A stretch of DNA of 64,000 nt from Flectobacillus sp. BAB-3569 (GTDB taxonomy: Bacteria > Bacteroidota > Bacteroidia > Cytophagales > Spirosomataceae): assembly GCF_002270355.1 (NCBI RefSeq), contig NZ_NJFZ01000003.1:160307-224306 (forward strand), written 5' to 3'. Each line of letters opens with the position of its first letter. The first letter of the stretch is position 1. This document shows positions 1 to 64,000 of the stretch, in pieces. Both the position numbers and the translations under genes were made by a program. The notes beneath the pieces are model-generated. The model made no database searches. It saw only the letters and a list, made by a program, of their open reading frames with translations, and was not told the DNA's origin.

Positions 1-140
1 TCGAAAACATATGGTTCGACCGCTTTTTTGATATTACCATACTAGATTTTACTTGGCTTTAGATGCAATCATTGCGTCTCAACTGATGGAAAATAATTTC
101 TTACCTAATCACTCACTCGATACATTCGAGAAACCTTTAC
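1..140 (+). repeat. R1 composite intergenic element, cut by the window edge
   Basis: The window opens inside a hairpin: a TCGAAAA arm and then TTCGACCGCTTTTTTGAT, the same right arm seen complete at 44704-44726. It is followed by a short hairpin, AGATGCAA (61-68) against TTGCGTCT (72-79), and an AATCACTCACTCG tail near 106. The same order of parts recurs at 5735-5871, 44677-44820 and, reversed, 59465-59623. No gene is visible in 1-282. Confidence 0.6.
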
Positions 141-282
141 TAAACCTAAATATCTGATCTTCAAAAAAAGAATTTTAGGACTAGGTGTGAATCAATACTT
201 CGTGTACTTCACATATAGAGGAGAAAATCTCCTTATCTTTACGAGTTCCATTTTTCTTTATCTCAAACTTATTTCATTTATT

Positions 283-1731
283 ATGTTCAAAAAACTATTT
301 GCACTAAGCTTTTTGCTTAGTATCTCCCTTGTGGGCTTGGCTCAGACGCAAAAGCCTCTTTCAAAAGAAGATAGTCTCCTCAAAGTTTACCGAAAAATTG
401 CTGATACTGGCGATGCCATTGAGCTCAAGAAAGTAGATACGGAAATTGCTCGTTTACTAAAATCTTCCGAAGAAAAAGATTTTACCTTTGCCATTCGTGT
501 GGCGTATTCTATCAAACAAAGTTCTCTAGCTGATTCCATTAACAAATTGGCTGTTCAGAAATTCCCAACTGGAAAAGCAGCGTTAAACGCGGCATACAAC
601 TTGGTTATTCAGGCGCCACAAGAAGTAAAAGCTAAATTGGAAGCTTATAAAACATTCCTTAAAAAGTTTCCTGAACCTGCCGAAAAAGCGGATATTGTTT
701 ACGACTATGCACGTTCTGAGATAGCCTCTACCTATGCCAAAGCAGGCGATGCCGTAAATAATGCGTTGTGGTTGTCCAAAATAAAAACACAATCCTATAG
801 AGGGGTTGCTCAGACTTCTAATTCGCAAATGTTTTTGCAAAAAGGCGATTTCGTAACTGCTGAAAAACTAGCTTTTGAAGGATTACAGAACGCTAAGGCT
901 TCTTTGGAAAACAATCCAAATCCTAATGCTAAAAATGACTACTATTACTACTTGCAAAACTATGCAGGTCTACTTTATAAAATCAAAAAGTATGATGAAG
1001 CACTGAAATACATCAACGAACTTCGTAGCAATCTTGAAGGAAATAAGGTAAACCAAACCAACGAGATTTATGCTCTTATTTTGACGGGAACAGGCAAAGG
1101 TAAAGAAGCATTACCTATGTTGGCTGAACTCGTGAAGACAGGTAAAGGTAGCAATGAGGTGGCTGTGGCGATAAAGGAGGCTTATATTCAGACCAATGGA
1201 AAAAGTGATGGTTTTGAAAAATACTTGAGTTCATTGCATACCGACATGAAAAAAAGTATTCAAGCAAAATTGGCAAAAGAATTGATTTCTCAACCAGCTC
1301 CAGCCTTTTCATTGGTTGATTTGGATGGAAATAAGGTGTCATTAGCTGAGCTAAAAGGCAAAGTGGTTATTTTGGATTTCTGGGCTACTTGGTGTGGACC
1401 ATGCAAAAAGTCATTTCCTGCGATGCAAAAAGCTTTAGACAAGTACAAATCTGATCCAAACGTGCGCTTTTTGTTTATAGATACTTGGGAACGTATTCCT
1501 GAGCCTAAAAAAGCAGTTCAAGCATTTATTACGGATAATAAATATACATTCTCAGTATTGCTTGACGATAAAAATACCAAGGTGGTGGACAAGTTTGGTA
1601 TCGTAGGTATTCCAACGAAATTTATCATTGATGGAAAAGGAAACATCCGTTACAAATTGATTGGTTTTGAAGGTTCGGACGAAGCAGCTGTAGAAGAAAT
1701 TTCTTATATGATTGAAAGCGTAAGATTGTAG
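283..1731 (+). CDS. Secreted TlpA/ResA-like thioredoxin-fold protein
   Basis: A 482-residue exported protein. It starts with a signal peptide (MFKKLFALSFLL..., cleavage probably after LAQ near residue 20). The middle ~300 residues are helical and TPR-like, with no named family that I recognise. The C-terminal ~145 residues are a TlpA/AhpC-TSA thioredoxin domain with FWATWCGPCKK (redox cysteines about C371 and C374) and the cis-proline loop GIPTKF. Such proteins act in the periplasm or at the outer membrane as thiol-disulfide reductases. Their substrates are usually unknown, and none is suggested by the neighbours. The frame stays open upstream to a GTG at 187, but the ATG at 283 directly precedes the signal peptide, so I chose it. 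A strong hairpin terminator follows. Confidence 0.85.
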   Translation: MFKKLFALSFLLSISLVGLAQTQKPLSKEDSLLKVYRKIADTGDAIELKKVDTEIARLLKSSEEKDFTFAIRVAYSIKQSSLADSINKLAVQKFPTGKAALNAAYNLVIQAPQEVKAKLEAYKTFLKKFPEPAEKADIVYDYARSEIASTYAKAGDAVNNALWLSKIKTQSYRGVAQTSNSQMFLQKGDFVTAEKLAFEGLQNAKASLENNPNPNAKNDYYYYLQNYAGLLYKIKKYDEALKYINELRSNLEGNKVNQTNEIYALILTGTGKGKEALPMLAELVKTGKGSNEVAVAIKEAYIQTNGKSDGFEKYLSSLHTDMKKSIQAKLAKELISQPAPAFSLVDLDGNKVSLAELKGKVVILDFWATWCGPCKKSFPAMQKALDKYKSDPNVRFLFIDTWERIPEPKKAVQAFITDNKYTFSVLLDDKNTKVVDKFGIVGIPTKFIIDGKGNIRYKLIGFEGSDEAAVEEISYMIESVRL

Positions 1732-1758
1732 TTTTACTCTTTCAAGTTCATAGTCCTA

Positions 1759-1793
1759 ACTGGTTCAAGTCTTTGACTTGAACCAGTTTTTTT
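1759..1793 (+). terminator. Rho-independent terminator after the thioredoxin gene
   Basis: A perfect 13-bp stem, ACTGGTTCAAGTC against GACTTGAACCAGT, with a TTT loop and a run of seven T. It lies 28 bp after the stop codon. The stem word CAAGTCtttGACTTG resembles the palindromes of the R2 repeat family. Confidence 0.85.
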
Positions 1794-1852
1794 ATATAGT
1801 TTTCAGACTTCATATCAACAGCAGAATTTCGAAATATTATGTTTTTGAATAG

Positions 1853-1906
1853 TCAAGTTTAAACTTGAGAAATAGCTAACCCAAGTCTTAGACTTGAGTT
1901 AGTACG
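1853..1906 (+). repeat. R2 paired-palindrome element, copy 1
   Basis: Two palindromes lie side by side: CAAGTTTAAACTTG, then CTAACcCAAGTC-tta-GACTTGaGTTAG. The same pair recurs at 5556-5612, 9546-9632 and 53360-53452. Confidence 0.55.
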
Positions 1907-1933
1907 GAAAATCTGTCTTTGCTTTGTATTTTA

Positions 1934-1964
1934 TTGTACTTAACTAAGAAAGCCTCTATCTTCG
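1934..1964 (+). promoter_or_regulatory. Possible promoter of the amylase gene
   Basis: TTG (1934-1936), a 20-bp spacer and TATCTTCG (1957-1964) are close to the Bacteroidetes -33 TTTG / -7 TANNTTTG pattern, with one mismatch in the -7 box. The amylase ATG is 32 bp downstream. Confidence 0.45.
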
Positions 1965-1995
1965 TACTTCCATTAACCAAGTTTATAAACATTTT

Positions 1996-4827
1996 ATGAA
2001 AAAATTATCTCTTCTGCTCGCCCTGATTTGGGTGAGTTGCTATCCTATTATTGGTCAGGCTGTAACAACTGACCCTCTTCTGCCGACAGGCGATAAAGAA
2101 GTAACCCTTATTTTTGACCTAAAACAATCCAAAGATTCTCGTACGAAAGGATTGTTAGGAAAAACCTCCGATGTATATCTTTGGTCTGGAGCTGGGACTA
2201 CTGCCACAGGCAATGCCTTTGAGTACGTTCCGACGGGGCAGAGTAACTTTGCCGAACCGTTTACCAACGGAAAAATGACCTCATTAGGCAATGATGTTTG
2301 GAGTATCAAAATAACCCCTCGAACATTTTATAATGTACCTACGAGCAAGTCTATCAAGCGATTAGGTGTTTTGTTGAAAAACGGCAACGGAACAGCTCAA
2401 ACCGAAGACTTTTTTGTGACGATGTATGATGCCGCTTTTAGCCTCGCATTTTTGTCACCTACCGAGAGTTCGGTAGTTTTAAAGTCAGGACAAGATTTAG
2501 CTATTAGTTTGAAATCTTCTGCAAAAGCCCTTTATTCTGCTGAAATCAGTGTTGGGTCGACCTTAATTACGAATACAATTCTTAATTTTTCGACCGATAG
2601 TACCGATACCTTTGCAACCACAATACCTTATAATTCGTTGGCTAAATTAATCAATGATAAATCTTCCACTATTACGATGAAAGTTCAGGCAAAAGCAAAA
2701 TTAGGTACTGCAACCGCACAATTGGCAGTGTTGGTGCCACCTCAAATTACCACCGCCGAAGTTCCTGCGGGATGGAAAGATGGCATCAACTATTTGTCTG
2801 AAACAAGCGTTGGTTTAGTGCTATATGCACCCAATAAAGACTTCGTTCATGTGATAGGAGATTTTAATAGTTGGGAAACCAATAATAACTATTTGTTGAA
2901 AAGAAATACCTCTGCCGAACGCTATTGGATACAGTTGGATGGTATCGAAAAAGGGAAAGAATATGCTTTTCAGTATTTGATCAATGGCACTTTGGCTGTG
3001 GCAGACCCTTACGCTGAAAAAATTCTAGACCCTAACAACGACCAATATATCCCGTCGACGACCTATCCTAATTTGAAAACTTTACCATCGACAGTAAAAA
3101 CCATTGCTTCGGTGTTTCAAACAGGACAAACGGCTTATGCTTGGAAAAATACTACTTTCAAACGTCCCGCTAAAGAAGATTTAGTCGTGTATGAATTACA
3201 TGTAAGAGATTTTGTAGCTAACAAAAACTATCAAGCAGTTATAGATACATTATCATATCTCAAAAAACTTGGTGTAAATGCCATTGAGTTAATGCCTGTA
3301 CAGGAATTTACAGGAAATGATTCATGGGGATATAATCCAATTTTCTATTTTGCACCAGATAAGGCGTATGGAACAAAAGATGATTTGAAGCGCTTCATTG
3401 ACAAATGCCATGAATTGGGTATTGCGGTACTCATGGATATGGTTTTCAATCAAGCAGATTATGAGTTTCCTTATGTGAAAATGTATTGGGATGGTTCAAA
3501 ACCTTCGGCAGATTCTCCGATGTTTAACCAAACCGATAGACATCCATTTGGCGTATTTTTTGACTTTAATCATGAAAGTGTGGCTACTAAAGCATACGTG
3601 AATCGTGCGAATGCTTTTTGGTTGCAGGAGTATAAAATTGATGGTTTTAGATTTGATTTGGCGAAGGGTTTTACCCAAAAGCAGACCTCCAACGATGCAC
3701 AATTTAGACTTTATGATCAATCCAGAGTAGATATTTGGAAGGGATATTATGATAATATTCGTAAAGTAGACGCCTCTGCTTTCGTGATTTTAGAGCTTTT
3801 TTCTGAGGATTTAGAAGAAAGAACCTTCACCAATATGGGAATGATGGTTTGGGGAAATCATAACTATGATTTTAGAGGTATGATGAAAGGCGAGTCGGTT
3901 GATTTAACAAGACTCTCTTATCAGTCGAGAGGTATGACTACTCCGGGCGTGGTAAGTTACATGGAAAGCCATGACGAAGAGCGTTTGATTTATGATGCCG
4001 TACAGAATGGAAAAACGGCTAACTCTTACTCAACTAGAGATTTAGCGACAGCCCTAGAACGTGAAAAAGCAAATGTGGCGGTATTCATGGCGGTTCCAGG
4101 TCCAAAAATGATTTGGCAATTTGGTGAGTTAGGATACGATGTAAATATTGATTTTAACGGTCGTACAGGACAAAAACCTCTAAAATGGGAGTATTTAACC
4201 GATGCCCGTCGCTTGAAATTATACAAAGCCTATGCTGCTATGGTACAATTGAAAACATCTCAAGCGATATTTAAAACAACAGATTTTAGTATTGACTTGA
4301 CAGGTATGCAGAAAAAAGTAACGCTTCGTTCAAGCGATAATACAGTTTTGGTAGTGGGTAATTTTGATATTCAGGCAAAAGGTATGACTCGTCTATTCCC
4401 ATCTACAGGTAAATGGTATGACTATTTTACGGGGAGTAGCATCGATGTGGGAGATTTGGATTTGCCTTTGTTCCTAGAGCCTGGAGAATTTCATATCTTT
4501 TCAACAAAACCATTCCCAAAACCTGAAGCCGATATTGTTCCTTGGAAAGTACCTTCTTCTTTAGTTATTACAGGAATCGAAGAGGAGGCTATGGCTGTAA
4601 AATTATTCCCAAATCCAGCTACAAACATGGTACGCTTGTCGGTTCCAACTTTCAGAAAAGGAGATACGCATTACGAAATGTACGATTTTTACGGAAAAAT
4701 GGTAAAACAAGGAAAAATAGAGGATACCAATACGGATATATCCATCGCTGATCTAAAAGAAGGCTTGTATTTGATTCATATCCAAGATGCACAACGCAAT
4801 CAGGTGCTAAAAATGATTAAACAATAG
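1996..4827 (+). CDS. Secreted GH13 alpha-amylase-family enzyme with T9SS sorting domain
   Basis: A 943-residue secreted glycoside hydrolase acting on alpha-glucans. A signal peptide (residues 1-~22) is followed by beta-rich modules, an E-set/CBM48-like domain (~265-345, DFVHVIGDFNSW) and a GH13 barrel (~395-800). Catalytic motifs are visible: DGFRFDLAKGF with nucleophile D554, VILELFSE with acid/base E600, and SYMESHDEERL with D660. GYNPIFYFAP and VLMDMVFNQ are further family blocks. The last ~75 residues (from LFPNPATNMVRLSVP) are a type A T9SS C-terminal domain, so the enzyme should cross the outer membrane and be released or anchored at the surface. Exact specificity (amylase, neopullulanase or branching-like) cannot be read from motifs. 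It appears monocistronic. Confidence 0.92.
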   Translation: MKKLSLLLALIWVSCYPIIGQAVTTDPLLPTGDKEVTLIFDLKQSKDSRTKGLLGKTSDVYLWSGAGTTATGNAFEYVPTGQSNFAEPFTNGKMTSLGNDVWSIKITPRTFYNVPTSKSIKRLGVLLKNGNGTAQTEDFFVTMYDAAFSLAFLSPTESSVVLKSGQDLAISLKSSAKALYSAEISVGSTLITNTILNFSTDSTDTFATTIPYNSLAKLINDKSSTITMKVQAKAKLGTATAQLAVLVPPQITTAEVPAGWKDGINYLSETSVGLVLYAPNKDFVHVIGDFNSWETNNNYLLKRNTSAERYWIQLDGIEKGKEYAFQYLINGTLAVADPYAEKILDPNNDQYIPSTTYPNLKTLPSTVKTIASVFQTGQTAYAWKNTTFKRPAKEDLVVYELHVRDFVANKNYQAVIDTLSYLKKLGVNAIELMPVQEFTGNDSWGYNPIFYFAPDKAYGTKDDLKRFIDKCHELGIAVLMDMVFNQADYEFPYVKMYWDGSKPSADSPMFNQTDRHPFGVFFDFNHESVATKAYVNRANAFWLQEYKIDGFRFDLAKGFTQKQTSNDAQFRLYDQSRVDIWKGYYDNIRKVDASAFVILELFSEDLEERTFTNMGMMVWGNHNYDFRGMMKGESVDLTRLSYQSRGMTTPGVVSYMESHDEERLIYDAVQNGKTANSYSTRDLATALEREKANVAVFMAVPGPKMIWQFGELGYDVNIDFNGRTGQKPLKWEYLTDARRLKLYKAYAAMVQLKTSQAIFKTTDFSIDLTGMQKKVTLRSSDNTVLVVGNFDIQAKGMTRLFPSTGKWYDYFTGSSIDVGDLDLPLFLEPGEFHIFSTKPFPKPEADIVPWKVPSSLVITGIEEEAMAVKLFPNPATNMVRLSVPTFRKGDTHYEMYDFYGKMVKQGKIEDTNTDISIADLKEGLYLIHIQDAQRNQVLKMIKQ

Positions 4828-4890
4828 TTCGATTGCGGATTTTTGATTTCGGAATGTACCTAAGGGTCTATTTTGTGTTGATAAAAATTG

Positions 4891-4923
4891 CTGTAGCGGC
4901 AACCCTTGCGGTTACCGCTACAG
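4891..4923. repeat. Long imperfect palindrome (REP-like)
   Basis: CTGTAGCGG and CCGCTACAG pair as 9 bp, with AACC/GGTT pairing inside. No T run follows, so it is not an obvious terminator. It is clearly more GC-rich than the surrounding intergenic DNA. Confidence 0.6.
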
Positions 4924-5104
4924 GATAATGATAAGAATACTTTTGAGTAAAATGAAATTCTTAGTACAGCCCTAACTTGGATTTTAAAATGTACGTTATA
5001 CCTCCGAAATCCAACATCCGATATCCGAAAAACAAGTAAGGTTTTGTGTCTAAAAATAGGTTTCCTGTATTTGTTCCTATTCATCTTAACTAAACTATGA
5101 AATC

Positions 5105-5398
5105 ATGAATGCAGATACCACTAAAACCATTCTTTGGATTCTCAGTATTCTTTATGGAATATTGATTGTAGGGTCATTTTTCCCGATTATGATGAGCCCT
5201 TTTTTGTTTGATGCTGGCGCAACGAAGGGGCGCTGGGTGACTTTTTTCTCAATTGTGGCTTTTCCAATTCTAGCTTTAATTTCAATTATAGCGGCTTGGT
5301 GGTTATTTAAACATGGTCATTATTCAGCAGCCAAGTGGGTATTTACTTTACCTGCGTTGAGCATCATAGGATTTTTTGTCGGATTTTCGATGCCCTAG
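5105..5398 (+). CDS. Small membrane protein of unknown function
   Basis: A 97-residue protein that I do not recognise. It has three predicted membrane-spanning segments at about residues 9-31, 44-67 and 76-94, separated by short loops (a DAGATKGR loop before the second and an FKHGHYSAAK loop before the third). There is no signal peptide and no conserved catalytic motif. An ATG eight bases upstream (5097) closes within four codons, so 5105 is the only usable start. It stands alone between the amylase and a convergent Fe-S carrier gene. Coding status rests on the open frame and the regular hydrophobic pattern. Confidence 0.65.
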   Translation: MNADTTKTILWILSILYGILIVGSFFPIMMSPFLFDAGATKGRWVTFFSIVAFPILALISIIAAWWLFKHGHYSAAKWVFTLPALSIIGFFVGFSMP

Positions 5399-5871
5399 TT
5401 TAGTGGCATTTGTCCTGAAAAACGAAGAACTAAAAGATATAGGCAGATAGATACTCTCAAGAACATCGTGTTTGTTGTGACAGAGAATAGCCGATTACTT
5501 GACAATATGAGTAAGTGACCTTCAAGTTTTTGAGGTAGTTCACTGAATTTTATGAAAACAGTTTAAAACTGTTAAAAAAGTAAGTCCAAGACTAAGTCTT
5601 GAACTATGAACTACAATTTTGTACCGTAATCAGAGAGAATAGGATGAAAGTTTAACCAAGATTTAGTTCTAGACTGACTATTCCACTTAGCGGGTGAATT
5701 TATTCACCCCTTACGAAAGAGCTGAAATAGCTTCATCAAAAAAGGGTCGAAAAATAAATTTTCGACCCTTTTTGATGCTAAAATCAGCTTTAGATGCAAA
5801 GTGTTGTGTTCTACAAATGAAGATTATACTAAAAATAATCACTCATTCGCTCAATCACAATTCACTAAATA
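5399..5871. repeat. Repeat-filled convergent intergenic region (R2 then R1)
   Basis: No gene is seen. An R2 copy occupies 5556-5612: CAGTTTaaAACTG, then CCAAGACTAAGTCTTGaac. An R1 copy occupies 5735-5871: the hairpin ATCAAAAAAGGGTCGAAAA / TTTTCGACCCTTTTTGAT at 5735-5776, a GATGCAA word near 5793, and an AATCACTCATTCGCTC tail at 5839-5854 just before the stop of the minus-strand gene. The R1 hairpin is AT-flanked on both sides and could terminate transcription from both directions. Confidence 0.65.
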
Positions 5872-6198
5872 TTATACTGCAAAACTTTCACCGCAACCAC
5901 AAGTACGAGTTGCGTTAGGGTTTTTGAACTGAAAACCTTTGCCATTCAAACCGTCAGAAAAATCTAATTCTGTGCCAGCAAGATAAAGAATTGATTTTTT
6001 GTCAATCATGATTTTTACTCCTTTATCCTCAAATACCATATCATTGGCCTGTGGTTCAGAAGCAAAGTCTAGGTCGTACATCAAGCCTGAGCAACCACCC
6101 CCTTGTACGGCCACGCGTACATTGTAGTTGTTGCTTAAACCTTCTTTATCACGTAATTCTTTGATTTTTTCTGCTGCTATATCTGTTACTGTTACCAT
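5872..6198 (-). CDS. A-type iron-sulfur carrier (IscA/SufA/ErpA family)
   Basis: A 108-residue HesB/IscA-family protein that accepts or delivers Fe-S clusters. The three conserved cysteines are present: one in GGGCSGLMY (~C36) and two in the C-terminal TRTCGCGESF. The length matches the family exactly. It is probably the A-type carrier working with the SUF genes at 26.8-31.9 kb, although it is not in their operon. SufA, IscA and ErpA cannot be told apart by motif, so no symbol is given. The ATG is at 6198, and the gene is convergent with the small membrane protein. Confidence 0.93.
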   Translation of the reverse strand: MVTVTDIAAEKIKELRDKEGLSNNYNVRVAVQGGGCSGLMYDLDFASEPQANDMVFEDKGVKIMIDKKSILYLAGTELDFSDGLNGKGFQFKNPNATRTCGCGESFAV

Positions 6199-6274
6199 GA
6201 TGCTATATCTATTTTAGGAAAAACAAGTTGTTATGACTTTTGAACTACAAAAGTAATCGAAAAGTTCCGAAAAT

Positions 6275-7204
6275 CTATTTCATTGGTAAATGAACCTCGG
6301 CCATCATACAACGCGCCGAACCACCTCCGTTACCCTCAATCATGCTTAAATCGAAGTGTAAAATAGTACAATAATCCCCAAGAATCTTGGTTTGTGCTTG
6401 AGTAAGCGAGTAATACGCAGCATCTGACATTACTAAATATCGGTCTCCTTTTTCGCTACGAATTTCAAGCATATTGCCTGCAAATTGATTCATTTGGTCG
6501 AGTGTGATTTCTATCACTTGTTTTCCGCTGCTTTCGAGCGAGTTACGTACCTTCAGACGTTCGTCCAAATCAGGAATAGCGTCCAAACAAATCACCGCAA
6601 ACATATCTCCCACGCACATCAAGACATTAGTATGGTAGATTTGTTTGCCAGCACCATCTACTGCCGTGAATTTTACGATTTCGTAATTCATCTGAATACT
6701 GAACTCATTGAGTACAGTTTCGTAGGTTCGTGGTGAAATACAAGCATACGCAATTTTAAATTTACGGTCGAGTACCATAGAGCCTGTACCCTCCAAAAAC
6801 TCACCTTTTTCCTCAAATGTAGATAAGTCTATTCTTCGATTGATATAAAAATCTTTTTCTAATAGACCAATAATATCCTGACGCCTTTCCAAGCGACGGT
6901 TAGGAGCCTGCATAGGATATTCGATAACTGTGCCGTTATAATGGAAAGAAATCCAGTTGTTAGGAAAAATAGAATCGGGAGTATGCGGCTCTGGCGTATC
7001 ATCTACCACAATGACATTAACACCATGTTTGCGGAGGCGAGCCACCATTTCATCAAATTCTTGCAAGGCTTGAGTTTGCGCTGTTTCTTGGGTTTGTTGA
7101 CCAAAAGCTTTATCCTGAAAGGCATTCGACTCTGCTGTTTGTTCATTAAAGCCAAATCGCACAGGACGAATCATCAAGATATTTGAAGTTGTTTGAGAAC
7201 GCAT
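6275..7204 (-). CDS. ctlX: CtlX-type citrulline hydrolase (amidinotransferase fold)
   Basis: A 309-residue member of the guanidino-group modifying superfamily (COG4874/CtlX type). The signature MIRPVRFGFN is near the N-terminus, D77 in DSIFPNN, E138 in FLEGTGS, H191 in IYHTNV, and the probable catalytic cysteine C299 in GGGSARCMMAEV. CtlX proteins have been linked to citrulline hydrolysis giving ornithine, CO2 and ammonia. The frame extends 20 codons further to 7264, but family members begin close to the MIRP motif, so 7204 is preferred. It follows an arginine deiminase gene on the same strand. Together they could convert arginine to citrulline to ornithine, which is inference from the pairing. 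Confidence 0.8.
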   Translation of the reverse strand: MRSQTTSNILMIRPVRFGFNEQTAESNAFQDKAFGQQTQETAQTQALQEFDEMVARLRKHGVNVIVVDDTPEPHTPDSIFPNNWISFHYNGTVIEYPMQAPNRRLERRQDIIGLLEKDFYINRRIDLSTFEEKGEFLEGTGSMVLDRKFKIAYACISPRTYETVLNEFSIQMNYEIVKFTAVDGAGKQIYHTNVLMCVGDMFAVICLDAIPDLDERLKVRNSLESSGKQVIEITLDQMNQFAGNMLEIRSEKGDRYLVMSDAAYYSLTQAQTKILGDYCTILHFDLSMIEGNGGGSARCMMAEVHLPMK

Positions 7205-7381
7205 AGTTTGAACCGTTTTGTTTGTTGAAAAATAGTTATTTGTTAATAGTGTAGCCGTTATCATGTAAAAAAGATTATCTATCGGGCTTTCGGCAATGAG
7301 CTATCGGCATTCAGGAAAGATGTTTCTACTACTTCTTTAGCAATCTCCGATAGCTTATTGCTCATTGCTGATAGCCAAAAC
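7205..7381. repeat. R4 inverted repeat between the two arginine-catabolic genes
   Basis: GCTTTCGGCAATGAGCTATC near 7287 and GATAGCTTATTGCTCATTGC near 7349 are imperfect inverted copies. Similar words occur at 56581-56610, 56720-56752 and 57249-57275. It could form a long hairpin in the transcript between the two genes. Confidence 0.5.
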
Positions 7382-8815
7382 CTAAAATCCTTCTCTTAGA
7401 ATTGGCATCGACATACAGTGTGAGCCACCACGAGCACGAGATAATTCTGCTGATGGGAGTAGGATAAAGGTATTTTGCATATTTTCTGGTGACTTGCGAC
7501 CACTCTCAAATTCTTGAATCAAATCAGCCGCCTTGATGGCTTCAAAGCCTAATGCTTTAAAAGCTTCGAGCGTCTTATCGTTTCTATCGTATCCGATTAC
7601 GACGCCTTCTTTGAGCGCCAACAAATTACAAGAATCTGTCCACTGCTCACGATCACCGTACGGAAATTCATTATTTCCTGAATACACAAATTGTACATCA
7701 AGAGGCATGCATCCTAAATCGTTCACAGAAATTTCTGTTAATAAATCTTCCAAATAATCAATTACTCGAGGTTCTTTGGCGTCCTTGCGGAATTGAATGA
7801 TACGCAATTCATCTTTTACCTTGGCCTTGATTAGACCAGCTTTTACGAATATCTCGTTTTCTTGTTTGGCTTGTTTTCCAAGAGAGCCGAGCAGTACCCA
7901 AATATTTCTTTTGACTTGGGTAAATACCGTATCGATGTGCATATAATCACGCTTTTTCGGAATTTTTACCAAGGTGATTTTCTCAACTATATCTTTTTCA
8001 AAAAGAGCTTCAATGACTTGTTTGGCAGCATACACGGTTGTTCTTTCCGAAATACCGATCAATAAGTGGTTAGGCGCCACCATCATGACGTCGCCACCTT
8101 CGAGTGTAGCGATGGTATCAGACTTTTGATCGTCGGGCATTAAGAACTGATGTTCGTTGTCGGGTATTTCGATGATATTGCTGCGTATTTCTTCAAAAAT
8201 TTGGTGATTGAAGAAAACGTATTGCATCAACAAAGCCTCACGTGTACGAGCGATTTTGGCTGGTTTATTAAGCAATAAATGATTATTGATGGTAATCCCA
8301 ATATCACGAGTAAAGATAAAGTTGGGAATAGGCGCAAAAAGCATTTCTTTTTCTGGCGTCATGCCTGAGATAAGCGTTTTGGCTAATTCTGTAGAAGGGT
8401 AATTCAATAGCGTGTTTTGAATGGCAAACGAACAATGTTCAACCGCACAAACGGCAGCTACAAGTCGCGTCCTTATAATAGAGTTGTCTAAGACTTCTGC
8501 TAAAAGTCTTTGTACTTCTATTACTTTATCTGATTTGAAATAATGAGGACTTTCTGGTTTGAAGAATTCTCGGGAGGTATCGGCATCGATTTCTTGTAAT
8601 CGACCTTTGATTTTGGCTGGGTCGAGGAAGTAAAGTAGTATTTTTACGTAGAAATCATATTCATCTTTTCGCATCGTATCCAGATGCACTATGTCTTCAA
8701 AGAGCCAATCTTGAGCTTTTGAAGGAATAACCTTCCCTAATCCACTGTCTGGGCTATGAATCAATAACCTCTTTAGCGTTCCTACTTCCGATGAAACATT
8801 GATAGACTTTTCCAT
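7382..8815 (-). CDS. Arginine deiminase family protein
   Basis: A 477-residue arginine deiminase-like enzyme (arginine to citrulline plus ammonia). Superfamily motifs appear in order: FTRD (168-171), EGGD (239-242), MHIDTVF with H293, and the C-terminal SHCMSMPILRE with catalytic C467. It is longer than classical ArcA (~410 residues), with extra N-terminal sequence, and matches a deiminase subgroup common in Bacteroidetes. The substrate is therefore likely but not proven. No arcB, arcC or arcD lies nearby; the next gene on this strand is a CtlX-type hydrolase. The start ATG at 8815 gives MEKSINVSSE. Confidence 0.85.
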   Translation of the reverse strand: MEKSINVSSEVGTLKRLLIHSPDSGLGKVIPSKAQDWLFEDIVHLDTMRKDEYDFYVKILLYFLDPAKIKGRLQEIDADTSREFFKPESPHYFKSDKVIEVQRLLAEVLDNSIIRTRLVAAVCAVEHCSFAIQNTLLNYPSTELAKTLISGMTPEKEMLFAPIPNFIFTRDIGITINNHLLLNKPAKIARTREALLMQYVFFNHQIFEEIRSNIIEIPDNEHQFLMPDDQKSDTIATLEGGDVMMVAPNHLLIGISERTTVYAAKQVIEALFEKDIVEKITLVKIPKKRDYMHIDTVFTQVKRNIWVLLGSLGKQAKQENEIFVKAGLIKAKVKDELRIIQFRKDAKEPRVIDYLEDLLTEISVNDLGCMPLDVQFVYSGNNEFPYGDREQWTDSCNLLALKEGVVIGYDRNDKTLEAFKALGFEAIKAADLIQEFESGRKSPENMQNTFILLPSAELSRARGGSHCMSMPILREGF

Positions 8816-9760
8816 AATTTGATTGTCTTTGAAGTTTATGGCTTTTTAGGTAAAAAATGGTAAAAAACTCATTTTTCGCAATAAACGATTTTTTTTCCAC
8901 AAAGTCAAGTCAAGAGAAAAACATAATAAAATTTTCATGTCAAAACTGAATAGATTTTCAGAATGCCCGTTAGTTGGGCATAAAATATAAAAATTATATA
9001 ATTGAGGTTTTTTCTGTGTAAAAGAAAATAATAGCGGGTATTCGTAGAAAATACAATTAAAGGTGCACTCAAGGTGTCCTTTTTACCATAAATTCTAGTA
9101 CTTAAGCTGAATCCAAATTGTAATTTCTTTCGTAAGTTTAGGTATCTATATAGGCACGGGAGGGAAGTTACTTGGATTGATAGTATTAATGGTAATTAGT
9201 CATTTGCTCATGACGCATTCTAATAAGCAGTAATTAGGCGGTTTAATTGCACGGTATTGAATGTTTTTTTGACCTTACTACAATTCGAGACTTGACTCCC
9301 TTTTGCTTTTTATTTCTTCTCTAATGTTCTCTTTATAAGGTATTGCTCCCATTCATTATTTTATTGAAATTGTAGCTATCAGATAACCTGAGAGTGATGT
9401 GTCATTTTGTGTTTTCTCCATGCCTATTCATACCGTTTTTTGCATGATCGGACTTTGGAAAATAAGTACTTTTACACTTTTTGTTTATGGCATAATTTAC
9501 TTTCACCTAAGTAATCGTACAAAATATAAGTGCGTTATTGCCTAGTTTGAGACTTAGTCTCGGACTATCTTTCGCTTCAGTTTATAAACTGTATAAAAAA
9601 TAAGTCCAAGACTAAGTCTTGAACTAGTAAAGTATTTTACATAGTCGTGCAAAATTCAGTTGAAGTAATTAATGAGATAAAATATTAGTAATCAAAAAAT
9701 ACACTCAAAACTCATCACTCACAAATCAGCACTCATACTTCCCTATCTATTCAAACAACA
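8816..9760. other. Long AT-rich intergenic region with R2 and R3 copies
   Basis: No gene is supported in about 950 bp. 8816-9500 should hold the deiminase promoter; I see no convincing box. An R2 copy lies at 9546-9632: TTGAGACTTAGTCTCgga, CAGTTTATAAACTG, then CCAAGACTAAGTCTTGaac. A diverged R3 copy follows at 9640-9745, starting TAGTCGTGCAAAATTCAG and ending CAGCACTCATACTT. Confidence 0.6.
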
Positions 9761-9792
9761 AAAAGGGAGCCCAATGCAGGCTCCCTTTTGTA
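9761..9792 (-). terminator. Rho-independent terminator of the adhesin gene
   Basis: An 11-bp stem, AAAAGGGAGCC against GGCTCCCTTTT, with a 7-nt loop. It is flanked by A on one side and T on the other and lies 25 bp after the minus-strand adhesin stop codon. Confidence 0.85.
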
Positions 9793-9817
9793 TTTATCTC
9801 GCAAAATAAGATTTATA

Positions 9818-12800
9818 TTATCTCACTTTTGTAATTGTAATCGGCACACAAACCTGAGGACAAGATGAACATGTCGCTGGAGGCGTGATAGTCACGTTGT
9901 TCAACGAACATCCATTTGCATCAGTAATTGTAATAGTTTTAGCACCACCACTGATTAAGAATGGACCGAATGGACTTGACGGAGCTCCGTAGTTAGCCGT
10001 TGCCGTTGTAATTCCTGAACCAGAAACAGTATAAGTAGTACCACTACCCCCCGATGGGTTCAATGTGAACGTATAAGTATCATCTGTTGATGTTGCTGGC
10101 GTACCTGCGTCGCTACAGATAGATACTGCACCTGCCAATGTTGGAGCTGCTTTTACTGTTACGTTAAATACATCTACAATAGAACATCCTTGAGCTGATG
10201 ACTTAGTCACACGATACGTAGTAGACAACATTGGAGAAACAGAGATTGAAGCTGTTGTTTCACCAGTATCCCATGAGTATGTCGAACCGCCTGTTGCAGT
10301 CAATGTTACTGAACCACCTGCACAAACCTCTGCTGTAGAAGTAGCACCTGCAGGAGTTGCATTTACAGTTACACTAACTGTTGCTGTTTGGCTACAGCCT
10401 AATGTATTAGTTACTACTACAGTATAAACACCTTGGTTAGCAGCAGTTGCTGAAGCAGTTACTGTTGGTTCTGCTACTGTCGAAGTAAAGCTGTTTGGTC
10501 CAGACCAAGCGTAAGTTTCGCCTGATTGCTTTCCACTTAAAGTAAAGGCAATTGGTGTCTCAGAACATACTGTGATAGTTGGACCACCTGTGATTGTTGT
10601 AGTAGGAGCAGGGTTAACTGTTACAGCAACTGAAGCTGTACCAATACAACCTTTACTATCCGTTACTGTTACTGTATAAGTTCCGCTCATATCAGCTGTT
10701 GCATTAGCAGAAACTACTGGACTTGCTGCTGTCGAAGTAAAGCTGTTTGGCCCTGTCCAAGAATAGGTAGGACTTGTTCCGTCTGTTGTTGCACTTAAAG
10801 TAAGTGGTACACCCGAACAGTTAACCGCTACAACTGTAGTTGCAGTAACCATTGGTTTAGGATTCACCATTACGTTTACAGTAGCTGTCGCACTACAATT
10901 ATCTCCACTAACACCTGTTACAGTATAGACACCTGCATGTTGTGTCATCGAAGCACTTGCTGTTACAGTTGGGTTTGCCGAAGTAGAGGTAAATCCGTTC
11001 GGACCTGTCCAAGAGTAAGTCGATGCACCCGAAGCTGTCAAAGTAATAGGCGATTGCTCACAGACAGCCAATGCTGTTGGAGTAATGGTAATTACAGGAG
11101 CAGTGTATAGGCTAATAGATGTGGTAGCTGTTGCTGTACAACCATTAATATCAGTTACGTTTACTGAATATGTACCAATATTTGCACTTGTTACAGATGC
11201 AATTGTTGGATTTGCTGCTGTAGAGGTAAATCCTGCAGGACCTGACCATGAGTAGCTAGCACCAGCAGGGTTACTGCTTACAGAAAGATTAGCTGTACCA
11301 TTCAAACAAACTTGAAGTGGAGCGTTAGCTGTTGCTGTTGGAACAGGGTTAACATTTACCTGAACTGTAGCTGTTGCTGTACAACCCAATGATGATGTAC
11401 CTGTAATGGTATATACACCAGCGTGGATTGATGTTGCAGATGTTGTTACAGTTGGGTTAGCTGACGTCGAAGTAAATCCGTTTGGACCAGCCCATGCATA
11501 AGTAGCAGTGTTAGTACCTGTTACACCCAAAGTAATCGTTGAGCCTGTACAATTTCCATTAGCAGGTTGTGGCGTTACTGCCAAAACAGGAATTGGAAGA
11601 AGTTCTACAATAATAGGACAACAGTTTCCTGTAGGACAGTTACCTGTAAGTGTTCCATCTAGGGTATAGCTACCAGCTTCAGTCACAGTGAGTGTATTGG
11701 TAGTAGCTCCAGGGATAACAACACCGTCTTTTTTCCATTGATAAGAAGTAAGAGTAGTTGGTGCCGTTAATGTTAACGATTCATTAGAACAAAGTTTTAC
11801 AGGTACACTGATACAAACCGTTTCAGACTCTTTACCGCTGTTGGTATTACCATCTTTTGCTGTGATAGTTGCTGTGTTAAAGATAACACCCTCTGCAACT
11901 GCTGTTACGGTAATAGTGAGTGTAGCTACCAATTTATCGCCACCTAGTAAACTACCAATATACCATTTACCAGTCGTTTGATCATAAGTTGTTCCTGATT
12001 CTGCTGAGTGAGAAACATAAGTTACACCTGTTGGAAGTAAATCTGTAATTTCCAAGCCAGTTGCAGCTGCAGATCCGCTTGCTCTTGTTGCTTTGATTGT
12101 GTAAGTAACTTGAGTACCTTGTGGCACTGGAGCTCCATTGTTGCTACTTGTTTTTGAAACAGCTACATTGATTGTGTTTGCATCACAACTATCAGGAATA
12201 CCGTCACCATCTGTATCCATAAGGTCATTTCCACCAGCACATTTATCTAAACAGTCTGATACACCGTCGTTATCTGAATCTAGTTTTGAATAAGCATAGT
12301 GAACTCTCAAAGAACCTAATACAGAAACTAAACCGCTGGTTGATACGATTCTGATTTTATTGAATGCTTTTGTCGTTTTGAAACCCAACTCATACGTATT
12401 TGTATTTCCTAATAGACCAAGTTTCACTAAGCTACTACCACCAGAAATGCTTTCTTGTTTGATAGTGCCATTATAAGTTTCAATGGTAACGGCGCTTAAC
12501 AAACTTAGATTTATTAAAGAGTTTCCATCTGAAACAACAAAACCAGCTTCAGAACCCGCAGGTACCGTTGTAGGGGAAGTTACTTCAATATAGCTATTAC
12601 AAGAACCAAGAGCGATAGCTAACAATACGTCCATAGAAGCATAGTCTGTTGTACTAGCATTCACAACATTAGCCTCATTACTTACACCAGAAGCACAAAT
12701 AGCAAGTCCTGTTGAATAAAGTCCTTTGCTAACATTATAAGTACCAGTTCCTCCGTTCACCCATTTGGTTGAACAGTCTGCATTAGTTGTTGCAGCAGGA

Positions 12801-13369
12801 CCTTCAAAAGCATAATAAACTTTTAAGCTATTGAATAAACCAACAATTCCACCGCTGTAAAACAATTGAACTTGGTCAAAGTCTTTTGTAGTAGTGAAAC
12901 TTAAAACTTGTTTTCCAATGCTACCTCCTAATACAGAAGCATTCAATAAACCACCTGAAACAGTGGCTGTCTCTTGAAGCGTACCATCACGGAAAGTTTT
13001 GATTGAAATGTTAGATAATGCAGAAGCTGAGAGAATACCAGCTCCAGGAGCTACCACAAAACCGACAACATTACCAGCGGGATAATATTGTTTCGCATCT
13101 TGTACTGTTAAACCAACACCTCCACCTAGAAGAGAGAGTGTTAAATCTATTGTAGAGAAATCACTAAGATCGCCGTTTACGACGTTTGAAGTGTTTGAAG
13201 CACCACCAGTAAGTGATGGCGAAGAGTTGATTGTAACGCCAGTTCCAACGATTGGATCCATTGGGATTTTGTTATTCTCCAATGTTTTCACCTGCGCATG
13301 TGTTTGAAAGATACTGAGCATAGAAATGCACAGTACCACAACTACTTGGGTAAACTTGTTCATGAGCAT
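9818..13369 (-). CDS. Large secreted Ig-like repeat adhesin
   Basis: A 1183-residue exported protein. A signal peptide (ending THAQ) is followed by two related beta domains (~35-190 and ~230-360, each with an N-V-V-N/D-Y/F-A/S repeat start and a K-(L/V)-x-Y-A-(F/Y) end). Next come calcium-binding thrombospondin type 3 motifs (DSDNDGVSD, DTDGDGIPD), a DUF11 domain, and a chain of PKD/Ig-like units. Five units carry the motif YSWTGPNGFTSTSANPTVT or a variant; two more are diverged. It is probably a surface adhesin or matrix protein. The C-terminus is not a recognisable T9SS domain: it stops at a cysteine-rich CSSCPQVCVPITITKVR tail. MNKF at 13363 is an equally possible start. It stands alone with its own terminator. 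Confidence 0.85.
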   Translation of the reverse strand: MLMNKFTQVVVVLCISMLSIFQTHAQVKTLENNKIPMDPIVGTGVTINSSPSLTGGASNTSNVVNGDLSDFSTIDLTLSLLGGGVGLTVQDAKQYYPAGNVVGFVVAPGAGILSASALSNISIKTFRDGTLQETATVSGGLLNASVLGGSIGKQVLSFTTTKDFDQVQLFYSGGIVGLFNSLKVYYAFEGPAATTNADCSTKWVNGGTGTYNVSKGLYSTGLAICASGVSNEANVVNASTTDYASMDVLLAIALGSCNSYIEVTSPTTVPAGSEAGFVVSDGNSLINLSLLSAVTIETYNGTIKQESISGGSSLVKLGLLGNTNTYELGFKTTKAFNKIRIVSTSGLVSVLGSLRVHYAYSKLDSDNDGVSDCLDKCAGGNDLMDTDGDGIPDSCDANTINVAVSKTSSNNGAPVPQGTQVTYTIKATRASGSAAATGLEITDLLPTGVTYVSHSAESGTTYDQTTGKWYIGSLLGGDKLVATLTITVTAVAEGVIFNTATITAKDGNTNSGKESETVCISVPVKLCSNESLTLTAPTTLTSYQWKKDGVVIPGATTNTLTVTEAGSYTLDGTLTGNCPTGNCCPIIVELLPIPVLAVTPQPANGNCTGSTITLGVTGTNTATYAWAGPNGFTSTSANPTVTTSATSIHAGVYTITGTSSLGCTATATVQVNVNPVPTATANAPLQVCLNGTANLSVSSNPAGASYSWSGPAGFTSTAANPTIASVTSANIGTYSVNVTDINGCTATATTSISLYTAPVITITPTALAVCEQSPITLTASGASTYSWTGPNGFTSTSANPTVTASASMTQHAGVYTVTGVSGDNCSATATVNVMVNPKPMVTATTVVAVNCSGVPLTLSATTDGTSPTYSWTGPNSFTSTAASPVVSANATADMSGTYTVTVTDSKGCIGTASVAVTVNPAPTTTITGGPTITVCSETPIAFTLSGKQSGETYAWSGPNSFTSTVAEPTVTASATAANQGVYTVVVTNTLGCSQTATVSVTVNATPAGATSTAEVCAGGSVTLTATGGSTYSWDTGETTASISVSPMLSTTYRVTKSSAQGCSIVDVFNVTVKAAPTLAGAVSICSDAGTPATSTDDTYTFTLNPSGGSGTTYTVSGSGITTATANYGAPSSPFGPFLISGGAKTITITDANGCSLNNVTITPPATCSSCPQVCVPITITKVR

Positions 13370-13783
13370 AAATTAATTTGATTAAACACCTTTTACAGCC
13401 CACATAGAAATACAGTCAAAGTCACAATCGAGAGATTGCTCTTTGGTTGGCGGAGATGTTTTCTACTTAGGAAATTTTAATTTTTTAAATACAACTGGCG
13501 GTTGCTTGCCTAAAAAGGAGCAAAAATTATGCCATGGAGGCTTAAAATATGACTATACGCAAGAGTTTTGAACGAGTGAGGATAATAGAGGATAAGCATA
13601 CTAAAATTAGTACGAAATTGAAGTGCGGCAATTTTAGACTAAACGCTCTAAAACCGTGCCAAAGTATATAATGCTGTATCTTTTTTTGTGGAAATTATTT
13701 GATGGTAAAGAGCTTCAAATATTATAGTATATATGGGTGATTTTAGAGAAAAACTCTATCTGTGAAAGCGCTGATTTTTAGTG
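13370..13783. other. Intergenic region upstream of the adhesin
   Basis: No gene or repeat is identified in about 410 bp. It must hold the adhesin promoter on the minus strand. No TANNTTTG box is convincing. Confidence 0.5.
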
Positions 13784-13816
13784 TATAACGCCACACTTCA
13801 AGCATGTGGCGTTATA
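13784..13816 (-). terminator. Hairpin after the VWA gene, probable operon terminator
   Basis: A perfect 12-bp stem, TATAACGCCACA against TGTGGCGTTATA, with a 9-nt loop. It begins 5 bp after the stop codon of the last gene of the six-gene operon. The T run on the minus strand is short, so termination strength is uncertain. Confidence 0.55.
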
Positions 13817-13821
13817 ACTAT

Positions 13822-15021
13822 TTAGCTATTTGAGCCTTTCAAAACTATGTCATTTTGACTTGCCCATGCACTCATATCTTGTCGATTGATGGCTGCTGCC
13901 ATCATATCTGGAAATAAATCTGGCGTGCAGGCAAATACAGGAATTCCTAAGGTAGATAGAAACTTAGCATTGTCTTTGTCAAAAGAGGGTGCTCCCGAAT
14001 CGTCTAAGGCTAACAGACATATTATTTGAATTCCCGACTCACTTAGCTCCACTATACGTTTGCGCATCTGTACTTGATTACCTCCTTCATACAAATCTGT
14101 AATCATAATAAGAATAGTGTCGTCGGGTTTGTTGATAATTTCTTGGCAATACCCTAAAGCTTTGTTGATATCTGTACCACCACCAAGTTGTACTCCGAAG
14201 AGCAATTCAACGGGGTCTTTCAAATCTTCTGTTAAGTCAACAACCTCTGTGTCGAATACTACCATTTGTGTGGTTACTTGTGGTAACGACGCCATCACTG
14301 CGCCAAATATACCTGAATAAACAACTGAGGCACCCATAGAACCACTTTGGTCGAGACATAAGACGATATCTTTAAGAGAGCGTTTATTTTTACGTCCAAA
14401 TCCTACCCTGATTTCTGGTATAATGGTTTTGTATTCGGGTAAATAGTTTTTGAGATTTTTCTTAATTGTGGTATTCCAATCTATTTCATTGTAACGAGGA
14501 CGCTTGTTGCGAACACTACGATTGATAGCACCTGAAATAGCCTGTACGGTTTTTTGTTCTAGTTTATCCATTAACTCCTCCACGACCTGTTGCACCACTC
14601 TGCGAGCGGTGTCCTTGGTCTTGGAAGGAATCAGTTTGCCCAGTTCCATTAAACTGGCGACCAAATGCACATTTGGGGTAGCCTGTTCCAAAATCTCAGG
14701 TTCGAGCATGAGTTTTTGCTGAAGTTCTGGATGTTTTAGGGCATCGCCTTGCATCACCTGCACAACTGATTGAGGAAAATATTTACGAATATCTCCTAAC
14801 CAACGAGCAACCGAAGGGCTTGAGCCTCCATTTCCTCCTGATCCACCACCGCCACCATTTTGTCCATAATTGAAATTTCGTTTTCTTTCAAAGTCATATA
14901 AAGCAGAGAGCGCATCATCGATTTGACTGTCTAATTCTGACAGTTGAAATTGAGTGCCATCGGCTTCATCGCCTCCCAAAATAAGTCGCCAGCGTCTGAG
15001 TGATTCTTTTTCGTCTGTCAT
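13822..15021 (-). CDS. VWA domain protein (YehP/CoxE-like), last gene of the Yeh-type operon
   Basis: A 399-residue cytoplasmic protein. Residues 1-60 are charged and end in a glycine-rich linker. Residues ~80-200 are helical, and a von Willebrand A domain follows from ~215. The MIDAS metal site is complete: DQSGS (D224, S226, S228), GGGTDINKAL and MITDLYEGG. VWA proteins encoded beside MoxR AAA+ ATPases usually act as their adaptor or partner. This one resembles E. coli YehP in domain and context. It is the sixth gene of the run; 58 bp separate it from the DUF4132 gene. A hairpin follows. The biochemical role of the locus is not known. Confidence 0.85.
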   Translation of the reverse strand: MTDEKESLRRWRLILGGDEADGTQFQLSELDSQIDDALSALYDFERKRNFNYGQNGGGGGSGGNGGSSPSVARWLGDIRKYFPQSVVQVMQGDALKHPELQQKLMLEPEILEQATPNVHLVASLMELGKLIPSKTKDTARRVVQQVVEELMDKLEQKTVQAISGAINRSVRNKRPRYNEIDWNTTIKKNLKNYLPEYKTIIPEIRVGFGRKNKRSLKDIVLCLDQSGSMGASVVYSGIFGAVMASLPQVTTQMVVFDTEVVDLTEDLKDPVELLFGVQLGGGTDINKALGYCQEIINKPDDTILIMITDLYEGGNQVQMRKRIVELSESGIQIICLLALDDSGAPSFDKDNAKFLSTLGIPVFACTPDLFPDMMAAAINRQDMSAWASQNDIVLKGSNS

Positions 15022-15079
15022 AATGCTTAATTTCCGTTTACTCTACTATCGTTCTCTTTAAAAAACTGCATATCTGCCA

Positions 15080-17935
15080 TTACTTCTGAGTAAATGATAG
15101 GGGAGATTTGCTCAAATGGAATGAGTCTTGGTCGTTTGTTTGCTCTGGCTCGTCATAGGTATAACTTCCAAAGTCAACACTGCCGTATTTCACAAACATT
15201 AGATTACCAATGCCACCAATTGAATCCAAATAACCCACACATACCTCTCCCTCCTGTGTGATAATGGCAGTAATGTCCTCTTCTGCGAAGTTTTTGTAAT
15301 AATTGCTGATAAAGCCTGAATCGACTACCGAACCTCTAAACCATCCTCTTTTTTCAAGCATAGAAACAAAGGTGTATCCTGACATTTGGATACCGCTAAA
15401 CTTTGCGGAAATAAGTGTTCCATTGTCGGCAGGGTCAAAATTAACTACCGCACGATTAAGTTGTAAAAATGCAGGAGATAGACCTTCATCCTCTAATACT
15501 TCAGACCAATAGTTGATGGTCTCGGTCTCGAGGATTAGTGGGTGCACCATTCGTATCATTTGTCCTTCTTGGAATTCGACTTCGTCGCCATCTTGGTTGA
15601 TACAAGTTTGGTCTTCCTGTACTTTGAAGGTAAATAACAATTGTTTTTGTTCGTTGAAAGTGCCCCATATTAGTCTCGTAGCGTACACAAACATGATAGG
15701 GTTGTTTAGGAAAAGGCTCTGCCATTTTTCAGTATCCCATTGACGCTGAATAATGAGGTATTGTTCCAAACGAGGTGTTTGGGATTTTACAATGTCTTTG
15801 ATTTCCTTGCCTATTTCTTTAAACTCATCTTGCAAGGCTATAGGCGTACCTTTTGGGAGAGCTTTTAGGGTTTTGTTATCTTCATTCAAGAATAAGATTT
15901 TGAAATCTTGATTGACAAAAGCACGATATTCTTGCCCATCGACTTCAAAGGTTTTAAACAATCCTTCAAAGCCAAAATCAGGAATAATTTGGTCAGCTAA
16001 GTCGTATGGAGAGATTCCTAGCTCTTCGGCAACCAATGAAAAAGACTCCGTTGCAGCAGCGCCGACGTTTTTATTTTTGTTTTTATATTTTCTAGAAAAG
16101 AACTCCACATGACGCAAGGCCTCTGTTCCTCCATTGAGCGCCAATGCCTTTACGACATATTCTGCCATTTTACCGCGATTGTTATCGGCAAATTCTTGCA
16201 CCTTATTTCGCAATTGACGGATGACAGTAGTATCTCCAAAAATACTAGCAAGTATCAAACAGAATTTGAAATTAGCCAGTGCTCCATTGATAAAATAGGC
16301 ATCTAGTAGACTAGAGGCATATTCGTTGTTTTTGTCGGTATCCAAATGCTCAATCAACAATTTTGCTTCAAGGTCAATGCGGATTTCTTTGGCACGACTC
16401 ATACGGTAATGCAAGAAACGAAACGCCTCAACGCTTAGTTGCGAACCATCTTTGAAATATAGCGGAGGAAGTATCTTTTCATCGAGCCAAGGTGTTAAAG
16501 GGGTATTGAGCTTTCCTCTTTTTTGAGCAAGGGCTATTTTGGTATTAATTTCTGCTAAAGAGTTTTGTTGGCTAACTAAGTGACGCAATGATTCCAAAAT
16601 GATATCACGAGCCTCATCATTCTTTTCCTGTTCCAAAAGATCTACCAAAATGGCTTTTGATTCATCGGTATTGATAAGCGATAAAATCAAAAATCCCATT
16701 TGTCGGGCTTCCAACTTTTTAGATTTGGTTAGTTCAGAAGCATTAGGAATAGCATCAGGACCTAATTTGCTTAATAGCCCCGCACCAAATCTGCGTAACT
16801 CTTTCGACTTGTTTTTACTAAGATCCCAGAAATACTGCTGATGCGAGCGAAAATCAAGTGATTCAATGATTTTGAAGTATTTTTTGAAAAAATCTTTCTC
16901 GTTCCAAGGAAGATTGTTCGGGTCTTGATGTAGAGCTTCTATTAAAATATCTAAACTATCTTCTTTCAGTTTACTAGCAATTACCTCTACTACATCAAAA
17001 GGAATAGAATTAATTATTTTAAGATGTTTATGTATTAATTCTTTGTATTTGGCAATGTTGACATCCAGAAGAAAACTACAAATTAAGCTAGATAAGGTTT
17101 TACCTAGCTTATAATCTCTTGATGAATAAATCCGTTTAAATGTTTTTAATTTAGTCTCCTCTTTATGGAGAATATCTACATAAAATAGTTCTTTTTTCGT
17201 TTGATATTTTTCAGGACAATAATCTAATAATAGATGAAAAAGCATCCATTTAGTTTCGATATTTGAGTCGTTATTCACTTCTTCTTCAAATATAGGCTCG
17301 TATTTATTTGGCTGGTATTTTAAGATAGTCTCATAGCAAATGGTATGTTTTGTAAAGGTTTTTAGATGTTGATCTACTAGGTCGGTTCGTTTTATTACTA
17401 GTAATTCGACCAAATTGATATAGCTCTTTTGAAAAGCATTTAGTAAAGATCCTATTTCTGCATCGACATGTCCCAATACATATTCCCCGAATAGGGAGGG
17501 TTCTTTATTATTAACTAAAGAAATACTTTTTGAGATAAAAAAAGTTACCGAACCAAAATCCTTCACATAAAAAAGAGCCTTTTGTATAACTTTCTCAATT
17601 TTGAGATAACTAGAATTATTAATTTGAGAGGAAGCCCAATTCATAAACCAGATAAAGCCTCCAGATTCAGAATAATAGTGATTATTAATTGTCCAAATGG
17701 ATTTTTGTGTCATAATTTCCATTACCATCTCTTCCCATTCATCCCATTCTTCAATTTTTCCAAGTAAAGAATCAAGCGGTATAATATCCCAACGATTGAG
17801 ATAGATGGTGGAAAGATTATTTTCTTGACCACTCAAATAATTTAGAATTTTATCAAATTCATGTTTTTCTTTAGTGTATAAGGGTAAGGCTTTTGTATTT
17901 TTTATATAAGCTTCTAGTCTCTCTAAATTTTTCAT
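15080..17935 (-). CDS. DUF4132 / HEAT-like large protein (YehI-like)
   Basis: A 951-residue protein. The N-terminal two thirds is helical and HEAT-like (~350-640; e.g. SKELRRFGAGLLSKLG). The C-terminal ~290 residues match DUF4132: RLEQYLIIQRQWDTEKWQ, NPIMFVYATRLIWG, MVHPLILE and YWSEVLEDE. E. coli YehI/MolR carries this domain in the equivalent locus. The first ~350 residues are encoded by visibly more AT-rich DNA than the rest. Its ATG overlaps the DUF5682 stop (ATGA), implying translational coupling. No catalytic residues are recognised. A scaffold or AAA+ client-handling role is only inference. Confidence 0.8.
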   Translation of the reverse strand: MKNLERLEAYIKNTKALPLYTKEKHEFDKILNYLSGQENNLSTIYLNRWDIIPLDSLLGKIEEWDEWEEMVMEIMTQKSIWTINNHYYSESGGFIWFMNWASSQINNSSYLKIEKVIQKALFYVKDFGSVTFFISKSISLVNNKEPSLFGEYVLGHVDAEIGSLLNAFQKSYINLVELLVIKRTDLVDQHLKTFTKHTICYETILKYQPNKYEPIFEEEVNNDSNIETKWMLFHLLLDYCPEKYQTKKELFYVDILHKEETKLKTFKRIYSSRDYKLGKTLSSLICSFLLDVNIAKYKELIHKHLKIINSIPFDVVEVIASKLKEDSLDILIEALHQDPNNLPWNEKDFFKKYFKIIESLDFRSHQQYFWDLSKNKSKELRRFGAGLLSKLGPDAIPNASELTKSKKLEARQMGFLILSLINTDESKAILVDLLEQEKNDEARDIILESLRHLVSQQNSLAEINTKIALAQKRGKLNTPLTPWLDEKILPPLYFKDGSQLSVEAFRFLHYRMSRAKEIRIDLEAKLLIEHLDTDKNNEYASSLLDAYFINGALANFKFCLILASIFGDTTVIRQLRNKVQEFADNNRGKMAEYVVKALALNGGTEALRHVEFFSRKYKNKNKNVGAAATESFSLVAEELGISPYDLADQIIPDFGFEGLFKTFEVDGQEYRAFVNQDFKILFLNEDNKTLKALPKGTPIALQDEFKEIGKEIKDIVKSQTPRLEQYLIIQRQWDTEKWQSLFLNNPIMFVYATRLIWGTFNEQKQLLFTFKVQEDQTCINQDGDEVEFQEGQMIRMVHPLILETETINYWSEVLEDEGLSPAFLQLNRAVVNFDPADNGTLISAKFSGIQMSGYTFVSMLEKRGWFRGSVVDSGFISNYYKNFAEEDITAIITQEGEVCVGYLDSIGGIGNLMFVKYGSVDFGSYTYDEPEQTNDQDSFHLSKSPLSFTQK

Positions 17936-20199
17936 AGTCTAGTAATTCCCAAAAGTGTGTCTAACATAGGCAGTACACCTTCGGCGAGTTGATGGTTAAA
18001 GTTTTTGTTAATAGTGGTAAAATCTTGTGATTGAATCATAGTACCTACCTTGGCTTTTTCGCCAAGTTGCTTACGCTCATTGGGTATAAAGTGTGAAAAA
18101 GTACGTCGTAAAATAGGCAACAACTCTGTGAAATATTCCTGTGGAAGTTCCGCTACCCATTTGTAAAGTAGATTCCAAAGGACATGGTCATATATCAAAA
18201 TCATACCGCTTCCTTTGAGGAATCCTTCGAGCCAACCTGCCGAAAAATTGGGTTCTTGTCCTTGTGACAAGGCCCAAGCAAATCGCTCTGCCGTTTCTTT
18301 GATAGTAATCACTTGGGCATCGAGTAGTAGGCGACAAGTACATCCTTGAATGATACCATGAACGCCATCTTTATTCAATAGCTTTTTGAGGGTATCAAAC
18401 CATAGCTGGGTCAGTTCGTCGTTTTCGATGAGCTTGGTAGCCTCATTTACTTGTTGGATATGCCCGAATACTTTTCTTGAGTTGTCATCATCGAGTCCGA
18501 AACAGGTATTGGGTAAGCCTATACAGATGCGGGTGAGGAGACTATCCACTATCAGACGAATTGCTCCTAAGTCTGTTTTGCGAACATTTCCGTATCTGCT
18601 TACTTCCACCATAGGCTTAAGGGCAGTCATTAAGTCTAAAATATCGGCTGAAATGGCAGCGACTTCGTCGATTTTATTAAGCAAAAATTCAATTGCCACA
18701 AATAGCTCAGCAGGAATTGCTTTTTGGATATTGTCGGCAATTTTTCCAATATTTTGTGATTTTTGGCTGGTATCTATTAGGTATTTGGTACAAGCATCTT
18801 CGAGGGTATTGCCCCAAACGGCCTTATCAATCAAAGACAGGTACATTTCGGGCTTCCAAGCCAAAGTCCATGCTTCTTTAAAGGTTCCTTTGCTACGGGC
18901 GTAGACCTTTTGTCCCCAATTGATTTCTAAAATATCCAAGCGATGAATCATCTTACTTCGACTGAGGTCTAACTCTTTTCGAAGATCTAATTCATATTCT
19001 TTCTTTTCGGCAGTCAGTGCCAAACGATTACTTTTTGCCAGTTTTTCAAAGTCAAGCTGTAGAGGGACTTTGGGTAATTCGTCAGGAATTTCGCCCAAGC
19101 GATTGGCTACAATAAGTTTATCTTTGACCAAGCTCAGCAAAATGGTATCACCCATGCACATGACGGTTTGGGTGGCTTCGTTGAGTTCAAGCAAACCAAT
19201 TCTAGAAAGTCCACGTAAACTAGTTAAGGTTTCGGCTAAACGAAATGCCTCAATGACGTGAGCAGTAGATATATCAACTTGTCTTTTGCGAAAAAGTCTT
19301 GCCACGTGACTTAGCCATTCTATCGCAAAATCAGGGTTATTACCTTTTTCCCACAAAAAGTCATACCAACCTGGCGAGGTAATTCCTGCTCCGTATCCTG
19401 AGTGCATGGATAAACGCTGGTTTGTCCATGGAATCCAAGTAGTAGCTACTTTGATTTTAGTTTTGGGTAAAGACTTAAGGAGCTTTGTGTCGGCTTTGGC
19501 AGTGGTGTTTACATCAAGAAGTGCAGGGGCGTGCCAAGCACCACAAACAACTACAATATTGCTGTAAAGTTCGTTTTGAGCCTTTCGGATAATCTCACGC
19601 ATATAGGCTTCACGGGCAATATTTTCTTCATCCAAAACGGATGGGATATTGGCTTGGCGAAGCTCCGACATCATGAGCATTACAGCATCAAAATGTTCTT
19701 TGGCATTGTTAGAAATATAGTTATGCTCAAAATGATGTTCCCACCATAGCTCCGAATTGTCATAACCCGCTATTTCAGCAAAGTAGGCAATAGGGTCTTT
19801 GTGGATGGGCGGAGGAGCTACAGGTTCCTTCTCTTCGCTATCGGCTTCTTCTATTGTCTCATTTTCTTTTTCATTCTTTTTTTGTTGAAAACCTATTGCC
19901 AAAGGTAAATCCAACATTCTTACTGGAATTTGGCGTTGGTTGGCATAAAGGATGGCTTGCCATTCAGGTGAAAACTCCGCAAAAGGGTAGAATGTCGCCT
20001 GTTGAGGGTCGTCTACGTTATAACCAAGTACAGCCACAGGAGGACGAAGCTGTTCGTTGCCTATCCAAGAAATAATCGAATCTAGTTCTGGAGCACCTTC
20101 TACCAATACCATATCTGGCTGGATTTGCTCCAACATTTCGATTACATTTTGGGTCGAACCTACCCCATGATGTCGTATTCCCAAAATTGTTAAGGGCAT
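17932..20199 (-). CDS. DUF5682 protein (YehM-like), ChaN/TraB-like N-terminus
   Basis: A 755-residue cytoplasmic protein of the DUF5682 family, as in E. coli YehM. The N-terminus, LGIRHHGVGSTQNV and PDMVLVEGAPELD, resembles the EreA/ChaN/TraB fold, which includes metal- or heme-linked enzymes. VVVCGAWHAPALLD (~225) is a second block typical of that fold. An acidic low-complexity segment (~112-130, rich in E) interrupts the domain. The C-terminal half is helical. It lies 61 bp after the MoxR ATPase gene and overlaps the DUF4132 gene by 4 bp. An enzymatic role is possible but unproven. Confidence 0.82.
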   Translation of the reverse strand: MPLTILGIRHHGVGSTQNVIEMLEQIQPDMVLVEGAPELDSIISWIGNEQLRPPVAVLGYNVDDPQQATFYPFAEFSPEWQAILYANQRQIPVRMLDLPLAIGFQQKKNEKENETIEEADSEEKEPVAPPPIHKDPIAYFAEIAGYDNSELWWEHHFEHNYISNNAKEHFDAVMLMMSELRQANIPSVLDEENIAREAYMREIIRKAQNELYSNIVVVCGAWHAPALLDVNTTAKADTKLLKSLPKTKIKVATTWIPWTNQRLSMHSGYGAGITSPGWYDFLWEKGNNPDFAIEWLSHVARLFRKRQVDISTAHVIEAFRLAETLTSLRGLSRIGLLELNEATQTVMCMGDTILLSLVKDKLIVANRLGEIPDELPKVPLQLDFEKLAKSNRLALTAEKKEYELDLRKELDLSRSKMIHRLDILEINWGQKVYARSKGTFKEAWTLAWKPEMYLSLIDKAVWGNTLEDACTKYLIDTSQKSQNIGKIADNIQKAIPAELFVAIEFLLNKIDEVAAISADILDLMTALKPMVEVSRYGNVRKTDLGAIRLIVDSLLTRICIGLPNTCFGLDDDNSRKVFGHIQQVNEATKLIENDELTQLWFDTLKKLLNKDGVHGIIQGCTCRLLLDAQVITIKETAERFAWALSQGQEPNFSAGWLEGFLKGSGMILIYDHVLWNLLYKWVAELPQEYFTELLPILRRTFSHFIPNERKQLGEKAKVGTMIQSQDFTTINKNFNHQLAEGVLPMLDTLLGITRL

Positions 20200-20260
20200 A
20201 ATTTTGAGTGCAGATTTAAGCGTTAAGGATTCTGTTTGTTATGAATAGGTATTGCTGATT

Positions 20261-21340
20261 TTACAATACAATCTCTTTACAAGCACGATACACATCTTTC
20301 CAGTCTTCTCGTGTTTTGATGACTGTTTCTAAGTATTCATTCCAAACGACTTTATCTTGAATCGGGTCTTTTACTACAGCTCCAACCAAACCAGCGGCTA
20401 AATCTTCGGCATTGAGGCGACCATCGCCAAAGTGAGCAGCCAAGGCCAGTCCGTTATTGACTACCGAAATGGCTTCGGCGGTACTCATGGTACTTGATGG
20501 CGTTTTGATTTTGGTTTTGCCGTCGGCTGTTACGCCAGCGCGCAACTCACGGAAAATGGTTACAATTCTTTGAATTTCTTTTAAAGCAGGAGCTTCCGCA
20601 GGAAGTTCTAAGGCTTTTTGTAAACTAGATACACGATGTTGTACAATTTCTACTTCTTCCTTCATCGTTTCTGGAACAGGTAAAATCACTGTATTAAAAC
20701 GACGTTTTAAGGCGCCAGACAGTTCGTTTACTCCTTTGTCACGGTTGTTGGCAGTGGCAATAACATTAAATCCTCTTACCGCTTGAACTTCCATGTTTAG
20801 CTCAGGAATTGGAAGTGTTTTTTCTGATAAAATAGTAATTAAAGTGTCCTGAACATCAGCCGTGATACGTGTTAATTCTTCAATTCTGGCGATTTTTCCT
20901 GTACGCATGGCCTGCATCATAGGCGTTGTTACCAAGGCATTTTCGCTTGGCCCTTCAGCTAACAACTTAGCATAGTTCCAGCCATAACGAATTGCCTCTT
21001 CACTAGTCCCAGCGGTACCTTGAACCAGCAATGTCGAATTTCCTGAAATAGCTGCCGCCAAATGCTCTGCTACCCATGACTTAGCAGTACCAGGCAAACC
21101 ATATAATAGTAGCGCGCGGTCGGTGGTAAGTGTGGCTACGGCAATTTCCATCAAGCGACGATTACCGATGTATTTGGGTGAAACTTCAAAGCCGTTTGGT
21201 AATTTTCCTCCCATTAAATATTGCACGACGGCCTGAGGCGAAAGATTCCAACTGGTCGGACGAGTATTTTTATCTTGTTTACTAATTTCTTCTAATTCAT
21301 GAGCAAATTGCTCTTCTGCGTGTTGACGTAATACGTTCAT
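20261..21340 (-). CDS. MoxR-family AAA+ ATPase (YehL-like)
   Basis: A 359-residue AAA+ ATPase. Walker A is GLPGTAKS (81-88), the Walker B-like block is IARIEELTR, sensor 1 is NVIATANNRD, and the arginine-finger region is GALKRRFN. The gene set around it (VWA, DUF5682, DUF4132, SWIM) places it in the YehL branch of the MoxR family. MoxR ATPases remodel or insert cofactors into partner proteins, often through a VWA adaptor, here presumably the protein encoded at 13.8-15.0 kb. It is third in the operon, 59 bp after the DUF5691 gene. Confidence 0.9.
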   Translation of the reverse strand: MNVLRQHAEEQFAHELEEISKQDKNTRPTSWNLSPQAVVQYLMGGKLPNGFEVSPKYIGNRRLMEIAVATLTTDRALLLYGLPGTAKSWVAEHLAAAISGNSTLLVQGTAGTSEEAIRYGWNYAKLLAEGPSENALVTTPMMQAMRTGKIARIEELTRITADVQDTLITILSEKTLPIPELNMEVQAVRGFNVIATANNRDKGVNELSGALKRRFNTVILPVPETMKEEVEIVQHRVSSLQKALELPAEAPALKEIQRIVTIFRELRAGVTADGKTKIKTPSSTMSTAEAISVVNNGLALAAHFGDGRLNAEDLAAGLVGAVVKDPIQDKVVWNEYLETVIKTREDWKDVYRACKEIVL

Positions 21341-21399
21341 GGTGTTGAAGGTTTGTGTAAAGCTTGTTTACTGAGCTATTTATTTGGAGTTGTTACAAG

Positions 21400-22920
21400 C
21401 TAAAGTTTTTGTATAAATTCTGATTGAATCATCTCCTTATAATACAAAGAAGATTTCAGTGGAGCTACCACCGAGCGCGTCCACATGTTTTTATGTGCAT
21501 CAGTTTGAATTGGTTCTGGATAATTGTCAAGTTGTTTGAGTAGCTGAGTCGAAAGACATCTCCCCAAAGCATTCATCAAATCATACTCATACATCAATGT
21601 GTAATAGTTTTGAGGATGAATAATCACCGAAGCCAAGACTGATAAAATGAATTTTGAAAATTTTGTAGAATACGCTTGATGCGGATTTAATAAGACAAAA
21701 TCTTTGAGTATGGTAAGGTTAATAGCATCACTTTTCATCAGAAGTGCCTCTTGTCTTTCCAAGCTTAGAAATTGAACTAAATCAAGCCAATCGTATTTCG
21801 AAAAATCAGAATTTGATAAGAAAATATCAATTTGCTCAGGTGTTGCTAGCTTCAGGCTTTTGGTAAAAGAGTTGAGCAATATTGATTCAGGTTTCTCGAC
21901 AAACTTTTGAACAAGCTTTTGTATATCATTGTCAAAATAGTCGATCAGGTATTGCGGATGTAAGTAAGTTAAGATTTCAGAAATCCAATACAGTTCATCA
22001 GAAATACCTCTGTAGGGACTTACAGACTCTAATCCTAAGTTTTCTCTTATCTTGGTTTCCTCCCAAAATTCAGCTACTTCTTTGCTCTTCTCATTAGATT
22101 CCAAGTATTTGGGAAGTAAAGGCTTGATAAGAACTGCCACCTTATTGGCCCAGTCGCATCCATAAATGCCTAGCTTTAGGCGAAGAATTATCTTAAGTGT
22201 GTCTGAAGTAATATCTTTGGGCTTTTTGATTTGCGCAAGCTCTTCGTATACTTTGTCCAAAAAATCAAGGTCTTGATTGGATAACTGATGAAAGAATTCA
22301 TGCAGAAAATCCTTTAGGTCTTTTCCCGTTTCCGAACTCCATGAAGCGTCCAAAAGCGCCAAGGCTTCTTGGGGCTTTTCTTTTCTTAACTTACTAAAAT
22401 ATAATTTTCGAGCAGAGGGTTTCCCTTCTGTCCAAACATCATCAACCAGAACTCTATCTTTCCAGTCAGGATTAAATTGTGTAAGCCAAAGTCCTTTTTT
22501 ACCAATAATAGGATATAGTTTTGATCTGAATTTTGAGAAAAATTTATTCAAAATTGGCACAATTAAGGTGTCCTGAACAATCAACTGATGTTGCGTACAT
22601 TGGAGCAGTAAATACTCTACCAAATAAGGATTAACCTTTTCTTCATTTAAAAAACCTTTCCAGATGGCATGGATATTCTTGGAACAATACTCGGACGTTT
22701 CTGTTTCAGAAAAAGCCTGAGTAGGGAAAGTGACTTTCTCATGCATGGTGCCAGCTTTTTCATACAAAAGCGTCATGCTGGAAGCTTTCAGGAAGATATC
22801 CTCCATGTTTTTTTCATTGGCTAGCGCTTTTCGAATAGGTTCGGGTAATGGCTCAAGCTGTAATGGCATTTTGGTTGTACCCAGTAAAGCCGTTTTTTTT
22901 AGGTGACTCCAATACATCAT
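21400..22920 (-). CDS. DUF5691 family protein of the Yeh-type operon
   Basis: A 506-residue protein, mostly alpha-helical, with the N-terminal signature WSHLKKTALLGTTKMPL typical of DUF5691. I see no catalytic motif, signal peptide or membrane segment. These proteins are repeatedly encoded between a SWIM zinc-finger protein and a MoxR ATPase, as here. The gene starts 63 bp after the SWIM gene and ends 59 bp before the ATPase gene, all on the minus strand. Function is unknown; by position it is a component or regulator of the AAA+/VWA complex. Confidence 0.78.
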   Translation of the reverse strand: MMYWSHLKKTALLGTTKMPLQLEPLPEPIRKALANEKNMEDIFLKASSMTLLYEKAGTMHEKVTFPTQAFSETETSEYCSKNIHAIWKGFLNEEKVNPYLVEYLLLQCTQHQLIVQDTLIVPILNKFFSKFRSKLYPIIGKKGLWLTQFNPDWKDRVLVDDVWTEGKPSARKLYFSKLRKEKPQEALALLDASWSSETGKDLKDFLHEFFHQLSNQDLDFLDKVYEELAQIKKPKDITSDTLKIILRLKLGIYGCDWANKVAVLIKPLLPKYLESNEKSKEVAEFWEETKIRENLGLESVSPYRGISDELYWISEILTYLHPQYLIDYFDNDIQKLVQKFVEKPESILLNSFTKSLKLATPEQIDIFLSNSDFSKYDWLDLVQFLSLERQEALLMKSDAINLTILKDFVLLNPHQAYSTKFSKFILSVLASVIIHPQNYYTLMYEYDLMNALGRCLSTQLLKQLDNYPEPIQTDAHKNMWTRSVVAPLKSSLYYKEMIQSEFIQKL

Positions 22921-22983
22921 ATGAATAGCAGAATATGGTTGGTCGAAGGTTGATTTTTATAAGCGATGTTCAAAATAGGAAAG

Positions 22984-24348
22984 CTAGTCCAATAATAGGT
23001 AGTCATAATTTTGAACGATGCCCAATGGTATAACAGAATCAAACTGATATAGCACCATAAGAGATACTGCATTGCCACCTGTGACGGCCAACAGTTTCCA
23101 GATTTGCTCTTGATTTACGGCTGCATCAATCATCACGATGGTCTCACTTGCATCCTGTAGGTAGTATTTGCCTTGATGAAATACGACACGTACTTGCTCT
23201 ATCAACATAGGAACTGTATCTATCCAAGGATTTTGTGCTAAAATATCTACCGCTTTTGCATGAACATCGTCCCAAGAATTGCTTCCAGAGATAGCCTCAG
23301 GGAGATAATCTACAGTCGAGATATAGTCTTTGACGGTAGCTCTTAAGGGAGTATGACTAGGATAAAAAGCCAAATTCGCGTGAGCAATAGTGCCAGGCAA
23401 AATAGGCGTTTCGATTGCCATGCCGCCAAACGAAAAATTGAGTACTAGAGCTTTTTTCTGACTTTTAAGTCCCCAAAGCCAGTTTTTCTGCATGGTGAGT
23501 CCCTCTTCGATAGTGGTTTGTCGACCTAAAACTAACCAGTGATCTTTGATAGTGTCGATATCCTCTCGATCTAATAAATCCTTGGTTTGGATATTCCAAC
23601 CAATTCTTGCTTTTACTTCCTCCTGAACTAGCGGAGGAAGTTGATCTAAGCGATTGAAGGATTCAATGAGTAAGTATATTTTGGAGATAATCTCTAATGC
23701 TTTCTTTTGCCAATCGTCATTTTTAACGAAATCAAGCTTATTAAAAGACTTGACCAATCCTGCTAACCCAGTAGCTTGCGAGTCAACCAATCGGGCTGCC
23801 ATGCGTTCAAAATAGGGTACACCTTTTTGAGGAATCGTCAATAGCCCTGCTTGCACGAGGTCTTTGAGCCAAAGTTCTAATTCTGCCATTCCGTTTTGGA
23901 CTTTCAAATAACGTTCTTCCTGACGTTTGGCTTTGGCTCGAGCTTGCTTTTCGGCTTGAGCCGCAATGGTTTCTGGCGATACGGCTTCAGTGGACTCTTC
24001 TACTTTATGGGTTTTAGCACTTCTTTTATTCATCCAATCGCTAACCCATAAAGGTTCCTCGATGGTTGAAGGGATTTGTCCTTCTTTTTGCGCTACTAAA
24101 AACAAAAGTCCCAAACCATGTTTACAAGGGAATTTTCTACTCGGACATGAGCATTTGAAGGCAGTATTGTTTAGGTCAACTTGAGTTTGATAGGGATTTT
24201 TGCCACTCCCTTGAAGCTCTCCCCACAAGACCCTTTCATTGGATTGGAAATTGAGCCATTTGCGTTCTTGAGACAAGTCTCGTCCTGCTTTTAAAGAAGA
24301 AGCGTCTGGAGCAAGCTGTACAACTTGCTCGTCAGTTAAATAGTTCAT
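22984..24348 (-). CDS. SWIM zinc-finger protein, first gene of the Yeh-type operon
   Basis: A 454-residue protein with a SWIM zinc finger near the N-terminus: CSCPSRKFPCKH supplies C66, C68, C75 and H77, the CxCxnCxH pattern. A charged helical segment follows (~130-165). The rest is not recognised. SWIM fingers bind DNA or protein. E. coli YehQ is the SWIM protein of the equivalent locus. This is the first gene of the six-gene run, so the promoter should lie in 24349-24480, between it and the divergent CotH gene. No clear box was found there for this strand. Confidence 0.85.
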   Translation of the reverse strand: MNYLTDEQVVQLAPDASSLKAGRDLSQERKWLNFQSNERVLWGELQGSGKNPYQTQVDLNNTAFKCSCPSRKFPCKHGLGLLFLVAQKEGQIPSTIEEPLWVSDWMNKRSAKTHKVEESTEAVSPETIAAQAEKQARAKAKRQEERYLKVQNGMAELELWLKDLVQAGLLTIPQKGVPYFERMAARLVDSQATGLAGLVKSFNKLDFVKNDDWQKKALEIISKIYLLIESFNRLDQLPPLVQEEVKARIGWNIQTKDLLDREDIDTIKDHWLVLGRQTTIEEGLTMQKNWLWGLKSQKKALVLNFSFGGMAIETPILPGTIAHANLAFYPSHTPLRATVKDYISTVDYLPEAISGSNSWDDVHAKAVDILAQNPWIDTVPMLIEQVRVVFHQGKYYLQDASETIVMIDAAVNQEQIWKLLAVTGGNAVSLMVLYQFDSVIPLGIVQNYDYLLLD

Positions 24349-24577
24349 AGATAAAGTTCAACACTAGGGTAAAAGTTTGGCTTTAAATTTAGCTTGTTTT
24401 TTTAGTTAAATACAAATGTTATAGCATCTTTAATTTTGATAAAAATAAAAAAAGTGGTTTTTGTTAGTTGTTAAACTAGTTTTTGCCTAAGAAAGTTGAC
24501 TTTATTCCACTAATAAATAGCTTTAATAGAGAATTTTATCTCAGGATAGATTATCACTATTCGGTCAAAATATTGAC

Positions 24578-24585
24578 TATATTTG
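24578..24585 (+). promoter_or_regulatory. -7 promoter box of the CotH-like gene
   Basis: TATATTTG fits the Bacteroidetes TANNTTTG box and lies 23 bp before the ATG at 24609, giving a leader of under 20 nt. It supports 24609 over the TTG at 24483 as start. No clear -33 TTTG is seen. Confidence 0.5.
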
Positions 24586-24608
24586 TGAATTACTATTCTA
24601 TTCAAACT

Positions 24609-26114
24609 ATGAAAAAATTATTGTTTCTAACCTTCATTGGTATATTATGTCATCATTTTAGTCCCGCTCAGACCCTCGACCAATCGAATTTGCCCATCTT
24701 AAAAATCACCACTAAAAATGGTGCAACCATTCCCGATGAACCTAAGATTTTGGGGACTTTACAACTCATCAATAATGGCAACGGACGGGTGAATACACCT
24801 AATGATACGCCCACAGGCTACAATGGTTATTTGGGTATAGAATTGAGAGGCTCGACTTCCAAAGATTTTTTTCCAAAGAAACCTTATGGCTTTGAACTTT
24901 GGGCAGATACAACTGGAAAAAGCCAGAAGATAGCTTTTTTAGGAATGGCTGAAGAATCAGATTGGGTACTCAATGCGAGTTATAATGACAAAACCTTCAT
25001 GCGAGATGCCCTAACCTATGATATTTCGAATCGTATGGGAAGATACGCTACCCGCACACGCTATTGCGAAATCACATTGAATGGTAGGTACGATGGTTTG
25101 TATTTAGTCATGGAAAAAATCAAAAGAGATAAAAACCGAGTTAATGTTTCCAGTATCAAAACGACTGACAGTACTGGCGATGCGCTTACGGGTGGGTATA
25201 TTCTTAAAATTGATAAAGTCAACGGTTCACCTGCTTGGTCTTGGAAAAATACGATTGGGACACCCATTGTACTTTTTCAGGTAGAATATCCCAAATATGC
25301 CGATTTGACCTCCAAACAGTTGACTTATATCAAAGGCTGGATGACAACTTTTGAAAAAGAACTTTACGCCAATACTGCACTCGAAAAAGACGCTGCTTGG
25401 CGAAATATGATAGATATGGATTCTTTTGTAGACTATTTTATCTTGACCGAACTTACCAAAAATATTGATGGCTATCGACTCAGTACCTATTTCTACAAAG
25501 ATAAAGATAGCAAAGATGCCCGCCTAAAAATGGGTCCAGCTTGGGATTACAACTTGGCTTATGGCAATGCTGATTATTATGAAGGATATAAAACTACAGG
25601 TTGGCAATACCAAATCAACGCTTTGGCTTCTCCCACTGGCGACATTTATCTATCTCCTTTTTGGTGGTCGAAGCTCGTGCAAGATGAAGATTTTAGAACC
25701 AAAGCATCAAACCGTTGGGGTGAACTTCGCAAAACAATTTTGGCTACAGAACGTATCAATCAATGGATAGATTCAACGTCTACGATTATAGCTCCTGCGG
25801 TAGCACGTAATTTTAAGAGATGGCCAGGGGTTTTAGGAACAAAAGTTTGGCCTAACTATTACGTTGGTACGACTTTTCAGGATGAATTAAATTTTATGAA
25901 AGAGTGGATTCGTTCAAGATGTTTGTGGCTAGATGGGCAGTTTCAAAGTAAGTCGCTAGTTTTAGGTATTGAAGAGTTTTTTGAACCTAAAAGAAGTCTG
26001 ACCATTTTCCCAAACCCAGCAGTTTCAAACAGTCAGGTTAGATATGAAGTTATGACAAGGGGGCAAGTAGAAATCAATCTTTATGATTTGTCAGGAAAAA
26101 AGTACATGAGGTAG
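24609..26114 (+). CDS. Secreted CotH-like protein, T9SS tail split by a frameshift
   Basis: 501 residues in this frame. A signal peptide (MKKLLFLTFIGILCHHFSPAQ) is followed by a CotH kinase-like domain (~30-420) with blocks LGIELRGSTSKDFFPKKPYGFEL, DWVLNASYNDKTFMRDAL, LVMEKIKRDKNRV, ELTKNIDGYRLSTYFYKDK and GPAWDYNLAYGNADY. CotH-fold proteins include spore-coat kinases, but the Bacteroidetes secreted versions are uncharacterised. The C-terminal T9SS domain begins at SLTIFPNPA (~458) and is cut at SGKKYMR. The rest of that domain is in the -1 frame (26102-26242), so the intact gene is 24609-26242. See the separate entry on the shift site. Confidence 0.85.
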   Translation: MKKLLFLTFIGILCHHFSPAQTLDQSNLPILKITTKNGATIPDEPKILGTLQLINNGNGRVNTPNDTPTGYNGYLGIELRGSTSKDFFPKKPYGFELWADTTGKSQKIAFLGMAEESDWVLNASYNDKTFMRDALTYDISNRMGRYATRTRYCEITLNGRYDGLYLVMEKIKRDKNRVNVSSIKTTDSTGDALTGGYILKIDKVNGSPAWSWKNTIGTPIVLFQVEYPKYADLTSKQLTYIKGWMTTFEKELYANTALEKDAAWRNMIDMDSFVDYFILTELTKNIDGYRLSTYFYKDKDSKDARLKMGPAWDYNLAYGNADYYEGYKTTGWQYQINALASPTGDIYLSPFWWSKLVQDEDFRTKASNRWGELRKTILATERINQWIDSTSTIIAPAVARNFKRWPGVLGTKVWPNYYVGTTFQDELNFMKEWIRSRCLWLDGQFQSKSLVLGIEEFFEPKRSLTIFPNPAVSNSQVRYEVMTRGQVEINLYDLSGKKYMR

Positions 26115-26242
26115 TCAACCAAAATCAATCTGTGGGAGAATATCAAGTACCATTGAATCGACAATTTCCCCAAGGAGTTTATATCCTCGACTATCGCCTC
26201 GGTGGAATACCTGTGGATAGGATAAAAGTGGTGGTTGAATAA
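26096..26242 (+). other. Frameshift site and detached T9SS C-terminus of the CotH-like gene
   Basis: 26096-26102 reads A_AAA_AAG in the codon phase of the gene, the canonical -1 slippery heptamer. A -1 shift here gives VHEVVNQ..., then QFPQGVYILDYRLGG and RIKVVVE, a normal end of a T9SS type A domain, with a stop at 26240-26242. Either a programmed shift or the loss of one A (6 instead of 7) explains it. Confidence 0.75.
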
Positions 26243-26253
26243 ATAGGGGCAAA

Positions 26254-26510
26254 GTGAACGGGCACAAAGGCACAAAGTGTTTTTTTAGTAGTAAGGTGAA
26301 CAGGCACAGAGACACAGTATTTTTTTAGTGGTAAAGTGAACAGGCACAGAGGTACAGAGTGTTTTTTTAGTAGTAAAGTGAACAGGCACAAAGGCACAGA
26401 GTGTTTTTTTAGTGGGAACAGGCACAAAGTTTGCTTGAGAGAACAATACATTCACTTTGTGCCTCTGTCCCTTTGCCCCTTCGAGCCTCTGTCCCTGTGT
26501 CACTCATCCC
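26254..26510. repeat. ~42-bp tandem repeats with an inverted tail
   Basis: Units start at 26254, 26296, 26336, 26378 and about 26414. Each is GTGAACaGGCACAaAGGCAC, then AGAGTGTTTTTTTAGTnGTAAA. A reverse-complement stretch (CACTTTGTGCCTCTGTCCC, near 26453) follows, so the array can fold back. It lies between the CotH gene and the SUF operon. It encodes only repeat-derived open frames; I call no gene. Confidence 0.8.
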
Positions 26511-26789
26511 CCGCCCAAAGCCAGTCTTAAAAAATCCAGAAAAAAATCACTGACTTTCGTCATTTTTTTTGAGAAAAATGTGGATAAATATAAACTTTTT
26601 CAATTTGTTTAGAGTTGTTCTAAATAAAGTATAGTATTTGAAAAATCCAATAATTAATTTTGTGCCTAAATTAAATAGGTGTTGTCTCCTGACAGATGAA
26701 AGAATACTTTCAAATGATAATCAGTAAGTTTTGATTGAGGAGGCCAATCCTAGAACGTTTGTCATAGGTCAAATATCACTACCAAGAAA
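26511..26789 (+). other. Leader region of the SUF operon
   Basis: AT-rich with no ORF of note. It must contain the sufC promoter. No exact TTTG/TANNTTTG pair was found. No sufB fragment is visible. Confidence 0.4.
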
Positions 26790-27557
26790 ATGTTAAAGAT
26801 AAATAACTTACAAGCCAAAATTGGTGAAAAAGAAATTCTGAAAGGAATCAATTTAGAAGTTAAAGCTGGTGAAGTTCACGCTATCATGGGACCAAACGGT
26901 TCGGGTAAAAGTACTTTAGCTTCTGTTTTGGCAGGTCGCGAAGATTATGAAGTTACAGGAGGTTCGGTAGATTTCTTTGGCAAAGACCTTTTGGATTTGG
27001 CTCCAGAAGAACGCGCTGCTGAAGGTATCTTCCTTGCATTTCAATACCCTGTCGAAATTCCAGGTGTTTCGACTACCAACTTTTTGAAAACTGCTGTAAA
27101 CGAAATCAGAAAGTACCGTGGCGAAGAGCCATTGGATGCAGTTCAGTTTTTGAAAATGTTCAAACAAAAAATGTCTTACGTAAACATCGACCAGTCTTTG
27201 TTGAACCGTGCGTTGAACGAAGGTTTTTCAGGTGGAGAGAAAAAACGTAATGAGATTTTCCAAATGGCAGTATTAGAGCCGAAATTAGCAATCCTTGACG
27301 AAACTGACTCAGGTTTGGATATCGATGCGCTTCGTATTGTAGCAGAAGGTGTAAACAAATTGAAATCACCAGACAACGCAACTATCGTAGTAACTCACTA
27401 CCAACGTTTGTTGGACTATATCGTTCCAGACTACGTACACGTATTATATAAAGGTAGAATCGTAAAATCAGGTACAAAAGAATTAGCTCTTGAACTTGAA
27501 GAAAGAGGTTACGATTGGATTAAAGCTGAAGTTGACGCTGCTGAAGTAAGCGCTTAA
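26790..27557 (+). CDS. sufC: SufC, Fe-S assembly ABC ATPase
   Basis: A 255-residue ABC-type ATPase that powers the SufBCD scaffold, where Fe-S clusters are built. Walker A is GPNGSGKS (34-41), the signature region is [10 protein letters not shown], and Walker B is [12 protein letters not shown], all typical of SufC. It is the first gene of a plus-strand SUF run and is followed after 76 bp by sufD. In most Bacteroidetes sufB lies immediately upstream; here the upstream DNA is a repeat array and a CotH gene, so SufB must be encoded elsewhere. Confidence 0.96.
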
Positions 27558-27633
27558 TTTTCGGTAATCTTTGAGGCGTTTTACTCAAAGGTAGTAAAGT
27601 AACAATCTACCAATTATCAAATCATCGAACAAA

Positions 27634-28950
27634 ATGAATAGTAATACTGATTTGAAGGCACAATTAATTGCTGACTTTAAAGATGCTGAGGGCAAAATGA
27701 ATGGCGAGGCCAAAAGCCCGATTCATTTGGTACGTCAGCAGGCTTTGCAAACCTTCGATCAATTGGGTTTCCCAACAATCAAGCATGAAGAATGGAAGTA
27801 TTCTAACGTTAAAAACTTGGTAAACCAATCGTTTGCGTTTAATGCCCCTTCCGACTTTAGTGCTGCTGATGTAGAGCAAATGGCTATTCCAAATTTGGAT
27901 GGCAATATTTTGTATTTTATCAACGGTGTTTACAACGAAGCTTTAAGTACCATTGTAAGCCCTACAGACGAGGTGGTGATTCTTCCATTGGCGGAGGCGA
28001 TCAAGTCGCATGCTGATGTGATTGAAAAATATTTCAACCAATATGCCGATTCAGCTGATAATGCTTTTACAGCTGTAAATACTGCTTTTGCTAAAAATGG
28101 TGTATTTATTTATGTACCAGAGAAAAAAGTAGTAGAACAACCTATCATCTTGCGTTTTATTGCTGATGCTCGTGAAACTAACGTAGCGGCGCAACCTCGT
28201 AACTTGATTGTAGCTGGCAAACGTGCTGAGGTAAAAGTAGCTGAAGCGTTTCGTTCTTTTGGTGAAAATGTATCCTTTACTAATGCTGTTACCGAAGTTT
28301 ACGTAGCAGAAGAAGCAAACGTTCATTATTACAAAGTACAAAACGAAACAGACCAATCTTATAACATCGGTACAACTGCGGTATATCAAGAAGGTCGTTC
28401 GGTATTTACGGCAAACACTGTTACTGCTAATGGTGGTTTTGTGCGTAACAACCTCAATATCAAAATTGATGGAGAGTACGCTGAAGCTAACATGTTTGGT
28501 TTGTATATTCCAAACGGAAAACAACACGTAGATAACCACACAGCTGTTGACCACGCCAAGCCTAATTCGAACTCAAACGAATTATATAAAGGTATTTTGA
28601 AAGATAAGTCAACAGGGGTATTCAACGGTAAAATCTATGTAAGACAAGATGCACAAAAAACAAATGCCTTCCAATCTTGCAAAAACGTGTTGATTTCAAA
28701 CGATGCAACGATGAATACCAAGCCTCAGTTGGAGATTTGGGCAGATGATGTGAAGTGTTCACACGGAACAACAACTGGTCAATTAAATGATGATGCTTTG
28801 TTTTATATGCAAGCGCGTGGTATCTCTAAAGATTCTGCTCGTGCTTTGTTGATGTTAGCATTTGCACAAGAAGTAATCGACAAAATGGAAATTCCAGCTA
28901 TTAAAGAATACTTGGAAGGACTTATTGTTGAAAAAATATATCAAGCGTAA
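27634..28950 (+). CDS. sufD: SufD, Fe-S assembly scaffold subunit
   Basis: A 438-residue SufD-type protein of the SufBCD complex. The C-terminal beta-helix core is recognisable from HVDNHTAVDHAKPNSNSNELYKG, GVFNGKIYVRQDAQKTNAFQ and NTKPQLEIWADDVKCSHG, followed by DDALFYMQARGIS. The N-terminal ~110 residues (including HEEWKYSNVKNL) fit SufD rather than SufB, and the length is normal. It contacts SufC and SufB in the cytoplasm. It is followed by a 348-bp repeat region before the next gene, so the downstream half of the cluster may use its own promoter. Confidence 0.95.
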   Translation: MNSNTDLKAQLIADFKDAEGKMNGEAKSPIHLVRQQALQTFDQLGFPTIKHEEWKYSNVKNLVNQSFAFNAPSDFSAADVEQMAIPNLDGNILYFINGVYNEALSTIVSPTDEVVILPLAEAIKSHADVIEKYFNQYADSADNAFTAVNTAFAKNGVFIYVPEKKVVEQPIILRFIADARETNVAAQPRNLIVAGKRAEVKVAEAFRSFGENVSFTNAVTEVYVAEEANVHYYKVQNETDQSYNIGTTAVYQEGRSVFTANTVTANGGFVRNNLNIKIDGEYAEANMFGLYIPNGKQHVDNHTAVDHAKPNSNSNELYKGILKDKSTGVFNGKIYVRQDAQKTNAFQSCKNVLISNDATMNTKPQLEIWADDVKCSHGTTTGQLNDDALFYMQARGISKDSARALLMLAFAQEVIDKMEIPAIKEYLEGLIVEKIYQA

Positions 28951-28977
28951 GATTGATCTTAAAGAAAAATCAAAACC

Positions 28978-29290
28978 GTGTCGGGTATTAAGTAGGTGTG
29001 AGTGTTGAATTATGAGTTGTAAATGTAAGTTTTTAATTATTTATGATTAAAGATTTTTATTCATAATTCACAAACTCTACATTCATAATTCAAAACTTAT
29101 TCCCCGACACTCTTATTTTAGTAGTGATAAAAAATTAAGTTGATTTTGAGGCAAGTGGTTGGTTATTAATTGCTTAAAGCAGGTAGTTATACCAAGTATG
29201 ATTTAATCAAACGAAGAGGTAAGATATTGATAATTAAAATTTTACCTTCACAACTCATAATTCAACACTAATTCATAACTCCTACTTTTT
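28978..29290. repeat. Inverted-repeat region with diverged R3 copies
   Basis: No gene in 28951-29298. GTGTCGGG at 28981 and CCCCGACAC at 29102 bound an inner imperfect inverted repeat: GTTGAATTATGAGTTGTAAA against CTACATTCATAATTCAAAAC. A second, direct R3-like copy follows at 29190-29285, with TAAGATATTGATAATTAAAA and CATAATTCAACACTAATTC. Confidence 0.6.
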
Positions 29291-29298
29291 TAGGTACT

Positions 29299-29733
29299 AT
29301 GCAAATCAAACTGGTTCAATCACATGAAGATTTGCTTCGATGCTTTCCCGTAATACACGAGCTACGACCACATCTTACTGTAGAGCGTTTTGTGGAAATG
29401 TATGAGCAAATGCAAAAGGAGTCCTATCAAATCGCTTTTGTCGAAGAACCAAATCAAGAAATTTGGTCAGCCGTAGGATTCAGATGTATGAATCTGTTTT
29501 ATGCTGGCAAAATTATCTATATCGACGACCTCAGTACATTGCCCCAAGCGCGTGGAAAAGGTCGAGCCAGTCAGCTCTTAGATTTTATCAAACAGTATGC
29601 TATCGAACTAGGCTGTGACGCCATTCACCTCGATTCGGGTCATCAACGCCACGATGCACATCGTTTGTATCTTCAAAAGAAATTTAGAATTGCTAGCCAC
29701 CATTTTATTGTAGAACTTCCCAAAAACACGTAA
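29299..29733 (+). CDS. GNAT-family N-acetyltransferase
   Basis: A 144-residue GNAT acetyltransferase. The acetyl-CoA binding block is seen as IDDLSTLPQARGKGRASQLL, where the Q-x-R-G-K-G segment is the pyrophosphate-binding loop. It is followed by LGCDAIHLDSGHQRHDAHRLY and a LQKKFRIASHHF end. The substrate cannot be inferred. It ends 5 bp before the sufS start codon, so it is very likely co-transcribed with sufS and may be a passenger of, or accessory to, the SUF cluster. Confidence 0.88.
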   Translation: MQIKLVQSHEDLLRCFPVIHELRPHLTVERFVEMYEQMQKESYQIAFVEEPNQEIWSAVGFRCMNLFYAGKIIYIDDLSTLPQARGKGRASQLLDFIKQYAIELGCDAIHLDSGHQRHDAHRLYLQKKFRIASHHFIVELPKNT

Positions 29734-29738
29734 CTGCC

Positions 29739-30971
29739 ATGACACTCACCGAAATTGTAGATATTCAAAAAATCAGAGCAGACTTTCCTGTACTAGATCA
29801 AGAAATCAATGGGAAAAAATTAGTGTATTTTGATAATGCGGCCACAACTCAAAAGCCTATCGCTGTTATCAATGCACTGAAGCATTATTATGAATTTGAT
29901 AATGCCAATATTCACCGTGGGATTCACACTTTGGCCGAACGTGCTACGCGTGATTTTGAAGCTACACGTGAAGCAGTACGTAAATTTTTGGGAGCCGCTT
30001 CGACCGAAGAAATTATCTTTACTTCTGGTACTACCAATGGTATCAATTTAGTAGCGAGTACTTACGGACGTAAGTTTATCAAAGAAGGTGACGAAATCAT
30101 TATCTCAGGACTTGAGCACCATTCGAATATCGTACCTTGGCAAATGCTTTGTGAAGAGAAAGGTATTACGCTCAAAGTAATTCCAGTAAACGATCGTGGC
30201 GAGTTGGATATGGAGGTATACGACCAATTACTTTCTGAAAAAGTAAAATTGGTTTCGGTAAACCATGTGTCAAACGCCTTGGGAACGATTAACCCAGTAA
30301 AAGAAATTATCGCCAAAGCACATGCAGTAGGAGCGGTAGTGATGATTGATGGTGCACAGGCAACTTCTCACTTAGACATTGATGTGCAAGATTTAGACGC
30401 AGATTTTTATGCGTTTTCAGCACATAAATTGTACGGACCAACAGGCGTTGGTGCTTTGTACGGCAAAAAAGCCTTACTAGAAGCCATGCCTCCTTATATG
30501 GGTGGTGGTGAGATGATTAAAGAAGTGACTTTTGAAAAAACTACCTACAATGAACTTCCTTACAAATTCGAAGCAGGTACACCAAATATCGCTGATGTAG
30601 TAGCACTCAAAGCTGCATTGGAATACATGGACTCAATCGGTCGTGATAAAATTGCGGCTCATGAGGATATGCTTTTGCAATATGCTACTGAGCAATTATT
30701 ACAAATCGAAGGTTTAAGAATGATTGGCGAGGCTAAAAATAAAGTTTCGGTTGCTAGTTTTGTGATTGAGGGGATTCACCCACAAGATATTGGCGTTTTA
30801 TTAGACAATTTGGGAGTTGCAGTACGTACAGGTCACCACTGTACACAACCTTTGATGAAACGTTTTAATATTCTTGGAACTACAAGAGCCTCTTTTGCGG
30901 TTTATAATACAATTGAGGAAGTTGATCGTTTAATCGCTGGTCTTCACCGTGTGAAGAAAATGCTTGCTTAA
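29739..30971 (+). CDS. sufS: SufS cysteine desulfurase
   Basis: A 410-residue PLP-dependent, group II cysteine desulfurase that takes sulfur from cysteine as an enzyme persulfide. The PLP lysine is K230 in FSAHKLYGPTG, the catalytic cysteine is C368 in VRTGHHCTQPLM, and the N-terminal block is YFDNAATTQKP. The length is typical of SufS. It hands sulfur to SufE, whose gene follows 98 bp later. Confidence 0.96.
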   Translation: MTLTEIVDIQKIRADFPVLDQEINGKKLVYFDNAATTQKPIAVINALKHYYEFDNANIHRGIHTLAERATRDFEATREAVRKFLGAASTEEIIFTSGTTNGINLVASTYGRKFIKEGDEIIISGLEHHSNIVPWQMLCEEKGITLKVIPVNDRGELDMEVYDQLLSEKVKLVSVNHVSNALGTINPVKEIIAKAHAVGAVVMIDGAQATSHLDIDVQDLDADFYAFSAHKLYGPTGVGALYGKKALLEAMPPYMGGGEMIKEVTFEKTTYNELPYKFEAGTPNIADVVALKAALEYMDSIGRDKIAAHEDMLLQYATEQLLQIEGLRMIGEAKNKVSVASFVIEGIHPQDIGVLLDNLGVAVRTGHHCTQPLMKRFNILGTTRASFAVYNTIEEVDRLIAGLHRVKKMLA

Positions 30972-31069
30972 TATTGTAAGTTTTACAAAGTGAACAAAAA
31001 GTAAAAGAACAAACTGATAGAAATATCTACTTTTGCTTATTCAAAATTCACTCATTGAAATAGATACTA

Positions 31070-31486
31070 ATGACCATTAACGAAATTCAAGACGAAATCA
31101 TCGAAGAGTTCGCACTTTTTGATGACTGGGCAGATAAATACGAGTACATTATTGATATGGGCAAAAAGCTAAAAGGCTTACCCCAAGATCAAAAAACTGA
31201 AGATAATATTATCAAAGGTTGTCAAAGTCAGGTGTGGCTTAATGCCCATAAAGAAGGAGACAACTTGATATTCGAAGCCGATTCTGAAGCCGTAATTGTA
31301 AAAGGATTAGTAAGTATGTTGATTAGAGTATTATCAGGGCATTCTCCAAAAGAAATCGCTGAATCAGAACTTTACTTCATTGACCAAATTGGTATGAGTC
31401 AGCATTTAGCTCAAACTCGTTCAAACGGTTTGGTTTCGATGGTAAAACAAATGAAGAATTACGCAATTGCTTACCAACTCAAGTAA
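31070..31486 (+). CDS. sufE: SufE sulfur-transfer protein
   Basis: A 138-residue SufE-family protein that accepts sulfane sulfur from SufS and passes it to the SufBCD scaffold. The acceptor cysteine is C51 in IIKGCQSQVW, and the later block VKGLVSMLIRVLSGHSPKEI is typical. It lies between sufS and a DUF59 gene (63 bp gap). Confidence 0.95.
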   Translation: MTINEIQDEIIEEFALFDDWADKYEYIIDMGKKLKGLPQDQKTEDNIIKGCQSQVWLNAHKEGDNLIFEADSEAVIVKGLVSMLIRVLSGHSPKEIAESELYFIDQIGMSQHLAQTRSNGLVSMVKQMKNYAIAYQLK

Positions 31487-31549
31487 GCATTGTTGAGAAA
31501 AGACATTACTATCTTTTTATAAACCACTTAACAAGTTTTTTACAAAACA

Positions 31550-31861
31550 ATGACTGAGGAAGAATTAAAAGAAGAAGTTATTGGGGCGCTTAAAAAGGTA
31601 TATGACCCCGAAATTCCTGTAGATGTATATGAATTGGGTTTGATTTATGACATCAAGGTTTTTCCAGTAAATAACATATACATTCTCATGACCTTGACTT
31701 CGCCTTCTTGCCCATCAGCGGAGCAAATTCCTGTTGAAATTGAGCAAAAAGTTAGAGAAATTGAGGGTGTTTCTGACGTAAGTGTTGAGCTTACTTTTGA
31801 CCCACCATATTCACAAGATATGATGTCCGAAGTGGCAAAACTTGAGCTAGGGTTTATGTAG
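31550..31861 (+). CDS. SufT-like DUF59 (MIP18 family) Fe-S protein
   Basis: A 103-residue MIP18/DUF59 protein. The signature DPEIPVDVYELGLIYDI is near the N-terminus, and TSPSCPSAEQIP carries the conserved cysteine. FDPPYSQDMMSEVAKLELG is the usual end. Small DUF59 proteins at the end of SUF operons (SufT) help Fe-S maturation or delivery. PaaD-like proteins share the fold, but the SUF context favours SufT. Confidence 0.9.
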   Translation: MTEEELKEEVIGALKKVYDPEIPVDVYELGLIYDIKVFPVNNIYILMTLTSPSCPSAEQIPVEIEQKVREIEGVSDVSVELTFDPPYSQDMMSEVAKLELGFM

Positions 31862-31875
31862 TCGATGGCTGTAGG

Positions 31876-31896
31876 CAATAGGCGATAAGCCTATTG
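31876..31896. repeat. Short R4-type hairpin
   Basis: CAATAGGC-gataa-GCCTATTG, a perfect 8-bp stem, lies 15 bp after the DUF59 stop codon. It is made of the TAGGC words of the R4 family and has no T run. Confidence 0.5.
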
Positions 31897-31960
31897 ATTA
31901 TTGCTCAATTACGTTTATTTTAAAGAAATTCCAAATTTTTAAATTTGTTTATAAGTAATT

Positions 31961-32374
31961 ATGTATCCAGAACATTTAGTGGCTCCAATGAGAGCTGATA
32001 TCGTAGAAGGTGGTTTCAAAGAATTGAAATCAGCAAGTGAAGTAGATTCAGTAATGACAGAAAAAGGCACTACTTTGGTGTTTATCAACTCAGTTTGTGG
32101 TTGTTCTGCTCGTACTGCTCGTCCAGGCGTGAAAGAAGCGGTTTGGAATTCGGCTAAGAAACCAGATCATTTGTTTACTGTTTTCGCTGGTGTTGACCAA
32201 GATGCTACTGCAAAAGTACGTGAGTACTCTTTGCCTTACGCTCCATCATCTCCATCGATTGCACTTTTCAAAGATGGTGATTTAGTTCATTTTGTTGAGC
32301 GTCACCACATCGAAGGTCGTTCGGCTGAGATGATTGCTGCTCACCTTGAAATGGTATTCGAAGAGTTTTGTTAA
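31961..32374 (+). CDS. Bacilliredoxin (BrxA/BrxB, YphP/YqiW family)
   Basis: A 137-residue thioredoxin-fold protein with the CGC active site, C46-G-C48 in SVCGCSARTARPG, defining the bacilliredoxin family. In Bacillus these remove bacillithiol from oxidised protein thiols. Many Bacteroidetes keep the family with bacillithiol or an unidentified thiol. It is the last gene of the SUF run (99 bp after the DUF59 gene) and is followed by a strong terminator, which suggests a link between thiol redox and Fe-S assembly. Confidence 0.92.
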   Translation: MYPEHLVAPMRADIVEGGFKELKSASEVDSVMTEKGTTLVFINSVCGCSARTARPGVKEAVWNSAKKPDHLFTVFAGVDQDATAKVREYSLPYAPSSPSIALFKDGDLVHFVERHHIEGRSAEMIAAHLEMVFEEFC

Positions 32375-32388
32375 TCGTTGGTTAACCA

Positions 32389-32431
32389 AAACAAAAAATC
32401 CCCAAAGTCAGACTTTGGGGATTTTTTGTTA
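32389..32431. terminator. Bidirectional terminator between bacilliredoxin and TPR genes
   Basis: AACAAAAAATCCCCAAAGTC pairs with GACTTTGGGGATTTTTTGTT around a single-base centre. A and T runs on both sides let it serve both convergent genes. Confidence 0.92.
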
Positions 32432-32441
32432 CAAAAGATTT

Positions 32442-33845
32442 TTACTTTTTCTGATATTGCTCAATAATTCGATAAATTGCTTTTTGAGTTTCTAAATTTT
32501 TGAAATATTCGAACATGATTTCATGACCATCAAAATTGAGAATCAATCCTGTTTCCAAGTAATTAAAAGCCTCTCTATATTTTCCTGCCTTAATCAAATA
32601 AATCGAAGCGCGATAATACAATTCGGATTCTTCTGGTAATTCGTCGATAGCACTCAACATCAAGTTGGCAGCATCGTCATAATTTCCTTGTTCATGGTTC
32701 AATACCGACCATTTAATCCACGCTTCTGTATTTTGAGGGTCTAACTCAGCCGCTTTTTGATAGGCTTCTAAAGCCGAAACCAAACTGCCCAAATTGGCCT
32801 CAGCATCGGCTAATGCGAGCCAGTAATAGGTATTGTGTTTATTGAGTTCAAGGGCTTTTCTAAGAAAATGAATGGCTTCAAACCATTTCTTTTTCTCACA
32901 CAAACAAATACCTACGCCAAAGTAACCATCATCCCAAAGTGGGTCTAATTTGATGGCGTCCTTGTAATAATGCATTGCCTCATCAAAGCGCTCTTGGCGC
33001 TCGATACTTGCTCCTAAACAACAATATACTTCTGGACTTTTATCTTCATGCTCTAAACAATAGCGATAACATTCTTCTGCCTTAGTCCAATTCGTCAAAT
33101 TCATGTAGGCATTTCCTAAATTGAAATAAGCCGAAGCAAAATCGTCTTGAATAGCCACGGCATATTCATAGGCATTAGCTGCCTCTTCAAATCGTCCTAA
33201 TTTAGAATAGGCAATACCGATATTATACCAAGCATTTTGTGAATAAGGATCATTGTCGATAAAACTTTCGTAGTAAGGAAGACTTTCTTCTAGCTTACCC
33301 GTTATCTCCAAGCTATTGGCCAGCTCATACAGGGCATTTTCATTGTTGGGGTTTACTTCAATTGCCTGTTTGAAAGCCGCTACCGCATTGTGATGACGCT
33401 CCCAACTTTGGTATGCTAAGCCAATATGGTAATACACCTCATCTTTATCTTCAGCGTTTTCGAGGGTTTCAGTCAAGGTTGCAATAGCCGCTTGATAGTC
33501 GCCTTTGAGGCTGTAAATGGTTCCTTTTAAAAAAGTAATATCGTTGTCAGATGGATTAAACAACTCGGCACGAGCCAAAATTTCTAGTGCTTCATCATAC
33601 TCACCAAGGCTGGAACTGAGTTCGGCTTTGCATAGCATCAACTCAACCGAATAAGGATACTGCTCAAGTGCGATTTCGCAAGCTTGAGAAGCCTCTTCGA
33701 ATTTTCCTTCCTCCATATAATGCTCTACAATTTGCTCAAAAGTATCTAAGTCGAAAAAAGAGCTCTCGGCACGTTTTAACATAGATTCAAAACGTTTTAC
33801 CGATTGGAGAACATCTTCATGACGGTCTTCAAAGTCTTGTTCCAT
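32442..33845 (-). CDS. Tetratricopeptide repeat protein
   Basis: A 467-residue cytoplasmic protein made almost entirely of about a dozen TPR units (for example EVYYHIGLAYQSWERHHNAVAAF and DPYSQNAWYNIGIAYSKLGRFEEAA). There is no signal peptide, membrane segment or enzymatic domain. TPR arrays mediate protein-protein contacts; the partner is unknown. A short charged N-terminus (MEQDFEDRHEDVLQ) precedes the repeats. It is monocistronic, with a 326-bp spacer to the next gene upstream. Confidence 0.88.
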   Translation of the reverse strand: MEQDFEDRHEDVLQSVKRFESMLKRAESSFFDLDTFEQIVEHYMEEGKFEEASQACEIALEQYPYSVELMLCKAELSSSLGEYDEALEILARAELFNPSDNDITFLKGTIYSLKGDYQAAIATLTETLENAEDKDEVYYHIGLAYQSWERHHNAVAAFKQAIEVNPNNENALYELANSLEITGKLEESLPYYESFIDNDPYSQNAWYNIGIAYSKLGRFEEAANAYEYAVAIQDDFASAYFNLGNAYMNLTNWTKAEECYRYCLEHEDKSPEVYCCLGASIERQERFDEAMHYYKDAIKLDPLWDDGYFGVGICLCEKKKWFEAIHFLRKALELNKHNTYYWLALADAEANLGSLVSALEAYQKAAELDPQNTEAWIKWSVLNHEQGNYDDAANLMLSAIDELPEESELYYRASIYLIKAGKYREAFNYLETGLILNFDGHEIMFEYFKNLETQKAIYRIIEQYQKK

Positions 33846-34171
33846 AATGGTTATAATTGGATAAGATACAATTAATACGAGGTGAAATAACGTTTTTGAT
33901 TCTTACAATGCCTAATAGCTAGAAATTATAAGAAGTTATTAATAGGGGAACAATCTTCCACAATTATTTTTTACAAAACGACTATTGCTAAGATAAGATT
34001 TTATTTTGAAAATTGCAAACGAGAATCTTCCCGAAAACCTGTCTGGATTAGCTCGAATTAGTTTTGTATTTTTCTAATATGTATCTGTGTTCTATTGTTC
34101 AGTCTCGATACTTAATTGATTGAATGAAAGTTGATTAGTTTATCAAGAATGGCAAGAGTAATCCGTCTTAT
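33846..34171. other. Intergenic region without recognised features
   Basis: It holds the TPR gene promoter and the 3' end of the DinB-like gene. I see no repeat, clear promoter box or hairpin. Confidence 0.4.
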
Positions 34172-34624
34172 TTACGCCTTATCTAACAAGCGTCGGTGAT
34201 AATTGATTTGACCGAGATGATAGGTAAGGTGAGTAGTAAGATGTGTTAATAAATAGCCTGTTGATGTTTTTTGTTCGAAAACTAATTGAGGATATATTTC
34301 CTCTAAAGCCTCTTCTGGTAAATTATTGAGACTTTCTTTGATTACATCGAGTGTATCACTGATTTTGTTGACAAGTTCTTTTTTTGATAAACCTTTTTGA
34401 GAAAACTCTAAAGGTCTATTTCTGATATACCCCGTTTTGCCAATTTCAGCGCCAATATAGGTATTCAGATTTCCTACTAAATGAAGTACTAAGTTTCCTG
34501 CTGAATTATTAATTTCAGGAACAATCGCCCAAATGTTCTCTTCTTGCGAATATTGTACAATTTCGGCTTTAAGTTTTTGTAAATCTCGTTCAAACAGCTG
34601 TATTAAAATAGGAATTACATTCAT
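34172..34624 (-). CDS. DinB/DUF1572-like four-helix protein
   Basis: A 150-residue DinB-superfamily protein. The probable metal-binding histidines are H48 in NLVLHLVGN plus H132 and H136 in THLTYHLGQ, with H128 nearby. The conserved pattern GNLVLHLVGNL...YHLGQINYHR is typical. The superfamily includes thiol-dependent (mycothiol/bacillithiol) transferases and many proteins of unknown role. A link to the bacilliredoxin 2 kb away is possible but not shown. Confidence 0.82.
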   Translation of the reverse strand: MNVIPILIQLFERDLQKLKAEIVQYSQEENIWAIVPEINNSAGNLVLHLVGNLNTYIGAEIGKTGYIRNRPLEFSQKGLSKKELVNKISDTLDVIKESLNNLPEEALEEIYPQLVFEQKTSTGYLLTHLTTHLTYHLGQINYHRRLLDKA

Positions 34625-34716
34625 GGTTCGGGGGCTAAATCAAATAAAAATAGAGTTTATAAAATGATGGTTCGTGTTAGTAATTGAATGGAAAAACGAT
34701 AGCGCCTCTCTATTAT

Positions 34717-35715
34717 TTAAGCTTGTTTTTTTAACAAATTTTGCGAAACTCGGGTAATTGTCTCATCAAAACTTCTGAAATTAAAATTCAATTGTTTTTT
34801 GATTTTGGCATTATCAAAATAGAAATTAAACTTGGACGAACGTGCAGTTTCTTTGGTCAGGATAGGAGTACTTCCAGTTAGCCAACTTCTCAGAGCCTCT
34901 ACTCGCCAAAGTATTTCAGAAATGGTATTTGATACCGCCTTGGTTGGCGCTTTTTTTCCTAATGATTGGGATACTTTCTCGAAGAAGTTTTGAAAAGAAA
35001 TCGTACCAGCGTTCAGAACAAACCTTTCGCCCACAATATCAGATGTTACAAGCTGATAGACACATTCAGAAAGGTCAAGGATGTCTACATAGTTGAGGCT
35101 TCCTTTGGGATAATAAGTAGGTTCGCTGTTGGCATATTTGAATAGCTGGGTCGAACTTTTATTCCAATCTGCTTCTCCCAGAATTACCGATGGATTGACA
35201 ATTACTGCATTAAGCCCTTCGGCTACGCCTCGCCATACTTCCATTTCTGCCAAATACTTACTTTTAGCATAATTGGAATTGAGCGGATCTTCTTCCCAAG
35301 TAGATTTTTCATTAAGGGTTACTTGTTGGCCCTCAACATATTCTTGGGGTAATTTTCTGCCAAGTGCGGCTACAGAACTAATGAAGCAAACTTTTCGAAT
35401 ACCCGCGTCCAAACAAGCATTAACGACATTGGCAGTCCCCTCGATGTTGACTTTATTCATCAGCTCGGCATCTTTGGGCGCAAAGGAAACAACCGCAGCA
35501 GCATGGATAACAATGTCGATACCTACCAAGGCTTTTTCCAATGACAAAACATCTAGCACATCGCCCTCAAGCCAATGGATTTGAGATTGAATATCAGTCA
35601 CTAGAGACAAATCACTGTTGGCACGACGAAACCCCGCGACTTGATGTCCTTTGTCCAAAAAATGTTTGGCAACAAAGCTTCCGACTAATCCTGTTATACC
35701 TGTTATTAATACCAT
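34717..35715 (-). CDS. NAD-dependent epimerase/dehydratase (extended SDR)
   Basis: A 332-residue extended short-chain dehydrogenase. The Rossmann motif GITGLVGS is at the N-terminus (~5-12), and the catalytic YxxxK is NYAKSKYLAEM. IVIHAAAVVSFAPKD and VIVNPSVILGEADW are usual blocks for the dihydroflavonol-reductase-like group. The frame is open 14 codons upstream to 35757, but the ATG at 35715 directly precedes the nucleotide-binding strand, so it is chosen. The substrate is unknown. It is divergent from the Ppx/GppA gene. Confidence 0.88.
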   Translation of the reverse strand: MVLITGITGLVGSFVAKHFLDKGHQVAGFRRANSDLSLVTDIQSQIHWLEGDVLDVLSLEKALVGIDIVIHAAAVVSFAPKDAELMNKVNIEGTANVVNACLDAGIRKVCFISSVAALGRKLPQEYVEGQQVTLNEKSTWEEDPLNSNYAKSKYLAEMEVWRGVAEGLNAVIVNPSVILGEADWNKSSTQLFKYANSEPTYYPKGSLNYVDILDLSECVYQLVTSDIVGERFVLNAGTISFQNFFEKVSQSLGKKAPTKAVSNTISEILWRVEALRSWLTGSTPILTKETARSSKFNFYFDNAKIKKQLNFNFRSFDETITRVSQNLLKKQA

Positions 35716-35843
35716 ACTGTAAAGATAACTATAGAGTTTTTTCCAGACAAAGAACACGAAGTTTTTCGGTGAAAGTTCGTTTGTAGGAGAAGAATCGTGT
35801 TTCTTTGTAATTCACTCAAGGTGAGAAATTAGCGATAGCAAAT

Positions 35844-36773
35844 ATGAGAAAAGCAATTATTGATTTAGGAACGAATACTTTCCAACTCTTGGTAGTTGAA
35901 CAAGAGGGGCAAGATTTTCAAATTATACATGAAGATAGTTATGCTGCCAAAATTGGACAAGGCGGTATTTCGAAAGGTATTATTACTCAAGAAGGAATAG
36001 CTAGAGCTATTGTAGGATTAAATTATTTTAAGACCATTTTAGAAAAAGAGGATGTGTCACTAGCAAATGTAAAAGCTATGGCAACCAGCGCGGTACGGAA
36101 TGCTTCAAATGGTCAAGAATTTTGTGAAAAAATTGTTGAAGCCACAGGTATCAGTATCCAAGTTATTTCGGGTGATGAAGAAGCAGGGTTGATTTATGAG
36201 GGAGTGAAGCTAGGGACGCAAATCGGACGAACACCGTCGATGATTATTGATATTGGTGGAGGAAGTGTCGAGTTTATCATTTGTGATGCAACAAAGGTTT
36301 TTTGGAAACAAAGTTTTGAGATAGGCGGTCAACGATTGATGGATCAATTTATGAGTACTGACCCTATTTCGCCTCGTTCAGTAGGTTTGATGCGAGATTA
36401 TTTGGAAGATGCTCTTTTGCCGTTGACCAATGCCGTACACCAATATGCTCCTGAATGTATTATTGGCTCGGCAGGTTCGTTTGAGACTTTAGTGGATATG
36501 TATTGGCATAAGCTTCATGGAGAATGGCCGCCAAGAGAACAAGTAAGTTTTGATTTACCGATAAGTTCTTTCAAAGAATCTTTTTTGGCCTTAGTCTCGC
36601 AAGATAGAGAAAAGCGAATGCAAATTCCTGGGATGATAGAGTTACGTGTAGATATGATTGTAGTTGGGGTTTGTTTGATAGATTTTATCCTGAAAAGATA
36701 TGATATTGAGCAAATTAAGGTATCGACTTATGCTTTGAAGGAGGGTGTATTAGCGAAGTTATTGAATCAATAA
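35844..36773 (+). CDS. Ppx/GppA phosphatase family protein
   Basis: A 309-residue ASKHA-fold phosphatase of the exopolyphosphatase/guanosine pentaphosphatase family. Motifs: IDLGTNTFQLLV at the N-terminus, MATSAVRNASN, ISGDEEAGLIYEGV, IDIGGGSVEFII and the C-terminal GSAGSFET. It covers only the ~310-residue catalytic core, as in Bacteroidetes homologues, without the HD domain of long Ppx. It hydrolyses polyphosphate and/or pppGpp; motifs do not decide which. Confidence 0.9.
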   Translation: MRKAIIDLGTNTFQLLVVEQEGQDFQIIHEDSYAAKIGQGGISKGIITQEGIARAIVGLNYFKTILEKEDVSLANVKAMATSAVRNASNGQEFCEKIVEATGISIQVISGDEEAGLIYEGVKLGTQIGRTPSMIIDIGGGSVEFIICDATKVFWKQSFEIGGQRLMDQFMSTDPISPRSVGLMRDYLEDALLPLTNAVHQYAPECIIGSAGSFETLVDMYWHKLHGEWPPREQVSFDLPISSFKESFLALVSQDREKRMQIPGMIELRVDMIVVGVCLIDFILKRYDIEQIKVSTYALKEGVLAKLLNQ

Positions 36774-36789
36774 GGTAGTGAGCAAAGTA

Positions 36790-37050
36790 AAAATAATTTT
36801 ACTCGCTTTAAGCTCTAGGCTTTATGCGGTAGGCTAAAAGTTAAATAGTATTTATCACGAAGTAATAGCAACTTTTGCTTAACGCCTACAGCTTACTGCC
36901 TACAGCGTAATAATGCAATTTTATTTTGCACTATTACTTAAGTATTAGTGCTGAATTATGAGTTGTGAATTGTGAATGTAAAATTTTTAATTATCAGCAT
37001 CTTACATCTTCTGTTGATTAAATATTATTTTGCACTAATACTTAATTTTC
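36790..37050. repeat. R4 inverted repeat followed by a reversed R3 copy
   Basis: 36795-36905 carries TAGGCTTTATGCGGTAGGC and CGCCTACAGCTTACTGCC as imperfect inverted copies (R4). 36931-37045 is an R3 copy in reverse orientation: AGTATTAGTGCTGAATTATG through TGTTGATTAAATATTATTTT. An open frame runs from this repeat into the next gene and could mislead start calling. Confidence 0.65.
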
Positions 37051-37067
37051 CAAAAACTACTGACATA

Positions 37068-37709
37068 ATGCCTTTACACGAAATTCAAGTGACTAAAACC
37101 GCCCGTTATTACACCATTGGCGAGTGGTCGGAAAAAACACGTAAAGTGATTTTCGTACTACATGGTTACGGACAGTTAGGAGAGTTTTTTATCCAAAAGT
37201 TTAAAGAATTAGCATCAGAAAATACTTTAATTGTTGCGCCTGAGGCATTATCAAGGTTCTACCTTAATGGATTTTCGGGTAGGGTAGGAGCAACTTGGAT
37301 GACCAAAGAGTCGAGAGATACCGAAATTTTGGATTACCTCAATTACCTCAATAAATTGTTGGATACCATATTGTTGGATTTGAATCCTTTCGATGTAGAG
37401 ATGGAATTGTTGGGTTTTTCTCAGGGTTGTGCTACTGCTGCAAGATGGTTTGAAGTACAATCAGAAGCATTTCAAAGATTAATTCTTTGGGCAGGGTATT
37501 TTTCGGAAGGCATATCAGAGGTAGTGAGTCCTTCCCATTTTGCAGATAAACCTCTGGTGTATGTGTATGGGAAAAAAGATGAAATTTTGGAGCAAGCAAA
37601 TTTTGATGATTTTCTAAAGTCGTTGAAACAAGCTGTTCCTTCCATCGAAATTATTGAATTTGAAGGAGGACATCAGATCAATACGAAGGTGCTGAAACAA
37701 ATTTTTTGA
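37068..37709 (+). CDS. Alpha/beta-hydrolase, phospholipase/carboxylesterase-like
   Basis: A 213-residue serine hydrolase. The nucleophile is S118 in GFSQG, the probable acid is D171 in YGKKDE, the histidine is H202 in EGGHQI, and the oxyanion region is LHGYGQ. It resembles the small carboxylesterase/phospholipase family (PF02230). The frame is open 32 codons further, but that extension is translated R3 repeat; the same peptide appears in unrelated repeat copies near 56.8 and 57.1 kb. The ATG at 37068 is therefore the start. The physiological ester is unknown. Confidence 0.85.
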   Translation: MPLHEIQVTKTARYYTIGEWSEKTRKVIFVLHGYGQLGEFFIQKFKELASENTLIVAPEALSRFYLNGFSGRVGATWMTKESRDTEILDYLNYLNKLLDTILLDLNPFDVEMELLGFSQGCATAARWFEVQSEAFQRLILWAGYFSEGISEVVSPSHFADKPLVYVYGKKDEILEQANFDDFLKSLKQAVPSIEIIEFEGGHQINTKVLKQIF

Positions 37710-38032
37710 GTCGGTGCTTCATTTTTATCAAACGGTAAAAAGAAAGTCGTTTTTCTATGCTACTTTAGTAAAATGAAGTTTTTGGATAAGTATAATAACT
37801 ACTTTAAACTCATACCCTACAGTACAGCAACTGGCTTTTTTTTGACTTAGTTATATCATATTACTTAAATTTTTTCGTTAAACTTGTTGAAAATTTAGTT
37901 CGTACAAGTAACAACTCGTGCGACAATCGCAATAATTTGCAATTAAGGTAACTCAATAATTAATCAATTTCCTACAAATCAAATTAGCCGTATTTTTCAA
38001 TTATAAAAATACGCTTTTACCTGTAAAAACTT
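37710..38032 (+). other. Leader region of the ExbB/ExbD operon
   Basis: No gene. A 9-bp hairpin, CGTATTTTT-caattat-AAAAATACG, lies at 37989-38013, 20 bp before the exbB ATG, where it could affect translation. Confidence 0.45.
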
Positions 38033-38746
38033 ATGACTACTCTTCTAAGTATCTTATTACAGACAACTACTTTTGAACCCGACACAACATCTACTACGGT
38101 AACGACTGTTACCAAGGTTGGAGAGGATCTAAACTTATTTGGCCTTTTAGAAAAAGGTGGATGGGTTATGATTCCTATTTTTGTATTGTTTTTTATTGCT
38201 CTTTTCTTGTTTGTCGAGAGATACAGATATATCAGTAAAACGTCTAGATTGGACAATACATTTTTATTTTCAATCAAGGAAATGCTTTTTGCAGGTAACA
38301 TCCAAGGTGCTATCAACTATTGCAAGACCTCTCCATTCCCAATTGCTCGTTTATTAGAAAAAGGCTTAAATCGTATTGGGTCACCTATGCGCGATATCGA
38401 AAATGCCATCGAAAACTCAGCACGTGTAGAGATTTATAACATGGAGAAAAACTTGGGTATCTTATCAGCAATTGCCAAAATTGCCCCAATGTTTGGTTTC
38501 TTGGGTACTGTTTCGGGTATGATTCGTACATTCCACAACATTTCGGTAGCCAATAAAATTGACATCAGTACTATCGCAAGTGGTATTTATGAAAAAATGG
38601 TAACTTCAGCAACAGGTTTGATGGTAGGTATCATTGCGTACTTCTTCTATACGATTTTGACAACAATGATTGATCGTACAGTAAACAAAATGGAAGTTAC
38701 TGCGATCGACTTTTTGGATATTCTTCACAAACCAGCCTCTAAATAA
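38033..38746 (+). CDS. MotA/TolQ/ExbB proton channel family protein
   Basis: A 237-residue inner-membrane protein of the ExbB/TolQ family. Membrane helices lie at about residues 40-60, 140-165 and 190-212. The core block LGILSAIAKIAPMFGFLGTVSGMIRTFH is the family hallmark. With ExbD it forms the proton-driven motor for TonB or Tol transport. The start ATG overlaps a plausible 5' leader. exbD follows after 25 bp. No tonB is nearby, so ExbB versus TolQ is not decided. Confidence 0.9.
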   Translation: MTTLLSILLQTTTFEPDTTSTTVTTVTKVGEDLNLFGLLEKGGWVMIPIFVLFFIALFLFVERYRYISKTSRLDNTFLFSIKEMLFAGNIQGAINYCKTSPFPIARLLEKGLNRIGSPMRDIENAIENSARVEIYNMEKNLGILSAIAKIAPMFGFLGTVSGMIRTFHNISVANKIDISTIASGIYEKMVTSATGLMVGIIAYFFYTILTTMIDRTVNKMEVTAIDFLDILHKPASK

Positions 38747-38771
38747 TAGAGTTCTTTAATTTGAAGTAAAT

Positions 38772-39170
38772 ATGAACATTAGAAAAAGAGCTAGAGAACA
38801 ATCAGAAGTAGAAACTGGAGCCTTAGCGGATATCCTATTCTTCTTGATGATGTTTTTCTTGATGATATCAACCTTGGCAAGCCCAGATGCTATTAAGCTG
38901 CTTTTGCCAGAATCAAGCTCAGCAGAACAAACGGCTACCAAAGAAAACATTCGTTTGACTGTAGATGAGAATGATAATTATTTTGTAGATGATAATCCCG
39001 TACAAGCCGATCAATTGGAAGCTTACTTGGCTGAACAAGCCAAAGCTAAAAATTCGGAAACGGTAGTTTTACGTATTTCAAAAGACCGTACTGTACAGGA
39101 GTTAGCAAAAATTTACGACGTGGTGGCCAAATTGAATTTGGCGCTGGTAATGGCCACAGAAAAGCAATAA
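38772..39170 (+). CDS. ExbD/TolR family biopolymer transport protein
   Basis: A 132-residue ExbD/TolR protein with one membrane helix (~17-40, ALADILFFLMMFFLMISTLAS) containing the conserved proton-carrying aspartate (LADILFF). A periplasmic domain follows. It is co-transcribed with the ExbB-like gene and closed by a strong terminator. Only one ExbD is present here, whereas Bacteroidetes often have two. Confidence 0.9.
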   Translation: MNIRKRAREQSEVETGALADILFFLMMFFLMISTLASPDAIKLLLPESSSAEQTATKENIRLTVDENDNYFVDDNPVQADQLEAYLAEQAKAKNSETVVLRISKDRTVQELAKIYDVVAKLNLALVMATEKQ

Positions 39171-39182
39171 GGGTAAATACTC

Positions 39183-39220
39183 AAAAAAATAGCCGTTACG
39201 AAAGTGACGGCTATTTTTTT
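39183..39220 (+). terminator. Rho-independent terminator after exbD
   Basis: A long stem, AAAAAAATAGCCGTTAC against GTGACGGCTATTTTTTT, capped by a GAAA tetraloop (one G-T pair). Confidence 0.93.
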
Positions 39221-39329
39221 GCCTTGAGAATATCTATTAATTTCACAGTGCTAAGAAGTTGTTGGAGTAGAAGCCCTGAGGGGCTTACTACCATTTAATG
39301 ATAAAAATCTGTAAAGAAAAAATATACGT

Positions 39330-40001
39330 ATGTTTTTAATGGGAGATTGGGAGATTCTTTGGAATCATATTGTACATGACGAAGATATAATCAAACTGCT
39401 TGCTTCTACTTTTGTAGGAGCGATCATTGGAGGCGAACGCGAGTATCATAGTAAATCTGCAGGTTTGCGAACATTTACTTTGATAGCGGTTGGTTCTACC
39501 ATTTTTACCATTCTTTCTGAAAAAGTAGGAATGGGGGCCTCTCCTGATAGGATTTCGGCCAATATTGTTACTGGTGTAGGCTTTTTAGGTGCTGGGATCA
39601 TCTTCAAAGTAGATGATCGAGTAAAAGGGCTTACTACAGCCGCTATTATCTGGGTTACTGCTGCCCTAGGAATGGCAATTGGCGATGGACATATTTTACT
39701 TTCCTTTTTTGGTGCCATTATGGTATTTATGATTTTGCAGTTCTTTTTTATTTTAGAAAGGTGGATTCATAAATATGGTGAAACTCGAAATTACAAAATT
39801 GTTATCAAGAAAGGCGATGAGGGCTTTTTGAAAATGGATGACATTTTTAGGCAGTTTAATATGCAAGCCAAAAAAGGCAAGCAAATTTATCGAGAAGATA
39901 CTATAACTTGCTATTGGTCGGTAAGAGGCAAAACGTCTCGACATGAGCGCCTTGCGAAAAAACTGATACTCGAACCCCATGTAATTGAATTAGAGTTTTA
40001 G
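39330..40001 (+). CDS. MgtC/SapB family membrane protein
   Basis: A 223-residue MgtC/SapB-family protein. The N-terminal ~130 residues hold four membrane helices with the hallmarks FVGAIIGGEREYHSKSAGLRTFTL and NIVTGVGFLGAGIIFK. The C-terminal ~80 residues form a soluble domain. MgtC proteins support growth under low magnesium or inside hosts and interact with the F-ATPase in Salmonella; in free-living bacteria the role is unclear. MGDWEILW at 39339 is an alternative start. It is monocistronic. Confidence 0.88.
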   Translation: MFLMGDWEILWNHIVHDEDIIKLLASTFVGAIIGGEREYHSKSAGLRTFTLIAVGSTIFTILSEKVGMGASPDRISANIVTGVGFLGAGIIFKVDDRVKGLTTAAIIWVTAALGMAIGDGHILLSFFGAIMVFMILQFFFILERWIHKYGETRNYKIVIKKGDEGFLKMDDIFRQFNMQAKKGKQIYREDTITCYWSVRGKTSRHERLAKKLILEPHVIELEF

Positions 40002-40612
40002 AAAAATCGACTTGATTTTTGTGGAATCCAACAGTCGACCTTATAAAGCCTTAATTTCCTGGTGCTTGTGATAATTTTAGCGATTCTAATATATCGTAAT
40101 TCGAATAAAGGATGATAAAAATATTTTTTAAAAAGACCTGTTAGTGTGTTGTAAAAGTGAATTATTTTCTGGTTCACAAACTTATTGAGACGTGTTTTGT
40201 TGTATATTTATAATGAATAACTTTTCGATTAGATTATTTTATCATCATTGTAGATAAATAACCAATCATCATGCGCTCCTAAGTATCCTCGATTTGATGA
40301 ACTCCTTTGTTATAAGTTAGTGGGTAAAATTAAATAATTTTTACCCGCAATAGGCATTAAGCTATTTGCAGTATGCTGAAATTAATAGGCGTTTCTAATG
40401 AAATCATGATTATTTTTTTGCTAAATGCCTACGGCTTACAGCCTTCGTAAGTAATCGTGCAGAGTTGAGTTGAACGAATTAATGAGATGAAATTTCAGTA
40501 ATCATAATTTTACACGCAATACTCATCGCTCAGAATTCAGCACTCATGCTTAATGTGGTTCTATTTATCCTATCATTTATGCAAACCTTACTTAATCAAG
40601 TCGGTTGATATT
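40002..40612. other. Repeat-containing intergenic region before the hybrid kinase
   Basis: 40003-40018 forms a small AAAATC-gactt-GATTTT hairpin that may weakly terminate the MgtC gene. 40350-40445 holds R4 words (CAATAGGCATTAAGC, AATGCCTACGGC). 40446-40555 is an R3 copy: TAAGTAATCGTGCAGAG through CAGCACTCATGCTTAATG. No gene. Confidence 0.55.
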
Positions 40613-41614
40613 ATGATTTTTCCAAAAATACCAGAAAACGAAACAGAAAGACTAGATACCCTAAAGGCGTATAAAATACTAGATACGCTTCCAGAAAAGG
40701 ATTTTGATGATATCGTAAGAATAGCTTCTCAAATATGTCAAACCCCTATTTCTACAATTACTATTGTCGATGAAAATCGTCAGTGGTTTAAAGCTAAAAA
40801 TGGGATAGACGGAGATGGCGGTCCGCGCGAACTATCCTTTTGTGCTCATGCGATTGTACAGCCCGATCGTCCTTTTATTATCGAAGATGCACGACAAGAC
40901 GAACGTTTTTCAGATAACCCGCTGACGATAGGTTCTCCTTATGTGGTTTTTTATGCAGGAATACCGCTTGTCGCAGAAAATGGGCATGCTTTGGGTACTT
41001 TGTGCGTGATAGATAGTAGTCCCCGCTCACTCAAGGAAGAGCAAGTGGTTGCACTCAAGGCGCTTGCATCACAGGCAATGGGGCAGTTGGAGCTCCGTAA
41101 AAAGACCTTCGAGTTGATGGAAACCAAGGAAAGTTTGGAGCTCAAAAACTTTGCTTTGACCGAAGCTAAAGACAATTTGGAGGTTGCCTTGAAAGCTAAA
41201 TCTACCTTTTTGTCGATGATGAGCCATGAAATACGCTCGCCTTTGCATGCGATTTTAGGTAACATCAACCTGCTTTTGGAAGAATCCCCCAGACCAGACC
41301 AAGAAGACCCTCTCAATGTATTAAGGTTTACAGGGGAAACATTATTGTCAATCATCAACGATATTTTAGACTTTAGTAAGCTAGAAGCAGGAAAGGTACA
41401 ACTCGAAAATATTAGTTTTAATGTTCGAGATTTGGTGAAAAATATTGCAAGTATCAACTTGCATCGAGCCAAAGATCAAGGCAATAAAATACTGATTGAG
41501 ATTGCAGACAATGTGCCTAATTATGTGGGTGGCGACCCTATAAGACTGGTACAGGTGATCAATAATCTTGTGTCTAATGCAGTAAAGTTTACAAAAATGG
41601 CACGATTACCATAA
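40613..41614 (+). CDS. Hybrid sensor histidine kinase, N-terminal part (frameshifted)
   Basis: The first part of a hybrid two-component kinase. It has a GAF domain (~10-160; block CAHAIVQPDRPFIIEDA), a coiled coil (~163-195) and a HisKA domain with phospho-acceptor H205 in SMMSHEIRSPLHAI. The ATPase domain begins with its N box, QVINNLVSNAVKFTK. The frame then breaks: a stop follows MARLP. Adding one A to the run at 41593-41597 restores KNGTITIRVTLKEQ and joins 41623-42303, so the intact gene is 40613-42303 (~563 residues). No membrane segment, so it senses a cytoplasmic signal. The longer start at 40553 lies in repeat DNA. Confidence 0.82.
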   Translation: MIFPKIPENETERLDTLKAYKILDTLPEKDFDDIVRIASQICQTPISTITIVDENRQWFKAKNGIDGDGGPRELSFCAHAIVQPDRPFIIEDARQDERFSDNPLTIGSPYVVFYAGIPLVAENGHALGTLCVIDSSPRSLKEEQVVALKALASQAMGQLELRKKTFELMETKESLELKNFALTEAKDNLEVALKAKSTFLSMMSHEIRSPLHAILGNINLLLEESPRPDQEDPLNVLRFTGETLLSIINDILDFSKLEAGKVQLENISFNVRDLVKNIASINLHRAKDQGNKILIEIADNVPNYVGGDPIRLVQVINNLVSNAVKFTKMARLP

Positions 41615-41622
41615 GAGTTACC

Positions 41623-42303
41623 TTGAAGGAACAACTCGAAACGGATAATATTCTTACCATAGAAGTCATCGATACTGGGATAGGAATTCCTCAAGAAGCC
41701 GTAAATCAGATTTTTGAAGAATTTGTTCAAGCATCCAATAAAACTACCCGTCAGTTTGGGGGGACAGGTTTGGGGTTGGCCATTATTCGTAAAATACTTC
41801 AACTGTTTGGCACTCGTATTTTTGTTGAAAGTGAAGTTGGTAAAGGCTCTACTTTTAAATTTGATTTGACTGTAGGACAGGTGCAGCAGGAGGTCGTAAA
41901 GAAAGATACAGTTGCGAACTTTAACTTTGAAGGTTTCAATGTCATGGCGATAGATGACAACGAAATTAACCTCATTATCATTAATAGAAGTTTACAAAAG
42001 AAAGGTATTTCGGTAAAAACCTTTAATAATGGCATTGATGCTTTAGAATCTTTGAAAGCGGGCACACATTATGATTTGATCATAGTTGATTTACAAATGC
42101 CAGAAATGAGTGGATTCGAGTTTGCAGAGGAAGTGAGGAAATTTTCGGAGATACCTATTATCGCTAGCTCTGCCGACAACAATACAGAAACCATAGAACA
42201 GGCTCTTGGTACAGGGATGAATGATTATTTATTGAAGCCCCACACGCCACAAGATTTATACATTTTGCTTGCTCAACATTTGAGTTATATCACAGAAGAA
42301 TAA
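41623..42303 (+). CDS. Hybrid histidine kinase, C-terminal part (HATPase + receiver)
   Basis: Continuation of the kinase in the other frame. The G1 box VIDTGIGI, F box FEEF and G2 box GGTGLGLAI complete the ATP-binding domain. A receiver domain follows (~105-220 of this part), with the acidic pair IDDNE and the phospho-accepting aspartate in LIIVDLQMPEMSG, and the conserved lysine in LLKPHTP. There is no DNA-binding output, so the signal should pass on through a phosphotransfer protein or act by contact. The ATG at 41623 is simply the first in frame; on its own this fragment is unlikely to be a natural protein. Confidence 0.8.
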   Translation: MKEQLETDNILTIEVIDTGIGIPQEAVNQIFEEFVQASNKTTRQFGGTGLGLAIIRKILQLFGTRIFVESEVGKGSTFKFDLTVGQVQQEVVKKDTVANFNFEGFNVMAIDDNEINLIIINRSLQKKGISVKTFNNGIDALESLKAGTHYDLIIVDLQMPEMSGFEFAEEVRKFSEIPIIASSADNNTETIEQALGTGMNDYLLKPHTPQDLYILLAQHLSYITEE

Positions 42304-42341
42304 AAATAGGTCAGCGAGGAATATCCTGCTGACCTTTATTA
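42304..42341. terminator. Bidirectional hairpin between the kinase and hexosaminidase genes
   Basis: AGGTCAGC and GCTGACCT pair, with an inner AGG/CCT pairing around AATAT. AAAAAT lies before and TTATTATTT after, which suits termination from both convergent genes. Confidence 0.8.
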
Positions 42342-42378
42342 TTTATAGGAAAATTGGGAGTTACTGGTTTGCGTGGCT

Positions 42379-43989
42379 TTATTTTAAAAAGCCTTTGAAA
42401 AAGTTTACATGCAATTTCTCCAAACGGTCTGCATGAACTTTCATTCGCTCAGAGAATTTGCTATAATCTTTCAATTCCTTCTTTGTCCATGCTACCTCCG
42501 ACAGGGCTGATGCACGAGGGAAAACCATGTATTCAACATAGTCGCTGGTTTGCATATATTCTGTCCAAACGTTTGCTTGTACACCGATAATATGCTTTTG
42601 TTGTTCTGGCGAAAGTTCGGTTGGCGTTGGTTCGTACGAATAGATTTTTTCTAAAGTAGTAAACCCACCAATTGCTAAAGGCTCAGTTTTAGGATCAGCT
42701 TGGTAGTGATCCAAATACACATACCCACCTGGCGTCATGATGGCATCGTGGTTTTCTTTAGCCGCTGCAATACCACCTTCAGTACCTCTCCAAGACATTA
42801 CGATTGCATTTGGCGAAAGACCACCTTCCAAAATTTCATCCCAACCAATCATTTTACGACCTTTTGAGGTAATAAATTTATCGATACGACGGATAAAATA
42901 ACTTTGTAAGCCATGTTCATCACCCAAGTTTTCACGCTTGATAATTTCTTGGCAAAAACGACTTTCTTTCCATTGTTTCTTAGGGCATTCGTCACCACCG
43001 ATATGGATATATTCACTTGGGAAAAGCTCCATTACCTCTGTCAAAACATTTTCCAAAAACTGGAATGTTTCTTCTCTTGGACAAAGTACATCTTCATATA
43101 CACCCCAGTCAGTGGCGGTTTGATAGATTTTATCAGGATTACAACCAAATTCAGGATAAGCTGCCAATACTGCTTGAGAGTGCCCTGGCATTTCGATTTC
43201 TGGAATTACATTGACAAATTTTGCTTTAGCATACGCTACCACTTCTTTTACTTCGTCTTGCGTGTAATATCCACCATAAGGTTTGCCATCAAATTTCTTT
43301 GAATAAGCTCTACCTACAACAGTTTGCGCGCGTTTCGAGGCGATTTCCGCCAATTTTGGATAGCGCTTAATTTCAATTCTCCAGCCTTGATCTTCTGTCA
43401 AGTGCCAGTGGAAATTGTTCAATTTGTGTAAAGCAATCAAATCAATATATTTTTTGATAAAGCTTACAGGGAAAAAGTGACGACCCACATCCAAATGCAA
43501 ACCTCTATACGAATAACGAGGAGCATCAGCAATGGAACAGTTAGGAACCGACCAAGTTATGCCCGTAGATTTTTCTTTACTAAAAATTTGATTCGGAAGT
43601 AATTGTAACAAACTTTGTAAAGCATAAAAAGCGCCTTTTCCTGTGCTGGCTGCAATGCTTACTTGCTTGCTACTTACATTAAGCGTATAACCTTCCTCTG
43701 CTAGTTGGTCATTTTTTACAAACTGAATACTGTTGCTTACGGCTTTACTATTTGAGCTAACTACCTTAGGTGTTGTGCCCATTGTAGCACCCAGTTGGTC
43801 AGCCAACATAGACGCCACTTGTTTGAAAGCTGGGTCATTAGTACTTACTACGATACTTGTATTTCCTTTTACAACGAACTGACCTTTCTGAGGTGTGACA
43901 GTTTGAGGTAAAGGAACAATATTATATTGATTTTGCGCAGAACTCATAAATACTACGCAAGCACAAATAAGGGTTAATAGTTTTTTCAT
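42379..43989 (-). CDS. Secreted GH20 beta-N-acetylhexosaminidase
   Basis: A 536-residue exported GH20 enzyme that releases terminal GlcNAc or GalNAc from chitin fragments, glycoproteins or peptidoglycan pieces. A signal peptide (MKKLLTLICACVVFMSSAQ) is followed by a GH20b N-terminal domain (~22-150) and the catalytic barrel (from ~158). The catalytic pair is D333-E334 in HIGGDECPKKQW. FHWHLTEDQGWRIEI and VIPEIEMPGH are family blocks. It has no T9SS domain and is probably periplasmic. It could supply amino sugars, but no uptake genes are adjacent. Confidence 0.93.
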   Translation of the reverse strand: MKKLLTLICACVVFMSSAQNQYNIVPLPQTVTPQKGQFVVKGNTSIVVSTNDPAFKQVASMLADQLGATMGTTPKVVSSNSKAVSNSIQFVKNDQLAEEGYTLNVSSKQVSIAASTGKGAFYALQSLLQLLPNQIFSKEKSTGITWSVPNCSIADAPRYSYRGLHLDVGRHFFPVSFIKKYIDLIALHKLNNFHWHLTEDQGWRIEIKRYPKLAEIASKRAQTVVGRAYSKKFDGKPYGGYYTQDEVKEVVAYAKAKFVNVIPEIEMPGHSQAVLAAYPEFGCNPDKIYQTATDWGVYEDVLCPREETFQFLENVLTEVMELFPSEYIHIGGDECPKKQWKESRFCQEIIKRENLGDEHGLQSYFIRRIDKFITSKGRKMIGWDEILEGGLSPNAIVMSWRGTEGGIAAAKENHDAIMTPGGYVYLDHYQADPKTEPLAIGGFTTLEKIYSYEPTPTELSPEQQKHIIGVQANVWTEYMQTSDYVEYMVFPRASALSEVAWTKKELKDYSKFSERMKVHADRLEKLHVNFFKGFLK

Positions 43990-44015
43990 AAAAAATTGGT
44001 TTGATAAAGACGATT

Positions 44016-44023
44016 CAAAGGTA
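44016..44023 (-). promoter_or_regulatory. -7 promoter box of the hexosaminidase gene
   Basis: TACCTTTG on the minus strand fits TANNTTTG and lies 27 bp before the ATG. No clear -33 element. Confidence 0.4.
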
Positions 44024-44139
44024 GGTGAAAAAACTCCAAGGTGTATAACTAAAAAAGAATATTTTTAAATTTTTTTAATATATAGGTAATATATTTCTTA
44101 TTATCTTTAATATATTACTGATAGCAAATATTTCAAGAT

Positions 44140-44508
44140 ATGAATCTGATTTATAAACTCTTAAGACTTAAGGTTTGGTCGTGGTTATGTGGTGTCGCAA
44201 TCATCATATTGTGTGCAATGCCTGGGGCAAAAATCCCACAGGTATTCAACTTTTATGACAAATTGCAGCATTTATTAGCATTTGGAGTATGGACTTTTTT
44301 AGTTGTATATGCTTATAAATCTGAAAAAGGAGGTTTTTTCGCAGGAGTATTGTTTGGTATAGGGATAGAGATAATGCAATATTGTTTACCTAAATCATTT
44401 CATCGTTCTTTTGATTTAATCGATGTCGTCGCAGATTCATTAGGAGCTTTGGTCGGTATTGGCTTCTTATGGGTTTTGAAAAAGATTTTTAAAATAGAGA
44501 TAGAATAA
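44140..44508 (+). CDS. VanZ-family membrane protein
   Basis: A 122-residue membrane protein of the VanZ-like family. Four hydrophobic segments lie at about 14-29, 45-61, 68-85 and 97-115. The typical blocks are FYDKLQHLLAFGVWTF and GIEIMQYCLPKSFHRSFDLIDVVADSLGALVG. The family name comes from teicoplanin resistance, but most members have no known role. It is convergent with thrB across a repeat element. Confidence 0.85.
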   Translation: MNLIYKLLRLKVWSWLCGVAIIILCAMPGAKIPQVFNFYDKLQHLLAFGVWTFLVVYAYKSEKGGFFAGVLFGIGIEIMQYCLPKSFHRSFDLIDVVADSLGALVGIGFLWVLKKIFKIEIE

Positions 44509-44676
44509 TAAATATGTGTAATATATTACTTGATAAAAGATTGTGTTATGTGAGGACGTTATGAATTGTAGCAAGAAATATTTATCATTTTGAGTTTGAA
44601 AATATCGTTAGAAAAGGCAAACCTTTTCTGAATTTTGGAAGAAATAGCAGAACCTATAGTGGCTTTTGTTTTATTA

Positions 44677-44820
44677 TGTATCAAAAAAGCGGTCGAAAAA
44701 CAATTTTCGACCGCTTTTTTGATACATAGTCCTTGATGTAGGTTGCAAATCATTGTGCCTCTACAGCAAGAATATAGATTTTTATATAATCACTCATGCA
44801 CTCAATCACAATTCACTAGA
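44677..44820. repeat. R1 composite element between VanZ and thrB
   Basis: A perfect 23-bp stem (44677-44699 against 44704-44726; core AAAAAAGCGGTCGAAAA) with a 4-nt loop. It is followed by about 50 bp and the AATCACTCATGCACTCAATC tail. The hairpin lies in a convergent gap and is AT-flanked on both sides, so it probably terminates both transcripts. Nothing else is seen in 44509-44824. Confidence 0.8.
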
Positions 44821-44824
44821 TTAT

Positions 44825-45760
44825 CTAGCCTATCACGACTGGCCCTGCTTGATTGATTCCAGAAACGTAACAATCAGAATCGATACCTACCTTTGAAAAA
44901 CCTTCTTGCATGGCTTTACCAACTTTTTGAGCCGTGTCAAAATCTTTTGACAACGCAAACATCGAAGGTCCAGAGCCAGAAATAGAACAACCAAGTGCTT
45001 CATTTTCAAGTGCAGCGTTTTTGACAATGTCAAATTGTGGTATCAAAATCGCACGAACAGGTTCAATGATTACATCAACTAATGAGCGAGAAATCAAATC
45101 ATAATCAGGAAGCATCAGACCTGCTACCAAACCTGCTACATTGCCCATTTGAGTAATCGTCTTTTTCAAAGAAATTTCACGTTTCAATATATTACGTGCA
45201 TCCTTGGTATTTACCTCAATATGTGGGTGAACAATCGTCGCATATAGCTCCTTGGGCGTGCGAAGTTGAATTATATCCAGTGGGTCGTAGCTACGAATTA
45301 CCGTAAATCCACCCATCAAGCTTGGACCAACATTGTCGGCATGAGCCGAACCACAAGCAATAAATTCACCTTCCATCGCAAAAGGTAATAGGTCTTTTTG
45401 TGCCAACGGACGACCTAATAACTCATTTGCTGCAAATACACCAGCCACCGAAGAAGCTGCCGAAGAGCCTAACCCCGAACCTAGTGGCATCAATTTTTTC
45501 AAGTCCATTTCAAAACCCTGCGATTCAGCACCGATAGCTTCTAAGAACTTGATAATGGCAATACCAGCCGTATTTTTACTTGCATCCAATGGCAAACGAC
45601 CTTCGTCACCTTCAATTTTATTGATTTTTACGCCTTTTAAATCAGTTTTGCGCAATATTAGCTCATCGCCAGGATTGTCAACAGCAAAGCCAAATATATC
45701 AAAACCACAAGCCACATTGGCAACTGTAGCAGGGGCGAATACTTTTATTGAATCATTCAT
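44825..45760 (-). CDS. thrB: Homoserine kinase
   Basis: A 311-residue GHMP-family kinase that phosphorylates homoserine on the way to threonine. The ATP-binding block is LMPLGSGLGSSAASSVAG, and the N-terminal VFAPATVANVACGFDIFGFAV and C-terminal GCSISGSGPSMFAL are specific to ThrB. It is the last gene of the minus-strand run that starts with thrA. An ATPase + DUF4276 pair sits between the two, with only 15 bp to thrB. thrC, which normally follows, is absent; the next feature is an R1 terminator element. Confidence 0.95.
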   Translation of the reverse strand: MNDSIKVFAPATVANVACGFDIFGFAVDNPGDELILRKTDLKGVKINKIEGDEGRLPLDASKNTAGIAIIKFLEAIGAESQGFEMDLKKLMPLGSGLGSSAASSVAGVFAANELLGRPLAQKDLLPFAMEGEFIACGSAHADNVGPSLMGGFTVIRSYDPLDIIQLRTPKELYATIVHPHIEVNTKDARNILKREISLKKTITQMGNVAGLVAGLMLPDYDLISRSLVDVIIEPVRAILIPQFDIVKNAALENEALGCSISGSGPSMFALSKDFDTAQKVGKAMQEGFSKVGIDSDCYVSGINQAGPVVIG

Positions 45761-45775
45761 GGTTTATGTAAAATC

Positions 45776-46462
45776 TTAACTCGCTAATACGAGTGAAATA
45801 ATATTTTCAAGCCACACTGAAAAGCGTGGACAATATTCAATGATTGTTTCTAAGCCTGTCAATTCAGCAATATCAATACCATCGACAATTTTATTATATT
45901 TTTTGCCTGATGCAGCAAAAATCCTTTCGAGTCTTTTGGATGGGAAGTTGTCAGGGTTGGTATTTATATCTTCAATGCTTGTATAACCGCTTTTAAGGTC
46001 TATTATCTTATTCTTTATTTCCTCATCTTCCAAGTCAAATCCTTCGGATGGGTTTGCAAATAGAAGGGTTTCAAATTCGTGTCTGAGAATATTAGGTATA
46101 AAGTTTGGGTATGGTTTTATAGAGTTGACATAATTTTTTAATGACTCTTCCATACAACTTATACGTTGTTCGGTATTGTTATGCTTAATACAACGTAAAT
46201 AATTTGGTAGTTTTTGCTCACTATTGATACCTGAATGATCTATCATCGTAGTAATAATAGGTTCGTTTTGGTAATGTAATAAAGGCTCGATAGTATTGCC
46301 AAAATGTGTGATATTATTGAACCCATGACCTCCTCCTTTCATTGAAATAATGACGGATTGGATATGAGTGGAAATACCTCGCTGATAGAGATAAGGAATT
46401 AATAATCTATCAACAAATTCTTTTTCTGTTTCTCCTTCTACGACAAAGTATAAATCTTTCAT
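45776..46462 (-). CDS. DUF4276 (TOPRIM-like) protein paired with an AAA ATPase
   Basis: A 228-residue DUF4276 protein. The N-terminal VVEGETEKEFVDRLL (E9, E11, E13) is the acidic TOPRIM-like start. TTMIDHSGI is the second acidic block (most relatives have DYYG there). FIPNILRHEFETLLFANP is the family hallmark. TOPRIM-like partners of AAA15/OLD-like ATPases often act as nucleases in anti-phage systems (compare AriB of PARIS and RloB/AbiLii). That role here is inference. Its start overlaps the ATPase stop by 4 bp (ATGA), and it ends 15 bp before thrB. Confidence 0.82.
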   Translation of the reverse strand: MKDLYFVVEGETEKEFVDRLLIPYLYQRGISTHIQSVIISMKGGGHGFNNITHFGNTIEPLLHYQNEPIITTMIDHSGINSEQKLPNYLRCIKHNNTEQRISCMEESLKNYVNSIKPYPNFIPNILRHEFETLLFANPSEGFDLEDEEIKNKIIDLKSGYTSIEDINTNPDNFPSKRLERIFAASGKKYNKIVDGIDIAELTGLETIIEYCPRFSVWLENIISLVLAS

Positions 46463-47529
46463 GGTGTACCTCCGATAACATTTTTATGCCATAAGTTTCC
46501 TAAGGTGTAGTTTTTAAGCCAATTTTGAAGAGATGAACTTTCAAGTCTTTTAAATGCTGAATCTGTTTGATTTCTATCTACAATAATAACGTCTTCAGGG
46601 GCAAAGTTATCAACCAAATCTGTCGATTGTGTAGATACAATCACCTGACTTTGAGCAGAGGCTTTTTTGATGAGTCCTGCTAGCTTATTTATAGCGAAAG
46701 GATGTAATCCCAACTCTGGTTCATCTATAATAATAGTTTTTGGTAAATTTGGTTGCAATAGCAATGTCGCCAATGTCATAAATCGTAATGTGCCATCTGA
46801 TAAGTGCATAGCAAAAAAAGTCATATCTGACCCTTTTTGTTTCCAAGCTAACTGAATTTGGTCATTGCGGATTTTGTCTGGTTGTAAATCAAAACCTTCA
46901 AAATATGGGGCAACTGTTCGGATTACATTTTCAATTTTTCGAAAATCTCTAGGAGACGTTTCTTGTAAATAAAATAAATATGCAGCCAAATTCCCTCCAT
47001 CTTCTCTCAGGACTCTATTGTCATTAATACTTCCTTTTTGCTTGATTTTCGCTGTTTTACTAGTGTCATGAAAGTGAAAAACCCTGAAAGATGACATATA
47101 GGTGTTGACATACCGATAACGAGCACCTTCTGTATATTTTAGCTTACTTTCTAAATAACCTTTTCCTAAAGCAACCTCGTCCCAAGAAGGGAAACCATGA
47201 TGGAATTGAGTACTCTCATGCTGAAAGTATAAGCTTCCTTGTTGATTGGTAGCGAGTGTAAACAGATAGGCATTCGTACTATCAAACTCAATTCGTCCAA
47301 ACAGCTTTTCTGTGTATTTTAGTCCTAAATGAAGAATATTTTCGGCACCAGCTTCTTCGGCTACGTAGTTTTGTAAATCTTGATGATAGAGTTGATAGAG
47401 CAACTTAAAGAAGTTGATAAAATTACTTTTACCTGCTCCATTTGCTCCAATTAAGATATTGATAGAAGATAGTTTTAAGTCCATTTTTTGAATGGATTTA
47501 AAACCTTGTATTTCGATGCGATTTATCAT
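46459..47529 (-). CDS. AAA15-type ATPase, likely sensor of a two-gene defence module
   Basis: A 356-residue SMC/ABC-like AAA_15/AAA_21 ATPase. The start MINRIEIQGFKSIQKMDL and Walker A GANGAGKSN (28-36) are typical. FAMHLSDGTLRFMTLATLLL is the signature region, and TIIIDEPELGLHPFAI is Walker B and D-loop. It is translationally coupled to the DUF4276 gene. Such pairs (PARIS, AbiL, OLD-like) are known or suspected phage defence. Its start is only 11 bp after the thrA stop, so it is transcribed with the threonine genes. It has no promoter of its own that I can see. Confidence 0.85.
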   Translation of the reverse strand: MINRIEIQGFKSIQKMDLKLSSINILIGANGAGKSNFINFFKLLYQLYHQDLQNYVAEEAGAENILHLGLKYTEKLFGRIEFDSTNAYLFTLATNQQGSLYFQHESTQFHHGFPSWDEVALGKGYLESKLKYTEGARYRYVNTYMSSFRVFHFHDTSKTAKIKQKGSINDNRVLREDGGNLAAYLFYLQETSPRDFRKIENVIRTVAPYFEGFDLQPDKIRNDQIQLAWKQKGSDMTFFAMHLSDGTLRFMTLATLLLQPNLPKTIIIDEPELGLHPFAINKLAGLIKKASAQSQVIVSTQSTDLVDNFAPEDVIIVDRNQTDSAFKRLESSSLQNWLKNYTLGNLWHKNVIGGTP

Positions 47530-47540
47530 AGTAAAACCTA

Positions 47541-49997
47541 TTACGCCAAATAGCTTCCTATAGCAACAATATCGGCAAATACCCCCGAAGCGGTTACTTC
47601 TGCGCCTGCGCCTGGTCCTTTGATGACCAATGGACGGTCGTGGTAGCGTTTGGTGGTAAATGAAATTACGTTATCGGCGCCATCCATCATATAAAATGGA
47701 TGCGTTTTGTCGATACTTTTTACCCCAATCGTAATTTTATTGTCTTCGAGTGTTGCGATAAAACGAAGTACTTCGCCTTTAGCTTCGGCTTCGTCAACCA
47801 TTGTTTCAAAATAACTATTGGATACTTCCAGTTCGTTGAAAAAATCCTCTACAGTTGGGGCTTTTTCACAGTTTTCTGGTAATAATTTCAAAATGGTTAC
47901 GTCCTCAGGTTCCAATCTTAGCCCGATTTCACGACCTAAAATCAAAATCTTACGTGCCACGTCCATACCACTCAAATCTTCGCGTGGGTCTGGCTCAGTG
48001 TAACCTTTTACTTTGGCTTCACGAACGATGTCGGCAAATTTGACACCTTTTTTGAAGTTGTTAAAAATATAAGATAGGGTACCCGAAAGTACTCCTTCAA
48101 TTTTCTCAAATCTATCGCCCGAAGCAATCAAACCTTGCAAAGTGTTGATCACAGGTAAGCCTGCACCTACGTTGGTTTCGTACAAGAATTTGACGCCTTT
48201 TTTCAAGACTGTTCTATGCAACAACGCATAGTCTTCATATCGACCAGAGTTGGCTACCTTGTTTGGCGTTACGACTGAGATATTCGATTCAAACAAACCA
48301 AGGTAATAATTATGGATATTCTTGTCGGCTGTACAATCAGCAAATACAGAGTTAGGTAAATTCAAACGTTTGGCCTCTTCTACAAAAGCCCAAAGTTCAG
48401 CGGGTTTACCCATAGCATCCAAGGTCTCTTGCCACGAATCCATCGAAATACCATCGCTTGTCACGAGCATTTTTCTGGAATTCATTACACCGACTAGATT
48501 TACTTTCAAACCACGGTATTTTGACAAATAATTAGCTTGTCCTTTCAATTGGTTTAAAAGCGCTTTTCCTATCAAACCTGTACCCACCAAGAATAAGTTG
48601 AGCGTTTTGACTTGAGAGAAAAAGAAAGTGTCATGAATAACATTGAGGGCTTTTGAAATATCTTTTTTCTCGATAACTACCGAAATATTCAACTCAGAAG
48701 AACCTTGTGCGGTAGCCACGATATTGATACCATTTTTACCTAATACCGAGAACAATTTACCGCTCACCCCCGTATGATGACGCATACCTTCACCAACTAC
48801 GGCAATAACAGATAGATTTTCCTGAATATCTACTCCTTCAATGTCTCCTAAAGCGATTTCGCTTGCAAATTCTGTTTCCAAAATTTGACGTACTTCTTGA
48901 GAATATTGTGGGTCAATGGCAAAACAAATCGAGTGCTCAGACGAAGCCTGAGAAATCAATACCACCGAGATTTTATGTTTGGCAAGAATCGTGAATAACT
49001 TTCCTGAAACCCCAGCCACACCAATCATACCCGAACCCTGAAGGTTGACCAAGGCTAAGTTATCAATCGAACTAATACCTGTAATGATATACTCGCTTGG
49101 CTCTGCTTGGCGACTTACAACTGTGCCAATAAAGCTAGGGTTGAAGGTATTGAGTACACGAATTGGTATATTTCTGGCAAATGCTGGTTGCAAAGATGGT
49201 GGATAAATCACCTTAGCCCCAAAGTGCGTCAGTTCCATTGCCTCCGAGTACGTAATTGTTGGAATCGTAAAGGCATTTTTTACCTTACGAGGGTCGGCGG
49301 TCATCATACCGTCTACGTCGGTCCAAATTTCGATTTCCTCAGAATTGAGTGCAGCACCAAATATAGAACCTGTATAGTCAGAGCCACCACGTCCTAAAGT
49401 CGTAGTTTCGCCTTTGTCAGTCGAACCAATAAAACCTGTAATTAATTGTAATGATTTGGTTTTGGCAAAATGTTCTTGAATCAGACTATTAGTCGTGTCA
49501 AAATCCACCTCTGCCATGCCGAAAGTATCATTAGTACGAATGACTTTGCGTGCGTCTAAAAACTGACAATCAACGCCTTGTGCATGAAGGATTTCGTAAA
49601 TGAGAGTAGTCGAAAGACGTTCACCAAAACTTACGATTAAATCAGCTGTTCGAGAAGAAATCTCACGAATCAACGACACCCCTTTCAATAAATCCTCAAG
49701 TTCGTTGATAATCGTTCGGATATTAGCAAATACTTTTGATTGAGCTTTTACATCGATCAGCGCTCTAACTACATTAAAATGACGCTCTTCGATCGTTTTT
49801 ACAAGGTCAAAATAACTTAAATCACTTACTGCGGCTCTTTTACCCGTTTCGATAAGCTGATTGGTTACTCCACCCATTGCCGAAAATACAACGGCGATTT
49901 TTTCTCCTTTTACAAGGTTTCCCTTGATGATGCTTAGAACTGATTGAATACTTTCAACGGTTCCGCATGACGTTCCTCCGAATTTTAATACTTTCAT
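47541..49997 (-). CDS. thrA: Bifunctional aspartate kinase / homoserine dehydrogenase
   Basis: An 818-residue fusion enzyme catalysing the first and third steps from aspartate to threonine. The aspartokinase domain (~1-285) starts MKVLKFGGTSCGTVES and includes TTLGRGGSDYTGSIFGAAL. Two ACT regulatory segments follow (~310-450; SSEHSICFAI, SSELNISVVIEK). Homoserine dehydrogenase follows (~460-818), with GTGLIGKALL, NVGAGLPVINTLQGLI, GTLSYIFN and GYTEPDPREDLSGMDVARK. The frame is open 18 codons further to a GTG at 50051, but the ATG at 49997 matches the universal N-terminus. It is the first gene of thrA - ATPase - DUF4276 - thrB. Confidence 0.96.
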   Translation of the reverse strand: MKVLKFGGTSCGTVESIQSVLSIIKGNLVKGEKIAVVFSAMGGVTNQLIETGKRAAVSDLSYFDLVKTIEERHFNVVRALIDVKAQSKVFANIRTIINELEDLLKGVSLIREISSRTADLIVSFGERLSTTLIYEILHAQGVDCQFLDARKVIRTNDTFGMAEVDFDTTNSLIQEHFAKTKSLQLITGFIGSTDKGETTTLGRGGSDYTGSIFGAALNSEEIEIWTDVDGMMTADPRKVKNAFTIPTITYSEAMELTHFGAKVIYPPSLQPAFARNIPIRVLNTFNPSFIGTVVSRQAEPSEYIITGISSIDNLALVNLQGSGMIGVAGVSGKLFTILAKHKISVVLISQASSEHSICFAIDPQYSQEVRQILETEFASEIALGDIEGVDIQENLSVIAVVGEGMRHHTGVSGKLFSVLGKNGINIVATAQGSSELNISVVIEKKDISKALNVIHDTFFFSQVKTLNLFLVGTGLIGKALLNQLKGQANYLSKYRGLKVNLVGVMNSRKMLVTSDGISMDSWQETLDAMGKPAELWAFVEEAKRLNLPNSVFADCTADKNIHNYYLGLFESNISVVTPNKVANSGRYEDYALLHRTVLKKGVKFLYETNVGAGLPVINTLQGLIASGDRFEKIEGVLSGTLSYIFNNFKKGVKFADIVREAKVKGYTEPDPREDLSGMDVARKILILGREIGLRLEPEDVTILKLLPENCEKAPTVEDFFNELEVSNSYFETMVDEAEAKGEVLRFIATLEDNKITIGVKSIDKTHPFYMMDGADNVISFTTKRYHDRPLVIKGPGAGAEVTASGVFADIVAIGSYLA

Positions 49998-50042
49998 ATT
50001 TTGGTAAAGATGCTGCTCGATAAGTTGGTGTAAAAGCCTCTT

Positions 50043-50072
50043 AAAAAGCACGCTTCTGCTTTACAACAGCAG
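50043..50072 (-). promoter_or_regulatory. Possible attenuator-like overlapping hairpins in the thrA leader
   Basis: On the minus strand CTGCT...AGCAG (50072-50056) and AAAGCA...TGCTTTTT (50062-50043) share bases and cannot form together. The second ends in five T. A -7-like TATATTTG (50102-50095) lies upstream. I see no threonine-rich leader peptide. Confidence 0.3.
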
Positions 50073-50094
50073 TTTAAATGTTTATAATGGAGTA

Positions 50095-50102
50095 CAAATA
50101 TA
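50095..50102 (-). promoter_or_regulatory. -7 promoter box of thrA
   Basis: TATATTTG on the minus strand fits TANNTTTG. It would give a leader of about 90 nt before the thrA ATG. No -33 TTTG at the right spacing. Confidence 0.4.
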
Positions 50103-50395
50103 GATAAAGCCTTGATATGATTTGACCTTTCGGAAAGCTTTTCCAAGAATAATCTTTGGGGATTTTAGGGGGCAAATAGAATATTTTTCCTGCTAAATAG
50201 TAAAATAACGGTATAAATAAATGATTAAATCTTATGCCTAACTAAAATATTTTGCTTTATGCCTGTTTAGGAAGTTAATTTCTGGAAACCTCAACGCGTA
50301 AAAATTTGTTTTATAAATATAGAATTTGGAACAGTCCGATGTGTCGGTGTTCAATTTTACCTTTTTTAAAACCTTCAACTAGCTCTAAAACACGC

Positions 50396-51514
50396 ATGCT
50401 CGGATACCGCTTTTCTGAATTTGTTCCACAAGAACAAGAAGATGGGAAAAAAGCCAAATTCGACCAATTGTTAGATATCTTTAATCAATTGGTCACCATG
50501 ACCTCGGGCGATGTCTCGGAGGCACTGGCTTGGCTTACCCAACTCGACAAACAATACAACCTTACTGATGACTCTTACGGTATTGCCGATTTTATCGAAG
50601 ACCTCAAAGAAAAAGGATACATCCGTGAAGAAAAGGATGAAAATGGGCAACAAGCTCAAGTTCTTTCGGCTAAAGGCGAACAGAGTATTCGAAAACAATC
50701 ATTAGATGAAATTTTCGGAAAACTTAAAAAAACAGGCAATTCGGGTAATCACCGCACACCTTACCAAGGTACTGGCGACGAAATGAATACCGATCGTCGG
50801 GAATTTCAATTTGGAGATTCTTTGGAGCAAATCGCCATGACCGAGTCTATCCGAAATGCACAAATCAATAATGGTTTCGAGAACTTTATGTTGACAGAGA
50901 ATGACCTCGAAATCATGGATAAGGAATACAAAGCTCAAACCTCTACGGTGTTGATGATTGATATTTCCCACTCTATGATTTTGTACGGTGAGGATAGAAT
51001 TACGCCTGCCAAAAAGGTAGCCATGGCGCTTTCAGAGCTCATTATGACCAAATACCCCAAAGATACCCTCGATGTAATCGTATTTGGAAATGACGCTTGG
51101 CAGATTCAGGTAAAGGATTTACCTTACCTTGAAGTGGGTCCTTATCATACCAATACCGTCGCTGGTTTGGAGTTGGCTATGGATTTGTTGCGCAGGAGAA
51201 AAAACAAAAACAAACAGATTTTTATGATTACAGATGGAAAACCTACTTGTTTAAAAGAAGGTATTCGGTATTATAAAAATAGTTTTGGTTTGGATAAAAA
51301 GATTCTGAACAAAACCCTCACCCTCGCTGCTCAATGCCGTAGATTGAAAATTCCTGTTACAACTTTTATGATTGCTCGTGACCAATATCTCAAAGAGTTT
51401 GTTCAGGAGTTTACCAAAACCAATAATGGTCGTGCCTATTATTCTTCTTTAAAGGGGCTGGGTGAATTCATTTTTGAAGACTATCAAAGAAATCGAAGAA
51501 AGGATGTCAGATAA
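50396..51514 (+). CDS. VWA domain protein, partner of the adjacent MoxR/ChlI ATPase
   Basis: A 372-residue cytoplasmic protein. The N-terminal ~180 residues are helical and charged; a VWA domain follows with a full MIDAS: D189-I-S191-H-S193, the threonine in PYHTNTVAGL, and MITDGKPT. It resembles the ChlD/CoxE-like VWA proteins that partner MoxR or magnesium-chelatase-like ATPases. The frame is open 30 codons further, but family members begin near MLGYRFSEFV, so 50396 is chosen. The ATPase gene follows 232 bp downstream on the same strand. Confidence 0.83.
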   Translation: MLGYRFSEFVPQEQEDGKKAKFDQLLDIFNQLVTMTSGDVSEALAWLTQLDKQYNLTDDSYGIADFIEDLKEKGYIREEKDENGQQAQVLSAKGEQSIRKQSLDEIFGKLKKTGNSGNHRTPYQGTGDEMNTDRREFQFGDSLEQIAMTESIRNAQINNGFENFMLTENDLEIMDKEYKAQTSTVLMIDISHSMILYGEDRITPAKKVAMALSELIMTKYPKDTLDVIVFGNDAWQIQVKDLPYLEVGPYHTNTVAGLELAMDLLRRRKNKNKQIFMITDGKPTCLKEGIRYYKNSFGLDKKILNKTLTLAAQCRRLKIPVTTFMIARDQYLKEFVQEFTKTNNGRAYYSSLKGLGEFIFEDYQRNRRKDVR

Positions 51515-51515
51515 A

Positions 51516-51541
51516 AAGCCCCTGCTCGAAAGCAGAGGCTT
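51516..51541 (+). other. Hairpin directly after the VWA gene
   Basis: AAGCC-c-CTGCT-cgaa-AGCAG-a-GGCTT, ten paired bases with one symmetric mismatch. No T run follows, so it may pause or protect RNA between the VWA and ATPase genes rather than terminate. The rest of 51542-51746 shows nothing else. Confidence 0.5.
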
Positions 51542-51746
51542 GCTAGGTCGAGATTAAGCAGAAAGGAGCTTCATTTTGAATTTTAGATAAAGAGGTTATT
51601 ACCTTTCAAAATTACCGAATGTTAAGTATCGCCGCACTTAAATGTATGTGAACGGCAGAATTAGATAAATAAGTGGTCGAATTATGGCGGAAATCCTTTT
51701 GAAATCGATTGAAAATTCGCCTATATCCCAAAATCAAAAATAATTT

Positions 51747-53270
51747 ATGTCTTACAAAAATCTTTCAGCAACCCAATTACTCGCTATCAAAACTCTTGGC
51801 GAATTAAAAAATGCAGGTTATCAGGCAAAATCTATCAAGCAAGAGTTGCGTGATAACTTGATTCAAAAAATTAAAAATAAAGAAAAAGTATTTGATGGGA
51901 TTTGGGGGTATGAGGATACTGTGATTCCAGATATCGAACGTGCGATTCTTTCGCAACATCATATCAACTTATTAGGTTTGCGTGGACAAGCCAAAACTCG
52001 TATTGCTCGTTTAATGGTAAATCTTTTAGACGAATATGTGCCAGTGGTAGAAGGTTCTGAACTTAATGACGATCCTTTGCAACCGCTATCACGTTTTGCC
52101 AAAGATGTTATAGCTGAAAAAGGAGATGATACTCCTATCTCATGGTTGCATCGTGACGACCGTTACACAGAAAAATTAGCCACTCCAGACGTATCTGTTG
52201 CTGACCTCATCGGTGATGCCGACCCGATTAAAGCTGCAACCCTCAAACTACCTTATTCTGACGAGCGTGTTATCCACTTTGGTTTGATTCCTCGCTCGCA
52301 TCGTGGTATCTTTGTAATTAACGAATTGCCTGATTTACAGGCTCGTATTCAAGTTTCTTTGTTTAATATTCTACAAGAAGGGGATATTCAGATTCGTGGA
52401 TTCAAATTGCGTTTGCCTTTGGATATCCAGTTTGTGTTTACAGCCAACCCTGAGGATTATACCAACCGTGGTTCTATTGTAACGCCACTCAAAGACCGTA
52501 TTGATTCTCAGATTGTTACGCATTATCCAAAGACTTTAGAAATCGGAAAACGTATTACCTTGCAAGAAGCAAACATCAAACCTGAGCAAGAACAATTGGT
52601 GACCACCAATGCCTTAGTGGAGGATTTGATTGAACAAATTGCTTTTGAAGCTCGTCAATCAGAGTACGTAGATGCCAAATCTGGTGTATCGGCAAGGATG
52701 ACTATTTCGGCATATGAAAACCTTATTTCTGCTGCCGAGCGTCGTGCTTTATTGAATGGGGAAGAAAAAACCTATGTACGTGTTGCCGATTTAGTTGGCG
52801 TGATTCCTGCGGTTTGTGGCAAGGTTGAGTTAGTGTATGAAGGCGAGGTAGAAGGTCCTGTCATTGTGGCTCAAAACTTGGTTGGCAAAGCCATCCGTAC
52901 GCAGTTTTTGAACTTCTTCCCAGACCCAGAAAAAATCAAAAAGTTGGCGAAAGACAAAGCTGGTAAAAACCCATACAAACCAATTATCGACTGGTTTATG
53001 GATGGCAACATTATTGATATTTTCAACGATAGTTCTGATGCTGACTATTCATCAAGATTGAGAACTATTGATGGCTTGGATGAACTGGTAGAAAAAATAT
53101 ATCCAACATTTGAAGGTCGTGAAAAATTATTTATGATGGAGTTTGTATTGCACGGACTTTCAGAATTCTCAATGATTTCAAAGAAAACGCTTGACCAAGG
53201 TCTTCAATTCAAGGACTTAACAGATTCGTTGTTTGATTTGGATAACTTCAAATTTGAAGACGAAGAATAG
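51747..53270 (+). CDS. MoxR/magnesium-chelatase-like AAA+ ATPase
   Basis: A 507-residue AAA+ ATPase of the ChlI/MoxR group. Walker A is GLRGQAKT (77-84), the Walker B-like block is GIFVINELPDL, and sensor 1 is FVFTANPEDYTNRGSIVTPLKDRID. SGVSARMTISAYENLISAAERRA is the helical lid. There is no chlorophyll or cobalamin gene nearby, so chelation is unlikely; chaperone-like remodelling with the upstream VWA protein is more probable. It is distinct from the YehL-type ATPase at 20.3-21.3 kb, so the window has two AAA+/VWA pairs. Confidence 0.88.
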   Translation: MSYKNLSATQLLAIKTLGELKNAGYQAKSIKQELRDNLIQKIKNKEKVFDGIWGYEDTVIPDIERAILSQHHINLLGLRGQAKTRIARLMVNLLDEYVPVVEGSELNDDPLQPLSRFAKDVIAEKGDDTPISWLHRDDRYTEKLATPDVSVADLIGDADPIKAATLKLPYSDERVIHFGLIPRSHRGIFVINELPDLQARIQVSLFNILQEGDIQIRGFKLRLPLDIQFVFTANPEDYTNRGSIVTPLKDRIDSQIVTHYPKTLEIGKRITLQEANIKPEQEQLVTTNALVEDLIEQIAFEARQSEYVDAKSGVSARMTISAYENLISAAERRALLNGEEKTYVRVADLVGVIPAVCGKVELVYEGEVEGPVIVAQNLVGKAIRTQFLNFFPDPEKIKKLAKDKAGKNPYKPIIDWFMDGNIIDIFNDSSDADYSSRLRTIDGLDELVEKIYPTFEGREKLFMMEFVLHGLSEFSMISKKTLDQGLQFKDLTDSLFDLDNFKFEDEE

Positions 53271-53275
53271 TATTT

Positions 53276-53452
53276 AGTGATTTTTGATTGAGTGTATGAA
53301 TGATTGTTTTTCTATGTTTTATCAGTAGAAACGCAATGTCTTACCTTAAAAATCAAACACTAGTTCGAGACAAAGTCTCGAACTAGTGTTTGATTACAGT
53401 TTGTAAACTGTTTTAAAAAAATAAGTCCAAGACAAAGTCTTGAACTAGGAAA
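53276..53452. repeat. Partial R1 (reversed) and full R2 in a convergent gap
   Basis: 53276-53345 is a diverged R1 tail in reverse (TTTTTGATTGAGTGTATGAA, then AGAAACGCAATG). 53360-53452 is R2: ACTAGTTCGAGACaaaGTCTCGAACTAGT, a near-perfect palindrome, then CAGTTTGTAAACTG and CCAAGACaaaGTCTTGaac. It lies between the ATPase (+) and the recombinase (-). Confidence 0.7.
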
Positions 53453-53478
53453 TTTATAAAAATCACTCACCCACTCAA

Positions 53479-54276
53479 TTATGCCTTCGGATGCGCCTGC
53501 TCATATATTTTTTTCAATTTTTCCATCGAATTGTGGGTATATACCTGCGTGGCAGCTAAGGAAGTATGTCCCATTAAATCTTTAATAGCAGTCAAATCGG
53601 CGCCATTATTCAACAAATGGGTGGCATAAGAGTGACGCAATACGTGAGGTGATTTTTTCGTTAAGCTTGTTACAAGTGAAAGATATTTTTTGACAATTCG
53701 CTGAATCATCACAGGATAACCTTGTTCGCCTTTATTGCTTACAATCAACAAATGATGTTGAAAACCTTCTCTATCTCTTATCTCAATATATTCCTTTATT
53801 TGCGCAGAGAGATTGGCATGAATAGGCACAATTCTTTCCTTATTTCTTTTACCTAAAACCTTAATGGTATGTTGGTAAAAATCAATGTCTTTTACTTCCA
53901 ACTCAATAAGTTCTGACAAACGAATACCCGAGCCATAGAGCAATTCCATGATGAGTTTGTCACGGACACCCTCAAAATCTTCTGGAAACTCCACCTTGTC
54001 CAACAACATTTCCATCTCGCTTTCTCTTACAAACGTAGGAATATTCTTGGCTGTTTTCATTGCCACGACCTTGCGCATAGGGTCTTGGTCGATGATTTTC
54101 TTGAAAAGTAAAAATTTATAAAAACTGCGAAGCGTAGCCACTTTTCGATTAATCGAGCGACTGTCGAGTTTGGCTTCCGAAAGAGATACCACCCACGAAC
54201 GAATCATTTGGTGGTCGGCAAGTTGAGGATGATGAAAATCGTAAGTATTGGCAAGGTAATGACTAAACTGCGACAT
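53479..54276 (-). CDS. Tyrosine recombinase XerC/XerD (N-terminus lost to a frameshift)
   Basis: 265 residues in the open frame. The core-binding domain is followed by a catalytic domain with GSGIRLSELIEL (first Arg), VLGKRNKERIVP (Lys), HVLRHSYATHLL (His-x-x-Arg), LMGHTSLAATQVYTH (His and Tyr). This is the chromosome-dimer resolution type, with no phage or element genes around it. The ATG at 54276 is internal: upstream codons still read LAYIQHEKRCSDHTTTAYRND, the normal Xer N-terminus. The true start is the ATG at 54365, one base out of frame (see next entry). Xer proteins are about 295-300 residues, which the repaired gene matches. Confidence 0.88.
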   Translation of the reverse strand: MSQFSHYLANTYDFHHPQLADHQMIRSWVVSLSEAKLDSRSINRKVATLRSFYKFLLFKKIIDQDPMRKVVAMKTAKNIPTFVRESEMEMLLDKVEFPEDFEGVRDKLIMELLYGSGIRLSELIELEVKDIDFYQHTIKVLGKRNKERIVPIHANLSAQIKEYIEIRDREGFQHHLLIVSNKGEQGYPVMIQRIVKKYLSLVTSLTKKSPHVLRHSYATHLLNNGADLTAIKDLMGHTSLAATQVYTHNSMEKLKKIYEQAHPKA

Positions 54277-54365
54277 ATCATTGCGATAAGCCGTGGTGGT
54301 GTGATCGCTACAACGTTTTTCGTGTTGTATGTAGGCTAAAAAAAATTGACTATCTCTGAATTCAT
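54277..54365 (-). other. Detached N-terminus of the Xer recombinase
   Basis: From the ATG at 54365 the frame reads MNSEIVNFF and stops. The T run on the minus strand (54345-54338, eight bases) needs a ninth base to give NFFLAYIQHEKRC and enter the main frame. The full gene would be 53479-54365, about 295 residues. Confidence 0.78.
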
Positions 54366-54460
54366 GATTCTAAAGATAGTCAATTTTTTATGAATGCTGA
54401 ACGGTTATCGGCTTAATTCGCGATTAAATGATAACATTATGAAATGAAATCAAACGTTAA

Positions 54461-54655
54461 TTAAGACTCTAAGTTACCGTACATTTTTTGCTTGTATGAA
54501 GCACGAATTACTTCAGTACGACGCTCAACAGATGGCTTTTCGAATGCCATACGTCTACGAAGTTCTTTAACTACACCAGTTTTTTCGAATTTTTTCTTGA
54601 ATCTTTTAAGAGCTTTGTCGATTGACTCGTTTTCTTTTACGTTGATAATCAGCAT
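54461..54655 (-). CDS. rpsU: 30S ribosomal protein S21
   Basis: A 64-residue S21 protein with the family start MLIINVKENESIDKALKRFK and basic middle VVKELRRRMAFEKPSVERR. The length is normal for Bacteroidetes, in which S21 is small-subunit-bound and linked to recognition of unusual Shine-Dalgarno sites. It is monocistronic between xer and a divergent ABC-F gene. Confidence 0.95.
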   Translation of the reverse strand: MLIINVKENESIDKALKRFKKKFEKTGVVKELRRRMAFEKPSVERRTEVIRASYKQKMYGNLES

Positions 54656-54694
54656 ATTGTTTGTTTGTTTATTGCCTTAATAATAATTGAGGTG

Positions 54695-54725
54695 CAAAGA
54701 TAAGTATTTCCAATTTGATTGTCAA
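54695..54725 (-). promoter_or_regulatory. Promoter of rpsU
   Basis: On the minus strand, TTGA (54725-54722), a 19-bp spacer and TATCTTTG (54702-54695). The -7 box is perfect; the -33 is partial. The ATG is 39 bp downstream. Confidence 0.6.
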
Positions 54726-54848
54726 GGGTTTTTATCAAACAAACCCACGCTTTTTCAGAACCCTTACGTAGTAGGTACTTAAATCGAGGCGCAAAAGAAT
54801 ACTTTCAATTCGGAAGTCTTTTCTCCGAAAGAATTCATAAATCAGCCT

Positions 54849-54856
54849 TATCTTTG
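54849..54856 (+). promoter_or_regulatory. -7 promoter box of the ABC-F gene
   Basis: TATCTTTG fits TANNTTTG, giving a leader of about 70 nt before the ATG at 54934. No -33 element is obvious. Confidence 0.45.
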
Positions 54857-54933
54857 TATGCTAGAATTTTCTCGATACACATAATAACTTCAAAAGGCAA
54901 TAGCTAAAAACGAAAACGGGCTATTTTTTATAT

Positions 54934-56571
54934 ATGATTTCTGTAGATAACGTAACAGTAGAGTTTGGCGGTCGTGCGCTATTTGGTGATGTAACATTCA
55001 ACGTCAACGAAAAAGATAAAATAGCCTTGATGGGCAAAAACGGAGCTGGTAAATCCACTTTGTTGAAAATTATTGCAGGTGTTGACAAGCCAACGCGTGG
55101 TAAAATCTCGAAGCCAGCCGATGCTGTTATCGCTTATTTGCCTCAGCATTTATTGACAGAAGACAACTCAACGGTATTTGAAGAAACTTCAAAGGCATTT
55201 TCTAATGTGTTGAGTATGAAAGCCGAAATCGACGAGCTCAATCACCAACTCGAAACGCGCACTGATTACGAATCTGATGAATACATGGCGATTATTGAGC
55301 GTGTTTCGGAAGTAAGTGAAAAATATTACTCTATCGAAGAAATCAACTATGATGCGGAGGTTGAAAAAATCTTGTTGGGTTTGGGATTCCTTCGTTCAGA
55401 TTTTCAGCGCCAAACGAGTGAATTTAGTGGTGGCTGGCGTATGCGTATCGAATTGGCAAAAATTTTACTCCAAAATCCTGACTTGATTTTGCTAGATGAG
55501 CCAACCAACCACATGGACATCGAGTCGATACAATGGCTTGAGGACTTTTTGTTGAATAGCGCCAAAGCGGTAATCGTTATTTCTCACGATAGAGCGTTTG
55601 TTGATAATATCACCAACCGTACCATTGAGTTAACAATGGGTAAAATTTATGACTACAAGGTAAATTATACACAATACCAACAACTTCGTAAAGAGCGTTT
55701 GGAGCAACAACAAAAAGCGTTTAATGAACAGCAAAAAATGATTGCCGAAACGACAGAGTTTATCGAGCGTTTTAAAGGTACATATTCAAAAACTTTGCAA
55801 GTGCAGTCACGTGTGAAGATGTTAGAAAAATTGGATATTGTTCAGGTTGATGAAGTAGATACATCTGCTTTGAATCTAAAGTTTCCACCAGCGCCACGTT
55901 CGGGTAACTATCCTGTAATTGCAGAAGGCGTTGCCAAAAGCTATGATGATTATTTAGTTTTCAAAGACGTATCGATGACCATCGAAAGAGGCGAAAAAGT
56001 AGCTTTTGTAGGGAAAAACGGGGAAGGTAAATCTACTTTTGTTAAAGCAATTATGAACGAAATTCAGCACGAAGGTGATTTGAAAATTGGACATAACTCC
56101 ATGATTGGATATTTTGCTCAGAACCAAGCAGCTTTATTGGATGGAGAATTATCAGTATTTCAAACGATTGATAATATTGCAGTAGGGGAGATTCGTACTA
56201 AAATCAAGGATATCCTCGGTGCGTTTATGTTTAGCGGCGATGCTATTGAGAAGAAAGTAAAAGTACTTTCAGGAGGAGAAAGAACTCGTTTGGCTATGAT
56301 TAAGTTGTTATTGGAGCCAGTAAACTTGTTGATTCTGGATGAACCAACCAACCACCTTGACCTTAAGACCAAAGATATTTTGAAAGAAGCTCTCAAGGCA
56401 TTTGAAGGTACAATTATCTTAATTTCTCACGACCGTGATTTCTTGGATGGTTTGGCCACCAAAGTTTTCGAATTTGGCAACAAACGTGTAAAAGAGCACT
56501 TAGAAGACATTAACGGTTTCTTGAGAAATAAGAAAATGGAGAACTTAAGAGACATTGAAAGAAAAGCGTAA
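54934..56571 (+). CDS. ABC-F family ATPase
   Basis: A 545-residue soluble protein with two ABC ATPase domains and no membrane segments, the ABC-F layout. Domain 1: GKNGAGKST, SGGWRMRIELAKILL, LILLDEPTNHMD. The charged linker (~245-315, rich in Q, K and E; YQQLRKERLEQQQKAFNEQQ) separates domain 2: GKNGEGKST, SGGERTRLAMIKLLL, LLILDEPTNHLD. ABC-F proteins bind the ribosome to relieve stalls (EttA, Uup, YbiT) or protect it from antibiotics. The length and linker fit a housekeeping member more than a resistance type, but this is not decided. Confidence 0.92.
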   Translation: MISVDNVTVEFGGRALFGDVTFNVNEKDKIALMGKNGAGKSTLLKIIAGVDKPTRGKISKPADAVIAYLPQHLLTEDNSTVFEETSKAFSNVLSMKAEIDELNHQLETRTDYESDEYMAIIERVSEVSEKYYSIEEINYDAEVEKILLGLGFLRSDFQRQTSEFSGGWRMRIELAKILLQNPDLILLDEPTNHMDIESIQWLEDFLLNSAKAVIVISHDRAFVDNITNRTIELTMGKIYDYKVNYTQYQQLRKERLEQQQKAFNEQQKMIAETTEFIERFKGTYSKTLQVQSRVKMLEKLDIVQVDEVDTSALNLKFPPAPRSGNYPVIAEGVAKSYDDYLVFKDVSMTIERGEKVAFVGKNGEGKSTFVKAIMNEIQHEGDLKIGHNSMIGYFAQNQAALLDGELSVFQTIDNIAVGEIRTKIKDILGAFMFSGDAIEKKVKVLSGGERTRLAMIKLLLEPVNLLILDEPTNHLDLKTKDILKEALKAFEGTIILISHDRDFLDGLATKVFEFGNKRVKEHLEDINGFLRNKKMENLRDIERKA

Positions 56572-57336
56572 GTAAAATATTAGGCATTCGGCTTTCAGCT
56601 ATCGACATTCAGTAATAAGTAATCATGCAAAATAAGATTTAAGTTATGTGTTTAGGCACTAGGCAACAGGCACAAGGCAAAGAGTTTTAACATGTTTTTA
56701 AATAACTACAGATATATTTTGCCGAAAGCCCAAAGCTGAAAGCCAAAGGCTCAAAAATTAAATTTTATTTTGCCCACCAACTTAAGTAATTGTGCAAAAT
56801 AATATTTAATCAACAGAAGATGTAAGGTACTGATAATTAGAATTTTACATTCATAATTCACAACTCGTAATTCAGCACTAATACTTAAGTAATCGTGCAG
56901 AATAATATTTAATTTTTCTGTTTTAGGCAACAGGCACAAGGCAAAGAGTTTTAACATGTTTTTAAATAACTACAGATATATTTTGCCGAAAGCCCAAAGC
57001 TGAAAGCCAAAGGCTCAAAAATTAAATTTTATTTTGCCCACCAACTTAAGTAATCGTGCAAAATAATATTTAATTAACAGAAGATGTAAGGTGCTGATAA
57101 TTAGAATTTTACATTCATGATTCACAACTCGTAATTCAGCACTAATACTTAAGTAATCGTGCAGAATAATATTTAATTTTTCTGTTTTAGGCAACAGGCA
57201 CAAGGCAAAGAGTTTTAACATGTTTTTAAATAACTACAGATATATTTTGCCGAAAGCCCATTGCCGAAAGCCGACAGCTAAATAGTTGAATCTTATTTTG
57301 CCTAACGCCTACAGCCTATAGCATGTAAATTATTCG
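56572..57336. repeat. 264-bp tandem repeat containing R3, upstream of metG
   Basis: Units start at 56660 and 56924 with exactly 264 bp spacing. A third, partial unit runs from 57188 to about 57258. I count four base differences between the two full units. Each contains the R3 core (56781-56900 and 57045-57164): TAAGTAATCGTGCAAAATAA, GATAATTAGAATTTTACATT, TCAGCACTAATACTTAAG. R4 words (GCCGAAAGCCCAAAGC) are also present. A 68-codon frame on the minus strand is repeated with the unit and is not a gene. 56572-56659 has further R4 words. Confidence 0.88.
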
Positions 57337-57344
57337 TAATTTTG
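57337..57344 (+). promoter_or_regulatory. -7 promoter box of metG
   Basis: TAATTTTG fits TANNTTTG, 56 bp before the metG ATG and just after the repeat block. No -33 TTTG is at the usual spacing. Confidence 0.45.
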
Positions 57345-57399
57345 CCCGAAATTTTGAATCAAAAACTTAAGAAGAGATAGCTACTCTTCCGTTTATATA

Positions 57400-59433
57400 A
57401 TGACAAAGCAATTTAAAAGAACTACTGTAACAGCTGCCTTGATTTATGCCAATGGCCCTATCCATATTGGGCATATTGCGGGCTGTTATTTGCCAGCAGA
57501 TATTTATGTTAGATACCTACGTTCAATTGGTCACGATGTAAAATTCGTTTCTGGAACCGACGAGCATGGTGTGCCTATTACGATCAAAGCGAAGAAAGAG
57601 GGTATTACACCACAAGAAGTGGTTGATAAGTATTACAAAATCATCAAAGATTCTTTCGAGGAATTTGGGATTTCTTTTGATATCTATTCTCGTACTTCAA
57701 ATAAAGTGCATCATGAGACTTCTCAAGAAATGTTCAAAAATTTGTACGACAAAGGTCAATTTGTTGAAGAAGTTACAGAACAGTATTTTGATGAAAAAGC
57801 TCAAACCTTTTTGGCTGACCGCTATATCATAGGTACTTGTCCAAAATGTAGCAATGAAAATGCCTATGGCGATCAGTGCGAAAAATGTGGTTCAACACTA
57901 TCTCCAACTGAGTTGATTAATCCTCGCTCGGCTTTGAGTGGTGAAAAACCTGTGATGAAACCAACCAAAAACTGGTATTTGCCATTAGACAAAATGCAAC
58001 CAGCTTTGGAGGAATATATTGCTAGTCATCCAGAATGGAAAACCAATGTATTGGGTCAAGTAAAATCTTGGTTAAACGACGGTCTACGTCCACGTGCCAT
58101 GACCCGTGACTTGGATTGGGGTGTAAAAGTACCTCTTCCTGATACAGATGGCAAGGTATTATACGTGTGGTTTGATGCGCCGATTGGTTATATCTCAATG
58201 ACCAAAGAGTTGACCGACGAATGGCAAAAATATTGGCAAGACCCTGAAACTCGCTTGGTAAACTTTATTGGTAAGGACAATATCGTTTTCCACTGCTTGA
58301 TTTTCCCTGCGATGTGTATGGCAGATGGTCGCTTTATTTTGGCTGATAACGTACCTGCCAATGAGTTTATGAACTTAGAAGGTGATAAAATTTCTACGTC
58401 ACGTAACTGGGCGGTATGGCTGCACGAATACCTTCGTGAGTTTGAAGGCAAGCAAGACGTATTGCGTTATGCCTTGGCAGCTTCTGCTCCTGAAACAAAA
58501 GATTCAGACTTTACTTGGGGAGATTTCCAAACACGTAACAACTCTGAATTGGTAGGTATCCTTGGAAACTTTGTTAACCGTGCTTTTGTGTTGACGCAAA
58601 AGAATTTTGAATCAAAAATCCCTGCACGTGGCGAGTTAACTGATTTTGATCGTCAGACATTAGATACTTTGGCTGAATTGCCAAATAAAATTGGTGATGC
58701 TATTGCCAACTACAAGTTCCGTGAGGCTTTGGCTTTGGTGATGGATGTAGCACGTTTGGGTAACAAATACTTGGCAGATACAGAGCCTTGGAAGGTAATC
58801 AAAACAGACGTTGAACGCACTGGCACAATTTTGAATATAGGTTTGCAAATTGCTGCAACTTTATCAATCGTTTCTGAACCGTTTATGCCTTTCACTGCTG
58901 CTAAATTAAGCACAGGCTTAGGTTTATCTGGATTGAACTGGTCAGATGCAGGAAATGCAGATTTATTAACGGCAGGAAGTCCAATTGAGTCGATTGGTTT
59001 GTTATTCGATAAAATTGAGGACACCACTGTTCAAGCACAGATTCAAAAATTACAAGACGCTAAAAAAATGAATGAATTAGCAGGAAAAGAAGTTTCAGCG
59101 ATTAAGGATACAATTCAGTACGATGACTTTGCGAAAATGGATTTGCGTATCGGTACAATCGAAGCCGCAGAGAAAGTAGCAAAATCGAAGAAACTATTGA
59201 AGTTGACAGTGAACGATGGGCTTAAGCAACGCACCATTTTGAGTGGTATTGCAGAGCATTTCTCTCCAGAAGATGTGATTGGAAAGCAAGTAACTTTCTT
59301 GGCTAACCTAGCACCTCGCCCAATGATGGGAATGGTATCTGAAGGAATGATTTTGATGGCGGAAGATAAAGATGGTTCTTTGGCATTCTTGCATCCTTCA
59401 AAAGACGTTTGGAGCGGAGCTTCTATTAACTAG
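57400..59433 (+). CDS. metG: Methionyl-tRNA synthetase
   Basis: A 677-residue class I synthetase charging tRNA-Met. The HIGH motif is in [11 protein letters not shown] (~21-31) and KMSKS appears as [11 protein letters not shown] zinc knuckle is formed by [19 protein letters not shown] (~147-165). The C-terminal ~110 residues (from [20 protein letters not shown]) are an EMAP/Trbp111-type tRNA-binding domain that dimerises the enzyme. All parts are intact. Confidence 0.97.
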
Positions 59434-60234
59434 AAGATTCATAGTTAGCGTTATTAGGATTCATTCCTAATTGAGTGAATTGTGATTGAGCGAATGAGTG
59501 ATTATTTTTAAAATGAATTTTACCAGTAGAGACGCAATGCTTGCGTCTTAAGCTGAGTCAGGCATAGCATATTAGTATCAAAAAAGGCGTTCGAAATTAG
59601 TTTTTCGAACGCCTTTTTTGATAAACAGTTGGGAAATAACCCAAATGCCCAAATTCGGGATGACTTATGTTTTGATACTACTATGCTAGATATGATTTAG
59701 CCTAATATGCAAAGCATTGATTCTCTACAGTTATCCCACAAATTTTAGCATAATCACTCAATTTGGAATGGCTCATGTTTTGCCTTAAAAAAGCGTGATT
59801 ATTGTCGGTTATCATAATCTGATAAATAGTATTTATTGGGGATTCCTTGAAAGCATGATTGCCATTTAAGGAAGAATATAGTTTGTGATATCATTGTCCC
59901 AAAAATCAGATAGAATAGGAGGGAGAAAGTACTTGAAATATCTTAGGATCTAAATTGATAACGTTTACGGTAACGATTGCACAAAAAAACTCTTTCAGAT
60001 ACTAAGAGAAAATTTGAAAACCATTTAGATTCGTTTTACAATCAGTCCTAATATACCTTATATTGAATGAATATTCTTCAATAAACTGATTTTATAAAAG
60101 TTGTACTTTTTAAATAAAATGATTACAGGAAATTGTTCTGGTAAAATAATCTTTTAGTCTTTCTAAGTAGATTTAGAAGGCAGGATTCTTTTTGAAGAAG
60201 TATTCTCTTAGTCTATTAAAACCAAATAAATAAT
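59434..60234. other. Long intergenic region with a reversed R1 copy
   Basis: No gene in about 800 bp. R1 in reverse: tail TTGTGATTGAGCGAATGAGT near 59470, short hairpin AGACGCAA/TTGCGTCT at 59530-59548, then the long hairpin, a perfect 21-bp stem (59576-59596 against 59603-59623, core AAAAAAGGCGTTCGAAA). The hairpin can end metG transcription. 59624-60234 should hold the kduI promoter; CTAAGTAGATTTAG near 60165 is a short palindrome of unknown meaning. Confidence 0.65.
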
Positions 60235-61065
60235 ATGCAAATTCTTCATGCCATCAGCCCAAATGAGGCAAAGGGCTTCGATACGCAAGCGTTAAGAAAC
60301 AATTTTTTAGTAGAGAAAAACTTCGTTGCTGATACTATTCAGCTCGTTTATACGCACTACGACCGTGTGATTATTGGTGGAGCAATGCCTGTAGAACAAG
60401 CATTGGAGTTACCGACGTATGATAACTTAAAATCGACTTATTTCTTTGAAAGAAGAGAGGCTGGTATCATCAACGTAGGTGGCGACGGTTCAATCGAGGT
60501 AGATGGTCAGGTATTTGAATTGTCAAAATTGGACTGCTTGTACATTGGTAAAGGTTCTCAGAAGGTAACTTTTAAAAGTGTTGATGCTGCAGCCCCTGCA
60601 AATTTCTTTATTTTATCGGCTCCGGCACATCACGAATATCCTACTAGTAAATTATCGAAAGAGGAGGCTTCTCCTGTAGCTTTAGGAAGCTTAGAAACTT
60701 CAAACGAGCGCACGATTTACAAGTATATCCACAAAGATGGTTTACAGAGCTGTCAGGTCGTAATGGGGCTTACCGTGTTGAACAAAGGTAGCGTTTGGAA
60801 TACCATGCCATCACACGTGCATGACCGTCGTATGGAAGCATATTTGTACTTTGATGTTCCACAAGAGCACCGCGTTTTCCATTTTATGGGACAACCACAA
60901 GAAACGCGTCACATGCTAGTAGCAAACCATCAGGCGATTGTGTCTCCACCTTGGTCTATTCACTCAGGTGCTGGTACTACCAACTACTCATTTATTTGGG
61001 GTATGGCTGGCGAAAACCTTGACTTTACAGATATGGATTTTGCTGCGATTTCAGACTTACGATAA
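60235..61065 (+). CDS. kduI: 5-dehydro-4-deoxy-D-glucuronate isomerase
   Basis: A 276-residue KduI-family cupin that isomerises 5-keto-4-deoxyuronate, a product of pectin, alginate or glycosaminoglycan lyases, toward 2-keto-3-deoxygluconate. Metal-binding histidines are in MPSHVHDRRMEAYLYFDV, followed by RVFHFMGQPQETRHMLVANHQAIVSPPWSIHSGAG. The length is full. kduD and polysaccharide lyases, its usual partners, are not next to it. It is transcribed alone and followed by a strong terminator. Confidence 0.94.
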   Translation: MQILHAISPNEAKGFDTQALRNNFLVEKNFVADTIQLVYTHYDRVIIGGAMPVEQALELPTYDNLKSTYFFERREAGIINVGGDGSIEVDGQVFELSKLDCLYIGKGSQKVTFKSVDAAAPANFFILSAPAHHEYPTSKLSKEEASPVALGSLETSNERTIYKYIHKDGLQSCQVVMGLTVLNKGSVWNTMPSHVHDRRMEAYLYFDVPQEHRVFHFMGQPQETRHMLVANHQAIVSPPWSIHSGAGTTNYSFIWGMAGENLDFTDMDFAAISDLR

Positions 61066-61083
61066 TTGCAAGAAATGTCTTTC

Positions 61084-61116
61084 AAAATCTGCTACTAAAG
61101 TGGCAGATTTTTTTTG
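61084..61116 (+). terminator. Rho-independent terminator after kduI
   Basis: AAAATCTGCTAC-taaa-GTGGCAGATTTT with one T-G pair, followed by further T. Confidence 0.9.
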
Positions 61117-61187
61117 CTTTTTCAGAAAGTGTTTGATATTCAGTAAATTGAAGTATGAATTGTTGAGTCGTTAAATACAGGATTTAG

Positions 61188-61217
61188 CACAATTTGCATA
61201 GATAGTTGCAAATTGTG
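61188..61217. other. Inverted repeat upstream of the leader array
   Basis: CACAATTTGC-atagatagtt-GCAAATTGTG, a perfect 10-bp inverted repeat with a 10-nt centre, 25 bp before cassette 1. It may be a dimeric regulator site or an RNA hairpin. Confidence 0.5.
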
Positions 61218-61241
61218 AAATATGCAGAATCCATAATAAAA

Positions 61242-61342
61242 ATAAGGACAGGAGAAGCTCCCGCCCTTATCTGTTTAACCTCTAAACCTATTTAACTATG
61301 AAAATTGATACAAATATATACCTAACGATTGGGATTTACTAA
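61242..61342 (+). other. Leader cassette 1 with a 14-codon ORF
   Basis: Hairpin ATAAGG/CCTTAT (61242-61247, 61265-61270) with inner GGAG/CTCC. It is followed by the conserved leader block (61275-61304, core CTCTAAACCTATTTAAC) ending in ATG (61298). The ORF reads MKIDTNIYLTIGIY and stops at 61342. This copy has one extra A in the block. Confidence 0.6.
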
Positions 61343-61402
61343 GAATTGTACAAATTTTTTTTATTGTGTCGCTTTGATACAAAAGGGGAGTTTTTGATGA
61401 GT

Positions 61403-61433
61403 TTTGAAAAATTGATGTATATACATATTTTTG
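61403..61433 (+). promoter_or_regulatory. Bacteroidetes-type promoter for leader cassettes 2-4
   Basis: TTTG (61403-61406), exactly 19 bp, then TATTTTTG (61426-61433), a full match to TTTG-N19-TANNTTTG. Transcription would start near 61440, about 55 bp before the cassette 2 hairpin. Confidence 0.72.
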
Positions 61434-61493
61434 GGTATGAAGTCATAATTGTGGCGAATAAGTGGAGTAAAACTAAAGGGAATAAAAACAAAA

Positions 61494-61634
61494 AAAGGAC
61501 GAAGCCAATAGCCATGTCCTTTCAAATCTTACCTCTAAACCTATTTAACTATGAAAAATAACTGCACCTTTTACAAAATCAAAAACTCTTTATCGCAACC
61601 ATCTGTCCATTCGCTACTACCTAATCGACTTTGA
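61494..61634 (+). other. Leader cassette 2 with a 27-codon ORF
   Basis: Hairpin AAAGGAC/GTCCTTT (61494-61500, 61516-61522). The invariant 29-nt block is at 61529-61557, ATG at 61551. The ORF MKNNCTFYKIKN...LLPNRL stops at 61634. It is unrelated in sequence to the other three peptides. Confidence 0.6.
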
Positions 61635-61650
61635 GTGTAAATGTTTTTAA

Positions 61651-61744
61651 AAAGTGGCGCCTTCATTGAAGACGCCCTTTCCCGTCTTACCTCTAAACCT
61701 ATTTAACTATGAAAAAAACGGTGGCCTTTGGCCAAAATCTTTGA
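61651..61744 (+). other. Leader cassette 3 with an 11-codon ORF
   Basis: Hairpin AAAGtGGCGcCTTC-att-GAAGaCGCCCTTT (61651-61680). The invariant block is at 61687-61715, ATG at 61709. The ORF MKKTVAFGQNL stops at 61744. Confidence 0.6.
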
Positions 61745-61765
61745 ATAGCTTTTGAGGAGAATTAA

Positions 61766-61958
61766 AAAGTGGCGTCTCCATTGAAAACGCCCTTTCTCGT
61801 CTTACCTCTAAACCTATTTAACTATGAAAAAAATATTTTTGAGTCTTAAATCGACTTACAAGTTTCTAATTACTAATTCTTGCAAAAACCTTTCCAAAAG
61901 TAATTTTGTAAGGAACAACAACAAGTTTTGTTTTCAGTATTTTTACTTAATAAATTAA
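61766..61958 (+). other. Leader cassette 4 with a 44-codon ORF
   Basis: Hairpin AAAGtGGCGT...ACGCCCTTT (61766-61795), with two changed pairs relative to cassette 3. The invariant block is at 61802-61830, ATG at 61824. The ORF MKKIFLSLKSTYKFLITNS... ends FCFQYFYLIN at 61958. It is the longest of the four and could be a real small protein. Confidence 0.55.
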
Positions 61959-62325
61959 CGAAAAATGAGAGTGTTTGGTTCTTTTTTTCTAGTAATAATT
62001 TACATACTGATTTTTTGACGCCTGTAACTTTTTTATGTCATCTTTCGCATTTTTAATAATTTGCTTAATCGTTGATTTGTACAAATTATTTTGCTGTTGT
62101 TTGATGATGCAAATTTCTGCAAAGTTTTTTAATTCTCCAAATGTTTTTTTTCAATTTACGAAGCTAACTATACCATAACTATTTCAAAATCAGTGAATAG
62201 TTGGATATAAGATGTAATTGTCGGTAAGCATACCAAAATAATATTTTGTTAATTGTGCAAAATACTACTGTATTATTCTGATTGTATCTTTTTGAAAAAA
62301 TGGAAAAATTCTTTAAAAAGTACAA
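61959..62325. other. AT-rich intergenic region after the leader array
   Basis: Very AT-rich, with no gene, repeat copy or convincing terminator. It separates the array from the convergent pth gene. Confidence 0.4.
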
Positions 62326-62886
62326 TTACTGATTGTATTTGTTCATCGTTTGATTTACGCCTTGAGTACAAAATGAAAGTACTATTTCACTTGCTCTATC
62401 AAGATGCTCGGGTAAAAAGGCTGTTTCTGATTCAGTAAAATTACCTAGTACATAGTCGGCTTGTCGACCCTTCGAAAAATCACTTCCAACTCCGATACGC
62501 AAACGACTATATTGTTGCGTGCCCAATAGCTCTTCAATGTTTCTCAAACCATTGTGCCCACCGTGAGAACCTTTGGTTTTTAAACGCATTTTTCCATAGG
62601 GTAGAGCAATGTCATCTGTAATAACTAGTAGATTCTCAGGCTCTATTTTTAAGTCTTTTAGCCAATAATTTACCGCTTTGCCACTTAGGTTCATATAAGT
62701 GGTAGGCTTCAATAAGTGAATTTGTTTACCTTTATGTCTAAATTCGGTATGATAGGCAAGGCGGCTCATATCGTATTTTACCTCGTGTGTATTAGCTAAT
62801 TTATCAATGACCATAAAGCCGATATTGTGACGAGTGAATAAGTATTCTGGGCCGATATTTCCTAAGCCAACAATTAAATATTTCAT
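62326..62886 (-). CDS. pth: Peptidyl-tRNA hydrolase
   Basis: A 186-residue Pth that frees tRNA from stalled peptidyl-tRNA. The start MKYLIVGLGNIGPEY holds N10, and TRHNIGFMVID holds the catalytic H20. KPTTYMNLSGKAV, VITDDIALPYGKMRLKTKGSHGGHNGLRNI and YSRLRIGVG are all conserved. The length is normal. It is transcribed alone on the minus strand. Confidence 0.96.
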   Translation of the reverse strand: MKYLIVGLGNIGPEYLFTRHNIGFMVIDKLANTHEVKYDMSRLAYHTEFRHKGKQIHLLKPTTYMNLSGKAVNYWLKDLKIEPENLLVITDDIALPYGKMRLKTKGSHGGHNGLRNIEELLGTQQYSRLRIGVGSDFSKGRQADYVLGNFTESETAFLPEHLDRASEIVLSFCTQGVNQTMNKYNQ

Positions 62887-63269
62887 TTTAATAATACTGT
62901 TGTATGTTTCTTATCCCTGCTAAATCCAATTTTTACAGATAAATGCCTCAGGGTAAATCAGGATACGAAACTGTGTTATTTATAGATTAAATGCAATTTT
63001 TATGAGATGATTTTTCTGAAGACGCACCAAATAAAAATAAATCAGTCAAAAAATGAGACTTGAGTGCCTAATTCTGCAAAAAAATCATTGAACCCTGTAT
63101 CTTTTGGTTTCAAAATCCTAATGTACCTGCTTTTTTGACAGTCAAGAGTAAAAACTTTTCAAATTCTTGCAAAACATGAACCGTCATATTGTGCGTTATA
63201 AAGAAAAGAAAGCTACTCGGTACTTCATCTAAGAGTGTAAAGCAAGGTACGCAATTGGCAAAATTAACT
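62887..63269. other. Divergent intergenic region between pth and the PD40 gene
   Basis: No gene or repeat recognised in about 380 bp. It should hold the pth promoter and part of the PD40 gene promoter. Confidence 0.4.
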
Positions 63270-63277
63270 AATTTTGC
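63270..63277 (+). promoter_or_regulatory. -7 promoter box of the PD40 gene
   Basis: TAATTTTG fits TANNTTTG, 18 bp before the ATG at 63296, implying a very short leader. No -33 TTTG is seen. Confidence 0.45.
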
Positions 63278-63295
63278 AAAGTAATTAATTGCCCA

Positions 63296-64000
63296 TGAAA
63301 AACGTAACACGAAATATTAAGTTTATACTTTTGGGAATAATTGGCTCTTTGAGTTCGCAGTATATTGTAGCGCAAGGAAAAAAAGCCTTAAACCCACCTG
63401 TTAACACAGCCAAATTTATAGAAACAGCTCCGACGGTTAGTGCAGATGGTCGTACCATGATTTTCGAGTCAAATCGACAGGGAGATTGGAAGTTGTTCGA
63501 AACCAAAAGAAAAGGAAATGTTTGGTCTGTGCCTACACCAATACCCAAAATCAGCGCTACTTTTTACGAAAATCAACCTTTCGGTGCTCCTTGCTTGAGC
63601 TACGATGGAAATATTCTGTATTTCTCGGCAGAAAGCAAAGAATCTTCTGGTCACGAAGATATTTTTGTTTCTGTAAAAGAGTCTACTGGATGGTCGTCGC
63701 CAACTCGTTTGCCTAATACTATCAATACCACCGATTACGAAGGATATCCATCTCTGTCACCTGATGGACAAAAATTGTATTTTGCTCGTGCCAAATACAA
63801 TGAAAAAAACACACAAGATGCCCAGTCTTGCTATAGAATCATGGTATCCGAAAAAGCCATTGATGGAAGTTGGAAAGCACCTGTTGAGTTGCCAAGCCCT
63901 ATCAATTTGCTATGTGAAAAAGCTCCTCGAATCATGCCTGATGGTAAAACTTTGGTTTTTGCATCGGTAAGAAAAGAAGGAAAAGGTAATTTTGACTTAT
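63296..64000 (+). CDS. Exported PD40 beta-propeller protein, 3' end outside the window
   Basis: The first 235 codons of a longer gene, still open at the window end. A signal peptide (MKNVTRNIKFILLGIIGSLSSQYIVAQ) is followed by WD40-like PD40 repeats: APTVSADGRTMIFESNRQG, LSYDGNILYFSAE, PSLSPDGQKLYFAR and PRIMPDGKTLVFAS. In Bacteroidetes such repeats usually precede a C-terminal OmpA domain that binds peptidoglycan; whether this one has it cannot be seen. PorE-like T9SS components share the layout, so that is one possibility. Confidence 0.85.

Follow-up and report, generated by a model that had tools for sequence, protein, structure and literature searches.

A tandem array of four units on the minus strand

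We analysed a 64,000-nt stretch of the genome of Flectobacillus sp. BAB-3569 (the window), in which the block CTCTAAACCTATTTAACTATGAAAA occurs in exactly four copies at the seed positions of Table 1. Each copy belongs to a unit of about 70 nt on the minus strand, in which the seed UUUUCAUAGUUAAAUAGGUUUAGAGG (conserved 5' seed UUUUCAUAGUUAAAUAGGUUUAGAGGU) forms part of a U-rich 5' segment; a short linker then leads to a GC hairpin and a U-run, which together look like an intrinsic terminator. The first-pass annotation had described the block as identical in three copies and interrupted by an insertion in the fourth. All four copies are in fact exact, and the "insertion" lies just outside the core, where the block is preceded by ...GTTTAAC in copy 1 and by ...CTTAC in copies 2-4. 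When the first 17 bases of CTCTAAACCTATTTAACTATGAAAA were searched in the 6.6-Mb genome, the four array copies and four other sites (with 2 mismatches) were found. Four further genomes of the same genus contained 4, 4, 6 and 4 copies of the block.

In the window and in 11 further rows of our comparison (Flectobacillus, Arcicella and one Pseudarcicella), making 12 of all 67 rows, the neighbour upstream of the array is a pth-like gene at a distance of 447-656 nt; the gene was identified by Pfam in the window and by eye in the other rows. The interval between pth and the array has a conserved non-coding stretch (about 62070-62135) that includes TTTGTACAAATTATTT and GATGATGCAAA and is also kept in the more distant genome G003.

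Table 1. Features of the array and its surroundings (positions in the window). R1 is a covariance model built from 20 chosen diverse units, the four units listed here among them; RF04319 is the Rfam model of FopS.
Feature	Position	Strand	Description	R1	RF04319
sRNA unit 1	61238..61306	-	type A, with -7 box; seed 61280-61304; terminator hairpin about 61243-61270, then U-run	71.0 bits, E 2.4e-9	23.3 bits, full length
-7 box TATATTTG of unit 1	61311..61318	-	fixed spot 15 nt before TTTCATAG		
Palindrome TGTATATACA	61416..61425		between units 1 and 2; about 100 nt from the unit 1 promoter, on its upstream side		
sRNA unit 2	61491..61559	-	type B; seed 61533-61557; terminator AAAGGAC..GTCCTTTTTTT; GTGCAGTTATT motif in front	80.6 bits	19.7 bits
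sRNA unit 3	61649..61717	-	type B; seed 61691-61715; terminator GGGCGTCTTC..GAAGGCGCC, then UUUUU	87.9 bits	25.8 bits
sRNA unit 4	61764..61832	-	type B; first in the direction of transcription; seed 61806-61830	87.0 bits	20.7 bits
Weak candidate promoter CTTG-N19-TACTTTTG	61895..61925	-	before unit 4; partly kept in sister genomes		
pth (peptidyl-tRNA hydrolase)	62326..62886	-	upstream gene on the sRNA strand; PF01195, E 1.2e-66		

The hairpins look like terminators of the minus strand

The hairpins had been noted for their apparent covariation. An alignment of the 20 chosen diverse units showed that the covariation is real, with two-sided (compensatory) changes in 10 of the 10 stem pairs; we assign this covariation to a terminator. 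On the sRNA strand, the longest T-run after the hairpin was at least 4 in 130 and at least 5 in 127 of 133 units. On the other strand, where the scanned stretch from hairpin to block was shorter (19 versus 41 nt), the corresponding numbers were 37 and 23. These 133 units are the 135 distinct units with full flanks from public genomes and relatives, minus L095 and L107, which resemble ordinary sequence without terminators; the odd unit L079 was retained. When a strict finder that allows no bulges was applied to the 135 units, it called terminators for 114 of them on the sRNA strand and for 37 on the opposite strand, and several of its misses are plain bulged terminators. Counting T downstream of the final G-C pair in the minimum free energy (MFE) fold did not separate the two strands (at least 6 T in 50 versus 42 of the 135 units), because A-rich stretches pair with the U-run. 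Most of the Aquirufa type A terminators may be bidirectional. The functional strand of the array is most likely the minus strand; it is on this strand that the hairpins are followed by the U-runs of a terminator.

Two types of units differ in what precedes the seed

Among the 135 units, 37 had the sequence TANNTTTG within 40 nt upstream, and in 36 of these 37 it was located exactly at -15. With a looser box, 45 of the 135 units were classified as type A. We take the box of the type A units to be the -7 element of Bacteroidota promoters; in the type A profile its position is fixed, whereas the -33 element of the canonical sigma-ABfr promoter is not conserved. Type B units of the same set had no -7 box and no clear promoter; 13 units had the GTGCAGTTATT motif and 29 a TTAGATTGTAAGTAGT-like start. 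The first unit was found 12-21 nt behind the stop codon of an ORF of 153-160 codons in 35 of the 67 rows. Those of the ORFs that we read look exported, and the two that were searched against Pfam had no family above the cut-off. Judging from their position, the units that closely follow such a stop codon look 3'UTR-derived.

A regulator of the type A promoter may act at the palindrome TGTATATACA, which lies between units 1 and 2. The element that contains this palindrome (61403-61433) is present at the same place in genomes G001, G002 and G003, but the G004 loci showed none. A Pseudarcicella locus has two copies of the element and an Arcicella rosea locus has one; it is absent from three other loci that we checked.

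The units recur in 14 of 36 Spirosomataceae genera

The first-pass annotation had recommended a covariance-model search for the block with its hairpin, and such a search, made with R1, revealed a family. At E<=1e-3, R1 matched 48 of 150 Spirosomataceae genomes in 14 of 36 genera, and in 10 genera the match was at least 67 bits. Between two and six copies were present in 51 of the 64 public stretches that have the exact seed core. Outside the array, R1 matched the window's genome at C45:2669 (47.7 bits) and C15:121971 (39.4 bits, E 0.0019), and a match of 45.7-47.7 bits comparable to the former was found in each of four other genomes of the same genus. When 395 genomes drawn over the phylum were searched with strict filters, the only match of R1 was in the window's own genome; therefore, R1 provides no link to the Bacteroidaceae.

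A full unit (64.5 bits) was also found on the minus strand of a viral contig from IMG/VR (L346:4718-4788), alongside genes for dUTPase, terminase and portal protein. Genus g208 has a single unit, possibly related, whose seed is changed; the four examples read scored 22.9-24.3 bits. Two other candidates were rejected as sRNAs: L149, at 33.7 bits, belongs to a coding sequence, and L150 to the leader of a gene. Three Aquirufa-type loci (L238-L240) have a seed-like unit that has no CAU and is followed by a clear terminator; in these loci the stop codon TAG of the upstream gene seems to fall within the seed.

The units resemble the FopS small RNAs of Bacteroides

According to the available part of the report on FopS (PMC11697453), Bacteroides thetaiotaomicron has 14 paralogues of this sRNA, each with a single-stranded 5' seed and a terminator. 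FopS pairs at the start codons of susC genes and thereby shuts off sugar-uptake genes; it binds the protein RbpB, which counters the repression. One member is 3'UTR-derived, one copy is carried by a phage, and conservation is reported within the Bacteroidaceae.

The first-pass annotation could match the repeats to no named RNA family, and a default Rfam scan of the whole window listed nothing. A cmscan search, however, aligned RF04319 (BTncRNA_FopS) at full length to all four units on the minus strand, with scores (Table 1) that do not reach the gathering score of 56 bits in any of the four. On two FopS-like viral loci the same model scored 55 and 39.5 bits, and R1 matched 4 of 9 FopS-like viral loci with 14.8-16.7 bits. 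When the type A seed was compared with the FopS consensus, 2 of 2000 shuffles scored as high, or 9 of 2000 with TTTTCAT held fixed. The type B seed was less similar: 21 of 2000 shuffles reached its score, and 235 did so when TTTTCAT was kept. A search for FopS in the whole genome gave at least 9 matches at E<=10, one of which is an array unit, with 150 of 1208 candidates scored.

Like FopS, the units are multi-copy and would give RNAs of about 70 nt, in which one Rho-independent terminator hairpin follows a 5' seed that is antisense to start codons and broadly has the form UUUUUCAU.GU..A..AG.UUUA.AGGU. Several paralogues per genome are found in both, here the four array copies together with C45:2669 and C15:121971. 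A -7 box (in the type A units here), a 3'UTR-derived member and a phage copy, the last represented here by the viral contig, are further features in common, as far as the available part of the FopS report goes. On the other hand, the array seed differs from the FopS consensus by two insertions, one of 2 nt and one of 1 nt, and the array belongs to another order, Cytophagales, in a genome that shows no excess of pairing at SusC starts. The units here are arranged in tandem, a word that does not appear in the available part of PMC11697453.

Two other Bacteroides sRNAs share part of this design. In GibS (RF04182), according to the available text (PMC7366714), a single-stranded conserved 5' seed likewise pairs with translation-initiation regions and a terminator forms the 3' end, but GibS is about 145 nt long and carries an additional seed (R2) as well as two hairpins in its middle part, whereas the array units consist of about 70 nt with seed and terminator only. 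BTnc231 (RF04180) has a similar 5' stretch, UUUUUUUCAUAG..UUUAGA, with a sub-threshold match of 21.6 bits; its model is 154 nt long and the match spans two array units, hence it is not a match to the unit. Literature searches on FopS, GibS, Bacteroides RNA biology and RNAs of Cytophagales or Spirosomataceae returned, among the matches listed, no such sRNA outside Bacteroides and its relatives. The array RNAs likely work like FopS and may well be related to that family; we do not claim membership.

Near-complements of the seed lie at gene starts in Aquirufa-type genomes

Near-complements of the seed were counted in genera g12, g1 and g216, for which the match lists were complete. In the 17 genomes of the Aquirufa-type genus g12, there were 22 near-complements (up to 3 mismatches) outside the arrays. 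Six of them belong to an sRNA-like paralogue without ATG; the other 16 lie at, or just before, the starts of genes whose N-terminus is of the exported type, as judged by reading. Two control patterns of the same composition that kept TATGAAA gave 4 and 1 matches versus these 16; the search pattern contains ATGAAA and therefore favours starts, and the controls share the same last seven bases. The 16 matches represent eight genes, among them a BNR sialidase-like gene (six orthologues), an esterase gene (three) and a Kelch gene (two). The Pfam families among them were BNR_2, 3keto-disac_hyd, CarbopepD_reg_2, COesterase, Kelch and Porph_ging, with one protein having none; several of these names are glycan-related, and one protein has a SusC-like N-terminal domain. 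For two units of one species and ten g12 starts, mostly from other species, the predicted duplexes ranged from -20.9 to -33.9 kcal/mol. A point against these starts as targets is that the leader of the sialidase-like gene is conserved well past the pairing site, and that this site is absent from the one homologue in the window's genome that has a readable start.

There was no such excess in the window's genus (6 non-array matches versus 5 and 1 for the controls) or in genus g216 (5 versus 12 and 5). A comparison with susC leaders, also proposed in the first-pass annotation, gave no support in the window's genome: the start regions of 52 SusC genes were no more complementary to the seed than those of 265 other genes (one-sided p 0.91 to 0.99). 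Of 56 TIGR04056 matches, 54 were fetched, with two C-terminal pieces excluded, and 52 start regions were scored; the start codons were chosen by a signal-peptide heuristic and are in some cases wrong. In the same genome, none of 100 shuffles paired with the starts of other genes as well as the full seed did. For the part of the seed upstream of the AUG, shuffles were as good or better in 91 (SusC), 42 (exported) and 17 (other genes) of 100; because this part is not better than shuffles, the general fit of the seed to gene starts comes from UUUUCAU. Since neither the window's genus nor its SusC starts showed an excess, the class of targets proposed below is transferred from FopS and from the Aquirufa-type result.

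The only near-complement with up to 3 mismatches at a gene start in the window's genome is CTAAACCTAATCAACCATGAAA, the leader of a 340-aa protein that occurs twice in this genome and once in G002 (L153, L285 and L289). No Pfam family was found in the 202 residues of this protein that were searched.

Discussion

The locus is probably a tandem array of four paralogous trans-acting sRNAs encoded on the minus strand, in which the seed would be directed against initiation regions containing AUG and each RNA would end at its own intrinsic terminator. The unit anatomy, the compensatory changes in the terminators, the -7 box of the type A units, the conservation across genera, and the extra copies in the genome and on one phage contig can be read directly from the sequences. 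From them we infer transcription of the units, pairing and repression, and a part for an RRM-1 protein. We propose that RNAs of 65-75 nt would be made from the minus strand, with the 5' end near TTTTCATAG and the 3' end in the U-run. The seed would then pair across the start codons of mRNAs for exported proteins of glycan uptake and degradation, and such pairing would keep ribosomes off the start region, as FopS does at susC in B. thetaiotaomicron. The single RRM-1 protein encoded in the genome, at G000:C34:115825, might help or antagonize the sRNAs. Having multiple copies may raise the dose, or may allow different promoters (a unit's own, or the 3'UTR of the gene upstream) to feed one seed.

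A small-RNA array was among the options of the first-pass annotation and fits the minus-strand anatomy of the units. Its main description, however, was of plus-strand leaders, each with a hairpin, a start codon and a micro-ORF, which would act as uORFs or translation-dependent attenuators. The ATG and its surrounding bases are the same in all four copies, and the promoter-like match TTTG-N19-TATTTTTG before cassette 2 is real (61403-61433, plus strand). That box is nevertheless changed in sister genomes, by an inserted T in G001 and G003 and by the loss of TA in G002. The micro-ORFs do have 14, 27, 11 and 44 codons in the window, but they are not conserved between sister species: the ORF of copy 4 has 8 codons in two genomes of the same genus, and the frame of copy 2 is shifted. 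Neither a conserved frame nor a same-strand gene further downstream was apparent from the ORFs and the gene map. For 61958 to 63289, the only plus-strand ORFs listed have 42, 47 and 61 codons, and pth is encoded there on the minus strand. In addition, the hairpins are terminator-like with their U-runs on the minus strand, and in type A units the sequence past the ATG is kept as a minus-strand -7 box. The ATG of the cassettes is the complement of the CAU in the seed, and we regard functional plus-strand leaders as hardly credible. The related idea that the blocks are leaders copied from outer-membrane receptor genes was indirectly apt, in that the block would be an antisense copy of gene start regions.

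Two other explanations accept the minus strand. The units could be sponges or decoys for the RRM-1 protein or for another RNA instead of regulators of mRNA starts, which would agree with a nearly invariant seed for which the window's genus yielded no target, with the presence of one RRM-1 protein, and with the binding of RbpB by FopS (available part of PMC11697453). On the other hand, the CAU that follows the U-run of the seed is the antisense of AUGAAA starts, and the Aquirufa-type near-complements lie at the start codons of exported-type genes, so we consider this explanation unlikely. It is very improbable that the units are bare terminators, mobile or neutral repeats without RNA function that were duplicated in tandem at the end of a gene. 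Many type B units do lie so close behind a stop codon (35 of 67 rows) that they could be the terminator of that gene, but a bare terminator has no need of a conserved seed of more than 20 nt in front of differing hairpins, an arrangement matched at 67 bits or more in 10 genera, and the type A units have a promoter box at a fixed distance.

The regulatory sRNA array, which we prefer, would provide a natural series of units in which the seed is almost fixed and the terminators vary freely, and the Aquirufa-type genomes offer concrete candidate target pairs with more than 20 nt of continuous predicted pairing across the start codon. A family with this layout, seed logic and multi-copy nature beyond the order of Bacteroides would point to RNA control of glycan uptake as a general trait of Bacteroidota. 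In a wider and rather doubtful scenario, FopS-kind sRNAs against start codons might be old and phylum-wide in Bacteroidota, having formed tandem arrays in freshwater Spirosomataceae with two kinds of promoters (their own, or the 3'UTR of an upstream small exported protein), and phage copies might tap the host's control of glycan uptake.

Another repeat of the window lies upstream of metG (56701-57224), where a tandem direct repeat has two copies 264 bp apart that are identical at 256 of 260 compared bases.
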